From: Colwellia sp. PAMC 20917
GTDB taxonomy: Bacteria > Pseudomonadota > Gammaproteobacteria > Enterobacterales > Alteromonadaceae
Reading direction: 5' to 3'
Assembly: GCF_001767295.1 (NCBI RefSeq)
Contig: NZ_CP014944.1
Coordinates: 806,001-870,000 of the forward strand
DNA length: 64,000 nucleotides
Position numbers and translations under genes: made by a program. The notes beneath the pieces are model-generated. The model saw nothing but the letters and a program-made list of their open reading frames with translations, did not search any database and was not told where the DNA came from. Positions 1-64,000 of the stretch are shown here, in pieces (the stretch's first letter is position 1; each line of letters opens with the position of its first letter).

Positions 1-1132
1 GGAAAGTCATAATCATACCGATTACTGTACCTAATAGACCCATTAATGGAGCAATAGCAGCAAACATTTTGATTAAGTTGATACCGCGATCGATTTTCGG
101 TGTTTCACGTAAAATAGCTTCATCAAGTTTAAGTTCAAGTGTTTCAGCGTCAACATTTTTGTTTTCGTGATAAACCTTGATTAAACGTCCTAATGGGTTG
201 TTATCATTAGGCTGTTCAATATTCTTCTCTTGAGTCTTAATACGAGAGCTAATAGTCGTTAAGAAAATCATACGCTCTAAAGCAATTAAGAAACCGATAA
301 CAAGTAATACTGTGATTGCATAACCAACAGTGCCACCTTCATGGTAGAACTCCATAAGAACTTTCTTACGAGTTTCAAGGGCTAAGATACCACCACGTGA
401 AGGATCTACGTATAGAGGATGATAGCCAGAAGTTTCACCAAAGAAATCAGAAGCTGTGCTAGAAATATAACCCGCTGGCTGTTTAGCCAAAGGTTGAATT
501 TGACCAACTTCATCATTGTAGTTTAAGAAACCATCAGCAGATACTAAGTTAAAAGTACCAATACGTGTAACAGTTTGTGTAGAGGTTGAACCATCTAAAC
601 TTGTTACTTCAGCGCTAAACTGTGAAATTTTACCCGATTGAGTCATTTCAGTTTGTAAAGCAATCCATAACTCTTCAAGTTGCTCAAGTTCAGGTATTTT
701 CTTAGAGTTGGCAATAACATCTAATGTTGCGCCACGTCCAGGAAATTCAGCACTTACAATTGAAGTTACGATTTGACCGTAAGCATCAGCGGCAGCAGCA
801 CGAGTAACACCAAACATTTCGCCAAGAGTACCTTTAGCGTTGTCTAATTCAACTGAACGTTGCGCGATAGTAATATCGTTAGCAGCATATTCTTTAGTTA
901 AACGGTCGTTACGTGTATTTTGATTGGCTAATTCTTTCTTAGCTTTATTCAAAAGTGCTTGCTTGTCTGCACGAGCTGAAGTGAACTCTGCTTCGCGCGC
1001 TTTATCAAGCTTGCCTTCAGAAATTCGATCGTTTTTAACTTGCTTTAATAAATCATCCAAGTCATTAGCTACGGCTGAAGTTGCTACAGTCATTGACGCA
1101 GCAAGCATTACAAAATTAATAATTTTTCTCAT
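1..1132 (-). CDS. TtpC-like large ExbB/TolQ-family proton channel (C-terminus outside window)
   Basis: About 377 residues are visible from the start codon; the C-terminus lies beyond the left edge. Residues 1-22 resemble a signal peptide, about 25-110 are charged and coiled-coil-like, and from about residue 270 there is a membrane helix (GYAITVLLVIGFLIALE) followed by the MotA/TolQ/ExbB signature region with LIKMFAAIAPLMGLLGTVIG. A long periplasmic coiled-coil N-terminus on an ExbB core is the pattern of TtpC of TonB2 systems, which helps energise TonB-dependent receptors (family knowledge). Its ATG overlaps the stop of the upstream DUF3450 gene by one base (TAATG), so the two are probably translationally coupled. 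It could serve the laminarin receptor in this window, but that is inference. Confidence 0.85.
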   Translation of the reverse strand, partial: MRKIINFVMLAASMTVATSAVANDLDDLLKQVKNDRISEGKLDKAREAEFTSARADKQALLNKAKKELANQNTRNDRLTKEYAANDITIAQRSVELDNAKGTLGEMFGVTRAAAADAYGQIVTSIVSAEFPGRGATLDVIANSKKIPELEQLEELWIALQTEMTQSGKISQFSAEVTSLDGSTSTQTVTRIGTFNLVSADGFLNYNDEVGQIQPLAKQPAGYISSTASDFFGETSGYHPLYVDPSRGGILALETRKKVLMEFYHEGGTVGYAITVLLVIGFLIALERMIFLTTISSRIKTQEKNIEQPNDNNPLGRLIKVYHENKNVDAETLELKLDEAILRETPKIDRGINLIKMFAAIAPLMGLLGTVIGMIMTF

Positions 1133-1914
1133 TATTTCGCTCCCGCTGCAAATACTGGTAATTTAGTTAAATCTTTTGGTAATTGGTTACGCGCCATAGC
1201 GATTGCATCTTTAGTAGGCTTTAAGTATTCATCGCCTAATGCTTCCCAACCGCGTGTTTCATTGTTCCAAACCCAAACATTTTTCATGTCTAGTGATTGA
1301 GCAACTAGAGCTACACGGCCCATATGAACGAAGTCAGCAGTAATTGTACGGTCGCCTAAATCAAGCTCACCTTGGTAAGCTGCAAAAACAGTACCGTAGT
1401 TTGCTTCAATTTCGTAAGCTTCAAGTACTAAACGAAACTGTTCAGATACCGAAATATCAGAAGCGCCTAGCACGTCACGTAAGTTAGCAACGCGCTCTTT
1501 ACGGTTTTCAATATTCACAGGAATATCTAACGCTACAAACTTGTCTAACGTATCAATCATCTTATACATAAGAGGAACGATACCTTGTTTAGTTTTGTCA
1601 ATACCAGCGATCTGATCTTCTAAAGATTTGATATTCGCAAGTTGGTCATTAACCATCAATTGAATGTGATCATTGTATTGAGATAAAGTTTCAGCTTCAT
1701 CAACAGTTAAACGATATTCACCTAAAAGCTCAATAGTTTGTTCATAAATACTATTGATTTTTTGTTGTGATTTTTTAGAAGCTTGAAAAGTGCTAGCTTC
1801 TGCTTTTTGTAGTTCTGATAATGCATCTGCAGAAGCGAAGTTGCTTGCTGTTAATGCTAGTGCGCCAATTATCGTCGAAGCGATAAGGCTTTTCTTGTTG
1901 CTAAATTTGGACAT
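1132..1914 (-). CDS. DUF3450 periplasmic protein of a TonB2-type cluster
   Basis: The protein has about 260 residues from the chosen start. The ATG at 1914 is preferred over the longer frame from 1950 because it directly begins a good signal peptide (MSKFSNKKSLIAS, hydrophobic core, cleavage near ASA-DALSEL) and has GGGAAC four bases upstream. The mature part is helical and charged, with a probable coiled coil over about residues 25-120. DUF3450 proteins are regularly found just before ExbB/TtpC-like genes in TonB clusters of Vibrio, Shewanella and Alteromonas; their biochemical function is not established. The TAATG junction with the next gene supports an operon. Confidence 0.85.
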   Translation of the reverse strand: MSKFSNKKSLIASTIIGALALTASNFASADALSELQKAEASTFQASKKSQQKINSIYEQTIELLGEYRLTVDEAETLSQYNDHIQLMVNDQLANIKSLEDQIAGIDKTKQGIVPLMYKMIDTLDKFVALDIPVNIENRKERVANLRDVLGASDISVSEQFRLVLEAYEIEANYGTVFAAYQGELDLGDRTITADFVHMGRVALVAQSLDMKNVWVWNNETRGWEALGDEYLKPTKDAIAMARNQLPKDLTKLPVFAAGAK

Positions 1915-2363
1915 AGTTCCCAACCAATTGCTATTGAATGTGGATAACATGGAGATGTTAACGCAAATTTAATAATCTGCCATTTTAAGTTTTTATTTCT
2001 CTAGAATAAAACAATGCAATACTCCCAGACGACAGCGTTGCTGTCAACTAGGTACATAAAAAAGGCTGCTAATTACCAGCAAATTACATAAATTTGCTGG
2101 TTTCGTTACAAAAAATAAACATTAAGTTAAAAAAATCATAAGTGATTTGCAGTAACTTTCTGAATAAATTAGGCGACTAAACAAACACAATTTTCTGTAA
2201 ATATATTTGCTCCTATTAGTTTTACTAATTCATTCGTACTAAGTCAAATTTATTTATTAAAATATTCATAATATTTATAAAAAAAAGGTTGGTAATTTGA
2301 CATATTTAAAGATTAAAACCGTGCTACTATTCGCCTATAGCACTAATTTACCTATATTTATTT
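1915..2363. promoter_or_regulatory. Divergent intergenic region with a 10-bp-arm palindrome
   Basis: No gene is seen between the DUF3450 gene (leftward) and the TSUP gene (rightward). The strongest structure is a perfect inverted repeat at 2076-2100: CCAGCAAATT, a 5-base spacer, then AATTTGCTGG. It could be an operator or an RNA hairpin. AT-rich sequence from 2200 to 2340 probably holds the promoter of the rightward gene. Confidence 0.4.
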
Positions 2364-3149
2364 ATGTTTATAGATTCAACTTTTAATTTTGAAATTTGGT
2401 TCACTTTATGTGCCATTGGATTTATCGCAGGGCTCATTGATGCAATAGCTGGCGGTGGAGGTATGCTAACTGTTCCAACATTACTCTCGGCAGGTTTACC
2501 ACCACATCTTGCTTTAGGTACCAATAAACTTGCCGCATCTTTTGGTTCGTTAACCGCTTCAGTGACTTTTTATCGTAAAAAGTTATTTGATCCCAAATTT
2601 TGGCGTTTATCTATTTTATATACGGCAATAGGTGCTGTTGCGGGCACGTTTGCTGTTGGTTTTTTATCAGGTGATTTTCTAGAAAAATTTATTCCTATTG
2701 TTATCGTTATCACTGCCATTTACACCCTGTTTTCTAAAACAATTGTCACTGAATTAAAGGGGCTACCTGCGTTAACTTTTCGTTTAAAAATCACCCAAAG
2801 TATTCAGGGTTTACTCTTAGGGTTTTACGATGGTTTCGCAGGTCCTGGAACCGGCGCGTTTTGGACCGCATCCTCAAGTGCACTTTACAAAATAAACATA
2901 TTACTGAGCTGCGGATTGGCTCGATCAACTAATTTTGTCAGTAATTTTTGTAGCTTATTAACCTTTATTTATTTTGGTTATGTTAATTTTATTATCGGTA
3001 TTTCGATGGGTATATTTATTATGTTAGGTGCTGCTGTGGGTGCACATTGGGCAATAAAGTTTGGTAACCGCTTTATTCGTCCTGTTTTCATCATCGTCGT
3101 TATTTCTATGTCAGCAAATTTAACTTATCATGCGTGGTTCACTCAATAA
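2364..3149 (+). CDS. TSUP (TauE/SafE) family membrane permease
   Basis: The protein has 261 residues, very hydrophobic, with about seven to eight membrane segments. The N-terminal stretch GFIAGLIDAIAGGGGMLTVP and the LGTNKLAASFGS motif are typical of TSUP proteins of the YfcA type, and a second GFYDGFAGPGTGAFW motif marks the internal repeat. Family members export or import sulfite, sulfoacetate and similar anions; the substrate cannot be read from the sequence. It is transcribed divergently from the TonB module and ends just before priC. Confidence 0.85.
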   Translation: MFIDSTFNFEIWFTLCAIGFIAGLIDAIAGGGGMLTVPTLLSAGLPPHLALGTNKLAASFGSLTASVTFYRKKLFDPKFWRLSILYTAIGAVAGTFAVGFLSGDFLEKFIPIVIVITAIYTLFSKTIVTELKGLPALTFRLKITQSIQGLLLGFYDGFAGPGTGAFWTASSSALYKINILLSCGLARSTNFVSNFCSLLTFIYFGYVNFIIGISMGIFIMLGAAVGAHWAIKFGNRFIRPVFIIVVISMSANLTYHAWFTQ

Positions 3150-3171
3150 CAAGGTCAAGAGGTCGTCAAAT

Positions 3172-3777
3172 ATGCAATTAGCAATCGACAGAATTACAGC
3201 TGTTTTAGATAGTCTAGCTGAGCAGGCTAAAATTATTGATACTGAAAATCAGCAGACTAAATCACATTATCTTTTAAAAGATAAAGATATCTTTTCAGAA
3301 GCTTTATTTGCCACCAACAGTGATAAAATAGGCGCATATGTTGATGAGGTGCGTGGTAAAACTATCGAATTAGCTCGGTTATTGCAGAGTGGAAAAAAAG
3401 AACTATCACAAAATAGATTGCAAGGTATTGAGCAACAAATATCATCAATAATTAATGCAATAAGATCAAACAAAGGTCTTCATCAAGAAGCACAATACCG
3501 ATTAACAGCGATAAACGCTAGGCGCTATAAAAAAGCGGCAAAAGAACTCTTTAAATCCAGTCAAGCCCTCTATCAGCAATTAGCAGAGCACCACGAGTTT
3601 GAGCGCCGCTTACTTGCTATGCTCAATGAAAGAGAACAACTTCGTCAAACTGCAACGCCCGCCAAAGCAAAGAAAATATTGGATGAAGTCCTTGCTCTTC
3701 ACCAAAGGTTAGGTCGTTGTCGTCAAGCTATTTCAAAAATAGAGCGCGAAATAGAAGTTTCAGAAAAACCGCGATGA
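3172..3777 (+). CDS. priC: Primosomal replication protein PriC
   Basis: About 201 residues from the preferred ATG at 3172. The longer frame from 3130 runs into the upstream gene; the 3172 start has AAGAGG upstream and gives the usual PriC beginning (MQLAIDRITAVLDSLAEQA). The protein is almost entirely helical and basic, with the arrangement of PriC/PriB-like N'' proteins: an N-terminal helical bundle and a C-terminal part rich in Arg, Gln and Leu (LHQRLGRCRQAISKIE). PriC helps reload DnaB helicase at stalled forks. The 20-base distance from the TSUP gene suggests co-transcription. Confidence 0.75.
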   Translation: MQLAIDRITAVLDSLAEQAKIIDTENQQTKSHYLLKDKDIFSEALFATNSDKIGAYVDEVRGKTIELARLLQSGKKELSQNRLQGIEQQISSIINAIRSNKGLHQEAQYRLTAINARRYKKAAKELFKSSQALYQQLAEHHEFERRLLAMLNEREQLRQTATPAKAKKILDEVLALHQRLGRCRQAISKIEREIEVSEKPR

Positions 3778-3876
3778 TATCTGTTAAATAACTCGCTTTT
3801 TGCTTCATCTCGCATTAATCTTAAATAATAACAAACAATAAATTGATCCATTATTTAATCGTAAAAGAGGGCTGGA

Positions 3877-4140
3877 ATGAGAATATCTGATGACATTCAT
3901 AACTATTATGAAAAACTAGTCGTACAACACTTTGCCGCGCTAAAATTAGAAGAGAAATATGAAGCTGACTTTATTGCTGACCTAACCTGTGTAGTGCTCA
4001 ATCAACTACCCACTCGTTATATTAGACATGAAGTTGATATGTCATTCTACTTGCCTGCTTCAGAGCGTTTTGAAATGGAAAACAATGTAAAAGTTGCGAT
4101 TAGTAAGGCAATAGAGTTTATGAAAACTCATAACACTTAA
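3877..4140 (+). CDS. ComFB-like small protein
   Basis: The protein has 87 residues and no signal peptide or membrane helix. The segment ADLTCVVLNQLPTRYIRHEV matches the core pattern of the ComFB family (an acidic/helical start followed by LNxLPxxY). ComFB was named from a Bacillus competence operon; homologues in other bacteria have been reported as cyclic-dinucleotide binding proteins. A good ribosome site (AAGAGGGCTGGA) precedes the ATG. No competence genes are nearby, so the role here is open. Confidence 0.65.
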   Translation: MRISDDIHNYYEKLVVQHFAALKLEEKYEADFIADLTCVVLNQLPTRYIRHEVDMSFYLPASERFEMENNVKVAISKAIEFMKTHNT

Positions 4141-4166
4141 CTGCTGCTCTTTGATTTATTAATAAG

Positions 4167-4199
4167 GCAAGTGGTCAAGTCAATGCTCACTTGCTTTTA
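4167..4199 (+). terminator. Probable rho-independent terminator after the ComFB-like gene
   Basis: GCAAGTG at 4167 pairs with CACTTGC, followed by TTTTA. It lies about 30 bases after the stop codon. Confidence 0.55.
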
Positions 4200-4700
4200 C
4201 CTTTAAGCATTTCCTTTAAATGATGACCTGACCTTTTTTTTATACCTTTAAGGTTTTAATACCAATTAATATTCCTCTTTTTACCCATTAACTAGCTAAA
4301 TGCTTTTAATTTTGTCAGAAACCAGCTAACCCACTTAAATGGCCTTAAAAATATAAAGACATAAATATACCTGTATTATCTCTTTGTACTCATTTTTGAG
4401 TGTTTCAGTGCTTACAAGTAGGATGGATGAATGTGTGATGACATCAGCATATGATTTATTAACGACTGACAAGTATCATGATCCCTTTAAATAACATTGC
4501 TGCCAGTAAAACCATAGGTCGGTAAGTTAATATTTTCTTGGCTTGTTTATTACGGGATATTCTTGGGATTTTCAGATGGAATTATTTCGCTAGCAATAAA
4601 TACCGTGTCGAATGTATAAATGGGAGATTTTAGTCGTAAAAAGGTTGTACTGAACGTAGCAAGGTAGCTAAAGATTGTAAGTTAGTGATAAATAAAGAAT
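4200..4700. other. Gene-free flank, former downstream region of ffs
   Basis: I see no convincing gene here. If the element at 4701-12384 is removed, this sequence would directly follow the 3' end of the 4.5S RNA gene, so it is probably the original downstream spacer of ffs. No clear ffs terminator was recognised in it. Confidence 0.4.
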
Positions 4701-4711
4701 GGTGGCAACCC
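4701..4711 (+). repeat. attL-like direct repeat GGTGGCAACCC
   Basis: Identical to 12374-12384 in the same orientation. The right copy is inside the 4.5S RNA gene. It is either an attachment-site core or a target duplication. Confidence 0.75.
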
Positions 4712-5004
4712 AATACTTCCATAGGCTCTACAGCCCATATTTAACAAGCTATTCATCTCGGTTCAATCAATTAGTATCACAGCCAGTATCACAGTTACAA
4801 CTAATTTGAACACCTATTCACTCCATCATCACCATTTGAATGACACCAATAAACCTCCATCATCACTATCAGTGAAACTATTAATGATACTACTGTTAAT
4901 GTTGATGATGTTCGTCGTGGGTCACTGGTTAAGCTTATCGGTGGGAAATATTAACCATCATCATGATTTTCCCAACTATCACCAGCATCATCAAAGATTG
5001 ACCT
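4708..5004 (+). repeat. Left 297-bp terminal inverted repeat
   Basis: This is the reverse complement of 12080-12376; I compared the segments by eye and found no mismatch. Outer edge: ACCCAATACTTCC; inner edge: GATTGACCT. Read on the minus strand its inner end still encodes the last 17 residues of the protein at 11900-12133, but without the rest of the gene, which suggests this copy was made from the right one. Confidence 0.85.
4773..4794 (+). repeat. Two AGTATCACAG iteron-like repeats inside the left inverted repeat
   Basis: AGTATCACAG occurs at 4773-4782 and 4785-4794, a 12-bp period. The mirror copies are at 12290-12299 and 12302-12311. They lie about 70-90 bp from the element ends and could be binding sites for a recombinase or replication protein. 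Confidence 0.5.
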
Positions 5005-5048
5005 ATCCAGCCTAGCTAGTGGCAATCTTGATACACCCAACCAGCAAG

Positions 5049-6656
5049 CTAATTAATATTCATGCAAATTTCTTTTTTATTGACTGTGTAGCAAACACCG
5101 TGCTCGCCGTATGATGGCGCTGTGTTTGAGTATGGCTCTACAAACCCCTTATCAGTCAAAATATCTTCAACACTACCGTGGTGAGATTTTATTAAAATAT
5201 TAGCCAGCAACATATTGATATCCATCTCCATTACACTCCCATACATATTGAGAAACTTAGGTCTTGCAGTTGCAGCCATCAACGCGCCTACTGGATTTCT
5301 ATAGTTTTTAATCAAGTATAGATACAGGTTATCATTGTCACTAGCGTATGCATCATAATGAACATTCGCTTTATCATCCATGTCTTTTATTAGTGATATC
5401 AATGAATTTTTTTTAAAATTATCAGGGATAATTTGAGTTTGAAAGTACTTAAACAAGTCATTTATAGTCATATTCTCTTTGTATTTCATTCTCGCATTAA
5501 GTTTAATCCAAAAACCATTTTGAGCTATCGCATCTCCAGCTATATTTTCAAACTTCATAGGTGTTGCGTAATCAACAAATTTAGCCTTCCAACTATCATT
5601 CATTGATATTTCCTTGCCTGTCAACGGAGTTAAAACACTCTCTAGATATTCTGTATTATGGTAATCACCTCTTACGAGATTAACTAGTAGGTACAGATAG
5701 TGATTTTCAAAATTTACAACAGGTAAAACAGTAAACAAAATATCATTTGAGTTACTCATGAAAGCCCTGTCTATAGTTATTTTTTGCACCAACTTAACAG
5801 CGGCTTCATCTAATTTGTTTTCATGAATATCTATTGCAATACTTAGTGCTAGCAATTTATTCAAAGTCATCAGTTGATTAAAGTCAGGCTCAGTGCTTAT
5901 TGAATTTAAAAATGAAAAATTAGTGAGTTTCTCCAACTTCAAATATCCATTGATAACCAAACTAAAAGAGTCAACCAACTCTTTTGCCTGAGATAAGTTC
6001 AACTTCAAATAGTTAACACAATCAATATCCTTTAGCTCACAAAGTAATGGTTCATCATCTAAAGCATCAAACCCAACTATATTGGGGTATTTTAATTTCT
6101 GACCTACCTTGCCTTTTTTTATTTTTGCCAAACTGTTTAAGTACAATTCCCTCCCTCGCGCATCAGCATCGCTATTACTTGTATTCTGCATACCAATCAA
6201 CTGAATAAAGACATTGTTTTCTAATTTATTTTGTTCCGAATATTGTTCAATCCATAGTTGTGCCACCGGCTCCAACGGGTCATCGTGATATTGAAAAAAT
6301 TTATACACAAGAAAAACAAGAAGAAGGAAAATCAAAAGCACTTTTTTTCGCCTCGGCTCGGGCGCTCGCTCCAAGTAACCAAACCTTTCATCTAGGAGCT
6401 TATCTATCCAGAAAACAATAAAGTAAAAACCCAATACCACTATTGACCATACACCAGTTTTTATTATAAAAATAAACAATGCCAAAGGCGCTAACTGCAA
6501 CACCCAAGAGCAATATCGAACAAAACTCGGCTTCGTTCTGATTTTTGATAGCTTGGCGCAACTCGGGCATCGATAATAACCACTAGCTGACTGCCAGTAG
6601 CGCTTCCATGTAACTTCAATTTTTTTATCGCATGAGGGGCAATCTAGAGTAGCCAT
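5049..6656 (-). CDS. Element-encoded zinc-ribbon membrane protein of unknown function
   Basis: About 535 residues from the preferred ATG at 6656, which has AAGGA six to seven bases upstream; the frame could extend to 6689. Cysteines 6, 9, 30 and 33 (CPSC...CPSC) form a zinc ribbon. Three hydrophobic segments follow at about residues 47-67, 68-86 and 107-124. After them comes a roughly 400-residue non-membrane region rich in Leu, Asn, Asp and Lys. I do not recognise the family. As the last gene before the left inverted repeat it looks like cargo; a defence or surface role is possible but has no direct support. Confidence 0.7.
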   Translation of the reverse strand: MATLDCPSCDKKIEVTWKRYWQSASGYYRCPSCAKLSKIRTKPSFVRYCSWVLQLAPLALFIFIIKTGVWSIVVLGFYFIVFWIDKLLDERFGYLERAPEPRRKKVLLIFLLLVFLVYKFFQYHDDPLEPVAQLWIEQYSEQNKLENNVFIQLIGMQNTSNSDADARGRELYLNSLAKIKKGKVGQKLKYPNIVGFDALDDEPLLCELKDIDCVNYLKLNLSQAKELVDSFSLVINGYLKLEKLTNFSFLNSISTEPDFNQLMTLNKLLALSIAIDIHENKLDEAAVKLVQKITIDRAFMSNSNDILFTVLPVVNFENHYLYLLVNLVRGDYHNTEYLESVLTPLTGKEISMNDSWKAKFVDYATPMKFENIAGDAIAQNGFWIKLNARMKYKENMTINDLFKYFQTQIIPDNFKKNSLISLIKDMDDKANVHYDAYASDNDNLYLYLIKNYRNPVGALMAATARPKFLNMYGSVMEMDINMLLANILIKSHHGSVEDILTDKGFVEPYSNTAPSYGEHGVCYTVNKKEICMNIN

Positions 6657-6779
6657 TAAATATCCTTGTATTAGCCTTAATATTAACAATAGTTAATCAG
6701 TCATTATTTAAGCACACCTACGCATCAAATAAAACAATTCAAACACTTACGCATAAAGCTACACACGGATAACGCTATT

Positions 6780-7046
6780 TTAATATGGAAAATAACCACC
6801 ATCCCAATCAGAGCCATCAGCACAAACAATCGCTTTATCTAGACTCGCAGGGGCAATAAAATATCGCCCCCTATCCTCGTGAGTACCCATACCAACCAAA
6901 CAGACATCAATAGAGTCCAACGCAAGTGACTCATTAGAAAATACCCCGATAAAATCCCAGCTATCACTCAGTACATTGGTAACCTTACCAACAATCCAGA
7001 GCTTATCATTCACTCCCACCAAAGACCCAGCCAGCCCACTTATCAT
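6780..7046 (-). CDS. Small acidic protein coupled to the serine recombinase
   Basis: The protein has 88 residues, is acidic and has no membrane helix. Its start overlaps the stop of the recombinase gene (ATGA at 7043-7046), so it is probably translated by coupling. It has features of a compact beta-rich domain (ends GSDWDGGYFPY). I do not recognise the family. A role as accessory or directionality factor for the recombinase is suggested only by the overlap. Confidence 0.6.
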   Translation of the reverse strand: MISGLAGSLVGVNDKLWIVGKVTNVLSDSWDFIGVFSNESLALDSIDVCLVGMGTHEDRGRYFIAPASLDKAIVCADGSDWDGGYFPY

Positions 7047-7606
7047 ACAATCACCTCTAACTCAGCTAAAACCTGATAAACCTTAGTTCTGGAGATGCCG
7101 AAAAATTTAGCTACCTCAGTCTTAGGTGTGCCAGACTCAACCATATCTCTAACTTCAGCTTTAATAGCGTTACTTATCGAAGGTTTTCTTCCCATTTTTA
7201 CGCCACGCTCGACAGCCGCCTCGCGTCCTTCATTGCATCTCTCAATAATCCGAGACCTTTCTGCTGTCGCAATTGCTGACAATATAGTAACAACCATCAT
7301 CCCCATAGAACCACGAGTCGATATTCCATCATCAAGAAAAGTAATATGAACACCTTTTTTTGTCAGGCTTTCCACTATCGAAATCATATCAGCCGTATTA
7401 CGCCCCAAGCGGTCAAGCTTAGTTACATATATTTCATCCGCCTCACGAACGTATGACAGCATATCTTGCAATCCTTGGCGATTCGATGACTTACCACTAA
7501 ACTTATCGGTAAACACCTTCTCACAACCCTCACGCTTAAGCCTGTTAACTTGAATCTCAAAAGATTGCGATTGCGAGCTTACTCGTCCATATCCGATTTT
7601 TACCAT
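7043..7606 (-). CDS. Serine recombinase of the resolvase/invertase type
   Basis: The protein has 187 residues, the normal length for Hin/Pin or Tn3-type enzymes and much shorter than large serine integrases. The N-terminal catalytic motif is YGRVSS (nucleophile Ser10). The YVTKLDRLGRNT segment carries the conserved arginines, and AIATAERSRIIERCNEGREAA is the long dimer helix. A C-terminal helix-turn-helix (EVAKFFGISRTKVYQVL) binds DNA. Such enzymes invert or resolve DNA between two sites, so inversion of the whole element between its two inverted repeats or resolution of dimers is plausible. Whether it can also integrate the element at ffs is unknown. Two 13-bp direct repeats precede the gene. 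Confidence 0.9.
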   Translation of the reverse strand: MVKIGYGRVSSQSQSFEIQVNRLKREGCEKVFTDKFSGKSSNRQGLQDMLSYVREADEIYVTKLDRLGRNTADMISIVESLTKKGVHITFLDDGISTRGSMGMMVVTILSAIATAERSRIIERCNEGREAAVERGVKMGRKPSISNAIKAEVRDMVESGTPKTEVAKFFGISRTKVYQVLAELEVIV

Positions 7607-7616
7607 TGCACACCAA

Positions 7617-7660
7617 GTGTAAATTAAATCATGTAAACCAACTGTACGTGTAAATTAAAT
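7617..7660 (-). promoter_or_regulatory. Two 13-bp direct repeats upstream of the recombinase
   Basis: GTGTAAATTAAAT is found at 7617-7629 and 7648-7660, 31 bp apart, directly upstream of the recombinase start codon. They may be an autoregulatory operator or part of a recombination (res-like) site. Confidence 0.5.
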
Positions 7661-8023
7661 TGAAATCAAGATATAATGTACGGATGAGATGTGGATGAGT
7701 TGGTTTTCATAATATTATAAATTAATGAACACGTTGCGGTGTAGTCGATACTGGTTGTTTGGGTTTAAGTTGATTTTACTTGGCATGAATATGATATTTT
7801 CGCACCCGACCTAAGCACTTTTTCTTCTTCTTTTCTCTACTCTGGTCATCAACGAAGTACAAATTTAATCGAACCAAGTTAAGACAAGGGTTGCTTGCAA
7901 CACGATGACTTACTTGTTCGGTTGCCGAAGGCTGCCTGTTCATTTGTATTATTACTATAAGCGGGTGAACACATCGGGTGCGCAAATGATGTGGTTAAAC
8001 TGGGTTGGTACTTGATAATCAGA
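7661..8023. other. Gene-free spacer between recombinase and primase genes
   Basis: About 360 bp without a convincing gene. A 69-codon leftward frame here has a poor, Lys- and Arg-rich composition and no clear ribosome site. The location between recombinase and replication gene makes it a candidate for a recombination site or an origin, but no clear iteron series was found. Confidence 0.3.
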
Positions 8024-10234
8024 TTAGGCGGCTAACGTATCAAAGAAATCACCGAACAATGCACGTTGTTTGGCTTTATCCGATAACTTTGCACCACGAC
8101 TGGCGGCAATCCATGATGAGTAGCGGTACACGTTCGATGTGATGTTATGCATAGCTAACCAACGATTATGCTGCATGATGAGTAAGCACTGTTGATTACC
8201 ACTGTGACGATAGCCTGTATTACGCCCCACCGATTGGTTTGCTGTATCTGACATCAATAGTACATGCGCCTCATCTTCATCAAGACCTGTACTTGCCATC
8301 GCTAATGCAATGCGCTTGGGGTGTGGGTCAGAGATAATGACACATAGCTTATCAACATTGAGATTATTACGACCTTTACTGCTAACATGATTATCATCAT
8401 GACCAACACCATCAACAATGACCGCATCAAAGTAATCTGATGCTTGCTCTGTTAGTCTTTCTCTGGCGGATTTTCCGTGAGTTTTATCATTATTGGTCTT
8501 TTGCACCATCAACACCTCCAAGTTCGGCTCATACTCATGGTGCGGCTCACAAATGATGGTTGGTTGGTAGTCTTGGTGCTTCATCTCTAGTACAGGTGCA
8601 AGTTCAGCCGTTAAGAAGCACATCCGTAGTCGTTTGATGTACTGTACGTAATGTGGTGTTTCATTATCAGGTATGTGCCTTGGCTTACCCCATACGTTGA
8701 CCGCGGCATCCTTGGTAAGCGTGAACTCACCCAGCGTCATTTCATCTTGAAAAATAACATCTTTGACAAACAATCTGCTATCAAAACCATATTCAACCAA
8801 TGCTTTGAACTTGGCGGTGCTCATCACCAAGTGTTTACTAGTGTCATTAATCGCATCACGATTTTGCTGAAATTTTTCCATTAAGTTATCAGTATCATCT
8901 TTTAGAAACGGTAGTGATGTAATGATGGTTTTGAAGCTTTGTTTCCTAATCTTGGGTGACGATTGCTTGTCATAAGCCTTACTGAATGTACGAGTGATAG
9001 CAATAAGTTCATCATCACTAAAGTCTCGGTGCTTTTTAACCAATTCAGCATTGCCATAGATAACTTGCAGTTCAACACCGAGTTTGGTGCAGTTTTTAAT
9101 GAAGGATTGCATATTTTTATTGGTGTGGAAGTTAAACACGTAACGCTGGGTGTTTGGGTCGCCCTGTGCAAATCGTTGTAGTAATCGGCTTTTACCTCGA
9201 CCCGCATTGGTGTGCATAATGGCTTTGAAGTCAAAGCCATTCCGTATCAAGTTTCGTAGTTTATCTTCTATTGATTTTGCCCAGTCCTTCCATGCGATAG
9301 GTTGGTGCGCCAGTGCTTGCTGGTACTCTTTGGGTGAAAATAGCAGTCGCTTATAATCACGCTGACCTTGCTTATTAAGTTTATTATCCTTAATTGCGCG
9401 GCCTTCATTCATGATGTAGCAACCAGCACCATTGTCCTTACTGTTGCGCCTATAGCGAAGCGACTCATTCACGCGGGAATTAAATATCAATGGTTTGTGC
9501 AGGTTGTTAACTTGAAGATTGAATAGTTCATCCGATTTGGTCAATACAGCTTGTGGTAACTCATACACCATCATGCCTTGTGTTGATGCAATCACGGCAT
9601 CCTGTGAGTGCTGGGTTTCAAACTTCACCTTATCAATTTCATCCATGCAAGAAGATAACGGCTCACCACGAACAAACCATGCTCGTGGTTTTGTGTGCAA
9701 ATGGTACATGGGTGGTAGCATCAACTGATACCACTTGAACGAGCAATCATCAACATAATCACCAAACGATAGCTGGTTGATGATGTAGTTCGTAGCTTGA
9801 ACTTTAAATGCATGATTAATCACTTCAAAACCAAACGGGATGATAATACGAAAACGATTACCTTCCTTGCTTGACCATGACTCATAGATGATTGAGGCAA
9901 TGTTAAGCTGGGTAAGCTCGTCGATAATGGCTTGAACGTCAACGGTATCATCACCATCATAGTCGAGTACAATACATGATTGGCTCAAGGTTGATGCTTT
10001 ACCACGCCTTGCGGCGGTATCAGTGACCGATACGCCTGCCGAGTAGCTGGGTGAGCCCGTGAGCTTTAGTTCATCAATATCTTCTGGTGTCGTCTTTATT
10101 GATTTATCACATAATCTTTCAATTAAAGTGAATAGGTCATGGAACTCAACGTTATCAACGTAATGTGCCATTCTTGTAGATTTAATTTTATCGTAAACCG
10201 ATAGGGTTATGAATGTTTTTTGAAATATAGGCAT
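8024..10234 (-). CDS. Primase-polymerase / helicase fusion replication protein
   Basis: About 736 residues from the ATG at 10234; the frame also extends to a TTG at 10360 that would overlap the upstream gene. The N-terminal part has archaeo-eukaryotic primase (AEP) features: VLDYDGDD with metal-binding Asp91 and Asp93, then a SSKEGNRFRIIIP segment around 121-133, as in primases of phages and plasmids. The C-terminal part is a P-loop ATPase: NAGRGKS (about 343-349), an acidic QDEMT motif near residue 480, and QSVGRNTGYR near the end, which resembles helicase motif VI of superfamily 2. The protein probably primes and unwinds the element's own DNA. This makes the element a replicon-like unit, not a simple transposon. 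Confidence 0.8.
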   Translation of the reverse strand: MPIFQKTFITLSVYDKIKSTRMAHYVDNVEFHDLFTLIERLCDKSIKTTPEDIDELKLTGSPSYSAGVSVTDTAARRGKASTLSQSCIVLDYDGDDTVDVQAIIDELTQLNIASIIYESWSSKEGNRFRIIIPFGFEVINHAFKVQATNYIINQLSFGDYVDDCSFKWYQLMLPPMYHLHTKPRAWFVRGEPLSSCMDEIDKVKFETQHSQDAVIASTQGMMVYELPQAVLTKSDELFNLQVNNLHKPLIFNSRVNESLRYRRNSKDNGAGCYIMNEGRAIKDNKLNKQGQRDYKRLLFSPKEYQQALAHQPIAWKDWAKSIEDKLRNLIRNGFDFKAIMHTNAGRGKSRLLQRFAQGDPNTQRYVFNFHTNKNMQSFIKNCTKLGVELQVIYGNAELVKKHRDFSDDELIAITRTFSKAYDKQSSPKIRKQSFKTIITSLPFLKDDTDNLMEKFQQNRDAINDTSKHLVMSTAKFKALVEYGFDSRLFVKDVIFQDEMTLGEFTLTKDAAVNVWGKPRHIPDNETPHYVQYIKRLRMCFLTAELAPVLEMKHQDYQPTIICEPHHEYEPNLEVLMVQKTNNDKTHGKSARERLTEQASDYFDAVIVDGVGHDDNHVSSKGRNNLNVDKLCVIISDPHPKRIALAMASTGLDEDEAHVLLMSDTANQSVGRNTGYRHSGNQQCLLIMQHNRWLAMHNITSNVYRYSSWIAASRGAKLSDKAKQRALFGDFFDTLAA

Positions 10235-10344
10235 TTGAATGCTTCTTGTTATATTTGGTGAGAGGTGTGCTGTGGCAAGTGAAAACCTTGGTGACCACTG
10301 AATACGAAGGGTGTATTGGTTGTTGTCGCAGCAATGAAGTCGAA

Positions 10345-10668
10345 CTAAAACTCTATGCAATCGGTGAGGTAAATTGCAGTTGTAGGTTTTGGTGTTTTTG
10401 GTGATGCCACCTTTGCATCTGGTTGGGTTGTGAGGGTGGTGGTGTGCTTTATTTCCGATGATTGGCGCTTGGTATCAGGAAAAATCACCCCTTCCGTTAG
10501 GTATTTGGACTTTGATTGCTTGGTTGTAACGGGGGTTCGTGGTGCTTCGTCATTGATTGATGATGCTTCTCTATCAGGGAACACTAGTCCTTCTGTTAAG
10601 TATACGTTTTTTATTGGATTATTCGGTGTTACGGTGCTCTTGATGGGTTTTTGGGTGTGTTTGGTCAT
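10345..10668 (-). CDS. Small protein with three YLTEG-type repeats
   Basis: About 107 residues from the ATG at 10668, chosen because GGAG lies six bases upstream; the in-frame ATG at 10680 lacks a ribosome site. The protein is low in complexity, rich in Thr, Pro, Lys and Ser, and probably unstructured. It carries a motif three times: VYLTEGLVFPD, KYLTEGVIFPD and, at the C-terminus, IYLTDCIEF. Repeated short motifs on a flexible chain suggest binding to a partner with several copies of one site. It is the first gene of the transcript that continues into the primase gene. I do not recognise the family. Confidence 0.65.
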   Translation of the reverse strand: MTKHTQKPIKSTVTPNNPIKNVYLTEGLVFPDREASSINDEAPRTPVTTKQSKSKYLTEGVIFPDTKRQSSEIKHTTTLTTQPDAKVASPKTPKPTTAIYLTDCIEF

Positions 10669-10921
10669 AGTTGACTCCATTTTATAATTTTTAATAGACC
10701 ATCAAAAACCAGAAAGTAACGAGCACACGGAGGCTGTACAGAGCTATGTGGCTAGTAATTTTGGTTTGATGATTGTAGTTTTTGGAGTGAGATAAGGTTC
10801 GATGAAATTCGAAAGGGGCGCAACACTTCAGGTGGTATTATAACCGAAAGTGCTGCTATTTGCAATCGAGGGGCCTTGGGGCTCTGTTTTTGTCGTTATG
10901 TATAAGTTAATTATTGGGTTC
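10669..10921. other. Promoter-bearing spacer inside the element
   Basis: Short gene-free stretch; its one clear signal is the leftward promoter at 10837-10865. Confidence 0.4.
10837..10865 (-). promoter_or_regulatory. Sigma-70-type promoter for the YLTEG-primase transcript, with operator-like inverted repeat
   Basis: On the minus strand TTGCAA (10860-10865) and a perfect TATAAT (10837-10842) are 17 bp apart. An imperfect inverted repeat (AACACTTCAGGT 10822-10833 and ACCGAAAGTGCT 10843-10854, 9 of 12 pairing) brackets the -10 box, as expected for repressor control. Confidence 0.6.
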
Positions 10922-11365
10922 CTAGTTCGGTGGAGATACGCCTGTTATGGTGTCACCTTCGATTGTGCTAAAGACATTTCCCCTATCAATACCTACAAAT
11001 CTACCCGTCGTTTCATTGTTTTCGATTTGCATCTGATAGCAATTTACATTTATACCTTCTTTGGAGGATATGTAGGTAACAGAGCAAGTATTACCTTCCA
11101 TGATATCCGCTTCAATTAATTCCAGTAATTCAATGATGGTGTCTTCTGTGATTAGAGTTTTATCATCAAAGATTGAATGGTGAAGTGATGTCGATAGCAA
11201 CCCAAAAGATACGAAATTAGCTCCTATATTAAATGGTATGCCAGCATTATTCATAGCGTTACAGATAATCATGACACTTGGTTGCTGTAAAAATTCATTT
11301 ATATTCTTGACTTTGAATGCGCTTGTTTGGAATAGGCTGATGTGTTTGTTGGTTGTATTTTTCAT
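10922..11365 (-). CDS. Element protein of unknown function
   Basis: About 147 residues from the ATG at 11365, which has AGGAGAA at good spacing. The frame is open further upstream to 11536, but that extension overlaps the divergent gene and encodes an artificial-looking hydrophobic stretch. The protein is soluble, contains HHSIFDDKTLITEDTIIELLELIEADI in its middle (no longer stretch needed to describe it) and ends in an acidic tail. No family was recognised. It is transcribed divergently from the right-hand micro-operon across a shared promoter region, a layout often used by regulators. Confidence 0.6.
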   Translation of the reverse strand: MKNTTNKHISLFQTSAFKVKNINEFLQQPSVMIICNAMNNAGIPFNIGANFVSFGLLSTSLHHSIFDDKTLITEDTIIELLELIEADIMEGNTCSVTYISSKEGINVNCYQMQIENNETTGRFVGIDRGNVFSTIEGDTITGVSPPN

Positions 11366-11411
11366 GTGATTTCTCCTGATTGGTTTTCTTCTATTTATTC
11401 CATTAAAAAAG

Positions 11412-11471
11412 GTTATTAACTTTACTATTAAGTTTTCTTGGGAAATTAATTTTATAAATAGTGTTAATAAC
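11412..11471. promoter_or_regulatory. Divergent promoter region with inverted GTTAATAAC boxes
   Basis: GTTATTAAC at 11412-11420 and GTTAATAAC at 11463-11471 are inverted copies flanking the AT-rich spacer between the leftward and rightward element genes. They may be operators, possibly for the ribbon-helix-helix-like protein encoded at 11767. Confidence 0.45.
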
Positions 11472-11495
11472 AAAACCATAAGAAAGAGAATATAT

Positions 11496-11783
11496 ATGAA
11501 TAAACTAGAGGATTTTTTGATGCGAGTGGTCTGCACTGGTGGCGGACTAGTTGGTTCAAGTATACAAGCTGTTAGTGATGGTGAGTTGGTTGCGGCGTTT
11601 AATCAAGCTATTGCTAATTCATCATTCGACAGCCGAAAACTTGGAAAGGAACTTTTTAAAAGAAAGTACAAAAGTTTGAGAGCAAGTCAGTCGAATGATA
11701 GTGGCAATTTGTTGTTGGCAGATATGTTAGCTGTATTTTTCAATTGCAGCACAATTGGGGGTAACAATGAAAAAAATAGTTAA
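11496..11783 (+). CDS. Small element protein, first gene of the right-hand micro-operon
   Basis: The protein has 95 residues with a Gly-rich N-terminal segment (VCTGGGLVGSSIQ), a basic middle (KLGKELFKRKYKSLRASQS) and no membrane helix. A GAGA ribosome site precedes the ATG. Its 3' end overlaps the next gene (ATG at 11767) by 17 bases, so the genes are coupled. No family was recognised. Confidence 0.6.
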   Translation: MNKLEDFLMRVVCTGGGLVGSSIQAVSDGELVAAFNQAIANSSFDSRKLGKELFKRKYKSLRASQSNDSGNLLLADMLAVFFNCSTIGGNNEKNS

Positions 11784-11907
11784 AGCATATTCGCTTCCGC
11801 CAGAGTTGGCACATTGGCTAAAGTCGACATCAGAAACCTATAAAGTCAGCCAAAGCGCATTACTATCAAAACTATTAACCAGAATAAAGGAACTTCATCA
11901 TGACTAG
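11767..11907 (+). CDS. 46-residue ribbon-helix-helix-like protein
   Basis: The micro-protein starts MKKIVKAYSLPPELAHWLK and continues with a second helix around VSQSALLSKLLTRIKEL. A short strand followed by two helices is the plan of Arc/CopG-type ribbon-helix-helix repressors. It overlaps both neighbours (17 bases upstream, 8 bases downstream). The likely role is to repress the element's divergent promoter or control copy number; this is inference from fold pattern and position. Confidence 0.6.
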   Translation: MKKIVKAYSLPPELAHWLKSTSETYKVSQSALLSKLLTRIKELHHD

Positions 11908-12133
11908 ACAAATACCACCGCCATCACACCCATTGCATAACACGTTCAAGAGTATGTTGCCGTTATTGAATAAGATTCATCAACGCTCACGACTGCCAGA
12001 AACTATTTTAGCTAAGCGTCTTCGGAAGCTTGAGATATTGAAGTCTCAAGGTTTAACTGTTGATGATTTGGGTCAAGGAAGGTCAATCTTTGATGATGCT
12101 GGTGATAGTTGGGAAAATCATGATGATGGTTAA
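11900..12133 (+). CDS. Small helical protein ending inside the right inverted repeat
   Basis: The protein has 77 residues with a good ribosome site (AAAGGAACTT). The N-terminus is Pro-rich (RQIPPPSHP), the middle is helical and basic (LAKRLRKLEILKSQG), and the C-terminus is acidic. Residues 61-77 are encoded by the terminal inverted repeat, so the element end is also coding sequence. It could be a DNA-binding or replication-control partner of the preceding protein; no family was recognised. Confidence 0.6.
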   Translation: MTRQIPPPSHPLHNTFKSMLPLLNKIHQRSRLPETILAKRLRKLEILKSQGLTVDDLGQGRSIFDDAGDSWENHDDG

Positions 12134-12376
12134 TATTTCCCACCGATAAGCTTAACCAGTGACCCACGACGAACATCATCAACATTAACAGTAGTATCAT
12201 TAATAGTTTCACTGATAGTGATGATGGAGGTTTATTGGTGTCATTCAAATGGTGATGATGGAGTGAATAGGTGTTCAAATTAGTTGTAACTGTGATACTG
12301 GCTGTGATACTAATTGATTGAACCGAGATGAATAGCTTGTTAAATATGGGCTGTAGAGCCTATGGAAGTATTGGGT
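12080..12376 (-). repeat. Right 297-bp terminal inverted repeat
   Basis: Inverted copy of 4708-5004. Its inner part contains the 3' end of the gene at 11900-12133 and its outer three bases overlap the 3' end of ffs. Confidence 0.85.
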
Positions 12377-12486
12377 GGCAACCCTAGCAGCCACACCTCG
12401 GCACATGAGTCGTCTGCTGCGGTTGCTTCCTTCCGGATCTGGCCGAGTTCACAGAGTATCATTGCGAGGGGACCGAAAGGGTCACC
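12373..12486 (-). ncRNA. ffs: 4.5S (SRP) RNA
   Basis: On the minus strand the sequence contains GGCCAGATCCGGAAGGAAGC followed by AACC, the nearly invariant domain IV loop region of bacterial SRP RNA that binds Ffh. The 114-nt length equals that of the E. coli molecule. The 5' end GGTGACCC pairs with the 3' end AGGGTTGCCACC. The RNA targets inner-membrane proteins for co-translational insertion. The element at 4701-12384 abuts its 3' end and restores the last bases, so the RNA should remain functional. What followed it originally now lies 7.7 kb away, so 3' processing may use the inverted repeat. Confidence 0.95.
12374..12384 (+). repeat. attR-like direct repeat GGTGGCAACCC within ffs
   Basis: Identical to 4701-4711 and forms the last bases of the SRP RNA gene (read in reverse complement). 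Confidence 0.75.
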
Positions 12487-12520
12487 ATAGATAGTTGTCG
12501 TTCTCACTTCAACGGCGCGA

Positions 12521-12549
12521 ATTATGGCTAAAGATTTAGCTTGATGCAA
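12521..12549 (-). promoter_or_regulatory. ffs promoter
   Basis: On the minus strand TTGCAT (12544-12549), a 17-bp spacer and CATAAT (12521-12526) are followed by a GC-rich TCGCGCCG discriminator, as expected for a growth-rate-controlled stable RNA. The 5' end would then be processed to the mature RNA. Confidence 0.7.
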
Positions 12550-12637
12550 GCGCTAGTTATATAAATAAAATCGTTCGCTGTTTTTTTAACCATACTAGTA
12601 GGTGTATAGCTAAAATAACCTTTAGATTATCTTTAGA

Positions 12638-13495
12638 TTATGGACGTTCGCGCGCCAACCGTTCATTAATTTCTAATAAGACTGATTTAATCACCAATAG
12701 GTTTTCTTTACCTAAACGTAATAACAGTTTATCGGCAGCATCAAGGGCTTCTATTTTTTCATCTTTGTAGCGAAACATCACACTGGGGCGAACTAAGTCT
12801 AATGATTCTTTTGGAATTTCCATATCCAAGACCTTGGTAATAGCATCATGCAACACTTCAGTAAAGTTGTCGTCTGGATAGCCTAGCTCTGCATAAGCTT
12901 GATCAATCAAAGGCTTCATTTCAAAGTAAGACTGCACCAGTGTTTCACTGTCAAATGAACGCAGTAAATCAACATAAAGTGTAAAACGTCGTGTTGCTGA
13001 CTCATCCCACTTCCAATCACTACTTGCACCGTTGTTAACCTCATTTGCTAAAAATTTAGCATTAGGTTTAATTAACGGGCTATGAGCGTAAGCAAGATTA
13101 CCTTGTGCAAAATTATCAGTAAATACCACAAAACGGCGGATCATATCTTTATCAATGACCAACTTTAACAGTTCTTTACGCCAAGTAAAACTTGGTAGCT
13201 TTTCTTGTAACCAAACATCACTTTCATTTAAGGTCGGTAATATCGGTTCAGGCGCAATAGCAACAAGGGGCTCTGTCACCACTAAAGGAAAAACTTCTTC
13301 TTCAGCTAATATCGGCTCTACTATAGGCTCGGGCGGAGTTACAGCCTTAACGATGGCCACTGGCGCTAACTCAACAACTTCTTGTTCGGTTGTCGATGAC
13401 ATATATAACCAAACTAAGGCGGCTATCACGATAGCAATAATAACGGCAATAATGCCCCAAGAGGTCTGTTTACCTTTTTGCGCTTGATCTTCCAT
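12638..13495 (-). CDS. DUF3014 inner-membrane-anchored protein
   Basis: The protein has 285 residues. One membrane helix lies at about residues 13-31 (GIIAVIIAIVIAALVWLY), followed by a Pro/Glu/Val-rich linker to about residue 85 and a helical domain to the end. The linker plus single anchor places the C-terminal domain in the periplasm. This matches DUF3014 proteins of marine gammaproteobacteria; their function is unknown. The neighbouring SRP RNA gene is in the same direction, about 90 bases from its promoter. Confidence 0.75.
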   Translation of the reverse strand: MEDQAQKGKQTSWGIIAVIIAIVIAALVWLYMSSTTEQEVVELAPVAIVKAVTPPEPIVEPILAEEEVFPLVVTEPLVAIAPEPILPTLNESDVWLQEKLPSFTWRKELLKLVIDKDMIRRFVVFTDNFAQGNLAYAHSPLIKPNAKFLANEVNNGASSDWKWDESATRRFTLYVDLLRSFDSETLVQSYFEMKPLIDQAYAELGYPDDNFTEVLHDAITKVLDMEIPKESLDLVRPSVMFRYKDEKIEALDAADKLLLRLGKENLLVIKSVLLEINERLARERP

Positions 13496-13640
13496 AGGTA
13501 CCTAATATTCAATTTATCTAAAGGATGCATGATGAATAACCATTGCAACCCGTTTTCATCTAAGTTGCAAGGGAAATACGTGATCTAAAATAACTTTTAT
13601 CTGAAATTGAGTTTTATCTTTTTATATTATTACTTAACAA

Positions 13641-14294
13641 TTATAAAATAGCATCGTCTTGATTTTCTGGTAATGCTTTTATAAAAGCGGGTAACTGGTT
13701 ACAACGCTCAACGATGGCATTAATAAGCGGAAATGCTGACATATCTACTTTAAAACGATTTGCATTGTAAACTTGTGGAACAAGGCAAAGATCAGCAATA
13801 GTGACATCGTCACCATAGCAGTATTTTCCTGATACCTTTTGTAGTTTTTCTTCAAAGGCAGCAAAACCAATGCTCATCCAATGATGACTCCAAGCTAATT
13901 TATCTCCATCTTCAGCACCTAGTGTATTGACGAGATATTGTTGTACTCGTAAGTTAGTTACCGGGTGTACTTCACAAGCGATATCTAAGGCGAGTGCTTG
14001 CACTTGTGCTTTAGCATAAATACTTACGGGATAGAGCTGTGGTTGAGGGTATTTATTATCAAGGTAATCAAGTATTGCCATACTTTGATTTAGCACTAAG
14101 TCGCCATCAACTGTCTCATCAATTAACGTTGGAACTAAATGGGTTGGATTAAGTGCAATATAAGCTGCACTGTGCTGTTCACCGCCATTGTTAACTAAAT
14201 GAACGGGTACAGATTCACAATCAATGTTTTTCAAGTGCAAAGCAATTCTTACTCGATATGCAGCGGACGAACGCCAATAACCAAAAAGTTTCAT
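13641..14294 (-). CDS. maiA: Maleylacetoacetate isomerase (zeta-class GST)
   Basis: The protein has 217 residues, the usual zeta-GST length. The N-terminal thioredoxin-like domain carries RSSAAYRVRIALHLK, the glutathione-binding SSxxxRVR motif of this class, and NQSMAILDYLD is the second glutathione-site motif. It converts maleylacetoacetate to fumarylacetoacetate in tyrosine breakdown. It lies 33 bases after tyrR in the same direction, which links it to the PhhAB-TyrR pathway genes upstream. Homogentisate dioxygenase and fumarylacetoacetase genes are not in the window. Confidence 0.9.
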   Translation of the reverse strand: MKLFGYWRSSAAYRVRIALHLKNIDCESVPVHLVNNGGEQHSAAYIALNPTHLVPTLIDETVDGDLVLNQSMAILDYLDNKYPQPQLYPVSIYAKAQVQALALDIACEVHPVTNLRVQQYLVNTLGAEDGDKLAWSHHWMSIGFAAFEEKLQKVSGKYCYGDDVTIADLCLVPQVYNANRFKVDMSAFPLINAIVERCNQLPAFIKALPENQDDAIL

Positions 14295-14327
14295 TTTATA
14301 TCTCTATTTGTTATCTGTATTAATTAT

Positions 14328-15878
14328 TTAAATTTTAACAGTTTTTTTATTGATGTCATATTCACGTAATTTATTTGCAATGGCGGTATGACTTAATCCT
14401 AGTTTTTTTGCTAATTGTCGAGTACTTGGATAAGCCGGGTATAGTTTTCTAAGTAAATCAGCTTCAAAACTTTTAACCGCAGCATCTAAAGTTCCTTCAA
14501 ATTCCTTTTCTAGATAACCATGTTCACGTGTATATGCAGGTAATTGCAGATGAGAGGTCATCACAATACTGCCTTCCATTAATGATACCGCACGAATTAA
14601 TACATTTTCGAGCTGACGAACATTACCAGGCCAAGGATAATGTTCGATAAAATCACGACAGTCATCTGACATAGTGATAATCGTTTTACCAATACGTTGA
14701 CCAAATTTAACAATAAAAAATTCAGCTAGAGGAATAATATCCGAACGTCGGTCACGCAATGAAGGTATATTTAGTCCAAGTACATTTAAGCGGTAGTAAA
14801 GGTCTTCTCTAAAATCGCCGGTAGAAACCATGCTAAGCAGGTCACAGTTGGTTGAGCTAATGATCCTGACATTGACCCTTATCTCTTTCTCGTCATTGAC
14901 GCGACGAAAAGTACCATCTTGAATGACACGCAGCACTTTAGTTTGTAATTTAGGTGACATCTCCCCCACTTCATCTAGAAATATGGTGCCACCGTCTGCT
15001 GATTCAAATAAACCCCGCTTAGCTTTATTCTCGCCTTTTGAACCCGCACCAAAAAGTTCTGTTTCTGCATCGTCATCAGGTAATGCTGCACAGCTTAAAG
15101 TCATAAAAGGTTTGTTACTGCGATCACTCGCAGCGTGACAAGCATGAGCTAAAAGTTCTTTGCCCGTGCCCGTTTCACCGACAATGAGCATTGAAGAGTC
15201 AAGGAGTGCCATGCGTTTTGCTTCACGAATAACTTTACGCATCGAGCCACTACTTGCTTGTATACCGGCAAAATTATTTTCATTCGCTTGTTTAAAGGCA
15301 CTTATTTGTTGGCCTAAACGTGCTTCTGATTTTAAAATTAATACCGCACCCGCTAAAACGGGGATACCGCTTTGATCGGTCACATGGATAGGCATGATAT
15401 CAGCCACAAAGTCATCATCTTGAAACTTTAAGCGACGCGTTTGAGCAAGGACTTCATCGGCATCTAACCAGCGATTAAAATTAAAGCCTTTTAACCAATT
15501 GCCAACATTATCGCCAATAATTTCATGATCTTTACAGCCCATAATACCGGCAGCTACGGTATTTACAATACGGATATCACCTTTTGCATCAATAGATATA
15601 AAGGGATCAGGAAAAGTTTTAATGAGCGTGGAGAGCTCATTACGCTCACGTTCAGAGGGCATAAAAGGTGTTGTTTTTACATCATTTACGCCTTCAATTA
15701 AACGTAAACGCGGCATAAAAGTTTGTAATTGGCTAAATTCTAAGTCAGGTATGTTGATAAAAATTTCGCCGGGCTGCTTTAGTTCGATGCCACGTAAATT
15801 GATTTCATGTTCAACAAATATTTCTAATACTTCTCGGGCAATGCCGACTCGATCGCAACAAACAATTTCTAAACGCAT
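14328..15878 (-). CDS. tyrR: TyrR-type transcriptional regulator of aromatic amino acid genes
   Basis: The protein has 516 residues in the TyrR order: ACT domain (1-70, MRLEIVCCDRVGIAREVL), PAS domain (about 80-190), AAA+ domain (about 205-430; Walker A GETGTGKE, Walker B FLDEVGEMS) and a C-terminal helix-turn-helix (TRQLAKKLGLSHTAIANKL). The GAFTGA loop needed to activate sigma-54 polymerase is absent (LFGAGSKGENKAKRG instead), as in TyrR, so it works with sigma-70. A TyrR box lies 39 bases upstream, pointing to autoregulation. It probably controls phhAB and maiA in response to Phe, Tyr or Trp. Confidence 0.9.
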   Translation of the reverse strand: MRLEIVCCDRVGIAREVLEIFVEHEINLRGIELKQPGEIFINIPDLEFSQLQTFMPRLRLIEGVNDVKTTPFMPSERERNELSTLIKTFPDPFISIDAKGDIRIVNTVAAGIMGCKDHEIIGDNVGNWLKGFNFNRWLDADEVLAQTRRLKFQDDDFVADIMPIHVTDQSGIPVLAGAVLILKSEARLGQQISAFKQANENNFAGIQASSGSMRKVIREAKRMALLDSSMLIVGETGTGKELLAHACHAASDRSNKPFMTLSCAALPDDDAETELFGAGSKGENKAKRGLFESADGGTIFLDEVGEMSPKLQTKVLRVIQDGTFRRVNDEKEIRVNVRIISSTNCDLLSMVSTGDFREDLYYRLNVLGLNIPSLRDRRSDIIPLAEFFIVKFGQRIGKTIITMSDDCRDFIEHYPWPGNVRQLENVLIRAVSLMEGSIVMTSHLQLPAYTREHGYLEKEFEGTLDAAVKSFEADLLRKLYPAYPSTRQLAKKLGLSHTAIANKLREYDINKKTVKI

Positions 15879-15916
15879 TTACCTTACCTTAATAGCCAAG
15901 TATTCCTGTTTGGTAT

Positions 15917-15934
15917 TGTAAACTAATTTGTACA
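15917..15934. promoter_or_regulatory. TyrR box upstream of tyrR
   Basis: TGTAAA-N6-TGTACA, one change from the TyrR/PhhR consensus TGTAAA-N6-TTTACA, 39 bases from the tyrR start. It suggests autoregulation of tyrR-maiA. Confidence 0.6.
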
Positions 15935-15935
15935 A

Positions 15936-15966
15936 CAAAAAAAAGCCCCCTGAGGTAGGAGGCTGC
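15936..15966 (-). terminator. Terminator of the phhA-phhB operon
   Basis: On the minus strand AGCCTCC pairs with GGGGGCT and is followed by a run of eight T. It lies between phhB and tyrR. Confidence 0.75.
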
Positions 15967-15988
15967 TATTATCTAATGTAAGCAAATA

Positions 15989-16327
15989 TTACAAAAGTTT
16001 GTCAGTTTTTGCTGCACAAATAAAATCATTACGGTGTAGCCCTTTAATAGCATGTGTCCACCAAGTAATTTTTACTTTGCCCCACTCTAATAAAATCGCT
16101 GGATGATGGAATTCTTCTTCGGCTAATGCAGAGACTTTATTTGCAAATGCCCATGATAATTTATAGTTTTTAAACTTATACTCACGTTCAAGCATCATAA
16201 CCCCGTCACGCACTTCAGGGATCCAGTCTGGTATTTGTGATAATAGTGCCGGTAACTCTTCATCACTCACTTGTGGCGCACCAACTTGGCATGCTTCACA
16301 TTTTTGTACAGATAATTGCTCAGTCAT
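15989..16327 (-). CDS. phhB: Pterin-4a-carbinolamine dehydratase
   Basis: The protein has 112 residues, the normal family length. The active-site pattern [20 protein letters not shown] with TH directly after is visible near residues 71-92. The enzyme dehydrates 4a-hydroxytetrahydropterin made by phenylalanine hydroxylase, so the cofactor can be recycled. It is nine bases downstream of phhA and ends at a strong terminator, so phhA-phhB form an operon. Confidence 0.92.
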
Positions 16328-16336
16328 TATTTTTCC

Positions 16337-17149
16337 TTAACTCACATTATTAATTTCTTTTGCTGGAAACTTCGCTGGGTGTAAGCCTAAGGCTTGTGCT
16401 TGCTCAACCAACTCCATAATATCAGCGACTTCATATTTTCTTAAATCATCTAAATCACTTACTTTATTCAGCATATAATAAATAGGCTGCATAACATCTA
16501 TTCGATATGGCGTTCTTAATACGTCAAGTATGTTAAGTTTTTCACGTTCAACAATATCGCTTTCAGTCGCGTGAATGGTTTCGCTCGGTGAAGACAAAAT
16601 ACCACCGCCATAAACTTTAATCCCCTCAGGGGTATCTAATAAACCAAACTCGACGGTAAACCAATATAAACGAGCTAAAAATACTCTTTGCTCTTTAGTC
16701 GCATTAAGACCCATTTTTCCATAAGCCTCAGTGTAATCAGCAAACGACTTATTGGTTAATAAAGGACAATGACCAAATATTTCATGAAAAATATCAGGTT
16801 CTTGCAGATAATCAAACTCTTCTCGGCTGCGGATAAAAGTAGCTACTGGGAATTTTTTTTCTGATAACAACTTAAAAAACGCACCAAAACCAATTAATGC
16901 CGGTACAGGCTCGCACTGCCAACCTGTTGTTTCTTTAAGTACTTTACTAACTTCTGCCAACTGTGGAATTCGGTCATGTGGTAAATTTAATAATTTTGAG
17001 CCAAATTTATATTCGTCACACGCTTTGTTTTCAACACATTTTAATTGACGAGTGATCAATTCCTGCCAAACGCTATTTTCTTCATCTGACCAATGAATGT
17101 GACCATTTTCATCAGCAACTCGCGAAATATACTTCGTCGCCATCCCCAT
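16337..17149 (-). CDS. phhA: Phenylalanine 4-monooxygenase
   Basis: The protein has 270 residues, typical of bacterial single-domain phenylalanine hydroxylases without a regulatory ACT domain. The iron-binding motif is PDIFHEIFGHCPLL (two His ligands), with the later Glu ligand in RLYWFTVEFGLL. It converts phenylalanine to tyrosine with tetrahydropterin and oxygen and starts the pathway that continues through maiA. The ATG at 17149 has AAGG seven bases upstream; an ATG two codons later is less well placed. Confidence 0.95.
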   Translation of the reverse strand: MGMATKYISRVADENGHIHWSDEENSVWQELITRQLKCVENKACDEYKFGSKLLNLPHDRIPQLAEVSKVLKETTGWQCEPVPALIGFGAFFKLLSEKKFPVATFIRSREEFDYLQEPDIFHEIFGHCPLLTNKSFADYTEAYGKMGLNATKEQRVFLARLYWFTVEFGLLDTPEGIKVYGGGILSSPSETIHATESDIVEREKLNILDVLRTPYRIDVMQPIYYMLNKVSDLDDLRKYEVADIMELVEQAQALGLHPAKFPAKEINNVS

Positions 17150-17296
17150 GATATTACCTTATTTTAATTTTTATCATTATTCACTCACCAATGAGTGAGT
17201 CATGTTCTTCACTGATAATAAAACAAGCTTGACGGGAAAAATACAAAACGCTAACTGACTATTATTTAACCAGACAATAATAGCGTATAGAAAAAA

Positions 17297-17310
17297 TTAC
17301 AAAAATGTAA
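17297..17310. promoter_or_regulatory. Palindrome TTACA-N4-TGTAA upstream of phhA
   Basis: A perfect 5-bp-arm palindrome about 150 bases before phhA. It shares half-sites with TyrR boxes but has the wrong orientation and spacing, so its assignment is uncertain. Confidence 0.25.
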
Positions 17311-17379
17311 ATGTAAAAACAATAACAAATAAAATCAATAAGATAAAAACAACTTATTTAAGCCCCATAAGAAATAAAA

Positions 17380-18423
17380 CTACCTTATTAATAATTTTTT
17401 GACCTGGCTAAGTATTTTTTTCCTCACTTGAGCGATTTTAGGGGTGTTTTCTTCAAAAGGAATGGGTCGACAAAGCTTAATAGTTTGAATACCCAAGCGT
17501 GACGTTAACATACCCGCACCAAGCCCTTGTGCCATGCGCGCAGATAACTTACCTAATAGCTCAGCACCAACCAAGTCAGCTCCTAAATCAATGACTAACT
17601 CACTCGCACCGGCATAAGCCATATTAACAAAAACTTGTTTAATTAATTTTATTCGACTCCAGTAGCCAATTTTTAAACCATAAAGGGCGGCAACTTTGTC
17701 AATCATCCGTAAGTTTCGCCAAAACATTAGCATCATATCAACAAGTGCAATAGGGCTTAAAGCAACTAATACTACGGCTTCTGTTGAGAACTTAGCTACC
17801 TCATCCAATGCTTTTTCGTCAACTTTTGAGAGCACTTCACGGGAATATAATTGCAGTAACTCTTCATCGCTGTATTCCTCTTTGACCAACGAGTGCCAGC
17901 TTTTTTCATGCTCAGACATCAAATCACAAGGTAAATTTGCTGAAATGCTTTCACATAAGGCTTTTGCGTCAATATGTCGAGGGGAAGCTAAATCGGTTGC
18001 TAATATATCTTTCGCTTTTGCTTGTGTACTTTGCTGGCGTTTAAATTGTCTTAATGCTGAATACTCTCGTATTGCCGTTGAACCAATAATAACTGACAAA
18101 CCAAAGAGCAGAACACCATACATACCAGCTAAAATAGGAGATTGGGCAAAGCCTTGTTGAAAAAATGTAAAGGTTTCTACCATAACAACGCCAGCAAAAA
18201 CAGTGCCTATAACCCGCCATAACCAACGAGGCTTTGTTTTTTCCTGTGGGTTATCATCATTTAAATACCCTTGCTTAATTAACGATAAGTCTTCTGATGC
18301 CCGCCAATCGTCATTACCGACAATAACTTGTTGGCCATTTGAAGGTAAATGACTTTTCTTTATAGTTAACTCATCATTTTCAAAAAGAATTTGCTGTTGA
18401 TATTTTTCTTCGAGTTCATTCAT
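17380..18423 (-). CDS. ycjF: YcjF-like inner-membrane protein (TIGR01620/DUF697)
   Basis: The protein has 347 residues. Two membrane helices lie at about residues 70-92 and 95-117, followed by a large C-terminal domain with the conserved KFSTEAVVLVALSPIALVDM region and DUF697-type helices. YcjF and YcjX genes stand together next to the psp operon in many gammaproteobacteria and are induced with it. The start overlaps the last of three micro-ORFs that link it to ycjX. Confidence 0.85.
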   Translation of the reverse strand: MNELEEKYQQQILFENDELTIKKSHLPSNGQQVIVGNDDWRASEDLSLIKQGYLNDDNPQEKTKPRWLWRVIGTVFAGVVMVETFTFFQQGFAQSPILAGMYGVLLFGLSVIIGSTAIREYSALRQFKRQQSTQAKAKDILATDLASPRHIDAKALCESISANLPCDLMSEHEKSWHSLVKEEYSDEELLQLYSREVLSKVDEKALDEVAKFSTEAVVLVALSPIALVDMMLMFWRNLRMIDKVAALYGLKIGYWSRIKLIKQVFVNMAYAGASELVIDLGADLVGAELLGKLSARMAQGLGAGMLTSRLGIQTIKLCRPIPFEENTPKIAQVRKKILSQVKKLLIR

Positions 18424-18487
18424 CTATTTTATCTCCAAGCAAAATGGTATTACTTGCTTCATTCTTATATTTATCAAGGTTGATCAT
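18416..18487 (-). CDS. Third micro-ORF between ycjX and ycjF (degenerate repeat)
   Basis: Twenty-three codons (MINLDKYKNEASNTILLGDK...) starting in ATGA overlap with the preceding micro-ORF and ending over the ycjF start. It keeps the beginning and the LLGDK end of the repeat unit but has lost the middle. It may only serve to pass ribosomes from ycjX to ycjF. Confidence 0.35.
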   Translation of the reverse strand: MINLDKYKNEASNTILLGDKIDE

Positions 18488-18585
18488 TTCATTTTATCGC
18501 CAAGTAAAAACTGCATTAATTGGTCCATGCGTATCGATGGCTGGTAAGCACTTTGCTTTGCGGCTAATTTATCAAGGTCGATCAT
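18484..18585 (-). CDS. Second micro-ORF copying the YcjX C-terminus
   Basis: Thirty-three codons: MIDLDKLAAKQSAYQPSIRM, then DQLMQFLLGDKMK. It starts in ATGA overlap with micro-ORF 1. Its last 14 residues repeat the YcjX C-terminus. It results from tandem duplication of the 3' end of ycjX. Confidence 0.4.
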   Translation of the reverse strand: MIDLDKLAAKQSAYQPSIRMDQLMQFLLGDKMK

Positions 18586-18683
18586 TTCATTTTATCACCA
18601 AGTAAAAACTGCATCACTTGGTCCATGCGTATCGATGGCTGGTAAGCACTTTGCTTTGCGGCTAATGCATCAAGGTCGATCAT
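18582..18683 (-). CDS. First micro-ORF copying the YcjX C-terminus
   Basis: Thirty-three codons beginning MIDLDALAAKQSAYQPSIRM and ending DQVMQFLLGDKMK. The ATG overlaps the ycjX stop (ATGA). It differs from micro-ORF 2 at only two residues (A6/K, V23/L). Translation is possible by coupling; a function is not shown. Confidence 0.4.
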   Translation of the reverse strand: MIDLDALAAKQSAYQPSIRMDQVMQFLLGDKMK

Positions 18684-20110
18684 TTCATTTTATCACCGAG
18701 TAAAAACTGCATCACTTGATCCATACGCAGGTGTGGTAGGCATTCATGTTGTCCAATCGGCTCCATTGGAGCAAAGCTAATAAAATTAAACGTCTCTTGC
18801 TGCCAATAATCTTGTTCGGGTAATTTACTCGGCACCGCACCTGGAAAAACCGTAATTAGCTCTCCATTTTCAGAGCGTTTGCCGCGAAGCACAGGAATGT
18901 ATTGTCCCTGGTAACGACTCGTTCCTGCTTGTGTCGTTTTAACAGAAGCTAGCGCCAGTGTTTTCATTTCAATAACGTCATAATTTAACTGATGTTTAGT
19001 CTGATAAACAAGCTGGTCGAGTAATCTGACTAAGTTATGGTGTTGCTCTGGCGTAACATGGTCAGCTTTGGTTGCAGCAAATAATAACTTATCAATTTTT
19101 GGCGCAAACAAACGAGAAAACAAACTACTTTGACCATAGCTAAAGCTTTCCATGATCATGGTCATCGCTGTTTTCAAATCAGCAAAACTCTCAGGGCCGT
19201 TATTTAAGGGGGTTAAGCAGTCTGCTAATACAATTTGTCTATCGAAGTTAACAAAATGCTCTTTATAAAAAGCCTTAACAACACGTTCTTTATATTCAAT
19301 AAATCTTGCTCTTAGCATACCGATTAAACAGTCATCACTGGCATTTTGATAAGCATTTTTATCCATTTTTTCAAAAGCAGTGAAAGGGAAAAATTGTAAG
19401 ATAGGCGCATCGGCTAATTCTCCAGGTAAGATAAAGCGTCCGGGCTGAATAACCGACAAACCGAGTTCGTGACGAAAGTGTAATAAGAGCTCAGTATATT
19501 CTTTTGATAAGTCAGCCAACCTTTGCTCATCGACCTTGGCAAAGGGATCTATTTGATTAACTTTTTCTATAAAGCTTTCTGCTGATTTAAACCTAGGTTC
19601 GGTAAGCAATAATGCTGTTGTTTGTTGTGACCACTGCTCGAACGTTTGATTTAACATCGGTAAATCAAGTAACCACTCTCCTGGATAATCAGTAATATCT
19701 AGATATAAAGTTGCTGTATCACTGGCATATTTCAACAATGACTCTTTAGGCTTATAACGAATAGCAAGTCGCATCTCACTAATACCATGGGTCGGCTCAG
19801 GCCATGTAGGTTCATTTTGCGAAAAAGCTGACATTGCTCGGTCATATTCAAAACGGCCAATGTGTAAATGCTTTTGAGGCACTCGTTTAGCGGCAATGAA
19901 GCGCCCTTGATGAACAACATTAAAAAAACCAAGTTGTGAATGATTGCCTTCATTAACGAGTTGGTTGACTAAAGAAGTAATAAAGGCTGTTTTACCACTA
20001 CGACTAAGACCTGTAACGGCTAAAGTAACGTGTTGGTCAAGCGTTCTATTTAATAAATCACTCGCTTTTTGCTTTAATTTATTCAGCTTTTTTTTATTTA
20101 TAAATGCCAT
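18680..20110 (-). CDS. ycjX: YcjX-family P-loop stress protein (DUF463)
   Basis: The protein has 476 residues, the usual YcjX length. A P-loop GLSRSGKTAFITSLVNQL lies near residues 34-51, followed by the DITDYPGEW Walker-B-like motif and FAATKADHV (TKxD base-recognition-like). YcjX is a GTPase-like protein of the Psp regulon, encoded with YcjF. The C-terminal end RMDQVMQFLLGDKMK is duplicated twice just downstream. It lies upstream of ycjF and downstream of pspC in the same direction. Confidence 0.9.
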   Translation of the reverse strand: MAFINKKKLNKLKQKASDLLNRTLDQHVTLAVTGLSRSGKTAFITSLVNQLVNEGNHSQLGFFNVVHQGRFIAAKRVPQKHLHIGRFEYDRAMSAFSQNEPTWPEPTHGISEMRLAIRYKPKESLLKYASDTATLYLDITDYPGEWLLDLPMLNQTFEQWSQQTTALLLTEPRFKSAESFIEKVNQIDPFAKVDEQRLADLSKEYTELLLHFRHELGLSVIQPGRFILPGELADAPILQFFPFTAFEKMDKNAYQNASDDCLIGMLRARFIEYKERVVKAFYKEHFVNFDRQIVLADCLTPLNNGPESFADLKTAMTMIMESFSYGQSSLFSRLFAPKIDKLLFAATKADHVTPEQHHNLVRLLDQLVYQTKHQLNYDVIEMKTLALASVKTTQAGTSRYQGQYIPVLRGKRSENGELITVFPGAVPSKLPEQDYWQQETFNFISFAPMEPIGQHECLPHLRMDQVMQFLLGDKMK

Positions 20111-20205
20111 GAATTATCTTACTGAAAGTTATATTAATATTTAATGGTTACACTTAATCACAAAGACAAGTCGTACACTTAACTATTTGTTAAGTGAACA
20201 AGCTA

Positions 20206-20233
20206 AAAAAGCGGCAAAAGCCGCTTTTAAATT
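20206..20233 (-). terminator. Terminator between pspC and ycjX
   Basis: Perfect hairpin AAAAGCGGC-AAAA-GCCGCTTTT followed on the minus strand by more T-rich sequence. It closes the pspABC transcript; ycjX may need its own promoter. Confidence 0.7.
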
Positions 20234-20242
20234 TTTTGTTGA

Positions 20243-20689
20243 TCACAACTTATTGATTTCTCGAGAAACAGTAAACTCAGATGAGGTAACATAATGCTCC
20301 ATCGCTCGAACTTCCCTTTCTAGGGATTTAAATTTATGTCTAATATCCTGAAAAGCTTGTTTAGGTGGCTCTCCAGATTGCCAAATACGCGATTTCACCT
20401 TAATAGACTCAGAAGAAAGTTCTTCTTCTGTGTGCATGGTAGCTGATGCATATTGTGATTGTGCGGGTTGTGGTTTTTTAGCAGTAGTGCCTGGTTTTTT
20501 ATCTAAAATAAACCAACCAGCAATATAAATAACGACAAACCAACCCATACCTAGTAAAACACCCGAAACCACTAGAATACGCACTAACCATGTTTCCCAG
20601 CCAAAGTAATCAGCTAGACCAGCACAGACGCCAGCAATTTTTCCTTGGGTCGAGTTTCTGTATAATTCACCACGGCGCTTGTCTGTCAT
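20243..20689 (-). CDS. pspC: Phage shock protein C
   Basis: The protein has 148 residues. The N-terminal PspC domain has GKIAGVCAGLADYFG and WLVRILVVSG, with a membrane helix at about residues 36-63. The C-terminal half is a cytoplasmic or periplasmic helical tail (SLEREVRAMEHYV). It senses inner-membrane stress together with PspB and releases PspA-bound PspF. It overlaps the pspB stop by four bases. Confidence 0.93.
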   Translation of the reverse strand: MTDKRRGELYRNSTQGKIAGVCAGLADYFGWETWLVRILVVSGVLLGMGWFVVIYIAGWFILDKKPGTTAKKPQPAQSQYASATMHTEEELSSESIKVKSRIWQSGEPPKQAFQDIRHKFKSLEREVRAMEHYVTSSEFTVSREINKL

Positions 20690-20913
20690 ACCTTGCTTCT
20701 CCAGTCAGGTGTTTCAGCATCTAAAATAGCTTCAAGCGTTTTAATTCTATCGGTCATTTTATCGGCTAATTCAGAAAGTTCAGATAATTGCTTGTACTCT
20801 TCTTCACTAAAGCCTTGGGTTATCTGGCGCTTACTTCGGTAATGTAAAATTAACCAAATAGGGGCAACTAACAACATAAAAATGATGACAGGAACCATTA
20901 TAAGTTCTTCCAC
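20686..20913 (-). CDS. pspB: Phage shock protein B
   Basis: The protein has 75 residues with an N-terminal membrane helix (VPVIIFMLLVAPIWLILHY) and a C-terminal coiled coil (LSELADKMTDRIKTLEAI). The GTG at 20913 is preferred as start because AAGGAG lies seven bases upstream; an in-frame ATG five codons later has no such site. It works with PspC as membrane stress sensor. The gene overlaps pspC by four bases. Confidence 0.92.
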   Translation of the reverse strand: MEELIMVPVIIFMLLVAPIWLILHYRSKRQITQGFSEEEYKQLSELSELADKMTDRIKTLEAILDAETPDWRSKV

Positions 20914-20954
20914 AGTACTTCTCCTTATAAGTTATTCAATACAAACTGAGTTAT

Positions 20955-21623
20955 TTAGTTTTTCTTATCTGATTTCATTTTAGCTTTTAATTGCGCTAAT
21001 TCATCATCAATATTTTCATCAGATTCTAAATCAGAGATTTCATCTGCTAATGATTTGCTCCCTAAATCAAGTGACTCAACTTGTGATTCAATATCATCAA
21101 TTTTACGTTCATAACTGTCAAAGCGGCTCAGTGCGTCATTAACCCGACCACTATCGATATTCTTTTTAACTTTTAAACGAGATGTCGCTGTTTTTTCTCG
21201 CATGATAATTGCTTTTTGTCTTGCTTTTGCATCCGCTAATTTTTCTTGTAACTGAGAAACTTCACTTTGTAATTTAGCAATATGATCATCAACGTGGTTC
21301 AACTCATCTAAAAGTGACAGCGCATTCTCAGCACACTTTTTCTTTTCAACGAGCGCCGCTCTTGCTAAATCTTCACGACCTTTGCTTAAGGCTAGTTCAG
21401 CCTTTTCTTGCCATTGTTGCTCATCTTTTTCAAAACGAGTCGCTTGACGAGATAAATCTTTCTTATCCGCTAAAATTTTAGCCGATGACGAACGTACTTC
21501 AACTAAAGTATCTTCCATTTCTTGAATGATCAATCGTACCATTTTTGCAGGATCTTCTGCTTTATCTAACAGGTTGTTAATATTCGAATTAATAATATCT
21601 GTAAACCTAGAAAAAATACCCAT
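20955..21623 (-). CDS. pspA: Phage shock protein A
   Basis: About 222 residues from the ATG at 21623, which has GAGGAAG upstream and gives the standard start MGIFSRFTDIINSNI with its amphipathic membrane-binding helix. The remainder is the long coiled coil of the PspA/Vipp1/ESCRT-III family. Free PspA binds and inhibits PspF; under stress it assembles on the inner membrane and protects the proton gradient. First gene of the pspABC operon, divergent from pspF. Confidence 0.95.
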   Translation of the reverse strand: MGIFSRFTDIINSNINNLLDKAEDPAKMVRLIIQEMEDTLVEVRSSSAKILADKKDLSRQATRFEKDEQQWQEKAELALSKGREDLARAALVEKKKCAENALSLLDELNHVDDHIAKLQSEVSQLQEKLADAKARQKAIIMREKTATSRLKVKKNIDSGRVNDALSRFDSYERKIDDIESQVESLDLGSKSLADEISDLESDENIDDELAQLKAKMKSDKKN

Positions 21624-21672
21624 AACAACTTCCTCATTCAATAATTTAATTTAATGTTACTGATATTTCTTA

Positions 21673-21689
21673 TTCATGTTTTGCGCCAA
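21673..21689 (-). promoter_or_regulatory. Putative sigma-54 promoter of pspA
   Basis: On the minus strand TTGGCGCAAAACATGAA, 50 bases upstream of pspA. The -24 GG is present, while the -12 element reads GA rather than GC at the expected 10-bp spacing. Control of pspA by PspF and sigma-54 is established for the family. Confidence 0.45.
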
Positions 21690-21814
21690 GTTTTACTATT
21701 AACTTAACTTCATGTTTTAAATAAAGTTATTATAATTAAAAAAAACACTTCAAACCTGGTGATTAATAAAATACACTATTTGTTAGTGAAATAAACCAAT
21801 TATTAGGTCAAGTA

Positions 21815-22906
21815 ATGTCGCGTTTTAACCAAAAGGATAATCTTCTTGGACAAGCAAATAATTTTCTTGAAGTTTTAGAGCAAGTCTCACAAATAGCGCC
21901 CTTGAGTAAACCTGTGCTTATTATTGGAGAAAGAGGAACAGGTAAAGAGCTTATTGCGGCTCGGCTTCATTACTTATCTAAACGTTGGGATCAAAGTTAT
22001 TTAAAGCTTAATTGTGCGGCATTAAATGAAAATTTATTAGAAACAGAATTATTTGGCTATGACAGTGGTGCATTCACCGGCGCGAGTAAGCGCCATGAAG
22101 GTCGTTTTGAGCGTGCGGACAATGGCACCCTATTTCTTGACGAAATAGCCAATACATCGGGTTTAATTCAAGAAAAGCTCTTAAGAGTCGTTGAATACGG
22201 TGAGTTTGAGCGTGTGGGTGGCTCAAGAACTATTAATACCAATGTGCGCTTAATTGCCGCAACCAATGAAGACTTACCCACCTTAGCCGATGCTGGTGAA
22301 TTTAGAGCAGATTTACTTGACCGACTTGCTTTTGATGTTATAACCCTACCACCACTTCGAGAACGTATTGAAGACATCATGATGTTAGCTGAAAGCTTTG
22401 CGATTAACATGGCGCGTGAATTAGAATTTGAGCTCTTTAGTGGTTTTACTGAAAAAGCGAAACGTGCCATGCTTGAATATCATTGGCCTGGAAACGTACG
22501 AGAATTAAAAAATGTTGTCGAGCGTAGTGTTTATCGTTGTAATAACCCACATTTACCCGTGCATGACTTAGTCATTGACCCATTTGAGTCACCTTACCGA
22601 CCTTCTCAGCGTATTAAAACCCAAGACAGAATATCGGTGGCAGCGCCGAGTGTTGATAAAGAGAAAAACGAAGAAAAACACCAAGAGGTAATCCATCAAC
22701 AATTGCCCGTTAGTCAATCATTGGTCTTCCCTTTATCATTAAAAGACCTTTCTCAAGACTATGAGATTGATTTGATTCAATCAGCTTTAGAAAATTGTCA
22801 ATATAACCAAAAGAAAACTGCCGACGCACTCAAATTAACCTATCATCAACTAAGAGGTTACTTGAAAAAGTATAACTTATTAGAAAGTGCAGTAGACGAA
22901 GGGTAG
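21815..22906 (+). CDS. pspF: Psp operon transcriptional activator
   Basis: The protein has 363 residues, an AAA+ sigma-54 activator without an N-terminal receiver domain. It has Walker A GERGTGKE (about 37-44), the GAFTGA loop (SGAFTGASKRHEGRFE), Walker B TLFLDEI and a C-terminal helix-turn-helix (KKTADALKLTYHQLRGYL). It activates the divergent pspA promoter and is held inactive by PspA. The linker between AAA+ and HTH domains (about 265-310) is longer and more charged than in E. coli PspF. The next gene, sapA, follows within ten bases. Confidence 0.93.
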   Translation: MSRFNQKDNLLGQANNFLEVLEQVSQIAPLSKPVLIIGERGTGKELIAARLHYLSKRWDQSYLKLNCAALNENLLETELFGYDSGAFTGASKRHEGRFERADNGTLFLDEIANTSGLIQEKLLRVVEYGEFERVGGSRTINTNVRLIAATNEDLPTLADAGEFRADLLDRLAFDVITLPPLRERIEDIMMLAESFAINMARELEFELFSGFTEKAKRAMLEYHWPGNVRELKNVVERSVYRCNNPHLPVHDLVIDPFESPYRPSQRIKTQDRISVAAPSVDKEKNEEKHQEVIHQQLPVSQSLVFPLSLKDLSQDYEIDLIQSALENCQYNQKKTADALKLTYHQLRGYLKKYNLLESAVDEG

Positions 22907-22915
22907 TTGAGTTAT

Positions 22916-24541
22916 ATGTCGATATTCGCTGTTAAAAAACATTTTTTGAAGATAATGACATTGCCATTTTTATGTTGGGTGACGGCATGTGATATTGATA
23001 ATGATCCCTCATTAAGTGACCATAGTATTGTCTATTGCTCAGAAGGCTCTCCTGAAAGTTTTAATCCGCAAACGGTTACCTCTGGTACCACCATTGATGC
23101 TACGTCTAATCAACTCTATAACCGATTAATTTCATTTAGAGGCGAAGAAAACACTATTGCCCCGTCGTTAGCAAAGTCTTGGCATGTGACGCGTGACGGT
23201 AAAATGATTACTTTTTATTTACGCAAAAATGTTGCCTTTCATCAAACCGATTATTTTACCCCAACACGTTTTTTTAATGCCGATGACGTACTGTTCAGTT
23301 TTAACCGTATTTTATTACCTAAGCACCCTTTTCATCAAGTTTCGGGTGGAAAATACCCTTTTTTTCAAAGTGTAAGTTTTTCAAATGTCGTTGAAAGTAT
23401 TGAAAAAATCAATGATTATACGATACGTTTTAAGTTCAAATACGCAGACAGTTCAATTTTGGCTAACATTGCCAGTGACTTTGCCGTCATATTATCAAAG
23501 GAATATGCTGACACCTTAGTGTTAAAAAATATTAAGCGAGAAATAGACACGCTACCCATTGGCACGGGTCCCTTTAAACTAAAAGATTATCGTCCCGGCG
23601 CCTATATTCGCTATGCCCCCCATAAAACGTACTGGGATCAGCCAAGTACTTTAGAGCAGCTTATTTTTGATATAACACCGAGTAATACTGGGCGATTAAC
23701 AAAATTATTAGCGGGTGAATGTGATGTAATTGCTTTTCCCATTGCTCATAACAAAATAAAAAGCAAACCTGAATTAGAGCTACAAGCGGTGACTTCTTTT
23801 AATGTCGGTTATCTTGGTTTTAATACCCTAAAGCCACCTTTTAATAATGTAAAAGTACGTCAAGCGGTTGCATTAGCCGTCAACAAGCAAGCCATTATTG
23901 AAACTGTCTATCAATCTAGAGCAGATATAGCACATAGTTTATTACCTACAACCTCTTGGGCTTATGATAAGAATACTTTACCGCAAACATTTGACTTAGC
24001 TGAAGCTAAAAGATTACTAACTGAGGCTGGCTTTCCTAATGGTTTTACTATGAATCTCTGGGCGTTACCGGTACAACGGGCATATAATCCAGACGCGGTT
24101 ACTATGGCGAAGTTAATTCAAGCAGATTTAAAGAAAATAGGTATTAATGTGTTAATAGAAAATTCTCTCGATATGGGCTCTTTTCTTGAACAGCTATCAA
24201 AAGGTGAGCATCAGAGTGTTTTATTAGGCTGGTCGGCGGATCACCCAGACCCAGACAACTTTTTTACGCCACTGTTGAGCTGTTCATCGGCTAGGAGTGG
24301 TAATAACAGAACATTTTGGTGTCATAAAAAGTTTGATAACTTAATACAGCGAGCATTAGAAACAACAAATGTGGCACAACGTAAAAAGTTTTATAGCCAA
24401 GCGTTAGCGATTATTTCAACTGAAGTGCCGTTAATTCCCATTGCCCACTCTAAACGATTTCAAGCAAGGAAAAATATTGTTAAGGGTGAACTATTATCTC
24501 CCTTTGGTGGTATCGACTTTAGCAGGGTGAGTAAAAACTAA
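22916..24541 (+). CDS. sapA: SapA-type periplasmic peptide-binding protein
   Basis: About 541 residues from the ATG at 22916; the frame also contains a TTG directly after the pspF stop. The N-terminus has a hydrophobic stretch ending in WVTAC, a possible lipobox. The body is an SBP_bac_5 (DppA/OppA-like) fold, with ETIAPSLAKSW-like and GTGPFKLKDYRPG motifs. Sap transporters import peptides, including antimicrobial peptides, and are linked to putrescine export in E. coli. First gene of a complete sapABCDF operon directly following pspF. Confidence 0.9.
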   Translation: MSIFAVKKHFLKIMTLPFLCWVTACDIDNDPSLSDHSIVYCSEGSPESFNPQTVTSGTTIDATSNQLYNRLISFRGEENTIAPSLAKSWHVTRDGKMITFYLRKNVAFHQTDYFTPTRFFNADDVLFSFNRILLPKHPFHQVSGGKYPFFQSVSFSNVVESIEKINDYTIRFKFKYADSSILANIASDFAVILSKEYADTLVLKNIKREIDTLPIGTGPFKLKDYRPGAYIRYAPHKTYWDQPSTLEQLIFDITPSNTGRLTKLLAGECDVIAFPIAHNKIKSKPELELQAVTSFNVGYLGFNTLKPPFNNVKVRQAVALAVNKQAIIETVYQSRADIAHSLLPTTSWAYDKNTLPQTFDLAEAKRLLTEAGFPNGFTMNLWALPVQRAYNPDAVTMAKLIQADLKKIGINVLIENSLDMGSFLEQLSKGEHQSVLLGWSADHPDPDNFFTPLLSCSSARSGNNRTFWCHKKFDNLIQRALETTNVAQRKKFYSQALAIISTEVPLIPIAHSKRFQARKNIVKGELLSPFGGIDFSRVSKN

Positions 24542-24542
24542 T

Positions 24543-25571
24543 ATGCTGATATTTACTCTACGCCGCCTAAACTTATTCATTTTCACCATGTTTCTACTGA
24601 CTTTACTGTCTTTTAGTTTGAGCTTTTTATTTCCTGGTGAGCAGTTAATCAATATTTCTGGGCAAATCAATGCGACACCTAAGCAGTTGATCGTTTTAGC
24701 TGAGCAGTATCAAACAAATAATAATATTGCTCAGCAATACTTTGCGTATGTAAGTCATCTTTTCCAGGGAGACTTAGGTATTTCAATGGCCAGCCAATTG
24801 TCTATAAGTAACGAGATCATGCGCTTCTTACCAGCGACAATTGAACTGACCTTAGTGGCACTTTTTATTGCTATGGTCTTTGGCATTCCTATTGGCTTTA
24901 TTGCCGCTATTAAACACCGTAAAGCTACCGACAATATTATTTTAACTATTTCTATGCTGGGTTATTCAATTCCTGTTTTTTGGTTAGGCTTATTAGCGAT
25001 TCTTATTTTTTCTATCCAATTAGGTTGGTTGCCATCAGCAGGACAGCTTAGCTTAGTGTTTGAAATAGAACATGTTACTGGCATACAGTTTATAGATATT
25101 TTATTAAGTGACAGTCCTTATAAATGGCAAGCTTTTCAAGATGCCAGCGCACATATATTTCTACCGGCGTGTGTTATCGCCCTTGCGCCTGCGACCATTT
25201 TTGTGCGCTTAGCTCGCACAGCAATGATGGATGTGCTCGACAGCCAATACATACGGGCGGCTAAAGCAAAAGGGCTAAGCTTTAAACAAATTATTTATCA
25301 TCACGCGATACGAAATGCTATGGTGCACGTTATTCGTGATGTTGGCTTACAGTTTGCTAACTTAGTAACTATTGCCATGGTGACTGAAGTTATCTTTAGC
25401 TGGCCAGGCATCGGCCGATGGTTAATAGAAAGTATATTTCAGCGTGACCACACATCAATTCAAGGTGGGCTTTTAGCGCTTTCTAGTTTTATTTTTATTG
25501 TGCATATTGTCATCGATTTTATCTATGCAGCACTTAATCCTTTAGCAAGAGAGAGTCGAAATGGCGCGTGA
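24543..25571 (+). CDS. sapB: Sap ABC transporter permease SapB
   Basis: The protein has 342 residues and six membrane helices of the DppB/OppB type. The EAA loop region reads YIRAAKAKGLSFKQIIYHHA, which contacts the ATPase. An extra stretch between helices (about 175-205) matches the SapB pattern. The start follows the sapA stop within two bases, and the end overlaps sapC by 11 bases. Confidence 0.92.
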   Translation: MLIFTLRRLNLFIFTMFLLTLLSFSLSFLFPGEQLINISGQINATPKQLIVLAEQYQTNNNIAQQYFAYVSHLFQGDLGISMASQLSISNEIMRFLPATIELTLVALFIAMVFGIPIGFIAAIKHRKATDNIILTISMLGYSIPVFWLGLLAILIFSIQLGWLPSAGQLSLVFEIEHVTGIQFIDILLSDSPYKWQAFQDASAHIFLPACVIALAPATIFVRLARTAMMDVLDSQYIRAAKAKGLSFKQIIYHHAIRNAMVHVIRDVGLQFANLVTIAMVTEVIFSWPGIGRWLIESIFQRDHTSIQGGLLALSSFIFIVHIVIDFIYAALNPLARESRNGA

Positions 25572-26454
25572 TAAAATATACTTAGAGGAAGAGTTTCCTT
25601 CACCGTTACTGCAACTTTGGCATAATTTCAAAGTAAAACCTGTAGTGATGATAGGTTTTAGCTGTTTTATTTTCTTAACAATTCTCGCTTTATTTGCACC
25701 TTTTATTACCCCTTATACTCCCGTTGAAAATCACTTAGATTTTTTATTACTGCCACCAGCATGGCACGAAGATGGTAATGTCAGCTTTTTATTAGGCACC
25801 GATAATTTGGGTCGTGACATGTTGTCTCGCTTAATGCACGGCACGTCACTAACTTTTGGCTTAAGTTTTGTTGTGGTGCTTATTTCGTTAGGTATTGGTG
25901 GTGTTATTGGCTCGGTATCGGCTTTAACATCAGGAATAAAATCAAGCTTTCTTAACCATTTTCTTGATGTAATTTTATCTATTCCTTCTTTGTTACTGGC
26001 CATTGTTATTGTTGCTATCTTGGGGCCAGGGTTGAGTAATACCTTATGGGCGATTATCATCGTGCTCATTCCACAGTTTGTCCATATAACCCGTAATGTC
26101 GTTACTCAAGAGTTCAGAAAAGACTATGTACTGGCTTCACGATTAGACGGCGCAAGTTCATTTAGAATTTTATATCACTCTGTTTTCCCCAATATTCTAG
26201 AGAAATTAATTAGCCAAGCAACGTTAGCCCAGTCTGCTGCAATACTCGATATTGCTGCATTAGGCTTTCTTGGATTAGGCGCACAAATTCCCATGGCAGA
26301 GTGGGGTGCGATGCTAAAAAACGGTATCGATTTATTCTATATTGCCCCGTGGACGGTTTATCTGCCTGGTTTGGCGATTCTTTTTGCCGTGGTGGCAACC
26401 AATTTAGTTGGTGAAGGCATGAGACACGCCCTTAAAATCAGTAAGGAAGCTTAA
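25561..26454 (+). CDS. sapC: Sap ABC transporter permease SapC
   Basis: The protein has 297 residues of DppC/OppC type with an N-terminal OppC_N helix (VMIGFSCFIFLTILALFAPF) and five further helices. GTDNLGRDMLSRLMHGT is the typical DppC signature and YVLASRLDGASSFRILYHS the EAA loop. Its last base overlaps the sapD start (ATGA-type junction), in keeping with a coupled operon. Confidence 0.92.
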   Translation: MARDKIYLEEEFPSPLLQLWHNFKVKPVVMIGFSCFIFLTILALFAPFITPYTPVENHLDFLLLPPAWHEDGNVSFLLGTDNLGRDMLSRLMHGTSLTFGLSFVVVLISLGIGGVIGSVSALTSGIKSSFLNHFLDVILSIPSLLLAIVIVAILGPGLSNTLWAIIIVLIPQFVHITRNVVTQEFRKDYVLASRLDGASSFRILYHSVFPNILEKLISQATLAQSAAILDIAALGFLGLGAQIPMAEWGAMLKNGIDLFYIAPWTVYLPGLAILFAVVATNLVGEGMRHALKISKEA

Positions 26455-27443
26455 TGAACCTTCTCGATATCAGAAATTTGTCTATTGTGCTGAAATCAGC
26501 GACTAACCCTATTTTAGCGGTTGATCGCGTCAGTTTAACCATGAAAGAGGGTGAAGTTCGTGGTTTAGTTGGAGAGTCTGGCTCAGGAAAATCTTTATTG
26601 GCTCAAGCTATTATCGGCGTACTTGATGAAAAATGGCATGTCGACGCCGATAGGTTTCACTGGCGAGGAAAAGATTTAATGCGTTTATCTGTTGATGAAC
26701 GCAAAGCCATTATTTCAAAAGATGTCGCGATGATATTTCAAGAGCCGATGGCGTGCTTAGACCCAACAATGACAATAGGGATGCAACTTACCGAGGCGGT
26801 TGATGGTGAACAATTAACGGGCTATTTTTGGCAAAAAAATCAACAACGTAAAGAAACCGCGATTAGTCTCTTACATAAAGTCGGTATTAAGCAACATAAA
26901 ATTTGTTTAAAAAAATATCCTCATCAGCTTAATGAAGCGTTATGTCAGCGAGTCATGATCGCCATGGCACTCGCCAAACGCCCTATTCTCCTCATTGCGG
27001 ATGAACCAACCGCGGCAATGGAGAGTACTAATCAAGGCCAAATTTTTCGCCTATTAGCGAGTTTAAATCAATTAAAAAACATGTCGATATTATTGATAAG
27101 TCATGACCTTGAGAATGTCACACATTGGACAAATACCATTACGGTGATGTACAGCGGACAATTTGTTGAAGCGGGTACCACCAAGCACATATTTGAACAA
27201 CCGTTTCATCCCTACACTCGAGCACTGGTTGATAGTAGCCCAAAATCAAATAGTGGCTTGCCAGCAAAATCACGGTTGATGGCGCTACCCGGCAGTATTC
27301 CTATTTTACAACATTTACCTATAGGTTGCCGATTAGGCCCAAGATGCCCTAGAGCTCAACAGGCCTGTGTTATAGCACCTAAGGTAACAAACTATCATGG
27401 CCATCAATTTAGCTGCCACTTCTCGCTAAAGGGAAGTTATTAA
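26454..27443 (+). CDS. sapD: Sap ABC transporter ATPase SapD
   Basis: The protein has 329 residues. Walker A is VGESGSGKS and Walker B LLIADEPTAAME. The signature motif is degenerate (LNEALCQR in place of LSGGQQQR), a known trait of SapD. The C-terminal oligopeptide-ABC extension carries the Cys-rich segment GCRLGPRCPRAQQAC, which may hold an iron-sulfur or metal site. It pairs with SapF. Confidence 0.92.
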   Translation: MNLLDIRNLSIVLKSATNPILAVDRVSLTMKEGEVRGLVGESGSGKSLLAQAIIGVLDEKWHVDADRFHWRGKDLMRLSVDERKAIISKDVAMIFQEPMACLDPTMTIGMQLTEAVDGEQLTGYFWQKNQQRKETAISLLHKVGIKQHKICLKKYPHQLNEALCQRVMIAMALAKRPILLIADEPTAAMESTNQGQIFRLLASLNQLKNMSILLISHDLENVTHWTNTITVMYSGQFVEAGTTKHIFEQPFHPYTRALVDSSPKSNSGLPAKSRLMALPGSIPILQHLPIGCRLGPRCPRAQQACVIAPKVTNYHGHQFSCHFSLKGSY

Positions 27444-27444
27444 T

Positions 27445-28227
27445 ATGACAATATTATTACAGGTTAATAATTTAAGTAAGTCGTTTAGAATAGGCCGAAA
27501 ATGGTTTAATCAAAAATATTTTACCGCACTCGAACCTATTTCATTTGAGGTACAAGCTCACCATACCTTAGCTATTGTTGGAGAAACCGGATCGGGTAAA
27601 TCAACCTTAGCAAAATTATTGGTTGGTGCGGAACTGCCTTCAACAGGTAGCATAAAACTTAATGGCCAAACATTACAACCTGGAGACTTTAAGCAAAGAT
27701 GCCAGCATGTACGGATGATATTTCAAGACTCTGGGACAACATTGAACCCAAGCTTAACCATTGGGCAATTGCTGAATGAACCTTTATTGATCAATACCAA
27801 ATTAAATGAAGAAGACCGCCATTGTCTAATTCGAGAAACATTACAAAAAGTAGGCTTGCTCGCTGAACATATGAATTTTTATCCGCACATGTTCTCTGGT
27901 GGTCAGAAACAACGCATATCATTAGCTCGGGCGATAATATTACAACCGCAGGTGATTATATTAGATGAAGCCTTAGCTTCTCTCGACCCTTCATTACGCT
28001 CGCAAATGATTAACTTGTTGCTCGATTTACAAGAACAGATGGGACTCGCTTATATCTTAATTTCTCATAACTTAGGTATTGTTAGGCATTTTAGCGATAA
28101 GATAATGGTTTTAAGCAAAGGACAAGTCGTAGAGATGGGCGATACAGCAAAAATTCTCAGTCGACCAAAACATCAATATACCAAAAAACTTATTCTCAAC
28201 CAAAGATTCCAACTGTTACACCGCTAA
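27445..28227 (+). CDS. sapF: Sap ABC transporter ATPase SapF
   Basis: The protein has 260 residues. Walker A is VGETGSGKSTLAK, the signature FSGGQKQRISLARAI is canonical, Walker B is VIILDEALASLDP, and the switch His lies in ISHNLG. It is the catalytically complete partner of SapD. It ends the operon; a convergent hairpin follows. Confidence 0.92.
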   Translation: MTILLQVNNLSKSFRIGRKWFNQKYFTALEPISFEVQAHHTLAIVGETGSGKSTLAKLLVGAELPSTGSIKLNGQTLQPGDFKQRCQHVRMIFQDSGTTLNPSLTIGQLLNEPLLINTKLNEEDRHCLIRETLQKVGLLAEHMNFYPHMFSGGQKQRISLARAIILQPQVIILDEALASLDPSLRSQMINLLLDLQEQMGLAYILISHNLGIVRHFSDKIMVLSKGQVVEMGDTAKILSRPKHQYTKKLILNQRFQLLHR

Positions 28228-28250
28228 CAACTCGCCTAATGGTTAGATCA

Positions 28251-28276
28251 ATAAAGCCAGCAAGTGCTGGCTTTAT
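28251..28276. terminator. Bidirectional terminator between sapF and efpL
   Basis: Perfect stem ATAAAGCCAGC-AAGT-GCTGGCTTTAT. It can serve both convergent genes. Confidence 0.75.
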
Positions 28277-28303
28277 AAGAGTGGAGATAAAGTAAACGAG
28301 ACT

Positions 28304-28876
28304 TTATTTCTCAGCGCGTCCCATAAATTTACGTTCTTCGGTATTCACTTTGATTTTATCACCAATTGAAATATGTTCTGGCACCTGAACGGTTAAGCCC
28401 GTAGATAAAATTGCCGGCTTAGTGCGAGCTGTTGCTGAGCCACCTTTAATTGATGGGTCTGTTTCAGTTATAACCAGTTCAACACTCGGGGGTAAATCAA
28501 TACCAACCGCAGCACCATCAACAATAATAATTGATAAACCTAAGGTATCTTCACAAATAAATAGAGCTTCTTCAGCAATACTTTCTTTGTTAAGGTTGTA
28601 TGGCGTGTAATCTTCATTGTCCATAAAGACATATTCATCACCATCGATGTATGAAAACATCGCGGGACGTCGGCTTAAGTCAGCAAAGTTCAGCATATCC
28701 GAGTCTTTAAACGTCTCATCAATCTTACCGCCAGTGACAACATCGTACATACGCATACGGTATAAACTACCACCGGCACGACCTTGAGGAACTGAACGCT
28801 CTATATCTCTTACAATAAATACTTTTCCGTTATGCTCTACCGCAGCATTTTTCTTTATATCACTGGCCTTTGGCAT
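28304..28876 (-). CDS. yeiP: Elongation factor P-like protein EfpL (YeiP)
   Basis: The protein has 190 residues with the three beta-barrel domains of EF-P. The loop that reaches the peptidyl-transferase centre reads SVPQGRAGG, with arginine instead of the lysine modified in EF-P, which places it in the EfpL/YeiP branch. EfpL helps ribosomes pass difficult proline-containing motifs. The gene stands alone, converging on sapF. Confidence 0.92.
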
Positions 28877-28971
28877 GGATAATAATTCCTAAAATTAAAT
28901 GTCAGAGAAAAATAGCACGAACTTAACATGATGAAAATGTTTTAGTGTGCAAATTTTTCGGTTTTATCAGG

Positions 28972-29892
28972 TTATTCACTTTTTAAAATATAATCTAAAC
29001 CACCCGTTATAGCAGCCACTTGCGCAAGAATGCAATTTTCATCATCAACTTTTGGGCTGTCAGGGTAAACTTCGGTGGTGGTTAAGAATTTAGCATTGGT
29101 TAAGCCCATACATAATCCTAGCTCTCGCGCAGCATAATTAATAACGCCAGGCTGTTCAAGGGGTACACCGATCAATTTACCGCTTTTGTCAGCGGGCGCT
29201 ATATGGGTAACTTCTTCAACGGCATCAATAATCGCTTTTTGAAAGTCAGCGACCGGCTTTACGCTATCGGCGACTAAATAAAAGCCATCAGGGATTTGCC
29301 ATTCTTTTTCTTCTATCGCATCTCGAGCACAAAGTGCTGGCCGAAATGTGGAATTATCAGTGTCAGTCGTTTCGTGTAAATCAATATGCACAAAAATATC
29401 ACGGTTGAGCTCGGCAACATACTTCATTATCGCTGCTGATTCTTGCGCTGGGCTGTTTTGATAAAAAGAACGATTAGGGTCTATCGCTTTGCAATTCCAA
29501 CGGTTAACCGTTTCATAACCCCAAGGGCTGATACAAGGTGCAACGACAATATTAAAGTGTTTCGCATATTTGCTTGCTTGTGTTTGGGCAAAGCGTAATG
29601 CCCCCTGCACACCACTGGTTTCATAGCCATGAACACCACCAGTCACTAAAACTGTTTTTTTATTGTCTTGCCAGTTTTTTGTTTTAATCACATACAAAGG
29701 ATAACGACTTTCATCAAGCGATAATGCGCCATACTGAAGAACATCAAAATCTTCTTTTAATGCGCTTATCTTTTCAACGACTTCATCTTGATATGAACGG
29801 GTTACCGTTTGTGCTTTAAACCACTGAACATTTTCTTTTTCAGTCCATTTTTTGCCCGGCGTTCCAATCGGATAGTTTTCTTCTTGATTCAT
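28972..29892 (-). CDS. M14-family metallocarboxypeptidase
   Basis: About 306 residues from the ATG at 29892; the frame extends to a GTG at 29940 but with no good start signals. The zinc-binding motif HGYE (in GGVHGYETSG) and the later His (HIDLHETTD) are in the M14 arrangement, as is a C-terminal catalytic Glu region. No signal peptide is seen, so it is probably cytoplasmic. Substrate is unknown; it may trim peptides or amidated amino acids. It lies between efpL and the GH3 gene, with no clear role in glucan use. Confidence 0.75.
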   Translation of the reverse strand: MNQEENYPIGTPGKKWTEKENVQWFKAQTVTRSYQDEVVEKISALKEDFDVLQYGALSLDESRYPLYVIKTKNWQDNKKTVLVTGGVHGYETSGVQGALRFAQTQASKYAKHFNIVVAPCISPWGYETVNRWNCKAIDPNRSFYQNSPAQESAAIMKYVAELNRDIFVHIDLHETTDTDNSTFRPALCARDAIEEKEWQIPDGFYLVADSVKPVADFQKAIIDAVEEVTHIAPADKSGKLIGVPLEQPGVINYAARELGLCMGLTNAKFLTTTEVYPDSPKVDDENCILAQVAAITGGLDYILKSE

Positions 29893-29956
29893 TTGATTTT
29901 CTTTTGATATTGTAAATATTATCAGCAAGTTTACACGCACATAGCGACAACCGTAA

Positions 29957-30240
29957 GGTCATTATCAATAAATACGCTGATTCGACCAGAAAAAAGGATA
30001 AAGCTCAATAATCAGCCTTATCCTTATATTTTAATTTAAATAGACTACTACAGACAGTTCAATGGCGCGCTAGTCGCTTTGCTTGGCACTAATCGAATAT
30101 GGTCATTATCAATAAATACGCTAATTCGACCAGAAAAAAGGATAAAGCTCAACAATCAGCCTTATCCTATAAGCTAAATAGACTACTGCGGGCAGTTCAA
30201 TGGCGCGCTAGTCGCTTTACTTGGCACTAATCGAATATGG
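29957..30240 (-). repeat. Tandem duplication of the GH3 gene 3' end and its terminator
   Basis: The segment starting GGTCATTATCAATAAATACG at 29957 is repeated from 30101 (period 144, with a 4-base length difference). Each unit contains the hairpin AAGGATAAAGC...GCCTTATCC and a copy of the end of the GH3 coding sequence (the functional one in the right unit, a pseudo-copy in the left). Confidence 0.8.
29994..30024 (-). terminator. Terminator (left copy) after the GH3 gene
   Basis: AAGGATAAAGC pairs with GC(C)TTATCCTT and is followed by T-rich sequence. A second copy of the hairpin lies at about 30138-30168. Confidence 0.6.
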
Positions 30241-32774
30241 TTAACAGATAAATTAACCGCGCCCGGGGTACGCAATTCAAAAGGCACAGCAACTTTACTC
30301 AACTGTAGACCTTTCCCAGCAAAGCAATGTAAGCTAATAGCAATATCTTGCCACTCACCTTGCTTAGATGCCGCTAATTGCGCTTGAATATTATAACTTG
30401 CCTGACAATTTGCGCTATCGCCAAGCGTTTCACAATTCATGGTGATGTAAACAGGCGCGTTAATATCACTGTCTCTTTTAACTGAAAATGTTAAGGCTGC
30501 ATTTTTTTCAAGTTCACTAGTAAGATCTTCTCTAAAACCGTTGCTGTTGATAAATTTAACTCCCGCGCTCGCTGCGCCAGTGGTCTTAAGTCGAAAAGAA
30601 TCTTCTTGTATCTCTTTATCAACCGTTCGATAAGAAATTCCTTTAAGTGATTCACTACTCGACTCTATTTCAATGTTTTGTTGTTGAGAAAACAATAACA
30701 TTTTCCAAGGCGCTATCGCCTTACCTAAGAAAATATCGGTAATTAAATGCGTATTAAGCGCCACATTAGATTGCTCAGACAAGTCAGCTAATAAAGTGTC
30801 ATCTTGGTAGGTTAAACCATAGCCATATGAAAATAATGGTTGGTAGTCTTCGTCAAAACGATTGACAATTTGTGTCGGTAATTTAGGCCAAGAGAAAGAC
30901 AATTTACCGGTAAAGTCGTGTTGGATATTATTAGCTGGGTTTTTCAATAAAATATCTGCGATTGCCTTACCCTCAGAGCCCGGTAGCCATGCAGCGACAA
31001 AAGCATCGCTAGCATTGAGTTCAGCATTGACCCACATGGGTCGACCACTAATAAAAACAGCAACAACAGGTATTCCCTTTGCTTTAAGTGATGTAAGTAA
31101 CGCTAAATCTTTTTTATGACCGCGCTGATATTCAAGGTTATCAATATCACCATGCCCTTCAGCATAAGGTTCTTCACCAAAAACGACAATCGCTACATCG
31201 GGTTTGTTTGTGTAGCTGCCATCAACACTCAAAGTGACTTGACCACCTGCAGCACTGACTTGTTGTTCAATCCCAGAATAAATAGAAGAGCCACCGATAA
31301 AGTCTGAATTTTTATTACCGGTTCCTTGCCAAGTAATACTCCAGCCCCCTGACTGTTTACCGATATTATCAGCAGCATCGCCCGCTACTAAGATATGTTG
31401 CTTAGGTGATAAGGGTAAGAGCTGCCCGTTGTTTTTTAACAGCACTAAGGATTCGCGAACTGCCTGACGAGCAACTTCGCGGTGCGACTCACCGCCAATT
31501 AAGGCGATATTTCCTGATAAAACACGCTTGGCAGGACTGGGTTTTTCAAAAAGCCCGGCGCGGACCTTTACCCGTAAAATACGCGTTACGGCATCATCAA
31601 TACGTGACTGCAGAATATCGCCTTGCTTTACTTGTGCAATTATATTGTCATAGAGTGGTCGCCACGCTTCTGTTGGCACCATAAAAATATCTAAGCCAGC
31701 ATTAACCGCCTGAGCGCAATTTTCTTTGATACAGCCTTTAACTTGTCCGTGACCATTCCAATCACCGACAACAAAGCCGTCAAAACCCATTCTATTTTTC
31801 AAGACATCTGTTAGCAAATATTTATGACCATGGACTTTATCTCCATGCCAACTATTAAATGAAGCCATTACCGACTGAGCACCCGCCGTTAAACCGCCAA
31901 CATAGCCTTGGGCATGCACAGTAAAGAGCTCTTGCTCGCTCGCTATGTTTTCGCCTTGATCATCGCCACCTTGCGTACCGCCATCACCGATAAAATGTTT
32001 AATGGTACTGATCACGCGTTTATCACCTAAAAAATCTTTATTCGCATGACCTTGTAAACCTTTAACGACTGACGCTGCGTATAAGCGAACAATCTCGGGA
32101 TCTTCTGAGTAGCCTTCATAGGTTCTTCCCCAACGATCATCTCTAACCACGGCAACGGTTGGAGCAAACACCCAATCAATACCGGTAACCATGACTTCTG
32201 TCGCGGTTATTTCTGCTATTTTCTCAATAAGTGTCGGATTATTTGCTGCGCCCAAGCCAATATTATGAGGAAAAAGTGTCGCCCCGATAACATTATTATG
32301 ACCGTGCACAGCATCAGTGCCCCACATCGTTGGAATTGTTGAACCATCGAGTGAATCATCAACAGATGCTTGATACATTTTCTCAGCCAATAAAACCCAA
32401 TCAGCAGGGGTCGAATGCTTATTATTATTGGGGAAACCTCCACCACCATTTAAATAAGAGCCAAAGCCATAAGTACGCATATCCTCAAGGGTAATATCGC
32501 GAATTTCAGGTTGGATCATTTGCGCCACTTTTTGTTGCAAGGTCATCTCAGCCAGTAAGTCAGCCACTCTTTGTTCGACTTGCGTATCTTTTTTAACGTC
32601 ACTTTCAAGTTGAGGCCAAATTTTATCGGCTTTATTGCTATCAATAGCTTGTGTCTCTGGCCCCGTCAACGTCAAATTTTCAGCAGGGCTGCAGCCAAGG
32701 ATTAATAACGAAAGCGTGATAAGAAGCCCATTTTCTTTGTTAAATCTTAAGTATTTCATTGCATTGATATTCAT
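30183..32774 (-). CDS. GH3 beta-glucosidase lipoprotein (exo-beta-glucan glucohydrolase type)
   Basis: The protein has 863 residues. A lipoprotein signal (LITLSLLILGC) at the N-terminus points to membrane anchoring. The GH3 N-terminal barrel has KHFIGDGGTQGGDDQ and the nucleophile motif GFVVGDWNGH; the C-terminal sandwich domain and a further beta domain (about 690-863) follow, as in ExoP-type enzymes. It likely releases glucose from laminari-oligosaccharides in the periplasm. The ATG overlaps the stop of the upstream FHS transporter gene (TAATG), so the pair is one operon. Its 3' end is duplicated downstream. Confidence 0.9.
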   Translation of the reverse strand: MNINAMKYLRFNKENGLLITLSLLILGCSPAENLTLTGPETQAIDSNKADKIWPQLESDVKKDTQVEQRVADLLAEMTLQQKVAQMIQPEIRDITLEDMRTYGFGSYLNGGGGFPNNNKHSTPADWVLLAEKMYQASVDDSLDGSTIPTMWGTDAVHGHNNVIGATLFPHNIGLGAANNPTLIEKIAEITATEVMVTGIDWVFAPTVAVVRDDRWGRTYEGYSEDPEIVRLYAASVVKGLQGHANKDFLGDKRVISTIKHFIGDGGTQGGDDQGENIASEQELFTVHAQGYVGGLTAGAQSVMASFNSWHGDKVHGHKYLLTDVLKNRMGFDGFVVGDWNGHGQVKGCIKENCAQAVNAGLDIFMVPTEAWRPLYDNIIAQVKQGDILQSRIDDAVTRILRVKVRAGLFEKPSPAKRVLSGNIALIGGESHREVARQAVRESLVLLKNNGQLLPLSPKQHILVAGDAADNIGKQSGGWSITWQGTGNKNSDFIGGSSIYSGIEQQVSAAGGQVTLSVDGSYTNKPDVAIVVFGEEPYAEGHGDIDNLEYQRGHKKDLALLTSLKAKGIPVVAVFISGRPMWVNAELNASDAFVAAWLPGSEGKAIADILLKNPANNIQHDFTGKLSFSWPKLPTQIVNRFDEDYQPLFSYGYGLTYQDDTLLADLSEQSNVALNTHLITDIFLGKAIAPWKMLLFSQQQNIEIESSSESLKGISYRTVDKEIQEDSFRLKTTGAASAGVKFINSNGFREDLTSELEKNAALTFSVKRDSDINAPVYITMNCETLGDSANCQASYNIQAQLAASKQGEWQDIAISLHCFAGKGLQLSKVAVPFELRTPGAVNLSVNHIRLVPSKATSAPLNCPQ

Positions 32775-34045
32775 TATGTTTTTGTGACTACCTTGCTACC
32801 GTTCAAACCGTAAAAGACGATATAGATGTAACAAAATAAAGGTAAGATAAAAGCAAACTGCACACTGATACTATCCGCTAACAGGCCCTGTAATACGGGG
32901 ATGATGGCGCCACCGACAATAGCTAAGCAAAGGATACCTGCTCCCTGACTGGTGTGCTTTTTAAGCCCACTTAACGCCAAACTAAAAATAGTTGGAAACA
33001 TAATAGAGTTAAATAACCCGACTAATAAAATGGCCCACATCGCTATACTGCCAGAGCTTAAAATAGTGATGGCAATTAAAATCACTGAACAAAGCGCATT
33101 AAAAGCTAAGGTTTTACCCGCATCAATTTTTTGCATAACTGCAGCGCCAATAAAGCGCCCAACCATAGCTCCACCCCAATAATAAGTAAGGTACTTTGCC
33201 GCTTGAGTTTCTTCTAAACCGGCGATATCAGTTTCACCTAAAAAGCTCACCAAAAAGCTGCCAATTGACACTTCTGCGCCAACATAAACAAAAATACCGA
33301 TAGCACCTAAAACTAGATGGCGATAATGCCATGCCGACCCTTCAATTTTTTCGCCATCAACAACCTCAGCACTTTCAATATGTGGAAGTTTTAAGAAAGC
33401 AAAAATAGCAGCAAGCACTAACAAGGCCGCCATCAGTCCTAAATAAGGCAGTTGTACCGATTCAGCACTGTTTGCTGACATTGAATCAGTCACTTCGTTT
33501 AAAATTAATAACGCGCCAAAATAAGGTGCGATAGTTGTGCCTAAAGAGTTAAACGCTTGGGTCATGGTTAATCGTGACGAAGCGGTTTCTTTTTTACCCA
33601 GTAAGGTCACATAAGGATTTGCAGAAACTTGCAAAACGGTAATGCCACTAGCTAAAACGAATAAAGCCGCCAAAAAAACCGGATAACTATGTAAAGAAGC
33701 GGCGGGATAAAACATTAAACAACCCAAAGCCGCAATCACTAAACCGACCACAATACCTTTTTGATAGCCCATTTTTTCGACAAACCATCCTGCCGGCAGA
33801 GAAACTAAAAAATAAGCGCCAAAAAAGCAAAATTGCACTAGCATAGACTGTGCATAACTTAACGAAAAAATGGCCTTTAAATGGGGGATCAAAATGTCAT
33901 TTAAGCAGGTAATAAATCCCCACATAAAAAACAACGATGTCAGTGAAATTAACGCAAAGCGAGTAGAGTTATCTCCACCAAATCCATTAGATGAATGCGC
34001 TTGTGAGGTTTTGCTTTGATCTAAAGTAAAAGATGTTCCAGCCAT
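32774..34045 (-). CDS. FHS/FucP-type sugar symporter (glucose/galactose)
   Basis: The protein has 423 residues and twelve membrane helices of the major facilitator superfamily. [19 protein letters not shown] and the [21 protein letters not shown]-like region (seen as [16 protein letters not shown]) are typical of FHS/GluP transporters. It would carry glucose released by the coupled GH3 enzyme across the inner membrane. A long N-terminal cytoplasmic tail rich in Ser and Gln precedes the first helix. Confidence 0.88.
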
Positions 34046-34438
34046 GTGGTAAGGTCCTATTGCTTAAAAATAAACACAAAGAATTTAGCTACGTCAGGTA
34101 GCAAGCTTATTCTTTATATCGCTTAAAATTGGTGTTGTTAATAACAAACCTATATCAGGCTTTATTATTGACCTATTTTTATTATAATTTGGCAGTAAAA
34201 CCGCGAGGTCACGGCTTACTGTCACTAATTTATCTTGAGTGATACAACAAATAGTTGCAATTTAAATGAGGTGTAGTGGGTAATCAATGCGTTGAAAGCG
34301 AATTTAAATAACATCGTAAGATGAAGTAACCCAATAGCAGACAAAATTAAATCGCTAAAGGGTTTAACTCATTACCTCTGAGCTAAGGTAACATGAAATC
34401 AGGGCTTTTCTGGCTGCAAAGTGGCTTTATATTGCAGA
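34046..34438. promoter_or_regulatory. Upstream region of the transporter-GH3 operon
   Basis: No gene is seen in this 393-bp gap. It must hold the promoter of the leftward transporter-GH3 operon. A TATTGACC half-site at 34166-34173 also occurs in the inverted repeat at 37673-37727; no clear palindrome was found here. Confidence 0.35.
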
Positions 34439-34951
34439 TCAAAACAGTGTCTCGGCTTTTATTAATTGACGATTCAAATAATCTCGTTGTTTTTTAATTT
34501 TCAAAGCTTTAGGTTTCACTTTTTGTACTTCTGTAACAATTTTATCGACTGGCCAACCTAGTGCTAATAGTAATAAAGCAATAACAGTCCCCGTTCGACC
34601 TGTGCCGCCTTTACAATGAATAGCCACCACACCTTTATTCTTCAATTCATCGACTATGGTCGTTTTATTTATTGCCCATTGCGCTTCAAAAGCCGTACTC
34701 GGCGCTTCATCATCAATAATTGGCAATTGTAGCCAACTAAGCTGATACTGGCGACAGAGTTCAGGTAAAGAAAGTACCTTGTTACTTGCCATTTCTTCAT
34801 CAAACATTAATGTGATCAGCATTGAAACACCCGCTTGCTTCAACTGCTTAAGTGATTGTTCAAGGCTAACTAATTTAGTGCCAGGACAAGGGGTAAATAT
34901 CAGCTTAGCACCGTTATCCAGCGCAATAACTTCAAAGGGATGTTTATTCAC
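34439..34951 (-). CDS. Dual-specificity-type phosphatase
   Basis: The protein has 170 residues. The active-site loop HCKGGTGRTG is a CX5R motif, and the upstream Asp in PIIDDEAP is a candidate general acid. No signal peptide is seen. Enzymes of this fold remove phosphate from proteins, nucleotides or phospho-sugars; the substrate is unknown. It lies between the GH3 and GH30 units. A regulatory role in the glucan locus is possible but not shown. Confidence 0.85.
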   Translation of the reverse strand: MNKHPFEVIALDNGAKLIFTPCPGTKLVSLEQSLKQLKQAGVSMLITLMFDEEMASNKVLSLPELCRQYQLSWLQLPIIDDEAPSTAFEAQWAINKTTIVDELKNKGVVAIHCKGGTGRTGTVIALLLLALGWPVDKIVTEVQKVKPKALKIKKQRDYLNRQLIKAETLF

Positions 34952-34999
34952 TTAATCTTTACTCTTATTAATTATATGGCTTGTTAAAACGATTAAAAA

Positions 35000-36721
35000 C
35001 TAAAGCTTAACACGTACTGTTTGCAAGGCATTAGCGGCAATAGTTACTTGCGCATATTGACTACCAATTTGTAATGAATAATTTATTGGTGCTTTAGTGG
35101 TATTAAGTAATTGTACACTGACCAAACCATTGTCATTAATCGCAGCGCTGGCGTGTAAAGCATCTTTGTCTAAGCCTTCTAACTGCTGATTAACCTGTAA
35201 TGCCGTATCACCTGGTCGAATGGTTTTACTAAATTGTGCTAATACATAATAAATCGGGGTGTAATAAACCTCACCTGTCTCAGTATCAATCATGATAGGT
35301 GCACCACAAAAGTTACCTACGTGATTAGGCCCACCATGCTTATCGAGTACGATATTCCAATCTATCCAGCCCTCTAACCAATGATCTAAACTAACAATAA
35401 TATTACGTGCATAACGATGAACGGGGGTGTATATCGGATGATCCTCAGGTTTAGGTGCCCAAGTTGCAGTGTACGCCCAGTCGGTCGCATTTTCGTTCCA
35501 CCAAAAATCATCATTATTGAACCAGTTACTTTCTTTAAAGCGAACAGGATCTAAGATACCTGCTGGTGCATCTTTACCTAAATCATCAATCGTGCCTTCG
35601 GTATGTATAATTGAAAACTCTGGAAATTTTTCATGAACCCGGTCAAACACATCTTCATTAACTTGATTACTGCTTTCGTACCAATGAACGGCTGTACCAT
35701 AAACATACTCAGACGTTTCTTTATCCCCGAGTATTTCATCAGTCCAATGCTCCATTTCATCACGATTTTGGTCGTAAATAAGTAATTTAACCGCGTTGTG
35801 CGCACTCGCTTTTAATTTTGGTCCTAAATGGTCCTTAATAAAAGTATTTTGGGTCTGAGGCGTAAAATGCATACTTTCCCATTGACCACTGTTGCCATGC
35901 GGTTCATTTACTGGCGTTAGTGCCCAGAGTTCAATACCTTCTTGCTGATATGCATCGAGATACTTAATAAGGTAGTCTGCATAAGTAGCGACGTACTGTG
36001 GTTTTAATTCGCCGCCCGTGCCTTGGTGATTATTTTCAGGTGTTGGCTTAACATAATAGTCTTCAATCGTTTTCATCCAAGGTGGCGCAGTCCATGCGGA
36101 AGCGACAATTTTTAAATCTTTGTCAACTTGCTGATTTTTTATCGCGTAAGCTTCTTTTATCATTGGCAACAAATCAAATTGCTCATCTTTAATACCTGGG
36201 TAATGTTGAGCGCTAAAACCATCGCTATCTACCGCGATACTGAATGATGTTAAGTTAGCGTCATCTTTACGTTCTGCATATGAATAGCGACCGTCCACGG
36301 CAAAGTCTGTTGCGCCAATATGCGTGCGTGCTATTGAAAAATTAGCGCCCTTTTCGCCATAAATATTTTCCATCACCTCTGCTCGCTTATCTTTAGTTAA
36401 GTGTGCAAGCACAAAAGCGGAAGATTCAGTGAACGATGTACCAATACCAACAATCTTTTGTTTTTTAATATCTGGCCTTACCACAATAACCTTGCCCGTA
36501 GCTGTACCTTGTTGAAAGGTTAAATTCTGCTGTGGCGCTATTTTATCACCGGCTTCGCTAGTCAGTAATATTTCTTGGGTCATTGAAAGCTGGTAATTAA
36601 TATTGGGGGTGTTTTTATTCATTTGAGTTGCCTGATTTACCGGTGCACAACTCATTATGGTGAGAGAAGTGATGGTTATAATAAATAACTTGTGGATGAA
36701 TTTTTTTTCAATGTTGTTCAT
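35000..36721 (-). CDS. GH30 glycoside hydrolase lipoprotein
   Basis: The protein has 573 residues. The signal sequence ends in the lipobox-like TIMSCAP. GH30 landmarks are SAWTAPPWMKT, the acid/base Glu in TPVNEPHG and the nucleophile Glu in IIHTEG. A small beta domain closes the C-terminus. In laminarin loci, GH30 enzymes commonly cut beta-1,6 branches or beta-1,6-linked glucan, which fits the neighbours. Exact linkage cannot be read from sequence. It is followed within 60 bases by the CBM9-like gene upstream in the same direction. Confidence 0.88.
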   Translation of the reverse strand: MNNIEKKFIHKLFIITITSLTIMSCAPVNQATQMNKNTPNINYQLSMTQEILLTSEAGDKIAPQQNLTFQQGTATGKVIVVRPDIKKQKIVGIGTSFTESSAFVLAHLTKDKRAEVMENIYGEKGANFSIARTHIGATDFAVDGRYSYAERKDDANLTSFSIAVDSDGFSAQHYPGIKDEQFDLLPMIKEAYAIKNQQVDKDLKIVASAWTAPPWMKTIEDYYVKPTPENNHQGTGGELKPQYVATYADYLIKYLDAYQQEGIELWALTPVNEPHGNSGQWESMHFTPQTQNTFIKDHLGPKLKASAHNAVKLLIYDQNRDEMEHWTDEILGDKETSEYVYGTAVHWYESSNQVNEDVFDRVHEKFPEFSIIHTEGTIDDLGKDAPAGILDPVRFKESNWFNNDDFWWNENATDWAYTATWAPKPEDHPIYTPVHRYARNIIVSLDHWLEGWIDWNIVLDKHGGPNHVGNFCGAPIMIDTETGEVYYTPIYYVLAQFSKTIRPGDTALQVNQQLEGLDKDALHASAAINDNGLVSVQLLNTTKAPINYSLQIGSQYAQVTIAANALQTVRVKL

Positions 36722-36777
36722 TTTATAATGCTCATGTCTGGGAGAAGTAAAGAAAAAATTAACGCTTATCTGAGCGG

Positions 36778-37545
36778 TTATTTAGCCAAGATAAGCTTAC
36801 CGAACATACCCGCATCTATCCAACCACGATCGGGCGCTCCACCCTCTGCAGATTCAGAGCCAATAAAATTTTCACGTAGTTCACTGCCGTCGTTATCACA
36901 ATAAGCCACCATGAGTCCCATCACTTTGCCAGCAAACAAAGCGACTGGTTTGTTAATATGGCTTGAGTCTGTTGTGGTATCTTGATATTCATCGTTATAA
37001 ATATCGATGCTTAGTTCCCAAATAACCGTGTTGCCTTGTTGTTTCCAGTTACTTTGAACATGATGTGAATAGTTCTGCGGTTTTTTGTTGGTCCCTATAT
37101 CTATGGCTTGGTTATCAAGAGACATGTGGTAGGCAAGTGCATTATGGTTATATTGATGATCACCGCCAGAGAAATCTTCATCAATAAAAATCTCTAAGCA
37201 ATCGTCATCCCAATATTGGCTCAAGGGGTCGCGATGGGTATCAATGAGAATGTCATCAATAATTTCAACCATAATATATAATTTAGCTTGCGTCCAAACC
37301 ACCTTGTATCGGCCTTGAAAGTCTTCTTTTGAAAATTCTGGACCTAACCAACGTTGATCTAAATTTTGCCACTGTGCTAATTGCCAAACACTTTCATTGG
37401 CAATACCATCAACATTTGGCGCTTTTTCAGCATGTGGTGCATAATAATTAAGTCGATTAGCCGCGTGACTATCGGCTGCATAGCAAGGCACACTTAATGC
37501 CATAGAAAAAATGGACGCAATAATTATCTGTTTAATACTTAACAT
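36778..37545 (-). CDS. Secreted CBM9-like carbohydrate-binding protein
   Basis: The protein has 255 residues with a signal peptide (IIASIFSMALSVPCYA). The mature part is one CBM9-like beta domain with PNVDGIANESVWQLA near the start and YWDDDCLEIFIDEDFSGGDH in the centre. Such domains bind the ends of sugar chains. The gene precedes the GH30 gene in the same direction (57-base gap), so the product may hold substrate for it. Confidence 0.8.
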   Translation of the reverse strand: MLSIKQIIIASIFSMALSVPCYAADSHAANRLNYYAPHAEKAPNVDGIANESVWQLAQWQNLDQRWLGPEFSKEDFQGRYKVVWTQAKLYIMVEIIDDILIDTHRDPLSQYWDDDCLEIFIDEDFSGGDHQYNHNALAYHMSLDNQAIDIGTNKKPQNYSHHVQSNWKQQGNTVIWELSIDIYNDEYQDTTTDSSHINKPVALFAGKVMGLMVAYCDNDGSELRENFIGSESAEGGAPDRGWIDAGMFGKLILAK

Positions 37546-37672
37546 TTAATATCCCTTAATTGACAATGACTGTTTACCCAAGTGAGTAACATCTACAGTT
37601 ATATCAATCATCTAATGAGCGGCTATTTTTAACAACCGTATTACGATAAAGGGGATTTTAGAAGCGGTAGGC

Positions 37673-37727
37673 TGGTCAATATAAGGCAATAACAAGATCA
37701 CCTGAATAAAAAATGCCATATTGACCA
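37673..37727. promoter_or_regulatory. Inverted repeat TGGTCAATAT...ATATTGACCA upstream of the CBM9-GH30 operon
   Basis: Arms at 37673-37682 and 37718-37727 are perfect inverse copies, about 45 bp centre to centre, and pairing extends inward (AAGGCA/TGCC). It lies about 130-180 bases before the CBM9-like gene and just after the response regulator gene. It is a candidate operator for a glucan-responsive regulator. Confidence 0.5.
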
Positions 37728-37745
37728 CAAATTGTCGTCAATATA

Positions 37746-38567
37746 CTACATGTCAGTTAAAAAACTCTTGATCACTTCTCGATAATTACGGCTCACTTTA
37801 ACTTGGTCATATTCACCTAATTTAAGAAAAAACTCACCTTTCGTATGAGGGATCACTTTTTGGATATAATTAAGGTTAACAATCGTTGAACGGTGCACAC
37901 GTTTAAACATTTCAGAGTCTAAATCTTCTAGCAAATTTTTCAAGGTACAGCGTTTAATATGAGTAACCCCTTGCGCATGAACACAAACATAATCTCCTGC
38001 TGCGTCAACCCATTCAATATCGGTTTGTTTTAACAAGGTTATATCGTCTCGGTCTTTAATAACTATTTTACGCTCAACTTTATCGGTATTAAGCTTAGGA
38101 AGGCTGATACTCTGCGGAGAAACGCTATTAGGGTTTTCCATTTCATTGATTGAGTCTATCGCACTAATAATGCGAGATTTGTTTAAAGTGTCTTCATCAC
38201 TTTCACAGCGGACCAACGCACGCTGAATGGCTCGCTGAATTCGTTCGTCGTCAATAGGTTTAAGAATATAGTCAACGGCATGCACATCAAACGCATCTAA
38301 AGCATATTGCTCAAATGCGGTCGTGAAAACCACCATAGGAACAATATCAGATTGTAATTTTTTAATAACGCCAAAACCATCAACACCTGGCATCTGTATA
38401 TCTAAAAAAAGTAAATCAGGTGCTAAGGCCATCGTTGCTTCAATCGCTTCACGGCCATTTTTACATTCGGCAATAATGTCTATTTCAGGAATTTTATTTA
38501 ACTTTGCACGCAAGAGATTAAGCGCTAAAGGCTCATCATCAACAATAATTGTTCTTAACTTATTCAT
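37746..38567 (-). CDS. LytTR-family response regulator
   Basis: The protein has 273 residues. The receiver domain (1-120) has DDEP, the phospho-acceptor Asp in LLFLDIQMPGVDGF and the Lys in YILKPID. After a linker, the LytTR DNA-binding domain (about 165-270) has VHAQGVTHIKRCTLKNLLE and the FKRVHRSTIVNLNYI motif. It pairs with the histidine kinase encoded 16 bases upstream. Its location inside the glucan locus suggests control of laminarin genes. Confidence 0.92.
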   Translation of the reverse strand: MNKLRTIIVDDEPLALNLLRAKLNKIPEIDIIAECKNGREAIEATMALAPDLLFLDIQMPGVDGFGVIKKLQSDIVPMVVFTTAFEQYALDAFDVHAVDYILKPIDDERIQRAIQRALVRCESDEDTLNKSRIISAIDSINEMENPNSVSPQSISLPKLNTDKVERKIVIKDRDDITLLKQTDIEWVDAAGDYVCVHAQGVTHIKRCTLKNLLEDLDSEMFKRVHRSTIVNLNYIQKVIPHTKGEFFLKLGEYDQVKVSRNYREVIKSFLTDM

Positions 38568-38582
38568 AAATTTAACTCACCG

Positions 38583-39749
38583 TCATTGAGTTTGGTACTG
38601 GCTAGCAGGTGTTATTTCATCAAGCGTTTCAAAAGGCAGCTTAATGATAGTTTTTAAACCACCTGATGGGATAATATTAAGGTTAAATACGTAGTTATCT
38701 GCATATAACACTTTAAGTCTTTCATCTATATTACGCAAGCCAACACCTCGACTCCTTTTTCCTTTCATTTTACTACCGTCAACCGCCGTTCCAGAGCCGG
38801 TATCGCTTAACTCTAACACCAACATTTTATCAACAACGTCAGCCCATAGACTAATAGTGCCACCGTCTTCATTTTGCGCGATAACATGTTTCATTGAGTT
38901 TTCAATAATAGGTTGTATTAATAAACTTGGTATTAAAGCTAACTTTGCTTTATCAGAAATTTTAAAGTCTAATTTAAGTCGCTCGCCAAAACGGGTTTTC
39001 TCTATTTCTAAATATAAGTTAAGGGCGATAATTTCAAATTCTAACGCAATTTTAGTATCAGGGTTATTGTCCAATGAATAACGTAAAAACTTACTTAATT
39101 GTACGGTCATCCGCTGAGCTTTCTCTGGAGCTTCGCATTCAATCAGAGAATTAATGGCATTGAGCGTGTTACAAAGAAAATGAGGGTTGAGTTGGTAACG
39201 TAACATTTTTATTTTTGCATCTCGGGCTACCGATTGCGCGTTCACTCTTTTTAATTGCTCTTCTTTGGCTTCTGCTGCTTTTGAAAGCAACATTTTATGC
39301 TCAAATTGCAACAGTTGATAATAGCGAATACCATGAAAAAAACCGGTCCAACAAAAGAAAATAAAGATACTACTAAAATACCAGCCACCAAACTCGTCCC
39401 AATTACCGGCAGAGCTGGTCAGCTCTATATAAAGTTTGACTCGAATAAGTGTCCAAATAAAGGAAATACAAATCACTGAAACGATGGTGATCAGTACGCG
39501 GGTAAAAATAGGTGAGTGCCAGCACCTCATGAAAATCCAATAGAGTGGCAATGAGCAAAATATGCCGACAACAGACTGCCAAAAAGTGTGATTAAGGTGC
39601 TCGACATCGATTTGGACATACCAAAGTGTCAGTGATATTAGGCTAATTAATGAAACGAAAGACCAAAAGCAGATTTGTAAAACCCAAAATAGATACTCTG
39701 GCTTTTTTGAAATAAATTTATTCAAACGTAATAGTGGGTTGTCAGACAT
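38583..39749 (-). CDS. LytS/YehU-type sensor histidine kinase
   Basis: The protein has 388 residues. Four membrane helices span about residues 17-140. After a coiled coil comes the HisKA-type LytS motif LRYQLNPHFLCNTLNAINS with the phospho-acceptor His, then the ATP-binding domain with IENSMKH (N box) and SRGVGLRNIDERL (G box). No periplasmic sensor domain is visible, so the signal may be sensed within the membrane. It is the first gene of a two-gene operon with the LytTR regulator. Confidence 0.92.
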   Translation of the reverse strand: MSDNPLLRLNKFISKKPEYLFWVLQICFWSFVSLISLISLTLWYVQIDVEHLNHTFWQSVVGIFCSLPLYWIFMRCWHSPIFTRVLITIVSVICISFIWTLIRVKLYIELTSSAGNWDEFGGWYFSSIFIFFCWTGFFHGIRYYQLLQFEHKMLLSKAAEAKEEQLKRVNAQSVARDAKIKMLRYQLNPHFLCNTLNAINSLIECEAPEKAQRMTVQLSKFLRYSLDNNPDTKIALEFEIIALNLYLEIEKTRFGERLKLDFKISDKAKLALIPSLLIQPIIENSMKHVIAQNEDGGTISLWADVVDKMLVLELSDTGSGTAVDGSKMKGKRSRGVGLRNIDERLKVLYADNYVFNLNIIPSGGLKTIIKLPFETLDEITPASQYQTQ

Positions 39750-40155
39750 ATTTGCTCCGAAATCATCTGATATTATACTACCCCTTCCGCCACTGATGGT
39801 CGAATAAAAATTTCCTTACTATCGTTGATAAAGACCGTTTCATCTCATTAAGGTGGAAATAGCTTAACTTAAGTTAACTTACTGAGTAAGTCAGTCAGTA
39901 AGTTAATCGATAGTTCATTGTCATCAAAAAGTATTTTTGCTATTTAAGTAAAGTGATTTTATATTTAATCAGCTGAAATTATTAGCTATCTTAAAAGAAA
40001 GTTAAATTGTTGTTTTAAATGGTGAGACTACATGGATATGTTAAGCTCAAGTAAATTGAGAGCGAATCTATTTTAAACCCCTTATAAAAAGGATTTTATG
40101 GACAAATCGCCGTAACAGCAAAGTTTGTAGAAAACTTGCAAATAGGATCTATTTA
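39750..40155. promoter_or_regulatory. Divergent region between kinase and chemoreceptor genes, with TTAACTT/AAGTTAA palindromes
   Basis: The 14-bp palindrome TTAACTTAAGTTAA (39864-39877) overlaps a second inverted repeat, TTAACTTACTGA (39874-39885) and TCAGTAAGTTAA (39895-39906), separated by nine bases. Three half-sites in 43 bp suggest binding of a dimeric regulator at a shared promoter. A good ribosome site and ATG of a real gene are not seen inside the gap. Confidence 0.5.
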
Positions 40156-42066
40156 ATGAGATTTTTAACCACCCTTTCTATCCGGTCTAAGTTAGTCATT
40201 GCCATGTTAATGGCCGTTATCATATCGACCAGTATTGTTGGTTTTGTCGGCCACTCAAAAGCCAAAGAACTGCTTATATCCAGACTACAACAATCAGATT
40301 TACCTAATTTACTGATGCGCGTTCGTAATGCAGTCGACGGCGAAATTTCTGAAATGAAAGTGTTAACAAAATCAATTGCTACTAACCCTTTTCTACTTGA
40401 TTGGATAGAGTCTGGTGCCAGCAAAGACAATGAAGCTAACGTTATTAGTATGTTAAGTAACATCGCTAAAGATAACAATTTGAGTAATGCCTCCTTCGCC
40501 GATCGAAAAACAGCTAAATATTGGAACCAAGATGGCTTTCTTCGTGTTCTCAAAGATGACAGTCTTGATGGTTGGTTTTTTGCATTCACCAATGGTAATA
40601 AGGAAGAATCGGCAAGTACCTACGCTTATCCGAATGGTAATGTAGATGTTTTTATCAACTATCAACAACTTAATGGACGAGGTGTTTCTGGATTATCTAA
40701 ATCATTTAATGACATGGTTAGTTACCTAAATAGCTTTAAAATTGAAGAGTCAGGTTTAGTGTATCTTGTTGATCACTCGGGGTTGATAAAAATTCATCAA
40801 GATAAAGCAAAAAGTGAAAAGGCGAACCTGACTGAACTATATAAAGATATAAATTTTCAAACACTGTTATCAAAAGAACAATTTTCTTTTCAAGAAACAG
40901 AGAGTTTAATCGTGGCGACAAGCTATATCTCAAGTTTGGGTTGGTATGTTGTTGCAGAAGTGCCAAAAGCTGAATTGTACTTAGCGTTGAACGAGTCACG
41001 AAATTATATGCTGATTTGGTTTGTCATTATTGTCGTGGTGTTTATTTTTATCAGTATCATTTTTGCAAAAAGTTTAACGCAACCTATCAATGACCTCGCT
41101 GGATTATTTAAAGCCTTGGGTGATGGCGAAGGCGACCTTAGTTACCGACTAAGTGAAAACGGCAGTGAAGAAGTCTCACGTTTGGCCCATGGTTTTAATA
41201 CTTTTATCAGTAAAATACACTCGGTAGTTAATGATGTCGCTAAAACATCAAAAGATGTCCGCCAAGCATCGTTAGAGGTTTCCCAAGACGCAGAGCAGTC
41301 AAAACTCGATGCTGAAGGTCAGCGTGATATCGCCACACAAGTTGCAACGGCTATTAGTGAAATGGGTTCAACCATTACAGAAATTGCAGCAAACGCGGCA
41401 CATGCGGCTGATTCGACGAGCGAAGCGATAACCCAAGCTAAAAATGCACAAGTTGTTGTTAAAGAATCAACGGAGAATATTTACCAGATGGCACAAAAGA
41501 TGGATTCTGTGTCTGTTACCATTGAATCTTTAGCGAATAAAAGCAACGCTATTAGCAGTGTGCTTGATGTCATACGAGGAATTTCAGAGCAAACAAATTT
41601 ACTGGCATTAAATGCCGCGATTGAGGCTGCTCGTGCAGGTGAACAAGGTCGTGGTTTTGCGGTGGTCGCTGATGAAGTTCGTAACTTAGCGAAGCGCACC
41701 AGTGAGTCCACTGATGAAATTAATAAAATGATCAACCTTTTGCAATCAGAGTCTCAGCGAGCCGTTGATAGCGTAAGGGAAAGTAAGTTGACTGCCGAAA
41801 TTGGCGCAACAGATGCTCAACAGACAACAGAGGCACTTGAGGAAATTGTTGCTAATATTCAACTCATTTCAGATCTAAACACTCAGGTGGCCACAGCAAC
41901 AGAAGAGCAAGCAGCCGTTGTCGGTGAAATTAATATTCACGTTCATACGATAAGCGATAGCACAGAAAACAGTGCACAAATATCAACCCGTATAGCCTGT
42001 TCAAGTGAATCACTCACTGCAATGGCAATGAACCTTGATAGCTTGGTCAAACGCTTTAAAATATAA
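40156..42066 (+). CDS. Methyl-accepting chemotaxis protein with Cache-type sensor
   Basis: The protein has 636 residues. A membrane helix at about 13-33, a periplasmic dCache-like domain (about 40-275; [15 protein letters not shown] and [14 protein letters not shown] are typical), a second helix near 289-309, a HAMP domain ([20 protein letters not shown]) and the signalling domain with [20 protein letters not shown] at the hairpin tip follow in order. It should direct swimming towards a small molecule. Its place between the two-component system and the GH17 operon suggests sensing of laminarin-derived or co-released compounds. Confidence 0.92.
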
Positions 42067-42132
42067 GGAAAGGTTAATGGCTTGGGTGAATAAGGGATTC
42101 TAATCTTTTAGTCTTTAATTTGGCCAATAAAA

Positions 42133-42185
42133 AAACCCAACGACTTTGACCGAGCAATATTTGCTGACAAAATCCTTGGGTTTAC
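42133..42185. terminator. Hairpin between chemoreceptor and GH17 genes
   Basis: AAACCCAA (about 42135) pairs with TTGGGTTT (about 42176), with A-rich and T-rich flanks. It could stop both convergent transcripts. The loop is long. Confidence 0.45.
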
Positions 42186-42214
42186 TTTTATTGATGGTTA
42201 AACTTTAACGAAAA

Positions 42215-43207
42215 CTAAGCAACAGCATTGTTTTTGTTAATGTTTATAACCTCGTTTGGATAAATATTTTTCATCACTAACTTAGGCGTCCGGTCGACTT
42301 TAAAGAGTCCCCAATGTTTTTCAGGTTCTAATTTATCAGGAGATCCTTTCCATGGTTCATCAAAGGCTTCAAAGACAAAGGTCAGAATTTTTTCTTCTGT
42401 CGTCCAAGCAAGTAGTTGCTGATAATATTCTGCCTGTAGTACTTCGTTAGCATTCCAAGGCTCTATGCCCCGTCCATTTGATGCCGTTGTCCAACCTGCT
42501 TCGGTAATTATCACCGGTTTATCAGGATAATGATGGGCAACACTGTAATAATTTTGTTTGGTATATTCGAGTGCATCTTCCATCGTTCTGTATTCCCAGG
42601 CGGGGTAAGTATGAATGGAAATAAAATCTAGTTCAGCAACCAAGGGCTCAAGTTTGTATGTCCAAGGGACATAGTTTTCACAAAAAGTTACCGGTTGATG
42701 AATTTCTTTTTTAATTTGTTTTACATAGTTTACTAAACTATCGACAGGTACCATATGGTCTGTCCATTCAACACTCGCTTCATTGCCGACAGAAACTGAA
42801 AATACAATGTCATCATACTTTTTGGTAAGTGCGATCATACTATGAATTTCATCACAATTTTTCTGACGATTAGCATTAATAACTTCTTGGCTAAAATCAG
42901 CCCCCCAAGGACAGTTAGGGTTACTCATTTCTGCTGCCATATCGACGCCTAGCATTACTTTGAAATGCATTTTTTCAGTTTTAATAACATCAAGAACAAG
43001 TTCGGCGTGTGGTCCACAATCGTAAAGTCGAAGGTAGCTCCAGTTTTTTTTCAAAATAAGTAAGTCTTCTTTAACTTCATCATAACTTGGGTAAAGACCT
43101 TCTCTTGGATTTTGCCCATCACGATAGCCAGAATAACAAATAGCATTTTCATGCAGCAACTTCATCGAACTAATTGTTGCTACTTTATCACTGTGTTTTT
43201 TAAACAT
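42215..43207 (-). CDS. GH17-like beta-1,3-glucan enzyme, cytoplasmic (first of two)
   Basis: The protein has 330 residues and no signal peptide. The barrel carries the acid/base Glu in VSVGNEAS and the nucleophile Glu in VIITEAGW, with LDFISIHTYPAWEY between them, which is the GH17 pattern. GH17 enzymes cut or transfer beta-1,3-glucan. An intracellular location together with a phosphorylase suggests processing of imported laminari-oligosaccharides, or glucanosyl transfer. It overlaps the upstream GH17 gene by eight bases and is the last gene of the operon. Confidence 0.85.
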   Translation of the reverse strand: MFKKHSDKVATISSMKLLHENAICYSGYRDGQNPREGLYPSYDEVKEDLLILKKNWSYLRLYDCGPHAELVLDVIKTEKMHFKVMLGVDMAAEMSNPNCPWGADFSQEVINANRQKNCDEIHSMIALTKKYDDIVFSVSVGNEASVEWTDHMVPVDSLVNYVKQIKKEIHQPVTFCENYVPWTYKLEPLVAELDFISIHTYPAWEYRTMEDALEYTKQNYYSVAHHYPDKPVIITEAGWTTASNGRGIEPWNANEVLQAEYYQQLLAWTTEEKILTFVFEAFDEPWKGSPDKLEPEKHWGLFKVDRTPKLVMKNIYPNEVININKNNAVA

Positions 43208-44087
43208 ACTTTAATTTCCCGTTTTTATCCCAAAGGCCCCAATGCGCGCCAACTCCGCCTTCATCTTTAACTTTCCAAACCTCATCAAATGATGAAAAAT
43301 AGAAGACCGCTATATTTTCTTCTTCTGCCCACTGATAAGTACCTAAAAAGTACTTAATGGCGTTTTCATAAGATGGCACAGCACCCCACTCTGCTGGTCC
43401 TTCGTTCGGCCAGCCAGTTTCAGTGATAATAACTTTTTTACCCTTGCCAGCTTTAATTGCACGGCGGTACATGTCTTTCATGTAAAGGATGGAGTACTCA
43501 AGGGCACAACCTTCCCAAAAAGGATAACAATTCGCTAAGATCAAGTCGCAGGCGTCGGTAACCTTGGGATGTTCTTCAAATTCATAGTAAGCGTCAACAT
43601 AGCCTACTTCGATACCTGGTAATGCTGCTTTTACACGATTAATGTAAGCGATTAATTGTCCTTCACTCAAGTCTTCACGCAGTAAGACTTCATTGCCAAC
43701 GGCAACAATATCGGCGTAACCTTGCTGTGCAACAGCTATCAGGTTGTTGATTTCTTTCTCATTATTTTCTAAATCATCATCTAGCCACGCACCGACTAAG
43801 GTTTTTAAACCTTGCTGCTTGGCTATCTTGGGGATATTTTCATTACCATCAGTACAAGAAAAAGAACGGATCCAGTTAATACTTGGGGAAATAATCGCCA
43901 AACGTGCCGATATCTGTGCCTCGCTTATCTTAGTGCCAGGCCCTTGCCCTTCGGTATAAGGGCTAAAGGAAATACCATGAATTTTATTTTCAAGTACCCC
44001 AGTAACAGCACTTTGTAAGTCTTCTCTAGAAGAATGACCAAGATTCATTCCAGCCAATGACATATGCTTATTGTATTTACTCGACAT
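43200..44087 (-). CDS. GH17-like beta-1,3-glucan enzyme, cytoplasmic (second of two)
   Basis: The protein has 295 residues and no signal peptide. Catalytic motifs are VAVGNEVL (acid/base) and VIITETGWP (nucleophile), and the end FYFSSFDEVWK matches the last strand of GH17 barrels. It is clearly different from its neighbour (low overall similarity by eye), so the two are not a recent duplication and may act on different chain lengths or make a heteromer. It follows the phosphorylase gene by 93 bases. Confidence 0.85.
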   Translation of the reverse strand: MSSKYNKHMSLAGMNLGHSSREDLQSAVTGVLENKIHGISFSPYTEGQGPGTKISEAQISARLAIISPSINWIRSFSCTDGNENIPKIAKQQGLKTLVGAWLDDDLENNEKEINNLIAVAQQGYADIVAVGNEVLLREDLSEGQLIAYINRVKAALPGIEVGYVDAYYEFEEHPKVTDACDLILANCYPFWEGCALEYSILYMKDMYRRAIKAGKGKKVIITETGWPNEGPAEWGAVPSYENAIKYFLGTYQWAEEENIAVFYFSSFDEVWKVKDEGGVGAHWGLWDKNGKLKYV

Positions 44088-44180
44088 GCTCGTCTCCGAT
44101 AACCATCGTTATATATAATTGAGGGGGTATTGATACCCCGTCTTTAATCAAACAACCAAAAAAATTATGATAAATAATCA

Positions 44181-47100
44181 TTAATAGAATAAATTATCAG
44201 TTGATATCGTTAAGGTTAATTGCTGTATTTGACCGCTTCTAAGAAACAACTCAGTACTCTCTTTAGCAGGTAAACTCAAGGCTGAGAATGTTTGCTGTTT
44301 ACCGTCTTTATAAGTCACTATTAACGAAGGTTCAACTTCATCGTTAAGCTGGTAAACAATTGGAACCTGACACCAAGTAAAAGCGAGTCCCATGGCTGGC
44401 ACCGTTATTTCTTGCCAATTTTTGCTCACATCTAGGTAGCGAAATGGCTTTGCTTGTTGAATAAATTCACATGATTGCAATAAGCTTGGTTCAAACGAGA
44501 CAACACCTGCGTTAACGCGCAGCCCTAACTCGCCAAAACGTGAAAGTATTTCTTCTTTCACTTGTCCGGTCATACCCGGCTGTTGCGCACCCGAATGTTT
44601 AGGGGTGTGAGAGTATGGGTCCATTGGAAATGCCCCATATTCAAGTGGTGTTTTGTTAAAACCAATACCGTCACGAACTCGATAGTATAAACTGGCAATT
44701 TGTCGCCTTACCTCGTCACTTTCTCCTTGCTCAACACAACTAAAAAAGTTTTCTTCTACCGCTAACATCAGCTTAGAAACCATGTGCCAATAGATACAGC
44801 CCAAACCTTCAAAACCAAACATACCACCAGAGCGGCCAGTAAAAGCTTGATGATTAAAGGTTTGCTCATAAAGATCAAAAATCGCTGTTTTATCAGTTGT
44901 TAGTGCGTGAGGATATTCTTGGCTAAGTTCAGTTAACTTATCTTGTAGAACATTGCTATTAGTAATATCAGCATTGAAGCGATATTGACCATTAATATCT
45001 TGCAAAATGATACGTTCATCAGCCTGTGTAAGCATCTGTTGCAGCGAAGTGTTTTCTTGTACCTGCTGGGCATCCACACAATTTTTTTCTAAAAAGCTTG
45101 GTAGCTTTCTATCGGGATAAAGCATAAAACTTTTTTGATCGGGGCGATAAACATCACTCGCAAAAAGCGCTTCGACTACATCAACCACTTGTTTGGGTTT
45201 AAGTGCACCAGAACTTAAGGCAGCAACCTGTCCTTCGAGCATTGGGTACAGATTTTTAACCTTGGAGGTCTTATTTTCTAGGCTCAATAAATTATAAGCG
45301 TTATATAATCCGTCGGCGCGTTCATTGGTCTCAATCGTATGTTCAATCGCTTGTAGGGCATCACTTAACATAGCGCTGATCTGACTAATCTGCTGACGCG
45401 TCTTGCCACTAAAACCTTCTTGGCTATAGATAGCTTGACGGTAATGGCTTGCTGCCATGCCTAGTTCTGCAGTACTTTGATAGCGTACCTCAGCAGTTAC
45501 TGGCTCAGGGGTTAACGTTGAAACTAAATGTGTTAATGCGTTTGCCGTATCCGTCAACCATAAGTTAACTTCAATAGACAACTCAACATCTTGTGTTTCA
45601 TTAGCTATTAACTCTTGGAAAAAACAAACATAACGACGCAAGTAACATAAGGTCACCATAGATAAACCTTGCCCAACTAAGGCATTGTTTGCATCATTCC
45701 ATTCGGGTCTTTGGGTATTTAACCAAATGCCGCCATCAACCACTAAATTACCCAATTTAGACAATAAGGGTACTAATAATTTTTCCAACAAGTTAACTTG
45801 ATAAACATCCCCGTTGGCATCAAGGACCAGTTTGCCATCAGCCCCCATTGTTTTAACACGTTGCTCAATGTTAAACGCGAGCGATTCATCATAGGTGACG
45901 GTGCTTTTAGCATCTTTAACCAAGTCATCAAATGACTTAATGCGATAAGGCACATTGGCATAACTGAAAAGTGTTTGGCGCAGCATCGCAGTCAATTTTT
46001 CTGGGTGAAATTGCTTCGACAGCTCAAGCATCTTTTGTAAGTAAATTATTTGATGATCACCCCAATAGCCAATATAGCTCCACGGGTCATCAGGCTCTTC
46101 GACTTCCCAGTCGATGCCTTCTTTGGTAATTCTATAAGGATTATAACCATCCATCGTCGAAGCATTAACAAACTTGGCAACAACACTTTCAATAAATTGC
46201 GGGTAGCTATACGTTAACGCCTCCCAGTTTTGAAAAATATCTCGCCAATTTCCTTGGTAAGTTAACAAACGCTTATTGTTTTCATCCACTAATTTAATAG
46301 CGAACTGGTTCCATGGACGACTCGGATCGCCATGACGACGACCAAATGATATAGGTAAATATTCAGAAGCTAAGCGCTCAAGTTGGCTATCGCCAGACGT
46401 TTTAATTTCTGTCAGTAATTCCACAAAATCTAACTTTTCCGGCAAGCTGTCTAACAGCGCTTGATTGCGTTGATAAACCTTATGGTTAAATAAATTAATC
46501 GTCTTGGTAAAGTCATCTGCAGAGATCTGATATTGATCGTCGAAAATACCACCACGCAAGGCATTAAATAAGACATTCGCATAGTGATGCTCGGCAACAC
46601 TCTCTTCACCCGTTAATTGAAAACCATCAACAGAAGCCATAATACGTGCTAGTTCATCAGAGCCATTCGCTATAGAACCGTTGATATTTTCGTCGAGTTT
46701 ATTTCGCTCGCTTAGCTGGCGACGCAAGACAACAGATTGACTTTGAGTCTGCTCAATATTAGCAACAAATTGCCACTTTTTATCACTGTGCGGCTTAAGT
46801 TGAAGGCTAGTATTCACTAAATATGCGCCACGAATACCTCGCTTTGTTATTTCCTGTTCAACCTGTTCGCCGCGTCGAAAAGCACTTAATTGCTCAGATG
46901 AGAGTAAAATATTAGTGTTATCTAAACCAAGGCAAAAAACCGTATTGGCTTTTAATGACTCACAAGGCTCTGCTCTATCGGTGATGCCAGAAAACAAAGT
47001 AAAAAAGGCAAGACCTGAACTTTCATCTAACTCGGTCCACTTATAGGCATCGACTAAATTACTTGAATTTGTTTGCGTAAAGCGAGGTGTACCTGCAGGT

Positions 47101-47627
47101 AATACATTCTGAAAACCATCAATAATTTCAACACTTAAAGGTTTATCTGATAAGTTCTCTAATTCACATTTTCTTACAAAACCATAGGTGTCGCTCGTTG
47201 CCCAGGTATAGCGAAAGGCTAACTGCAAATCATTATGAATTTCTTCAAAACACAGTTTATTGCCTAATACGTTCTTGTATAAGTTTCTGGTGATATTAAA
47301 ACGAAGTTCATGCTCACGATTAAAGGGTTCCCAATCAACCTTTTCACTACCCGTATTAACACGTAATAGGGTTTTACAACCCGTGTTTAACTCACTTTCA
47401 TGAATTTTGTCTACGGTAATATAAGGAAATAAAGGCGTCTCTGGCGATACACGCCCCGCGGTTAATCCACCCGTTGATGAAACGAATAGCCAATGGTCAC
47501 TATTAGAGATAACGCTAACAAAAAAAGGAGCCATCTTATTAACATTGTTAATGGCATAAAAACGTTCGTCAGCGATAGTGACAAATTCACCGGTCACTTG
47601 ATTGTTGTGGGTATTACATATTTTCAT
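44181..47627 (-). CDS. Beta-1,3-glucan phosphorylase-like enzyme (GH149/GH161 type)
   Basis: The protein has 1148 residues and no signal peptide. The N-terminal 300 residues look like the beta-sandwich of GH94-clan phosphorylases; the (alpha/alpha)6 core contains IDWEVEEPDDPWSYIGYWGD and GGIWLNTQRPEWNDANNAL, where the Asp of EWNDAN corresponds to the general acid of these phosphorylases. The size and motifs fit the beta-1,3-oligoglucan phosphorylase families GH149 or GH161 better than GH94; I cannot choose between them by eye. It would turn imported laminari-oligosaccharides and phosphate into glucose-1-phosphate, saving ATP. Lies in the operon with GH16 upstream and two GH17 genes downstream. 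Confidence 0.75.
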   Translation of the reverse strand: MKICNTHNNQVTGEFVTIADERFYAINNVNKMAPFFVSVISNSDHWLFVSSTGGLTAGRVSPETPLFPYITVDKIHESELNTGCKTLLRVNTGSEKVDWEPFNREHELRFNITRNLYKNVLGNKLCFEEIHNDLQLAFRYTWATSDTYGFVRKCELENLSDKPLSVEIIDGFQNVLPAGTPRFTQTNSSNLVDAYKWTELDESSGLAFFTLFSGITDRAEPCESLKANTVFCLGLDNTNILLSSEQLSAFRRGEQVEQEITKRGIRGAYLVNTSLQLKPHSDKKWQFVANIEQTQSQSVVLRRQLSERNKLDENINGSIANGSDELARIMASVDGFQLTGEESVAEHHYANVLFNALRGGIFDDQYQISADDFTKTINLFNHKVYQRNQALLDSLPEKLDFVELLTEIKTSGDSQLERLASEYLPISFGRRHGDPSRPWNQFAIKLVDENNKRLLTYQGNWRDIFQNWEALTYSYPQFIESVVAKFVNASTMDGYNPYRITKEGIDWEVEEPDDPWSYIGYWGDHQIIYLQKMLELSKQFHPEKLTAMLRQTLFSYANVPYRIKSFDDLVKDAKSTVTYDESLAFNIEQRVKTMGADGKLVLDANGDVYQVNLLEKLLVPLLSKLGNLVVDGGIWLNTQRPEWNDANNALVGQGLSMVTLCYLRRYVCFFQELIANETQDVELSIEVNLWLTDTANALTHLVSTLTPEPVTAEVRYQSTAELGMAASHYRQAIYSQEGFSGKTRQQISQISAMLSDALQAIEHTIETNERADGLYNAYNLLSLENKTSKVKNLYPMLEGQVAALSSGALKPKQVVDVVEALFASDVYRPDQKSFMLYPDRKLPSFLEKNCVDAQQVQENTSLQQMLTQADERIILQDINGQYRFNADITNSNVLQDKLTELSQEYPHALTTDKTAIFDLYEQTFNHQAFTGRSGGMFGFEGLGCIYWHMVSKLMLAVEENFFSCVEQGESDEVRRQIASLYYRVRDGIGFNKTPLEYGAFPMDPYSHTPKHSGAQQPGMTGQVKEEILSRFGELGLRVNAGVVSFEPSLLQSCEFIQQAKPFRYLDVSKNWQEITVPAMGLAFTWCQVPIVYQLNDEVEPSLIVTYKDGKQQTFSALSLPAKESTELFLRSGQIQQLTLTISTDNLFY

Positions 47628-47726
47628 TTTTAATTCCTACCTAAACTCAAGGTACTTTACTGTTCTAAATAATTGAATAAATTGATAGATAAACGTTTAA
47701 CTTCATCTATTTCTAAAATTTACGGT

Positions 47727-49139
47727 TTACTGATTTAAGGGTTTAAATATTCTGACAAAGTCAACTTCCATTGATACTGGAAAAATCCTGTCATCTATGG
47801 GTCCACCTGCTTTGCCCCACATACCGCCAATCGCAAGATTTAGAATAACGTGGTAAGGATGATCGTAAGGCCAAGCGCGCCAGCCGCTAGATTCATTGCT
47901 ATAAAAGAAATAAGGCACATTATCAAACAATACGGTAATACTCTCTGGCGTCCACTCAACGGAGTAAAGATGAAAAGCTTTTTCAACATCTTGACCTTCG
48001 ATACTGCCCTTTCGTTGTTCCCAATTCGCCCAATAATAAGCTTTATTATGTACGGTGCCATGAATGGTTTGCATGTCGTAACCAACGTGTTCCATGATGT
48101 CTATTTCACCCGAATTAGGCCAAGCATCACAGGTTGCACTGCCCTGCCAATCGTCGTTTTCTTGACAGGTGCTTGAATATTTAAAAGGATCACTAGGTAA
48201 CATCCAAATAGCAGACCAAGTGCCTTGCCCTGCCGGTAACTTAGCTCGAACGTCGACACGTCCGTAAAGAAAGTCGCCTTTACCTTGTGAGTGAATACGG
48301 CCAGAGGTATATTTTGCATCGTCCAAATTTTCTTTGTAGGCGGTGATCACTAAATTACTGTCTTTTACATGGACATTTTTGAGGTTGTCGGTATAAGTTT
48401 GATCTTCACTGTTCACCTTACGAGCAGGCCAAATATCATAACTCCATTTATTTGGATCTGGCTTACCTTGATAATTAAATTCATCACTCCAAACTAATTG
48501 CCATTGCTTTGACTCAATTTCTTTTTTACGGACAATTAGGGCACTAAGGATTGGCTGCCCGTTGATCGCTTCAAAGTTTATATCTAGCTGTCCATCGGTT
48601 ACTTCAACATTATAAACAGCTCGTGCTAAGGCCGATAAATGCTTACCATCTCGAGCAAGCCTGACATTTAAATCACTAATAACCAGCTTATTCTCAGCAA
48701 ATACATTGAAGACACGAGCATCCATAGCCTTGTCTTCGGGTTCAGCAAATTTAAAAATGATATCGTACAGGCCATTTTCCATGGGTTGCTTAATGTCGAT
48801 ATTACCAAAGCGAAAAGATTGATAAATAAAACTATCTTGTGAGCCTTTGATATTTTCAATCGTACCTATATCACCGGTAGTTATCGATTGATCTGCTTGA
48901 TAGCTTATACCGTCAACGCCAACATATTCACTACCACCAACATTAATTGCCCAGACTACCGTGTTATCTTTTTCACTATGATCACTTTGCTTGTCGCCCT
49001 GATGAGCAGAAGCTAAATGACCTTCATCGGCCTGATAACGTTCATCGTCGCTTATCAGTGCTCGGCCAATAAGTAATACGGGGATCAAGATTAAGACCAA
49101 GACCAGCAATGATTTTTTGTTACTTTGTTTATTCTTCAT
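47727..49139 (-). CDS. GH16 laminarinase with N-terminal malectin-like domain, membrane-anchored
   Basis: The protein has 470 residues. A signal-anchor (SLLVLVLILIPVLLIG) is followed by a malectin-like domain (about 60-205; VGGSEYVGVDGISYQAD) and a GH16 domain (about 210-468). The GH16 catalytic motif is GEIDIMEHVG (ExDxxE), with GRVDVRAKLPAGQGTWSAIW typical of laminarinases. It cuts beta-1,3-glucan at or near the inner membrane or in the periplasm. It lies between the GPH symporter and the phosphorylase gene in the same direction. Confidence 0.92.
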   Translation of the reverse strand: MKNKQSNKKSLLVLVLILIPVLLIGRALISDDERYQADEGHLASAHQGDKQSDHSEKDNTVVWAINVGGSEYVGVDGISYQADQSITTGDIGTIENIKGSQDSFIYQSFRFGNIDIKQPMENGLYDIIFKFAEPEDKAMDARVFNVFAENKLVISDLNVRLARDGKHLSALARAVYNVEVTDGQLDINFEAINGQPILSALIVRKKEIESKQWQLVWSDEFNYQGKPDPNKWSYDIWPARKVNSEDQTYTDNLKNVHVKDSNLVITAYKENLDDAKYTSGRIHSQGKGDFLYGRVDVRAKLPAGQGTWSAIWMLPSDPFKYSSTCQENDDWQGSATCDAWPNSGEIDIMEHVGYDMQTIHGTVHNKAYYWANWEQRKGSIEGQDVEKAFHLYSVEWTPESITVLFDNVPYFFYSNESSGWRAWPYDHPYHVILNLAIGGMWGKAGGPIDDRIFPVSMEVDFVRIFKPLNQ

Positions 49140-49295
49140 GGTATTGAAGCTCCAAATTCATAACGTTATCTCAGCTACGTAGCGTTATTTATTAGCAATA
49201 TTAAGAGCAACAATAAGGGAACTAGGATGTATCGCAATCAAAACAAGGCAAGATGGACTAGCCTTGCGGTAAAAACGACACTTCTCGCTTAGCGA

Positions 49296-50624
49296 CTAAG
49301 CCCCGTGAGTCTTTAAGGCTAAATGTATTTGTTCAACTTTTTCTTTGTTAAGCACGTACTTTCGCATGACCCAGGCAACAAGTATTGAACCTAATGCGGG
49401 GTAAACAGTGAATGATAGTAAAATCCCCTCTTTAGCCGTTTCTGTTTGTTCAACGTCTGCTTGGTAGCCATAATAAGCGAGTAACCAACCGGCGAAAGCG
49501 CCACCAAAAGCGACACCTAATTTGATAAAAAACACCACCGAAGAATAGACCATGCCTGTTATGCGAACACCTGTTTTCCAATGACCATAATCAATGGTGT
49601 CAGCCATCTTTGCCCACAACAAAGGCGTTGCCATTTGTAAAAAGAAGCTCCATAAAAAAAACAATACAAAGGCGGTGGTTACTTGATCTTTGGGGACAAA
49701 ATAACTGATCACACAGATAAAAGCGGCGATGAGCTGTAAACTAATATAAGCCTTAATCTTGCAAACTCTTTTTGCAAGAGCTTGAGCACAAGCGCAGCCT
49801 AAAATGCTACCAATCATGCCCAGCGACATAAATAAAGTAATTTGCGCTTCGAGACCGAGCACATATTTAACATAATATATCGCTAATGTGGCTCTTAATA
49901 CTTGGCCTGTTAATAAAAATAAACCTGCCAGCGACAATATTCGCCATTGATCATTTTGCCACAGTGCTTTTAAATCGTCGAAAAACGATGTTTGCTGATT
50001 TTCAGGTACGCAAACACGTTCTTTAGTACCACTAAAACATAATAGAAACATCGCCACGCCTAAAAGGCTCATCGCGACCATAGTGAGCTGATACCCTTTG
50101 GCTTTATCACCATCACCAAAATACTCAACTAAAGGCAAAGTGCCTGCGGCAACAATTAATCCACCGAGCATTCCTAAAACGAATCGATAGGTTTGTACTG
50201 ATACGCGTTCAGCGGGCTGCGTCGTTAAAACACCACCTAACGCAGAATATGGGATATTAATTGCGGTATAGACCATCATTAACAAGGTATAAGTAACAAA
50301 GGCGTATATAACCTTAGCGTTACCCGTCAAGTCTGGCGTAGTAAATGCCATAATAGAAATAATGCCAAACGGCACAGCGAGCCAAAGTAGATAAGGTCGA
50401 AATTGTCCAAAACGTGTTTTAGTACGGTCAGCAAGTGCCCCCATCAGCGGATCCGTTATCGCGTCAAATAAACGCACCACTAAAAACATAGTGCCAACAA
50501 CAGCTGGCGAAATACCCACCACATCAGTATAAAAAATCAACAGGAACATCATTACCGTTTGGAAAATAATATTACTGGCGGTATCACCTAAGCCATAAGC
50601 AATTTTTTCGCGAATTGTTAACAT
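49296..50624 (-). CDS. GPH-family (MelB-type) sugar:cation symporter
   Basis: The protein has 442 residues and twelve membrane helices. YGLGDTASNIIFQTVMMFL at the start and LFDAITDPLMGALADRTKTR are the standard GPH motifs. It probably carries laminari-oligosaccharides or laminaribiose with Na+ or H+ to the cytoplasmic phosphorylase and GH17 enzymes. First gene of a leftward unit behind the strong terminator of the TonB receptor gene. Confidence 0.88.
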   Translation of the reverse strand: MLTIREKIAYGLGDTASNIIFQTVMMFLLIFYTDVVGISPAVVGTMFLVVRLFDAITDPLMGALADRTKTRFGQFRPYLLWLAVPFGIISIMAFTTPDLTGNAKVIYAFVTYTLLMMVYTAINIPYSALGGVLTTQPAERVSVQTYRFVLGMLGGLIVAAGTLPLVEYFGDGDKAKGYQLTMVAMSLLGVAMFLLCFSGTKERVCVPENQQTSFFDDLKALWQNDQWRILSLAGLFLLTGQVLRATLAIYYVKYVLGLEAQITLFMSLGMIGSILGCACAQALAKRVCKIKAYISLQLIAAFICVISYFVPKDQVTTAFVLFFLWSFFLQMATPLLWAKMADTIDYGHWKTGVRITGMVYSSVVFFIKLGVAFGGAFAGWLLAYYGYQADVEQTETAKEGILLSFTVYPALGSILVAWVMRKYVLNKEKVEQIHLALKTHGA

Positions 50625-50705
50625 AAAACGTCTCTTTTGATTATTAACTCAACTAACGAGCTTATACACATAAGGTTATAAAATAAAAAAACCTATAAAC
50701 AAAAA

Positions 50706-50734
50706 AGGCCTATATCGCAAAACAATATAGGCCT
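50706..50734 (-). terminator. Strong terminator after the TonB-dependent receptor gene
   Basis: On the minus strand AGGCCTATAT-TGTTTTGCG-ATATAGGCCT followed by TTTTTT. It separates the receptor transcript from the GPH symporter operon, perhaps allowing partial read-through. Confidence 0.85.
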
Positions 50735-50762
50735 ATTAATTGAAACTCACTAGATTACAGGT

Positions 50763-53747
50763 TTACTTAAAGCTGTAACGAACACCTACAGTATATCTAG
50801 TACCGTATTGTCTAGCGGATAAAAACTGCTCTTCGTAACGACCAAAAGATTGCTCGGTTTCGTTATTAAGATTTAACCCTTCAACAAATACCGTAAAGTT
50901 TTCATCAATGTCGTAGTTAATACTCATATCGACTTGACCAAACTCTTTAGCAAATTGTGGTGGCGCATCAGAAGAACCTTGAGCTTGTCCTACACCGATA
51001 AGATATTCGTCACGCCAAGCGTAAGTGACTTTTACTGACAAACCTTCTTTTTCATAGAACAATTGAAAGTTAGCCGAATCACTTAAACCGGTTAGTGGTG
51101 TTTGCGGTTCTAAATCAGCAACACTATCAACTTTAGTTATGTCATCAACATCAAATTTAACATCACCATCAACAAACGTCGCATTAGCACCGAAACCAAA
51201 ACCACTCTCGCCAAAAAAATGTTGAACAGCGACTTCTATGCCGTCAACCATCTTGTCATCAGGGGCATTGAATGGACGGGTAATATCCCATTGCATTAAA
51301 GGATCATCACCTGCTGGTTCAATAAAGCCTTGAGCGTTTAACGTCGCTCCGTTAGCTTGCATTTGTGCAAAAATTTCATCACTGGTTGGCGTGCCACCGA
51401 GGTCAGATACCGCTTGAGTCCAACGTGGTCCCTGATAAATATCACGCATATCATCAACTGATGTCGTTATTGTTTGGCTACTAATAAAATTCTTTACATC
51501 TTTTCTAAAGTAACCAATAGCAGCATAACTGCCTTCTGCGTAATAATATTCTAACGAAATATCAAGGTTAGTAGACTCATAAGGGTCAAGGTTAGTGTTA
51601 CCTTCACCACCTATACGAGAGTTAGGACGCGTACTTGCCCCTAATGAACGACCACCGGCTAAGCTACCTAAAGGAGCACGAGCTATCGTTTTCCCCCAAG
51701 ATGCACGGGCAACAAGTTCCTCACTAAGATCAATTTTGGCATCAATCATAGGTAAAAAGACGTCATGCTCACCTTCAAGCGATAAAATAGTATTTTCACC
51801 CGGTTGATATTGAGTAAGCCACTCACTGCCACCTTTCCACCAAACTTCGGTAGGTATAGGTTGCAAGACATTACTGGTTACATCGGTTTGCTCATATCTA
51901 AAACCAACATTCACCTGCACGGGTAATTCAGCAACTTCAAACTCAAATAAAGACGATGCATAAACACTCGTTGTATCTTCATCTACTGAAGATTGTGACT
52001 GAACACTACCAGGGCGGTAAGCGTCGGTACTAAAAAAGTCGTCGCCTAATACATCACTGTTTAGATAATATGCTGAACGAGCAACCGCTTCATCAAAGTC
52101 AAAACTATAATAGTATCCAGCACCCATAGGATTGTCGCCATTTGAAAATTCATCCAAAAAGCCATCGGTTGTATTGTACTCAAACATTCCATCAGGAAAT
52201 GCCGCTGAATAATTGGGGTTAAACAAGAAACCACCAATCAGACCACTCCATGAACGTGAGCCACCCATGGTTTGCTCAGTACGAGCAACACCAAACTTAA
52301 CTGACTTTAATGACGAGTCATCTGGGTTTTCCCATGAACCATCGATTTGCAGTTGATCAATTTCAGACTTTCCAGGAGTATGCTCAAATTGGCTAAAATG
52401 TGAATCTATTTCACTAGGTGCAAGCGTTGTAGAGCCATTTTTCCAGAAGATTGTCCCTTGTGGAATATCACCTTGTCTGAAATCATAATGTTTATTAACT
52501 AATTGATCTGAACCAAAAACTAATGATCCCGTGCCATTCATGCCTTTATCTTTACCATTGTCAGCTTTATTTTCTGAGCTATGGTAATCGACTGAAAAAA
52601 CAAAGTCATCGGACGGTCGCCATTCAACATTAAAACCTAATGAGCTTTCATTCGTTTCAGTTGTATTTCGATTGGCCGTATAAGAGCCATCGTTACCAGA
52701 CAAATCGGCAAAGATAACCGTACCATTTTCATCTAATTCGTAAGCATCAATGTTGCCGCCAAAATCGTGCCATTGACCCCAACCAATAGAATTAGTGCCT
52801 GTTGTTGACTCTCCCATCGTATAATCAAGTGTCATAATCACACTTTCAATAGGCGCATATTGGAAAGTAACATTGGCATTGGTTCTTTCACGCTCAACGT
52901 TAGCAATACCATAGTTCATATCACGAGGGAAAAAAGCACCCGCTGCCGCATTTGCATCACGATTATCAATGACTTTGTCATCATCTAAAGTCGGAAGCTG
53001 TGCGTCTGGCTGAAACTGCCAACCTTGAATATTTGCCGATTGTTGTTGAAAGTCACGTTGTTGATGAGAGAACGACAAAGCAAAACCAAAGGTGTCATCA
53101 GCAAAAGTATTGCTGTATAAGCCTGAAAATTCTGGTGTTACATCATCACCTTCAACATTAGACGAGTCATAAATGCCTTTTCCTGAAAGAACAAATTTCT
53201 CACCTGGGCTAGCAAAAGGCTTCATGGTAATAATATTAACTGTCGCGCCAAGACCACCACTTGGGTTTTCTGCACGCGCAGTTTTATGTACTTCGATAGC
53301 ACTGACACCATCAGAAGACAAATTTTCTAAACTGTATGAACGTGAATTACCCGTACCCGGCATTTGACGACCGTTAAGTGTAATTAGGTTAAACTCTGGA
53401 CCAAAACCGCGCACGGTGATCTGGCTGCCTTCACCATTAGAACGACTGACCGAAACACCGGTAATACGTTGTAATGACTCGGCTAAGTTAGTGTCTGGAA
53501 ATTTACCCATATCTTCAGCAGATATGACGTCGACAACGCCAGAAGCGTTTCTTTTTACCGCCATTGAACGTGATAAACTGCTCATGATACCAGTTACTTG
53601 AATAACTTCTATCGCAGCGTCTTTTTCACTATTATTGACTTTATCGGTTACTGCTTCTTCGGCATAAAGCTGACTGCTCAACCCGGTAGCTAAAACCGCT
53701 GATATACAAACGGCTAGGCGCTTTTTATTAAAAATTGAATGTTTCAT
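50763..53747 (-). CDS. TonB-dependent receptor for beta-glucan
   Basis: The protein has 994 residues with a signal peptide (LAVCISAVLATGLSSQLYA). A TonB-box-like IEVIQVTG follows at about residue 46, then the plug (MGKFPDTNLAESLQRITGV, QITVRGFGPEFNLITLNGR) and a 22-strand-type barrel ending in an aromatic residue (VGVRYSFK). The size and the end pattern fit receptors of marine Alteromonadales that import oligosaccharides. Encoded directly behind a GH16 lipoprotein gene (76-base gap), it should take up laminari-oligosaccharides released at the surface, with energy from a TonB system such as that at 1-1914. Confidence 0.92.
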   Translation of the reverse strand: MKHSIFNKKRLAVCISAVLATGLSSQLYAEEAVTDKVNNSEKDAAIEVIQVTGIMSSLSRSMAVKRNASGVVDVISAEDMGKFPDTNLAESLQRITGVSVSRSNGEGSQITVRGFGPEFNLITLNGRQMPGTGNSRSYSLENLSSDGVSAIEVHKTARAENPSGGLGATVNIITMKPFASPGEKFVLSGKGIYDSSNVEGDDVTPEFSGLYSNTFADDTFGFALSFSHQQRDFQQQSANIQGWQFQPDAQLPTLDDDKVIDNRDANAAAGAFFPRDMNYGIANVERERTNANVTFQYAPIESVIMTLDYTMGESTTGTNSIGWGQWHDFGGNIDAYELDENGTVIFADLSGNDGSYTANRNTTETNESSLGFNVEWRPSDDFVFSVDYHSSENKADNGKDKGMNGTGSLVFGSDQLVNKHYDFRQGDIPQGTIFWKNGSTTLAPSEIDSHFSQFEHTPGKSEIDQLQIDGSWENPDDSSLKSVKFGVARTEQTMGGSRSWSGLIGGFLFNPNYSAAFPDGMFEYNTTDGFLDEFSNGDNPMGAGYYYSFDFDEAVARSAYYLNSDVLGDDFFSTDAYRPGSVQSQSSVDEDTTSVYASSLFEFEVAELPVQVNVGFRYEQTDVTSNVLQPIPTEVWWKGGSEWLTQYQPGENTILSLEGEHDVFLPMIDAKIDLSEELVARASWGKTIARAPLGSLAGGRSLGASTRPNSRIGGEGNTNLDPYESTNLDISLEYYYAEGSYAAIGYFRKDVKNFISSQTITTSVDDMRDIYQGPRWTQAVSDLGGTPTSDEIFAQMQANGATLNAQGFIEPAGDDPLMQWDITRPFNAPDDKMVDGIEVAVQHFFGESGFGFGANATFVDGDVKFDVDDITKVDSVADLEPQTPLTGLSDSANFQLFYEKEGLSVKVTYAWRDEYLIGVGQAQGSSDAPPQFAKEFGQVDMSINYDIDENFTVFVEGLNLNNETEQSFGRYEEQFLSARQYGTRYTVGVRYSFK

Positions 53748-53823
53748 GGTTACCCTACTTTCTTAAAATTAGTTTTAATGACGGCGGCTGGTTAAAGCCG
53801 CTCAACCTTTGCTAATATCGTGG

Positions 53824-56493
53824 TTATAGTGCCGTTATCATCACATTGTCCAGACGAAAAACAGCCCCTTCTCCAGTTCCCCAAGCAGGGAAAATCATTA
53901 ATACATCTATCTGACTAATATCCAAACCCGCATCAAATAATGTTTGCAGTGGGAATGTGTAGGTTTGCCATTCACCCGTAGTCGGTGCTTTTCCTTCTGT
54001 GCTGCCTGTTAAAGGAAGCTCTGCAAAAGTATCGGCTTTATTTGACTCGATTTTAAACATCCAAACACTCGCCGCATCGTTTGGTGGTGTAACAACTTTA
54101 ACATCAAATTTCACCACACCGTTGGCTAAGATACCTGATGCATCAACAAAAACGCCATCTTCAGCATCAAGCCCAACAACCGTTGGCTGTGAACCAATAA
54201 CATATTCAGCCGTTACGCCATGCGCGGTATCATCGTTTTCAAGTGTTGGTGTTGTGCCACCACAACAATCCCACATTGACCAACCTGTAGCAGGTGCATC
54301 AGCAAATAAAACATCATTGTTAACAGTTGTTGCTGTTGGGTCATAAATTTTAACGTTATCTAAACGGTAAATAGCACCTTCGCCAGCACCCCATGCAGGG
54401 AATACCATTAAGACATCAATCGCACTGACATCTAAACCAGCATTTGCTAAAGCAGATAAGTTAAAAGTATAGGTTTGCCATTGATCTAGAGCAGGTGAAA
54501 CACCTTCAACAGAGTCAGTTAAGGTAAGTTCTGCGAAAGTAGCATTATTGTCTGCTTCAACTTTAAACATCCAAGGCGCATCACCAGGCATAGCCGTTAC
54601 TTTCATTTCAAATTGAATTACACCGTTAGAAAGAATCGCAGAGGCATCAAATGGCGCAGGTGAATCTGTGTTATCAGCTCTTGAAATAAAGCCCATTACC
54701 GTTGGCTGACCACCGATAGAAAATTCAGCTACGTTACCGTGAGCATCATCATCTAACTCAACCGTTGGCATAGAACCACCACAACAATCCCACATTGGCC
54801 AGCTTGGATTTTCGTCATCGGTAAAGACCACTAATTCAGGCGCTCCGCCAACGTCACCTTCAATCGCGATATTAGTAATTAAGTATTCAGCGCCTTCGCC
54901 TGTTTGCCAAGCTGGGAATATCATCACCACATCAATTGCACTAAGATCTAGACCTGCGTCTTGTAAAACTGATAATGGGAATGTATAAGTTTGCCATTGA
55001 CCCACAACAGGATCTGCACCTTCATTACTGGTGTTAAGCGCAACATCGCCAGTATTAGGTCCGCCGTCACCGGCTTCGACTTTTAATAACCAAGTAGTCG
55101 CAGAAGATGGCGGGGTAACCACTTTCATTTCAAATGACAAAGTACCATTTAAATCAACCAATGGTGATGCATCAAATGGGCTAGACTCGCCAGAAAAATC
55201 ATCTCCAAAATGTCCGCCTCGCGTTGAAAAACCTAATACGGTGCCATTGTTATCATTAATATTAAATTGAACAGCATCGCCTTTATCGGCATCAGCGATA
55301 ATTGCAGGTGAAGTACCACCACAACAATCCCAAGCAATCCAGTTAGCATTTAAAGTTCCGTTAAAGATATCTAGGTTTTTAGCAACACCATCACTTGGAG
55401 GCAATGGAACTGGTGCTTTACCTTCAACAAGACCATCTTCTAAGCTATCGTAACCAGGTCTTACTGTTTCACAGCCTTTACCGGTATCAATATTTTGCTG
55501 ACACTGGAAAACACGTACATAGTCAATTTCAAATTTGTTATCTGCACCAAAAGCTGTGGCATCAACACCTAAGTCATTAACATTTTCAGGCCAAGTGCCA
55601 CCAACAGCAAAGTTAAGTACTAAGTAAAATTCTTTGTCGTAAGGAGCCTTGCTCCAATAGGTTTTTAATTCACCCGATAATTGGTCGTAGTATTCAGTAA
55701 ACCAACCTCGATGTGATAGGCCTACCGCTTCATCTTTAGAGTTGTAGCGAATTTTGGATTGTCGCTGTGTTGCATATAAATGGTCATCCATGTACCAGCG
55801 AATTTCACCTTCTTGCCACTCAATGGCGTAAGTGTGAAAGTCATCAGCGGGGTTAGCACCACTCGCTAGGCTATAAGCTTGTCCTGATTGAGAATTGTTA
55901 GGCCAACTTTTACCATAATGAAGTGTTCCGTAAACATGGTTTTCTGCGGTACCGTCTTCTCTCGCTACACCTAAGTTAACTGATTCAAAGATATCAATTT
56001 CACCCGAACGTGGCCATTCGCCATACTCTTCATCAGTAGGCATCATCCAAAATGCTGGCCAGCTACCTTGTCCTGAAGGCGCTTTAGCGCGCATTTCCAT
56101 GCGTCCATATTTAAAATCGGCTTTGTAACGCGTCATCATGCGTGCTGATGTGTAAGGTAAAGCGGCGCCTTCGGCTGCGGGTAAGGCTACAATGTTTAAT
56201 ATACCGTCTTGTATATATGAGTTTTCAGCGCTGTCGGTGTAACATTGTTTCTCTTGGTTACCACCACCGTCACAGTTAACTTCATGCGTCCAGTTTTGAC
56301 TGTTTATTGTGCTTGCATCAAACTCATCATTCCACACCATTTTCCAATCAGAGACAGGTTGTTGTGGATCAATAATATCTGCTTTAGTTTCGGTGGCTGC
56401 ACCACCACAGCCAGCAAGTCCTAACGTAACCGTTAGCCCTATTAACGCGGCCAAGCCTTGTGTTTTAAATTTAACACTGCTTTTAGTTTTCAT
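53824..56493 (-). CDS. GH16 laminarinase lipoprotein with three WDCCGG carbohydrate-binding-like modules
   Basis: About 889 residues from the ATG at 56493, which has GGAG six bases upstream; the frame is open to 56517. The lipobox is LGLAGC. The GH16 domain (about 45-340) has the catalytic GEIDIFESVN. Behind it are three tandem modules of about 160 residues, each beginning with W-x-x-WDCCGG-(T/S)-x-P and containing QWQTYTFxL and IDVxMIFPAWxxGEGA. The tail modules probably bind glucan at the cell surface. It forms an operon with the TonB receptor gene. Confidence 0.9.
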   Translation of the reverse strand: MKTKSSVKFKTQGLAALIGLTVTLGLAGCGGAATETKADIIDPQQPVSDWKMVWNDEFDASTINSQNWTHEVNCDGGGNQEKQCYTDSAENSYIQDGILNIVALPAAEGAALPYTSARMMTRYKADFKYGRMEMRAKAPSGQGSWPAFWMMPTDEEYGEWPRSGEIDIFESVNLGVAREDGTAENHVYGTLHYGKSWPNNSQSGQAYSLASGANPADDFHTYAIEWQEGEIRWYMDDHLYATQRQSKIRYNSKDEAVGLSHRGWFTEYYDQLSGELKTYWSKAPYDKEFYLVLNFAVGGTWPENVNDLGVDATAFGADNKFEIDYVRVFQCQQNIDTGKGCETVRPGYDSLEDGLVEGKAPVPLPPSDGVAKNLDIFNGTLNANWIAWDCCGGTSPAIIADADKGDAVQFNINDNNGTVLGFSTRGGHFGDDFSGESSPFDASPLVDLNGTLSFEMKVVTPPSSATTWLLKVEAGDGGPNTGDVALNTSNEGADPVVGQWQTYTFPLSVLQDAGLDLSAIDVVMIFPAWQTGEGAEYLITNIAIEGDVGGAPELVVFTDDENPSWPMWDCCGGSMPTVELDDDAHGNVAEFSIGGQPTVMGFISRADNTDSPAPFDASAILSNGVIQFEMKVTAMPGDAPWMFKVEADNNATFAELTLTDSVEGVSPALDQWQTYTFNLSALANAGLDVSAIDVLMVFPAWGAGEGAIYRLDNVKIYDPTATTVNNDVLFADAPATGWSMWDCCGGTTPTLENDDTAHGVTAEYVIGSQPTVVGLDAEDGVFVDASGILANGVVKFDVKVVTPPNDAASVWMFKIESNKADTFAELPLTGSTEGKAPTTGEWQTYTFPLQTLFDAGLDISQIDVLMIFPAWGTGEGAVFRLDNVMITAL

Positions 56494-57398
56494 GTCTTCT
56501 CCCCTAGAGATATCCAAATCAAATATTTATAATCATTTTTATAATGCCTATACGCTACTTTTATCTACAAAGCTCACGTGAATACAAATACAATCGTAAA
56601 CAAAATACTGTTATTAACTAAATATCTTTTAGCACAACGATTTACTAATTAGCATTTAAATACGGTCAGATGGGATAGGGCAAAGTTGAAATGGACAAAA
56701 CAGGGGTGAACGATTTTTTTTGATGACCTTTTTGGCTTTTATAATTACCGCTTTACTTGGGTTTTGTCTTAAAAAGCGAATACAACCTTAAAGAAAGGTG
56801 AGTCATCATCTATATAATATGATGAAGACTAAGCTCAGTGCTCTCTTTACCTATTAGCTTTTAATAATTAATACTAAAAAACACCCAGTTGATAAGTATT
56901 AAACCTTAGCCTCTTGCCATCACACTAATAAATGCTCCGTATTATTTTAAGGGGTGATTGCACGATAAAATCGCCCATCACCTGCAAAACACCGCTAACA
57001 ATTAGTGGATAAAAGCTATTATTTATCTCCTTACACTAATGATTCGTACATTTTAAACCCAGAGTGTTCAATAAAAGCTCAACTTTAGTGCGCATCTAAT
57101 AAAAACCCACTTGACCATGAAATTAGGGACGACTCACCGTTTCCTGATTGTTTGTATCACTTTTTACTGTAGTTTATTTTTGGCTTTTCTACGATTAATC
57201 TCAGTTAAATTTAACTAGAAATGCATCATAAAATAATAAAAGAAGAACAAGTTTGGCAATTTAATTAGCCAAGTGAGTACCTTCAACTAAGCAGCACTGC
57301 ACTATATACAAACCTAAGTATAACGACACAAGCTTGGTTTTATATTGCAAATGCTGCAAATAATCAAATGACAATTGAACAGTTAATAGGGGATCTAA
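56494..57398. promoter_or_regulatory. 900-bp divergent intergenic region of the glucan locus
   Basis: No gene is seen. The region lies between the leftward GH16-receptor operon and the rightward binding lipoprotein gene and should hold both promoters. The palindrome AGTTAAATTTAACT (57203-57216) resembles the half-sites at 39864-39906. Confidence 0.4.
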
Positions 57399-59552
57399 AT
57401 GACTAATATAAAAAATAAAAAAAGCTTCAACAAAAACATAATCGTCCTAAGCCTAGGTTTAGCTTTATCTGCATGTGGGGGAAGTTCAAGCGATGACAAA
57501 GTTGCTGACGTTATAGAAGTTAACTCCGCACCAACCATTAGCAGCACAGCGGTCACAACAATTGAATCAGGTTCCACTTATAGCTACTCACTAGTCGCTG
57601 CCGATGCCGATGGTGACACTTTAACAATGTCAGCCACAAATTTACCCGCTTGGCTAACGTTTGATAGTGCAACCGGAAGCTTAACGGGTACGCCAGCGGA
57701 TAGTGATGCCGGAGATACGGCAATTACCTTAACCGTAAGTGATGGCACTGATGAAATCACTCAATCGTTTACTGTTTCAGTCACTGTTGCAGCACAAGCT
57801 AACAATGCTGCTGTTATTACAAGTACTGGCGTTACAAGTGCTACTGTTGGTGAGTCATATTCCTACACACTTATGGCAACCGATGCTGACAGCGATACAT
57901 TGACAATGTCAACGACCGTCCCAGGCGCGCTTTCTTGGTTAACGTTTGATGACAGTACAGGCATATTATCAGGCACACCGGCATCGGGTGATGTTGCTGC
58001 TACAGAAATCACCTTAACAGTGAATGATGGCACTGTAGATACAATGCAAACCTTTACCATTACCGTTGCTGCAGTTGAAAACACCCGTAATATGGTTGCA
58101 TTTGAAGGTGCTGCAGAGACCTATGCTTTCAATAATTTTGATGGTGGCATGTCAACTGTGATGGCTAATCCACAAGCAATGGGCATAAATACCAGCAACC
58201 AAGTCGTAGAAATGCAAAAATTGGCTGGACAACCTTGGGGAGGCAGTACATTAACCTTGCCTACAGCATTAACCTTAGCTGCGGAAGATAACACCTTCAC
58301 AATGAAAGTTTGGTCGGCGCGTGCAGTACCTGTGTTATTTAAACTTGAAGGCATTAATAAAGAAATATCAATAAATCATGCAGGCACTGGCTGGGAAAAT
58401 CTTAGTTACGATTTTGCAGATGATGTAACCGGCGCCTTAGACAGCGTTACGGTAATATTTGATTTAGGCACTATGGGCGACGCAGAAGGAAACGCCGCAG
58501 ATTGGACCTTTTATTATGACGATATAACAACACCTGCAACCGCTGAAAAAGAAGTCGTAGGTGATGGCTCTACAAGTACCACTGATTTTGAAGCCGACCC
58601 ACAAAGCTACACCTTTAATGATTTTGATGGAGGCGCAGCCGTTGTGCTAGCCAACCCAGATGCAACGGGTATTAATACCAGCGCTCAAGTGGGTCAAATG
58701 ACTAAATCTGCGGGTCAAACTTGGGGGGGGTCAACCATGACATTGGCTACACCGGCGGCAATTCCAGCTAATAGCATGATTACCATGAAAGTTTGGGCTT
58801 CGCGTGCTGTACCTGTATTAGTTAAATTTGACGATATGGATGCAGAAAGAACAGCAAACCATACTGGTTCAGGATGGGAAGAGTTGAACTTTGATTTTAC
58901 TGGCGCAACCAGTACAAGTGAAACCAGACTTACCCTAATTTTTGATAATGGCGTGATGGGCGATGCCGCGAGCGATGCCGCTAACTGGACTTTCTACTTT
59001 GATGATTTTACCACCCCTGCTGCTGAAGAAGTCTCTGCAGGTAACTTTGTTGCCGTTGGAACTCCATATGACTTTGAAGCCACAGGTTTAGGCAGTGATT
59101 TTGTTTGGGCGGTATTTGAAAATGATGATAATCCGGCACTCGAATTTGTTGCTAACCCGGCTTCATCGACAGTGAATGACTCAGCAACAGTTGCTATGTT
59201 TACCGCTAGAATGACAGGTCAGCCATGGGCTGGTACTGAAACAACAGCGGCTAATACAACACCCTTTACGATGGATGCAACCAATAGCATTGTTAAAATA
59301 ATGGTTTATAAGTCTGTTATCAGTGATGTGGCATTAAAGTTCTCTGTAGGCGCTGCGGCACAAGCAGAAATCAAAGTACCTAATACTAAAATCAATGAAT
59401 GGGAAGAGCTTACTTTTGACTTTTCTAGCCGTATTGGTATGGCTGAAACCATTAATATTGACTCGGTGATAGTTTTCCCTGAATTTACTGACGGCAGAGC
59501 TGCAGATACCGTAAGCTATTTTGATAATATTACTTTCGGTCATAATGAATAG
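57399..59552 (+). CDS. Surface lipoprotein with two Ig-like and three glucan-binding-like modules
   Basis: The protein has 717 residues. The lipobox is LALSACGG. Two putative Ig (He_PIG/cadherin-like) repeats follow at about 45-135 and 138-225 (DADGDTLTMSATNLPAWLTF and DADSDTLTMSTTVPGALSWL). Three tandem modules of about 155 residues come next, each with a F-x-F-x-x-F/N...GGA/M start and a central AGQPWGGSTL-type motif (AGQPWGGST, AGQTWGGST, TGQPWAGTE), ending in FYYDDITTPA-like sequence. No catalytic motif is seen. It is probably a surface glycan-binding protein serving the nearby receptor. Confidence 0.8.
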   Translation: MTNIKNKKSFNKNIIVLSLGLALSACGGSSSDDKVADVIEVNSAPTISSTAVTTIESGSTYSYSLVAADADGDTLTMSATNLPAWLTFDSATGSLTGTPADSDAGDTAITLTVSDGTDEITQSFTVSVTVAAQANNAAVITSTGVTSATVGESYSYTLMATDADSDTLTMSTTVPGALSWLTFDDSTGILSGTPASGDVAATEITLTVNDGTVDTMQTFTITVAAVENTRNMVAFEGAAETYAFNNFDGGMSTVMANPQAMGINTSNQVVEMQKLAGQPWGGSTLTLPTALTLAAEDNTFTMKVWSARAVPVLFKLEGINKEISINHAGTGWENLSYDFADDVTGALDSVTVIFDLGTMGDAEGNAADWTFYYDDITTPATAEKEVVGDGSTSTTDFEADPQSYTFNDFDGGAAVVLANPDATGINTSAQVGQMTKSAGQTWGGSTMTLATPAAIPANSMITMKVWASRAVPVLVKFDDMDAERTANHTGSGWEELNFDFTGATSTSETRLTLIFDNGVMGDAASDAANWTFYFDDFTTPAAEEVSAGNFVAVGTPYDFEATGLGSDFVWAVFENDDNPALEFVANPASSTVNDSATVAMFTARMTGQPWAGTETTAANTTPFTMDATNSIVKIMVYKSVISDVALKFSVGAAAQAEIKVPNTKINEWEELTFDFSSRIGMAETINIDSVIVFPEFTDGRAADTVSYFDNITFGHNE

Positions 59553-59567
59553 TGTTGATAAAAAAAT

Positions 59568-59601
59568 AAAACTTAGCTTGTGTTTTAATTAGCTAAGTTT
59601 T
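59568..59601 (+). terminator. Terminator after the binding lipoprotein gene
   Basis: AAAACTTAGCT pairs with AGCTAAGTTTT, followed by TACATT; preceded by an A run, so it may work in both directions. Another hairpin with AAAAGGG/CCCTTTT follows at about 59621-59657. Confidence 0.7.
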
Positions 59602-59698
59602 ACATTAATTGTTAGTAAAATAAAAAGGGTTATAGTTTACGTTGCTAAGCCCTTTTATCTCGTTTTAATAGACTTATTTGAATAAGCGGAGAGGTTTT

Positions 59699-59803
59699 AT
59701 GAAAATATCAAAAATGTTACTCAAGAGTGAACTCGTGTTGAATATAGGATTTGGCTTAACCGTATTGTTAATTGGCAAAATAACCCTATATTTTATCGCC
59801 TAA
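59699..59803 (+). CDS. 34-residue membrane micro-protein (copy 1)
   Basis: The protein is MKISKMLLKSELVLNIGFGL followed by TVLLIGKITLYFIA. A strong ribosome site (GCGGAGAGG) precedes the ATG and a terminator follows the stop. One membrane helix with basic N-terminus and an internal Lys is predicted. The second copy 3.2 kb away differs at only three residues (I3T, S4L, I28V). The short, isolated, hydrophobic and duplicated gene resembles type I toxins or membrane-enzyme small subunits. No antisense RNA was identified. Confidence 0.65.
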   Translation: MKISKMLLKSELVLNIGFGLTVLLIGKITLYFIA

Positions 59804-59810
59804 GAAAAGC

Positions 59811-59852
59811 ACTAAAGGTCGTACATAATGGACAAAGCCTTTAGTAACTTTT
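59811..59852 (+). terminator. Terminator of micro-protein copy 1
   Basis: ACTAAAGG pairs with CCTTTAGT, followed by AACTTTT. Confidence 0.7.
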
Positions 59853-59910
59853 AAATACCCCCTTTTAATCCCCACAAAAAAAACAGAATCTAGCGATTTG
59901 ACAGCTCCTG

Positions 59911-59924
59911 CACCGCAAGCGGTG
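59911..59924. repeat. Subterminal hairpin at the tnpB end of the IS605-type element
   Basis: CACCGCAAGCGGTG. In IS200/IS605 elements the tnpB-side end also gives rise to the guide (omega) RNA, which may overlap this region. Confidence 0.6.
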
Positions 59925-59935
59925 AGGATTCTTGA

Positions 59936-61237
59936 TCAGGCCACGTGAAATAGCTCAGACGGTGTTTTACCACCTGCACTCGAAAGTGCCTGAGCCGCAT
60001 CAAGGGTGTTATCAAGCAACATGCCATCTGTCAGATGGACTACGCAGTTCAGCCTTATTACAGGGACTTTTACAGGTCTGCGATACTTTGCCACAAGTGG
60101 CGGGAGAAGGTATCCTTTTTCTATTCTACCGTTCTCGAATTTATTTTTAATGTTGGCCGAACCGACCAAATCCCGCACTCCAATGAAATCACATTCTGGA
60201 TTTTTACACTGGTAATTGCGCCCCGAAGGTTTGTGTCTATGACCGCATTTCGGGCAAGTCTGAGTGGTGTACTGCTCTCCTATTTTATCAAGCTCTACAC
60301 CTTGGAATTTACCTTTGTATTTAAGATAGGTGAGTAGCTGCCCAAGGGGATTGTTGCTGTTCATTTGATTTGAACGTCTTGAGCCTTTCTTCTTTTTCCG
60401 AGCATTCTTACTCATATTGATGCAATCGCCCACAACAAGCATACCTGCTTGTTGTTTCACGCAATAATCTATCATTTGCTTGGATGCATGATGGAGAAGA
60501 TTGCGCTGCTGATTGTCATTTCTGAACAGCATTTTAGCTTTTGCTACTCGTAATTTTCGGCTCCGTCTAGACCCTTTCTTGCATTTTGAAAGCAGTCTTG
60601 AGAATTCAGCGAGCTTCTTGTTTCTATACTGAATTAACGAGCGAAGACCGCGACCAACTATGATCTCCGACGTTTCGCCATCGGTCATCGCTGCAAGATG
60701 AATTACACCTAAGTCAGCAGCAACTACGTTGCTGCCAGCTGACTTAATGGTTTTGATATCTTGCTTTATCGTGAGCCTAAGCTCCCGAAAACTAAGCTCC
60801 GCTCCTGTGATTTTACCAATGGGTATATCTTTTGGAATGCGAACGATGAGTTTTTTAACTCCAAGTCCGTTTGAAAGAATGACGCGGTTACCTTTTCTTT
60901 TTATCGCCGAAGCCTTGTACATTACTACCTGGAAGTGCTTCCTGTCACGGTACGGATAACGAGCTTTTTTATCGCCAGCTTTTCGATTCTCTGAGGTTGT
61001 TTCGATGTTAGCAAAGAACTTTTTAATAAGCGCCTGGTTTGTCTGGCTATGAAGTCGGTACTTACTTTTAAAGTGCTTTTCAAAATCACCTCTAAAAGGC
61101 CACTTCCATCGGCGTTTTCGGATGAATTTGTGCAGTTTAACCATATCGTTCCAAAGGCGAGCTGACTCTCTTCGCAACTCTGTTTGCAAAGGTGTTGTCT
61201 GACCGATATTAAATTTCGAAACGCTGATTAAACTCAT
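59936..61237 (-). CDS. tnpB: TnpB RNA-guided nuclease-type protein
   Basis: The protein has 433 residues, complete in length. The RuvC-I motif is AADLGVIHLAA and the zinc finger is TCPKCGHRH...CKNPEC; RuvC-III Asp is in GVRDLVGSANI. At the canonical RuvC-II position (MLVVGDCINMS) Gly-Asp replaces the usual Glu, as in a subset of TnpB proteins; the Glu in GEQYTTQTCP may substitute. TnpB is guided by RNA from the element end and cuts the donor site, keeping the element in the population. Its partner tnpA here carries a stop codon, so TnpB may be a relic or maintained for another role. Confidence 0.9.
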   Translation of the reverse strand: MSLISVSKFNIGQTTPLQTELRRESARLWNDMVKLHKFIRKRRWKWPFRGDFEKHFKSKYRLHSQTNQALIKKFFANIETTSENRKAGDKKARYPYRDRKHFQVVMYKASAIKRKGNRVILSNGLGVKKLIVRIPKDIPIGKITGAELSFRELRLTIKQDIKTIKSAGSNVVAADLGVIHLAAMTDGETSEIIVGRGLRSLIQYRNKKLAEFSRLLSKCKKGSRRSRKLRVAKAKMLFRNDNQQRNLLHHASKQMIDYCVKQQAGMLVVGDCINMSKNARKKKKGSRRSNQMNSNNPLGQLLTYLKYKGKFQGVELDKIGEQYTTQTCPKCGHRHKPSGRNYQCKNPECDFIGVRDLVGSANIKNKFENGRIEKGYLLPPLVAKYRRPVKVPVIRLNCVVHLTDGMLLDNTLDAAQALSSAGGKTPSELFHVA

Positions 61238-61262
61238 AATGACGACTATACTGTATAAATAA

Positions 61263-62295
61263 GGCTGTGTTGTAATTAAGTGTGGGTAAGCGAGAATTCA
61301 TTTTATAAAGCCTCTTTTATCCACGTTTGATCTGAATATTCTTTGTTATCCTCCATAAACCTAAACCAACTCAAATAATTCTCAATGTAGTCAGTACCTA
61401 TGCCATTAAATCGTTTCAACCAACCTTTCCATCGTTTCATGTAATTATTCAACGTTTGAATATGATAGTTCCCCTCAATTACTCGTTGATTATCAAGCTA
61501 TATTAGCCGTTTATGATCAACATCTAATTCTTCGGCAATACCTTTATAGGATAAATTACCATCGGTACAAAGCACTGAGCCTGATGATAAAAGTGGTTTT
61601 AATTGAGCTTGAATATTCTCTTTTGTATTGCGAGCTAGTACCTTGTGTGAAACAACTCCACTGCGATCAAGCGCAATAAAAATAGGCACTTGCTTAATTT
61701 TGCCTCCACCTCGTTTACGTGATTTGCGCTCGATTTGTCTCTTGCCCTTAAAGGATTCTGGTAAAAATGTTTCATCAGCTTCAATCACACCCGTTAGTTC
61801 TGACGGATTAAAGCTAGCAGGGGCTTTGATAAATATGTGTCGCCATCGAAAAGATGTTCTAAGTGTTATGTTTAAGGCTTTAGCTGATTTTCTAAGAGAC
61901 ACACCTTCCCACATCAATTTAGTGTACTCAATCCATTTATCAGCCTTTCTCATGCGATAAAGTGGTGAATCAGCAAGTGCATTAAAAGTTTTACAGCATG
62001 ACTTGCACTTAAAACGTTGAATTCCTTGCTTTGTCATGCCCCAACGGTTTAATTCATGTGAATCGCAATGAGGACAATGAGATATTGTTTCTTCATGGTC
62101 GGCAATGGCTTGACCCACTTGGTTATTGGAAATATTTGATTCAACTTCATGACGAAGTTTTTTAAGTTGGAAGTAGTTTAGATTGGTAACGTGATGTAGT
62201 ATATTTTGAAACTGCTTGGAAGCCATCTTGCACCTACCGTTATTGGGTTTCAGTACATTGAGTATAGCTCACCAACACCGAAAGACAACACAGCC
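61263..62295 (-). mobile_element. IS1595-type insertion sequence nested in the IS605-type element
   Basis: Terminal inverted repeats GGCTGTGTTGT (61263-61273) and ACAACACAGCC (62285-62295). The flanking octamers ATAAATAA and ATAAATCA agree at seven of eight positions, consistent with an 8-bp target duplication. Length about 1033 bp. It sits about 30 bases upstream of the tnpA start and so probably cuts tnpA off from its promoter. Confidence 0.85.
61303..62226 (-). pseudogene. IS1595-family transposase with in-frame TAG
   Basis: A 307-codon frame with TAG at codon 243 (after DHKRLI). An N-terminal zinc ribbon (CPHCDSHELNRWGMTKQG...CKSC) and the DDE-type region (VIEADETFLPESFKGKR, FIALDRSG, CTDGNLSYKG) precede the stop; NQRVIEGNYHIQTLNNYMK follows in the same frame, up to TAA at 61303. 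The part after the stop contains the last catalytic region, so the enzyme should be inactive unless the TAG is read through. Apart from the TAG no frame damage is seen, so the mutation is recent. Confidence 0.85.
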
Positions 62296-62324
62296 ATAAA
62301 TCACCAGTGTCAATAAGTGTCTGT

Positions 62325-62729
62325 ATGAAATATAAAAAGAGCGCTCATTCTTCGTATTTAATTCAAGCTCACATTATATTTGTTACTAAATATCGTGAGC
62401 GGAAGTTTACGAGCGAGATGTTAGATAAAATGGACTTTATAATAAAAAGAGAATGTTTAAAACTAAAGTCAGAATTCGTTGAGTTTAATGGGGAGTCAGA
62501 TCATGTTCACATGATTATCTCTTACCTGCTTTCTATTTCAATTTCACGATTAGTTAATGTTTTAAAAAGTATTACAGGTCGAGAGATGAAGTTGTGGTTT
62601 CCGCAGTTAAATCAGGTAGCTTGGAGGTAGAATGCACTTTGGAGCTCTGGTTATTATGCATGCTCTGTCGGCGGAGCGCCGATAGAGGTTCTTAAGCAAT
62701 ACATCGAGCAGCAAGATAGGCCGCATTAG
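62325..62729 (+). pseudogene. tnpA: IS200/IS605 transposase TnpA with in-frame TAG
   Basis: The frame from ATG 62325 encodes an HUH-type Y1 transposase: KYKKSAHSSYLIQAHIIFVT at the start and the HUH motif DHVHMII near residue 62-68. TAG at 62628 ends the protein after NQVAWR, but the same frame continues with NALWSSGYYACSVGGAP and EVLKQYIEQQDRPH to TAG at 62727. The catalytic Tyr (in the KQYIEQQ helix by family analogy) lies behind the premature stop, so the protein should be inactive unless read through. Confidence 0.85.
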
Positions 62730-62759
62730 ATTGCTATGCAATCTCGGCTATCCATCCCT

Positions 62760-62773
62760 CACCGCAAGCGGTG
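62760..62773. repeat. Subterminal hairpin at the tnpA end of the IS605-type element
   Basis: CACCGCAAGCGGTG, identical to 59911-59924. Confidence 0.6.
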
Positions 62774-62908
62774 GGGATTTTCGCCGATTTCGGTAAACCA
62801 TCGCCCTACACATCTCGTACTACTTAATAATATCTGCTCGACATTATTTATTCATAATGGTTAATTTTGAGGAGAGAATAAAGTTATTTGAATAAGAGGA
62901 GAAATTTT

Positions 62909-63013
62909 ATGAAAACACTAAAAATGTTACTCAAGAGTGAACTCGTGTTGAATATAGGATTTGGCTTAACCGTATTGTTAATTGGCAAAGTAACCCTATA
63001 TTTTATCGCCTAA
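62909..63013 (+). CDS. 34-residue membrane micro-protein (copy 2)
   Basis: The protein is MKTLKMLLKSELVLNIGFGL followed by TVLLIGKVTLYFIA, with ribosome site AGAGGAG. It is almost identical to copy 1 at 59699. Substitutions are conservative (I28V) or at the cytoplasmic N-terminus, and most of the 181-bp module is unchanged, including both terminator arms. The best reading is a recent or conserved tandem pair separated by an insertion sequence. Confidence 0.65.
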   Translation: MKTLKMLLKSELVLNIGFGLTVLLIGKVTLYFIA

Positions 63014-63020
63014 GAAAAGC

Positions 63021-63062
63021 ACTAAAGGTCGTACATAATGGACAAAGCCTTTAGTAACTTTT
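63021..63062 (+). terminator. Terminator of micro-protein copy 2
   Basis: Same hairpin as after copy 1 (ACTAAAGG/CCTTTAGT then AACTTTT). Confidence 0.7.
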
Positions 63063-63091
63063 AATTAAACAGTTTAAACAGCCTATCTCTA

Positions 63092-63853
63092 TTATTGTTT
63101 TATCTGATAACCACTTTTAAATATCCAAGTAACCGCTAATAAACAAAAAGCTAAAAAGCCACTCATCACAAAAAAGCTGGTTAGTAAACTTACGTCAGCC
63201 ACTTCATAAAAACTCCATCGAAAGCCACTAATCAAATAAAAAACCGGGTTAAATTGCGTTACTGTTTGCCAAAACGGCGGCAACATACTGACAGAATAAA
63301 AAGTACCTCCTAAGAAAACCAAAGGCGTAATAACAATAAGTGGGATCACTTGTAGTTTCTCAAAATTATCTGCCCAGATGCCAATAATAAAACCAAATAA
63401 ACTAAAGGTTATAGCGGTCATCACTAAAAAGAACAACATCCAAAATGGATGGGCTATTTCCAGAGGCACAAAGAAATGCGCTGTTGCCAGAATAATCAAT
63501 GCAAGCAAAATTGATTTTGTCGCTGCCGCACCGACATAACCGAGCAGCACCTCAAAGGAAGATACCGGCGCAGAAAGTAGTTCATAAATAGTGCCGGTAA
63601 ATTTAGGAAAATAAATACCAAATGAGGCGTTGGAAATACTTTGTGTTAATAACGAGAGCATAATTAACCCAGGTACAATAAAAGCACCGTAGCTCACACC
63701 ATCTATTTCAGTGATTCGAGAGCCAATGGCAGAACCAAAAACAACAAAATAAAGTGACGTCGAAATCACTGGAGAAATAATACTTTGAAAAATAGTACGT
63801 TTAGTCCTGGCCATTTCAAACTTGTAAATAGCCGCAACAGCATAACGATTCAT
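63092..63853 (-). CDS. ABC-2 type transporter permease (YadH-like)
   Basis: The protein has 253 residues with six membrane helices. [22 protein letters not shown] near the start and the [20 protein letters not shown] region are typical of ABC-2 permeases of the YadH/drug-efflux type. It should form an exporter with the ATPase encoded directly upstream (four-base ATGA overlap). The substrate is unknown. Confidence 0.88.
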
Positions 63854-64000
63854 GTTTTTTCCCTTACTAATGAAACAAATATATCTTCTAACGAACTTTG
63901 ATCTGTTTTGATATCTTTAAAGGCAATACCCGCTAATGACAATTGCTGAAGTAAAGCAGATATTCCTGTGTGTTCATTGGTAGTGTCATAACTATAAATT
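63850..64000 (-). CDS. ABC transporter ATPase (C-terminal end only)
   Basis: Only the last 49 codons are in the window, ending [16 protein letters not shown]. The [11 protein letters not shown] pattern is the usual C-terminus of YadG/CcmA-type ATPases that pair with ABC-2 permeases. The stop overlaps the permease start (ATGA). The rest lies beyond the right edge. Confidence 0.8.

Follow-up and report, generated by a model that had tools for sequence, protein, structure and literature searches.

How does a mobile-looking element come to lie flush with the 4.5S RNA gene (ffs) when no enzyme that would have placed it there can be recognised among its own genes? This question is raised by a 7.7-kb element at positions 4701-12384 of the window, that is, the whole 64-kb stretch of DNA that was analysed. 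Both ends carry the direct repeat GGTGGCAACCC, which is exactly 11 bp long and occurs in the window in these two copies only, with none on the other strand. The right copy is called the ffs 3' end because it adjoins ffs in other genomes, the model RF00169 stopping within the 11-mer. Inverted arms (4701-5004 and 12080-12383) extend over 304 nt with 99% identity and include a perfect terminal inverted repeat (TIR) of 296 bp, which takes in 3 bases of the 11-mer (Table 1). In a search of the 4.68-Mb host genome, the TIR matched only at the two element ends. The G+C content (39.0% in the element vs 38.9% in the remaining window) is no boundary marker. Chance does not account for a perfect inverted repeat of this length that starts within an 11-bp direct repeat placed where a stable RNA gene ends; the anatomy of the element is real and confirmed. 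An earlier note on this DNA had described the 11-bp repeat and its position at the ffs 3' end correctly; its mismatch-free inverted repeat of 297 bp is indeed perfect and long but measures 296 bp. The note's picture of a discrete, replicon-like insertion at ffs without a recognised integrase likewise holds, while its interpretation as a whole is supported in part.

Table 1. Features of the element and its flanks (positions in the window)
Feature	Position	Strand	Basis or remark
N-terminal relic, with two in-frame stops, of a tyrosine integrase specific for ffs; lies outside the element	4566..4637	-	tblastn
Left flank of the element; decayed end region of an older ffs island, integrase side	4591..4700	.	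L015 alignment
Left att core GGTGGCAACCC	4701..4711	+	repeat comparison
Left TIR, 296 bp perfect	4709..5004	+	repeat search
Membrane-type protein, 534 aa, probably cargo	5049..6653	-	family-genome matches
88-aa ORF, overlaps end of recombinase gene	6780..7046	-	ORF list
Small serine recombinase, 187 aa, nearest Tn3-type resolvases	7043..7606	-	Pfam Resolvase, HTH_7
Candidate res site, origin or both; intergenic, with repeats in direct and inverted orientation	7607..8023	.	putative function
Replication-type protein, 736 aa, near-orphan	8024..10234	-	PHROG 3228, distant relatives
111-aa ORF, three YLT(E/D)-type motif copies	10345..10680	-	motif by eye
147-aa protein	10922..11365	-	G309 relative
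95-aa ORF	11496..11783	+	ORF list
46-aa ORF	11767..11907	+	PHROG Arc-like repressor, E=0.16 only
77-aa ORF	11900..12133	+	final 18 codons including stop within right TIR
Right TIR, 296 bp perfect	12080..12375	-	repeat search
Right att core GGTGGCAACCC, ffs 3' end	12374..12384	+	repeat comparison
ffs, 4.5S RNA gene, target; Rfam-model extent	12382..12478	-	Rfam RF00169, 69.5 bits

Searches with Pfam, PHROGs and NCBIfam recognised no tyrosine integrase, large serine integrase, DDE transposase or transfer gene in the element, in agreement with the earlier view that it encodes no standard integrase or DDE transposase. The only recombinase recognised by these libraries is the 187-aa small serine recombinase, the presence of which, also noted before, is confirmed by Pfam (Resolvase, 1.2e-38; HTH_7, 4.6e-10). 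Being the sole candidate, it might integrate the element at ffs by itself, as had been considered; by eye the YGRVSS stretch around the expected catalytic serine is intact, and the PHROGs top family is 'DNA invertase' (8.7e-60), followed by 'integrase'. On the other hand, a protein of 187 aa has no room for the extended C-terminal part found in large serine integrases and is not one of them, the NCBIfam matches to large serine recombinases lying below the cutoff and arising through the shared catalytic domain. Among the matches listed, plasmid-borne small recombinases are 51-53% identical, and the two plasmid relatives inspected both adjoin Tn3-family transposases. Moreover, two islands at ffs (G109, G245) pair small serine recombinases with a tyrosine integrase, and integration by the element's own recombinase is thus very improbable. 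A single relative was found in genome contigs (Enterococcus, 34%) and none in viral contigs, while at the 53 ffs loci treated below the recombinase is the only element protein with relatives at E<=1e-4 (35-36%, L101 and L115).

The related small serine resolvase likens the element to Tn3-family transposons, from which it differs in having no TnpA and in its long TIRs, those of Tn3 being short. TIRs combined with an ffs target could also suggest a DDE transposon or a Tn7-like element directed to this gene. Tn7-like elements, however, have a 5-bp target repeat and TIRs far shorter than 296 bp, as opposed to the 11-bp repeat and the long TIRs found here, and no transposase was recognised by the three libraries; this explanation therefore deserves hardly any credence. 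As regards the target, PMC11406308 describes type I-F3b CRISPR-associated Tn7-like transposons that use ffs as an att site. A TnsD match to the recombinase HTH (E=0.14) was set aside as noise.

The replication-type protein was taken to start at ATG 10234, a shorter reading than that of the listed ORF, which begins at a TTG. Its previous designation as a primase-polymerase/helicase is sustained in part by a weak library match to PHROG 3228 (replicative helicase-primase, E=0.001) and by a Walker A motif (AGRGKS) and a 'VLDYDGD' stretch seen by eye, but no Pfam match was obtained. Distant relatives are found in G309, G668 and G077: in three overlapping samples, searches returned, besides the protein itself, G077 from 98 related genomes, G309 from 395 family genomes and, by means of a two-sequence profile, G077 and G668 from 394 genomes of the order. 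Short peptide patterns, which reach close relatives only, confirmed none in genome contigs or viral contigs; the two-sequence profile confirmed none in viral contigs, tblastn of plasmids and phages yielded no relatives, and there was no PDB sequence match. Structure prediction gave no usable fold (mean pLDDT 32.7). An 863-aa protein of L115 is not related to it in sequence. Around the related genes, L023, which lies at a contig end, holds no inverted pair of at least 25 nt, and G668 no inverted 18-mer pair within 30 kb. In G077 (L024), the replication gene lies between two near-palindromic 58-nt copies (95%, 3.3 kb apart), which can also be read as a 62-nt inverted pair at 79%; they do not form a long TIR.

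Perfect long TIRs together with a primase/helicase-like protein might indicate a replicon that is linear at some stage, in line with the integrated linear plasmid considered in the note; its genuine termini would be the TIRs, and it would have entered ffs via the terminal core. As single-stranded DNA, the left TIR gives a slightly better fold than shuffled sequences (z=-1.97, 9/200 as good or better). Nevertheless, terminal protein, protein-primed polymerase and protelomerase found no match in Pfam, PHROGs or NCBIfam, although one of the orphan ORFs could encode such a function; the joined ends have a non-palindromic centre (TGGCAA), and an 11-bp repeat in common with tyrosine-integrase islands would be unexpected from end integration. 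A linear stage is consequently considered improbable. Satellites of phages, PICMI and PLE among them, encode an integrase. The element resembles both in being small, integrated and equipped with a replication-type gene, but differs in that no integrase, packaging or phage-interference gene was recognised in it; PHROGs also revealed no helper-phage hijack gene, most ORFs having no known relatives.

The 534-aa protein has matches at E<=0.01 in 19 genomes, own counted, out of 295 of the family; by eye, its neighbours look mostly chromosomal in six contexts. The 147-aa protein is 54% identical to a protein adjoining the related replication gene in G309 and is present in 3 of 395 family genomes, own counted; its relative in G217 has a chromosomal-looking neighbourhood, and there are no relatives in viral contigs, phages or plasmids. 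For the 88-aa ORF, no family was found in Pfam, PHROGs and NCBIfam, and for the 95-aa ORF no relatives in the loci compared. PADLOC matched none of the eight element proteins submitted, the recombinase not being among them. Promoter-like sites (19 vs 25.6 in shuffles) and terminator-like sites (7 vs 5.4) are not clearly above expectation.

Among 53 ffs loci, stretches taken from genomes of the same GTDB family, six carry members of one tyrosine-integrase family at a distance from the ffs core that varies with the query (48-86 bp), as does G003, a genome of the same genus that was counted apart. The corresponding islands (G003, G109, G245, G319, G278, G052 and, truncated, G004) have the integrase at the ffs-proximal end in all seven cases. 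Direct repeats could be measured for four islands (L096, 65 bp; L101, 21 bp; L115, 35 bp; G003, 50 bp, the last across two contigs). They overlap over 19 positions, within which the 11-bp repeat of the element falls, and GGTGGCAACCC is the longest stretch common to them. The element shares site and core with these islands, and with G109 and G245 also the small serine recombinases. On the contrary, the islands have an integrase and paired TGTAGCA motifs at the ffs end, the latter at distances of 49 and 61 bp (L110: 50 and 62 bp) from the core in all six loci checked; the motifs are absent from the element TIR even when one mismatch is allowed. ComFB lies within 200 bp of ffs in 17 of the 53 loci, which therefore hold no island-sized insertion there. 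Judged from these sequences, a family of tyrosine-integrase islands uses the ffs end as attachment site. In pneumococci, a group of prophages residing in the SRP RNA gene has already been published (PMC8637289).

Comparison with an empty site, as proposed in the earlier note, came out in favour of a discrete insertion. In G003 (L015), a similar left flank directly meets the ffs 3' end (42 bp), followed by G003's own island, and the joined flanks of the window align to this natural junction with 145 of 182 columns identical (42/42 in the ffs part; 103/140 in the flank, 4567-4700). The repeat overlap and this junction place the element between att sites of a site-specific recombinase family. Directly outside, the left flank retains an integrase relic. 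In tblastn against a database made up of two short stretches, the L101 and L115 integrases match it at 62.5% along 24 aa (E=4e-5 and 9e-5), whereas the G003 integrase gave E=0.45 only. Within the element the ffs integrases matched nothing, so that it does not qualify as a tyrosine-integrase island through an integrase of its own. The host genome holds no living ffs-type helper integrase, the closest match being 31% identical, which fits a lost helper. The dead relic may, however, stem from an earlier, unrelated occupant of the hotspot.

Could the element be an ordinary ffs island in decay that exchanged its integrase and arm end, after insertion, for an inverted copy of the opposite end? Replacement may have run in either direction, and the TIR would be accidental and the element immobile. 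This view, which we consider rather unlikely, accords with the seven loci that have an integrase ffs-proximally, where the element has a TIR, with the extension of the right TIR into the final codons of the 77-aa ORF, and with the two islands that share small serine recombinases and, by eye, replication-type genes. It is opposed by the lack of any trace of integrase or arm motif within the element and by the start of both inverted copies at the core, where an accidental duplication would need to have ended; in addition, the main ORFs are uninterrupted and there is complete TIR identity over 296 bp. The near-palindrome of the core could help a duplication to end there.

A second element of this kind was sought by several routes. 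In 108 relatives, the TIR is present at full length in its own genome only, other matches spanning at most 44 bases. A scan for inverted repeats at ffs ends (exact 16-mers, arms >600 bp apart and <=500 bp from the core) covered the window and the 53 loci and revealed no TIR element besides that of the window, nor a long TIR in the six integrase islands scanned. The stretches measured at most 20 kb, 11 of the 53 being under 13 kb and some <4 kb, so that longer elements could be missed. The ffs pattern occurs in 57 genomes, G213 and G195 being outside the set and G003, for which other stretches were read, outside the scan. L093 was rejected, its 159-bp repeat starting ~235 bp from the core and reading as MITE-like, as was L113 with one 16-mer only. 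L099 has a second core 4345 bp away with a 23-bp repeat and no integrase; by eye, what precedes its right core looks like a ComFB end, and the locus, which may be a duplication or could be an integrase-less insert, was left uncounted, as were L080 and L082, both with a second 11-mer at 3943 bp, inside a gene in L080. The symmetric core TTGGGTGGCAACCCAA occurs in 26 viral stretches with arms of 5-7 bp; none holds relatives of element or integrase proteins at E<=1e-5, and these occurrences are taken as chance.

The explanation we favour, as roughly an even call, is a CIME- or satellite-like integrative replicon that bears a resolvase but no integrase and was inserted in trans, the enzyme being a tyrosine integrase specific for ffs. 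A borrowed enzyme was probably used because the element has no integrase of its own and adjoins integrase remains; help from another enzyme, one of the options raised earlier, hence becomes the best reading, with the ffs-specific integrases as candidates. We infer that the excised form would be a ~7.7-kb circle, its TIRs flanking a single att core (TATTGGG-TGGCAA-CCCAATA). Copying of this circle would fall to the orphan replication protein, the small serine recombinase may resolve multimers at the nearby res-like region, and an integrase of the ffs-island family would integrate and excise the element at the ffs 3' end, with crossover within or beside GGTGGCAACCC. Its landing place would lie between ffs and an older, almost vanished ffs island, at the latter's integrase end. 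As the TIR carries no TGTAGCA arm motifs, the integrase would need to handle the element junction as an arm-less, attB-like site. The missing arm motifs, the lack of a living helper and the lack of a second TIR element at the ffs loci examined are points against insertion in trans.

The cis-mobilizable element (CIME), as defined in PMC5704250, offers two parallels: no integrase or transfer genes are recognised between att sites that belong to a tyrosine-integrase family, and the remains of an integrase-bearing island lie in tandem at a shared site. The replication-type protein, the resolvase and the 296-bp perfect TIRs set the element apart from a CIME so described, and the deletion from an ICE or IME that gives rise to CIMEs would be a putative origin for it. 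A bolder version of insertion in trans, which appears unlikely, regards such elements as integrase parasites: autonomous replicons with functional TIRs, the sole adaptation of which to integration would be a symmetric core matching the hotspot of resident islands. The core would be centred in the huge palindrome of the joined TIRs, which would serve as paired origins or a hairpin substrate, and neither an own integrase nor own arm sites would be needed.

For this bacterial family, the findings point to the ffs 3' end as a hotspot of tyrosine-integrase islands. If the element moves, integration free of arm sites could be tested with its junction and the ffs integrases, and a replicon could persist in chromosomes on integrases borrowed from resident islands.

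The window (G000:C1:806001-870000) belongs to a single-contig genome of 4.68 Mb, and the anatomy that the earlier note had described for the integrase-less, replicon-like element at the 3' end of ffs was borne out: the element comprises a 296-bp perfect inverted repeat and an 11-bp direct repeat free of mismatches, GGTGGCAACCC, at a gene identified as ffs by Rfam. As a whole, the arms of the inverted repeat measure 304 nt with 99% identity, and the perfect part, the terminal inverted repeat (TIR), shares three bases with the direct repeat. The right 11-mer is regarded as the 3' end of ffs because it occupies the same position in other genomes. With 39.0% G+C, the element does not differ from the remainder of the window (38.9%), so that composition is uninformative on its origin.

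Coordinates of the element's features and of the loci compared with it (window positions unless a handle is given)
Feature	Position	Strand	Source or remark
Element	4701-12384		
11-bp direct repeat (core)	starts at 4701 and 12374		exact
Perfect inverted repeat	4709-5004 and 12080-12375		
111-aa ORF	10345-10680	minus	
ffs (4.5S RNA gene)	12382-12478	minus	Rfam
Island L115	G109:C1:1168907-1184024		ffs island
Four large genes in G003	L015:7753-16855 (G003:C59)		right of second ffs-end copy
MITE-like repeat, about 159 bp	L093:9004-9162 and 19444-19602 (G252:C11)		inverted orientation
58-nt near-palindromic repeats, G077:C7	L024:7555-7612 and 10885-10942		
G668 locus (L035/L036)	G668:C1:about 687860-699690		relative of the 736-aa protein

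The insertion of the element at ffs is real. In a stretch (L015) of G003, a genome of the same genus, sequence resembling the window's left flank continues without a gap into the 3' end of ffs (42 bp), followed by G003's own island. The empty-site comparison thereby ran in favour of the element as proposed: 145 of the 182 columns between this junction and the joined window flanks are identical, comprising 42/42 in the ffs part and 103/140 in the flank. Further left, additional sequence separates the left-flank-like part of G003 from the ComFB gene, which in the window is situated to the left of the element. ComFB lies about 1.1 kb from ffs, with the element absent, in the genomes G001 and G005, and less than 200 bp from it in 17 of the 53 fetched ffs loci.

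In this bacterial family, the 3' end of ffs is a hotspot for ordinary islands. The pattern of this end matched in 57 of 295 genomes of the family, and the downstream side was fetched for 53 of them; G213 and G195 were left out, and G003 and the window were read from other stretches. Six of the 53 loci (L096, L101, L103, L110, L115 and L122, the last with a truncated copy) carry one family of tyrosine integrase, whose distance from the core comes out at 48-86 bp according to the query used, and G003 also possesses such an enzyme (Pfam Phage_integrase, 3.1e-15). Direct repeats were measurable in four of these seven integrase-bearing loci and amount to 65, 21, 35 and 50 bp, the latter spanning two contigs. 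The longest stretch common to all four is again the core, and by extent the repeats overlap over 19 positions, inside which the element's 11-bp repeat falls. Moreover, TGTAGCA occurs twice in the integrase-side ends in 6/6 cases checked, at distances of 49 and 61 bp from the core (50 and 62 bp in L110), and the island end of G003 displays the pair as well. Two of the tyrosine-integrase islands encode small serine recombinases 35-36% identical to that of the element. One 15-kb island, L115, combines both recombinase types with an 863-aa protein matching Pfam ResIII (2.1e-5). In G003, a relaxase gene adjoins the integrase at ffs on a contig (L014) other than that of L015, where four large genes appear, by eye, to be Hsp70/actin-fold ATPase-like; that both contigs form one island is assumed.

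The window's left flank resembles these integrase-side ends, retains one TGTAGCA motif with one mismatch and contains a relic of the integrase N-terminus interrupted by two stops (62.5% over 24 aa; E=4e-5 against a very small database, and E=0.45 with the G003 integrase as query). By sequence it looks like a decayed island end, and because of the likeness, the motif and the relic, an integrase-bearing island probably once occupied this ffs, the element now lying between its remains and the gene. The simplest account of integration would be that of a circle with the junction TATTGGG-TGGCAA-CCCAATA, which would recombine with the ffs site via a borrowed ffs-type tyrosine integrase, the crossover presumably falling within TGGCAA between short inverted arms. 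The site and core in common with the ffs islands and the relic adjoining the element speak for such borrowing. On the other hand, the TIR is devoid of TGTAGCA even with one mismatch allowed, so that the junction would have to serve as an arm-less site, and the genome holds no helper now: a close copy of the ffs-type integrase was not found in it, the best match being 31% over 238 residues.

Among the element's own products is a serine recombinase of 187 aa, in which both the Resolvase domain and its HTH are recognised. Its best PHROGs family is named 'DNA invertase', and in NCBIfam it matches large serine recombinases below cutoff via the catalytic domain. Plasmid relatives among the matches listed are 51-53% identical, and the two opened both adjoin Tn3-family transposases. 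The 736-aa protein weakly matches a PHROG helicase-primase (E=0.001) and has distant relatives in three genomes. The copy in G309 is broken at a contig end, where a relative of the 147-aa protein also occurs; that in G668 accompanies large serine recombinase-, capsid- and tape-measure-like genes, assigned by eye, and the locus is perhaps a small prophage or satellite. In G077, two near-palindromic repeats of 58 nt, 95% alike, flank the gene and constitute a smaller flanking-repeat arrangement with the same kind of replication gene as the element's. The 534-aa protein, with relatives in 19/295 genomes including its own (E<=0.01) and mostly chromosomal-looking neighbours in six contexts read, is probably cargo. 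By eye, three copies of a YLT(E/D)-type motif can be made out in the 111-aa ORF, the final one being C-terminal; this looks like a multi-copy short binding motif.

Literature searches on ffs or 4.5S RNA with a genomic island, attB or integrase, and on integrase-less satellites with an attachment site and helper, found nothing. Those on TIRs in satellites, cis-mobilizable elements and Tn7-like elements at ffs gave no title describing such an element, nor did the matches listed for integrase-lacking phage satellites and long TIRs in integrative elements. According to excerpts of published work, a pneumococcal prophage group sits in the SRP RNA gene (PMC8637289), ffs serves type I-F3b CRISPR transposons as an att site (PMC11406308), and CIMEs with tandem accretion (PMC5704250) and integron hitchers without an integrase (PMC11389934) are covered. 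The only claim made here is that a described element of this build was not found in the literature searched.

None of the 53 fetched loci, many of which end at 20 kb or at contig ends, yielded another long-TIR element at ffs; one candidate, L093, was rejected, its repeat downstream of ffs being MITE-like. A search for TIR copies in 108 related genomes yielded short matches only. The right TIR extends over the final 18 codons of a 77-aa ORF, counting its stop, which is compatible with copying in either direction. The TIR is the part of the element that stays odd: it may be the accidental product of an island in its death throes or, alternatively, a working part of the element.
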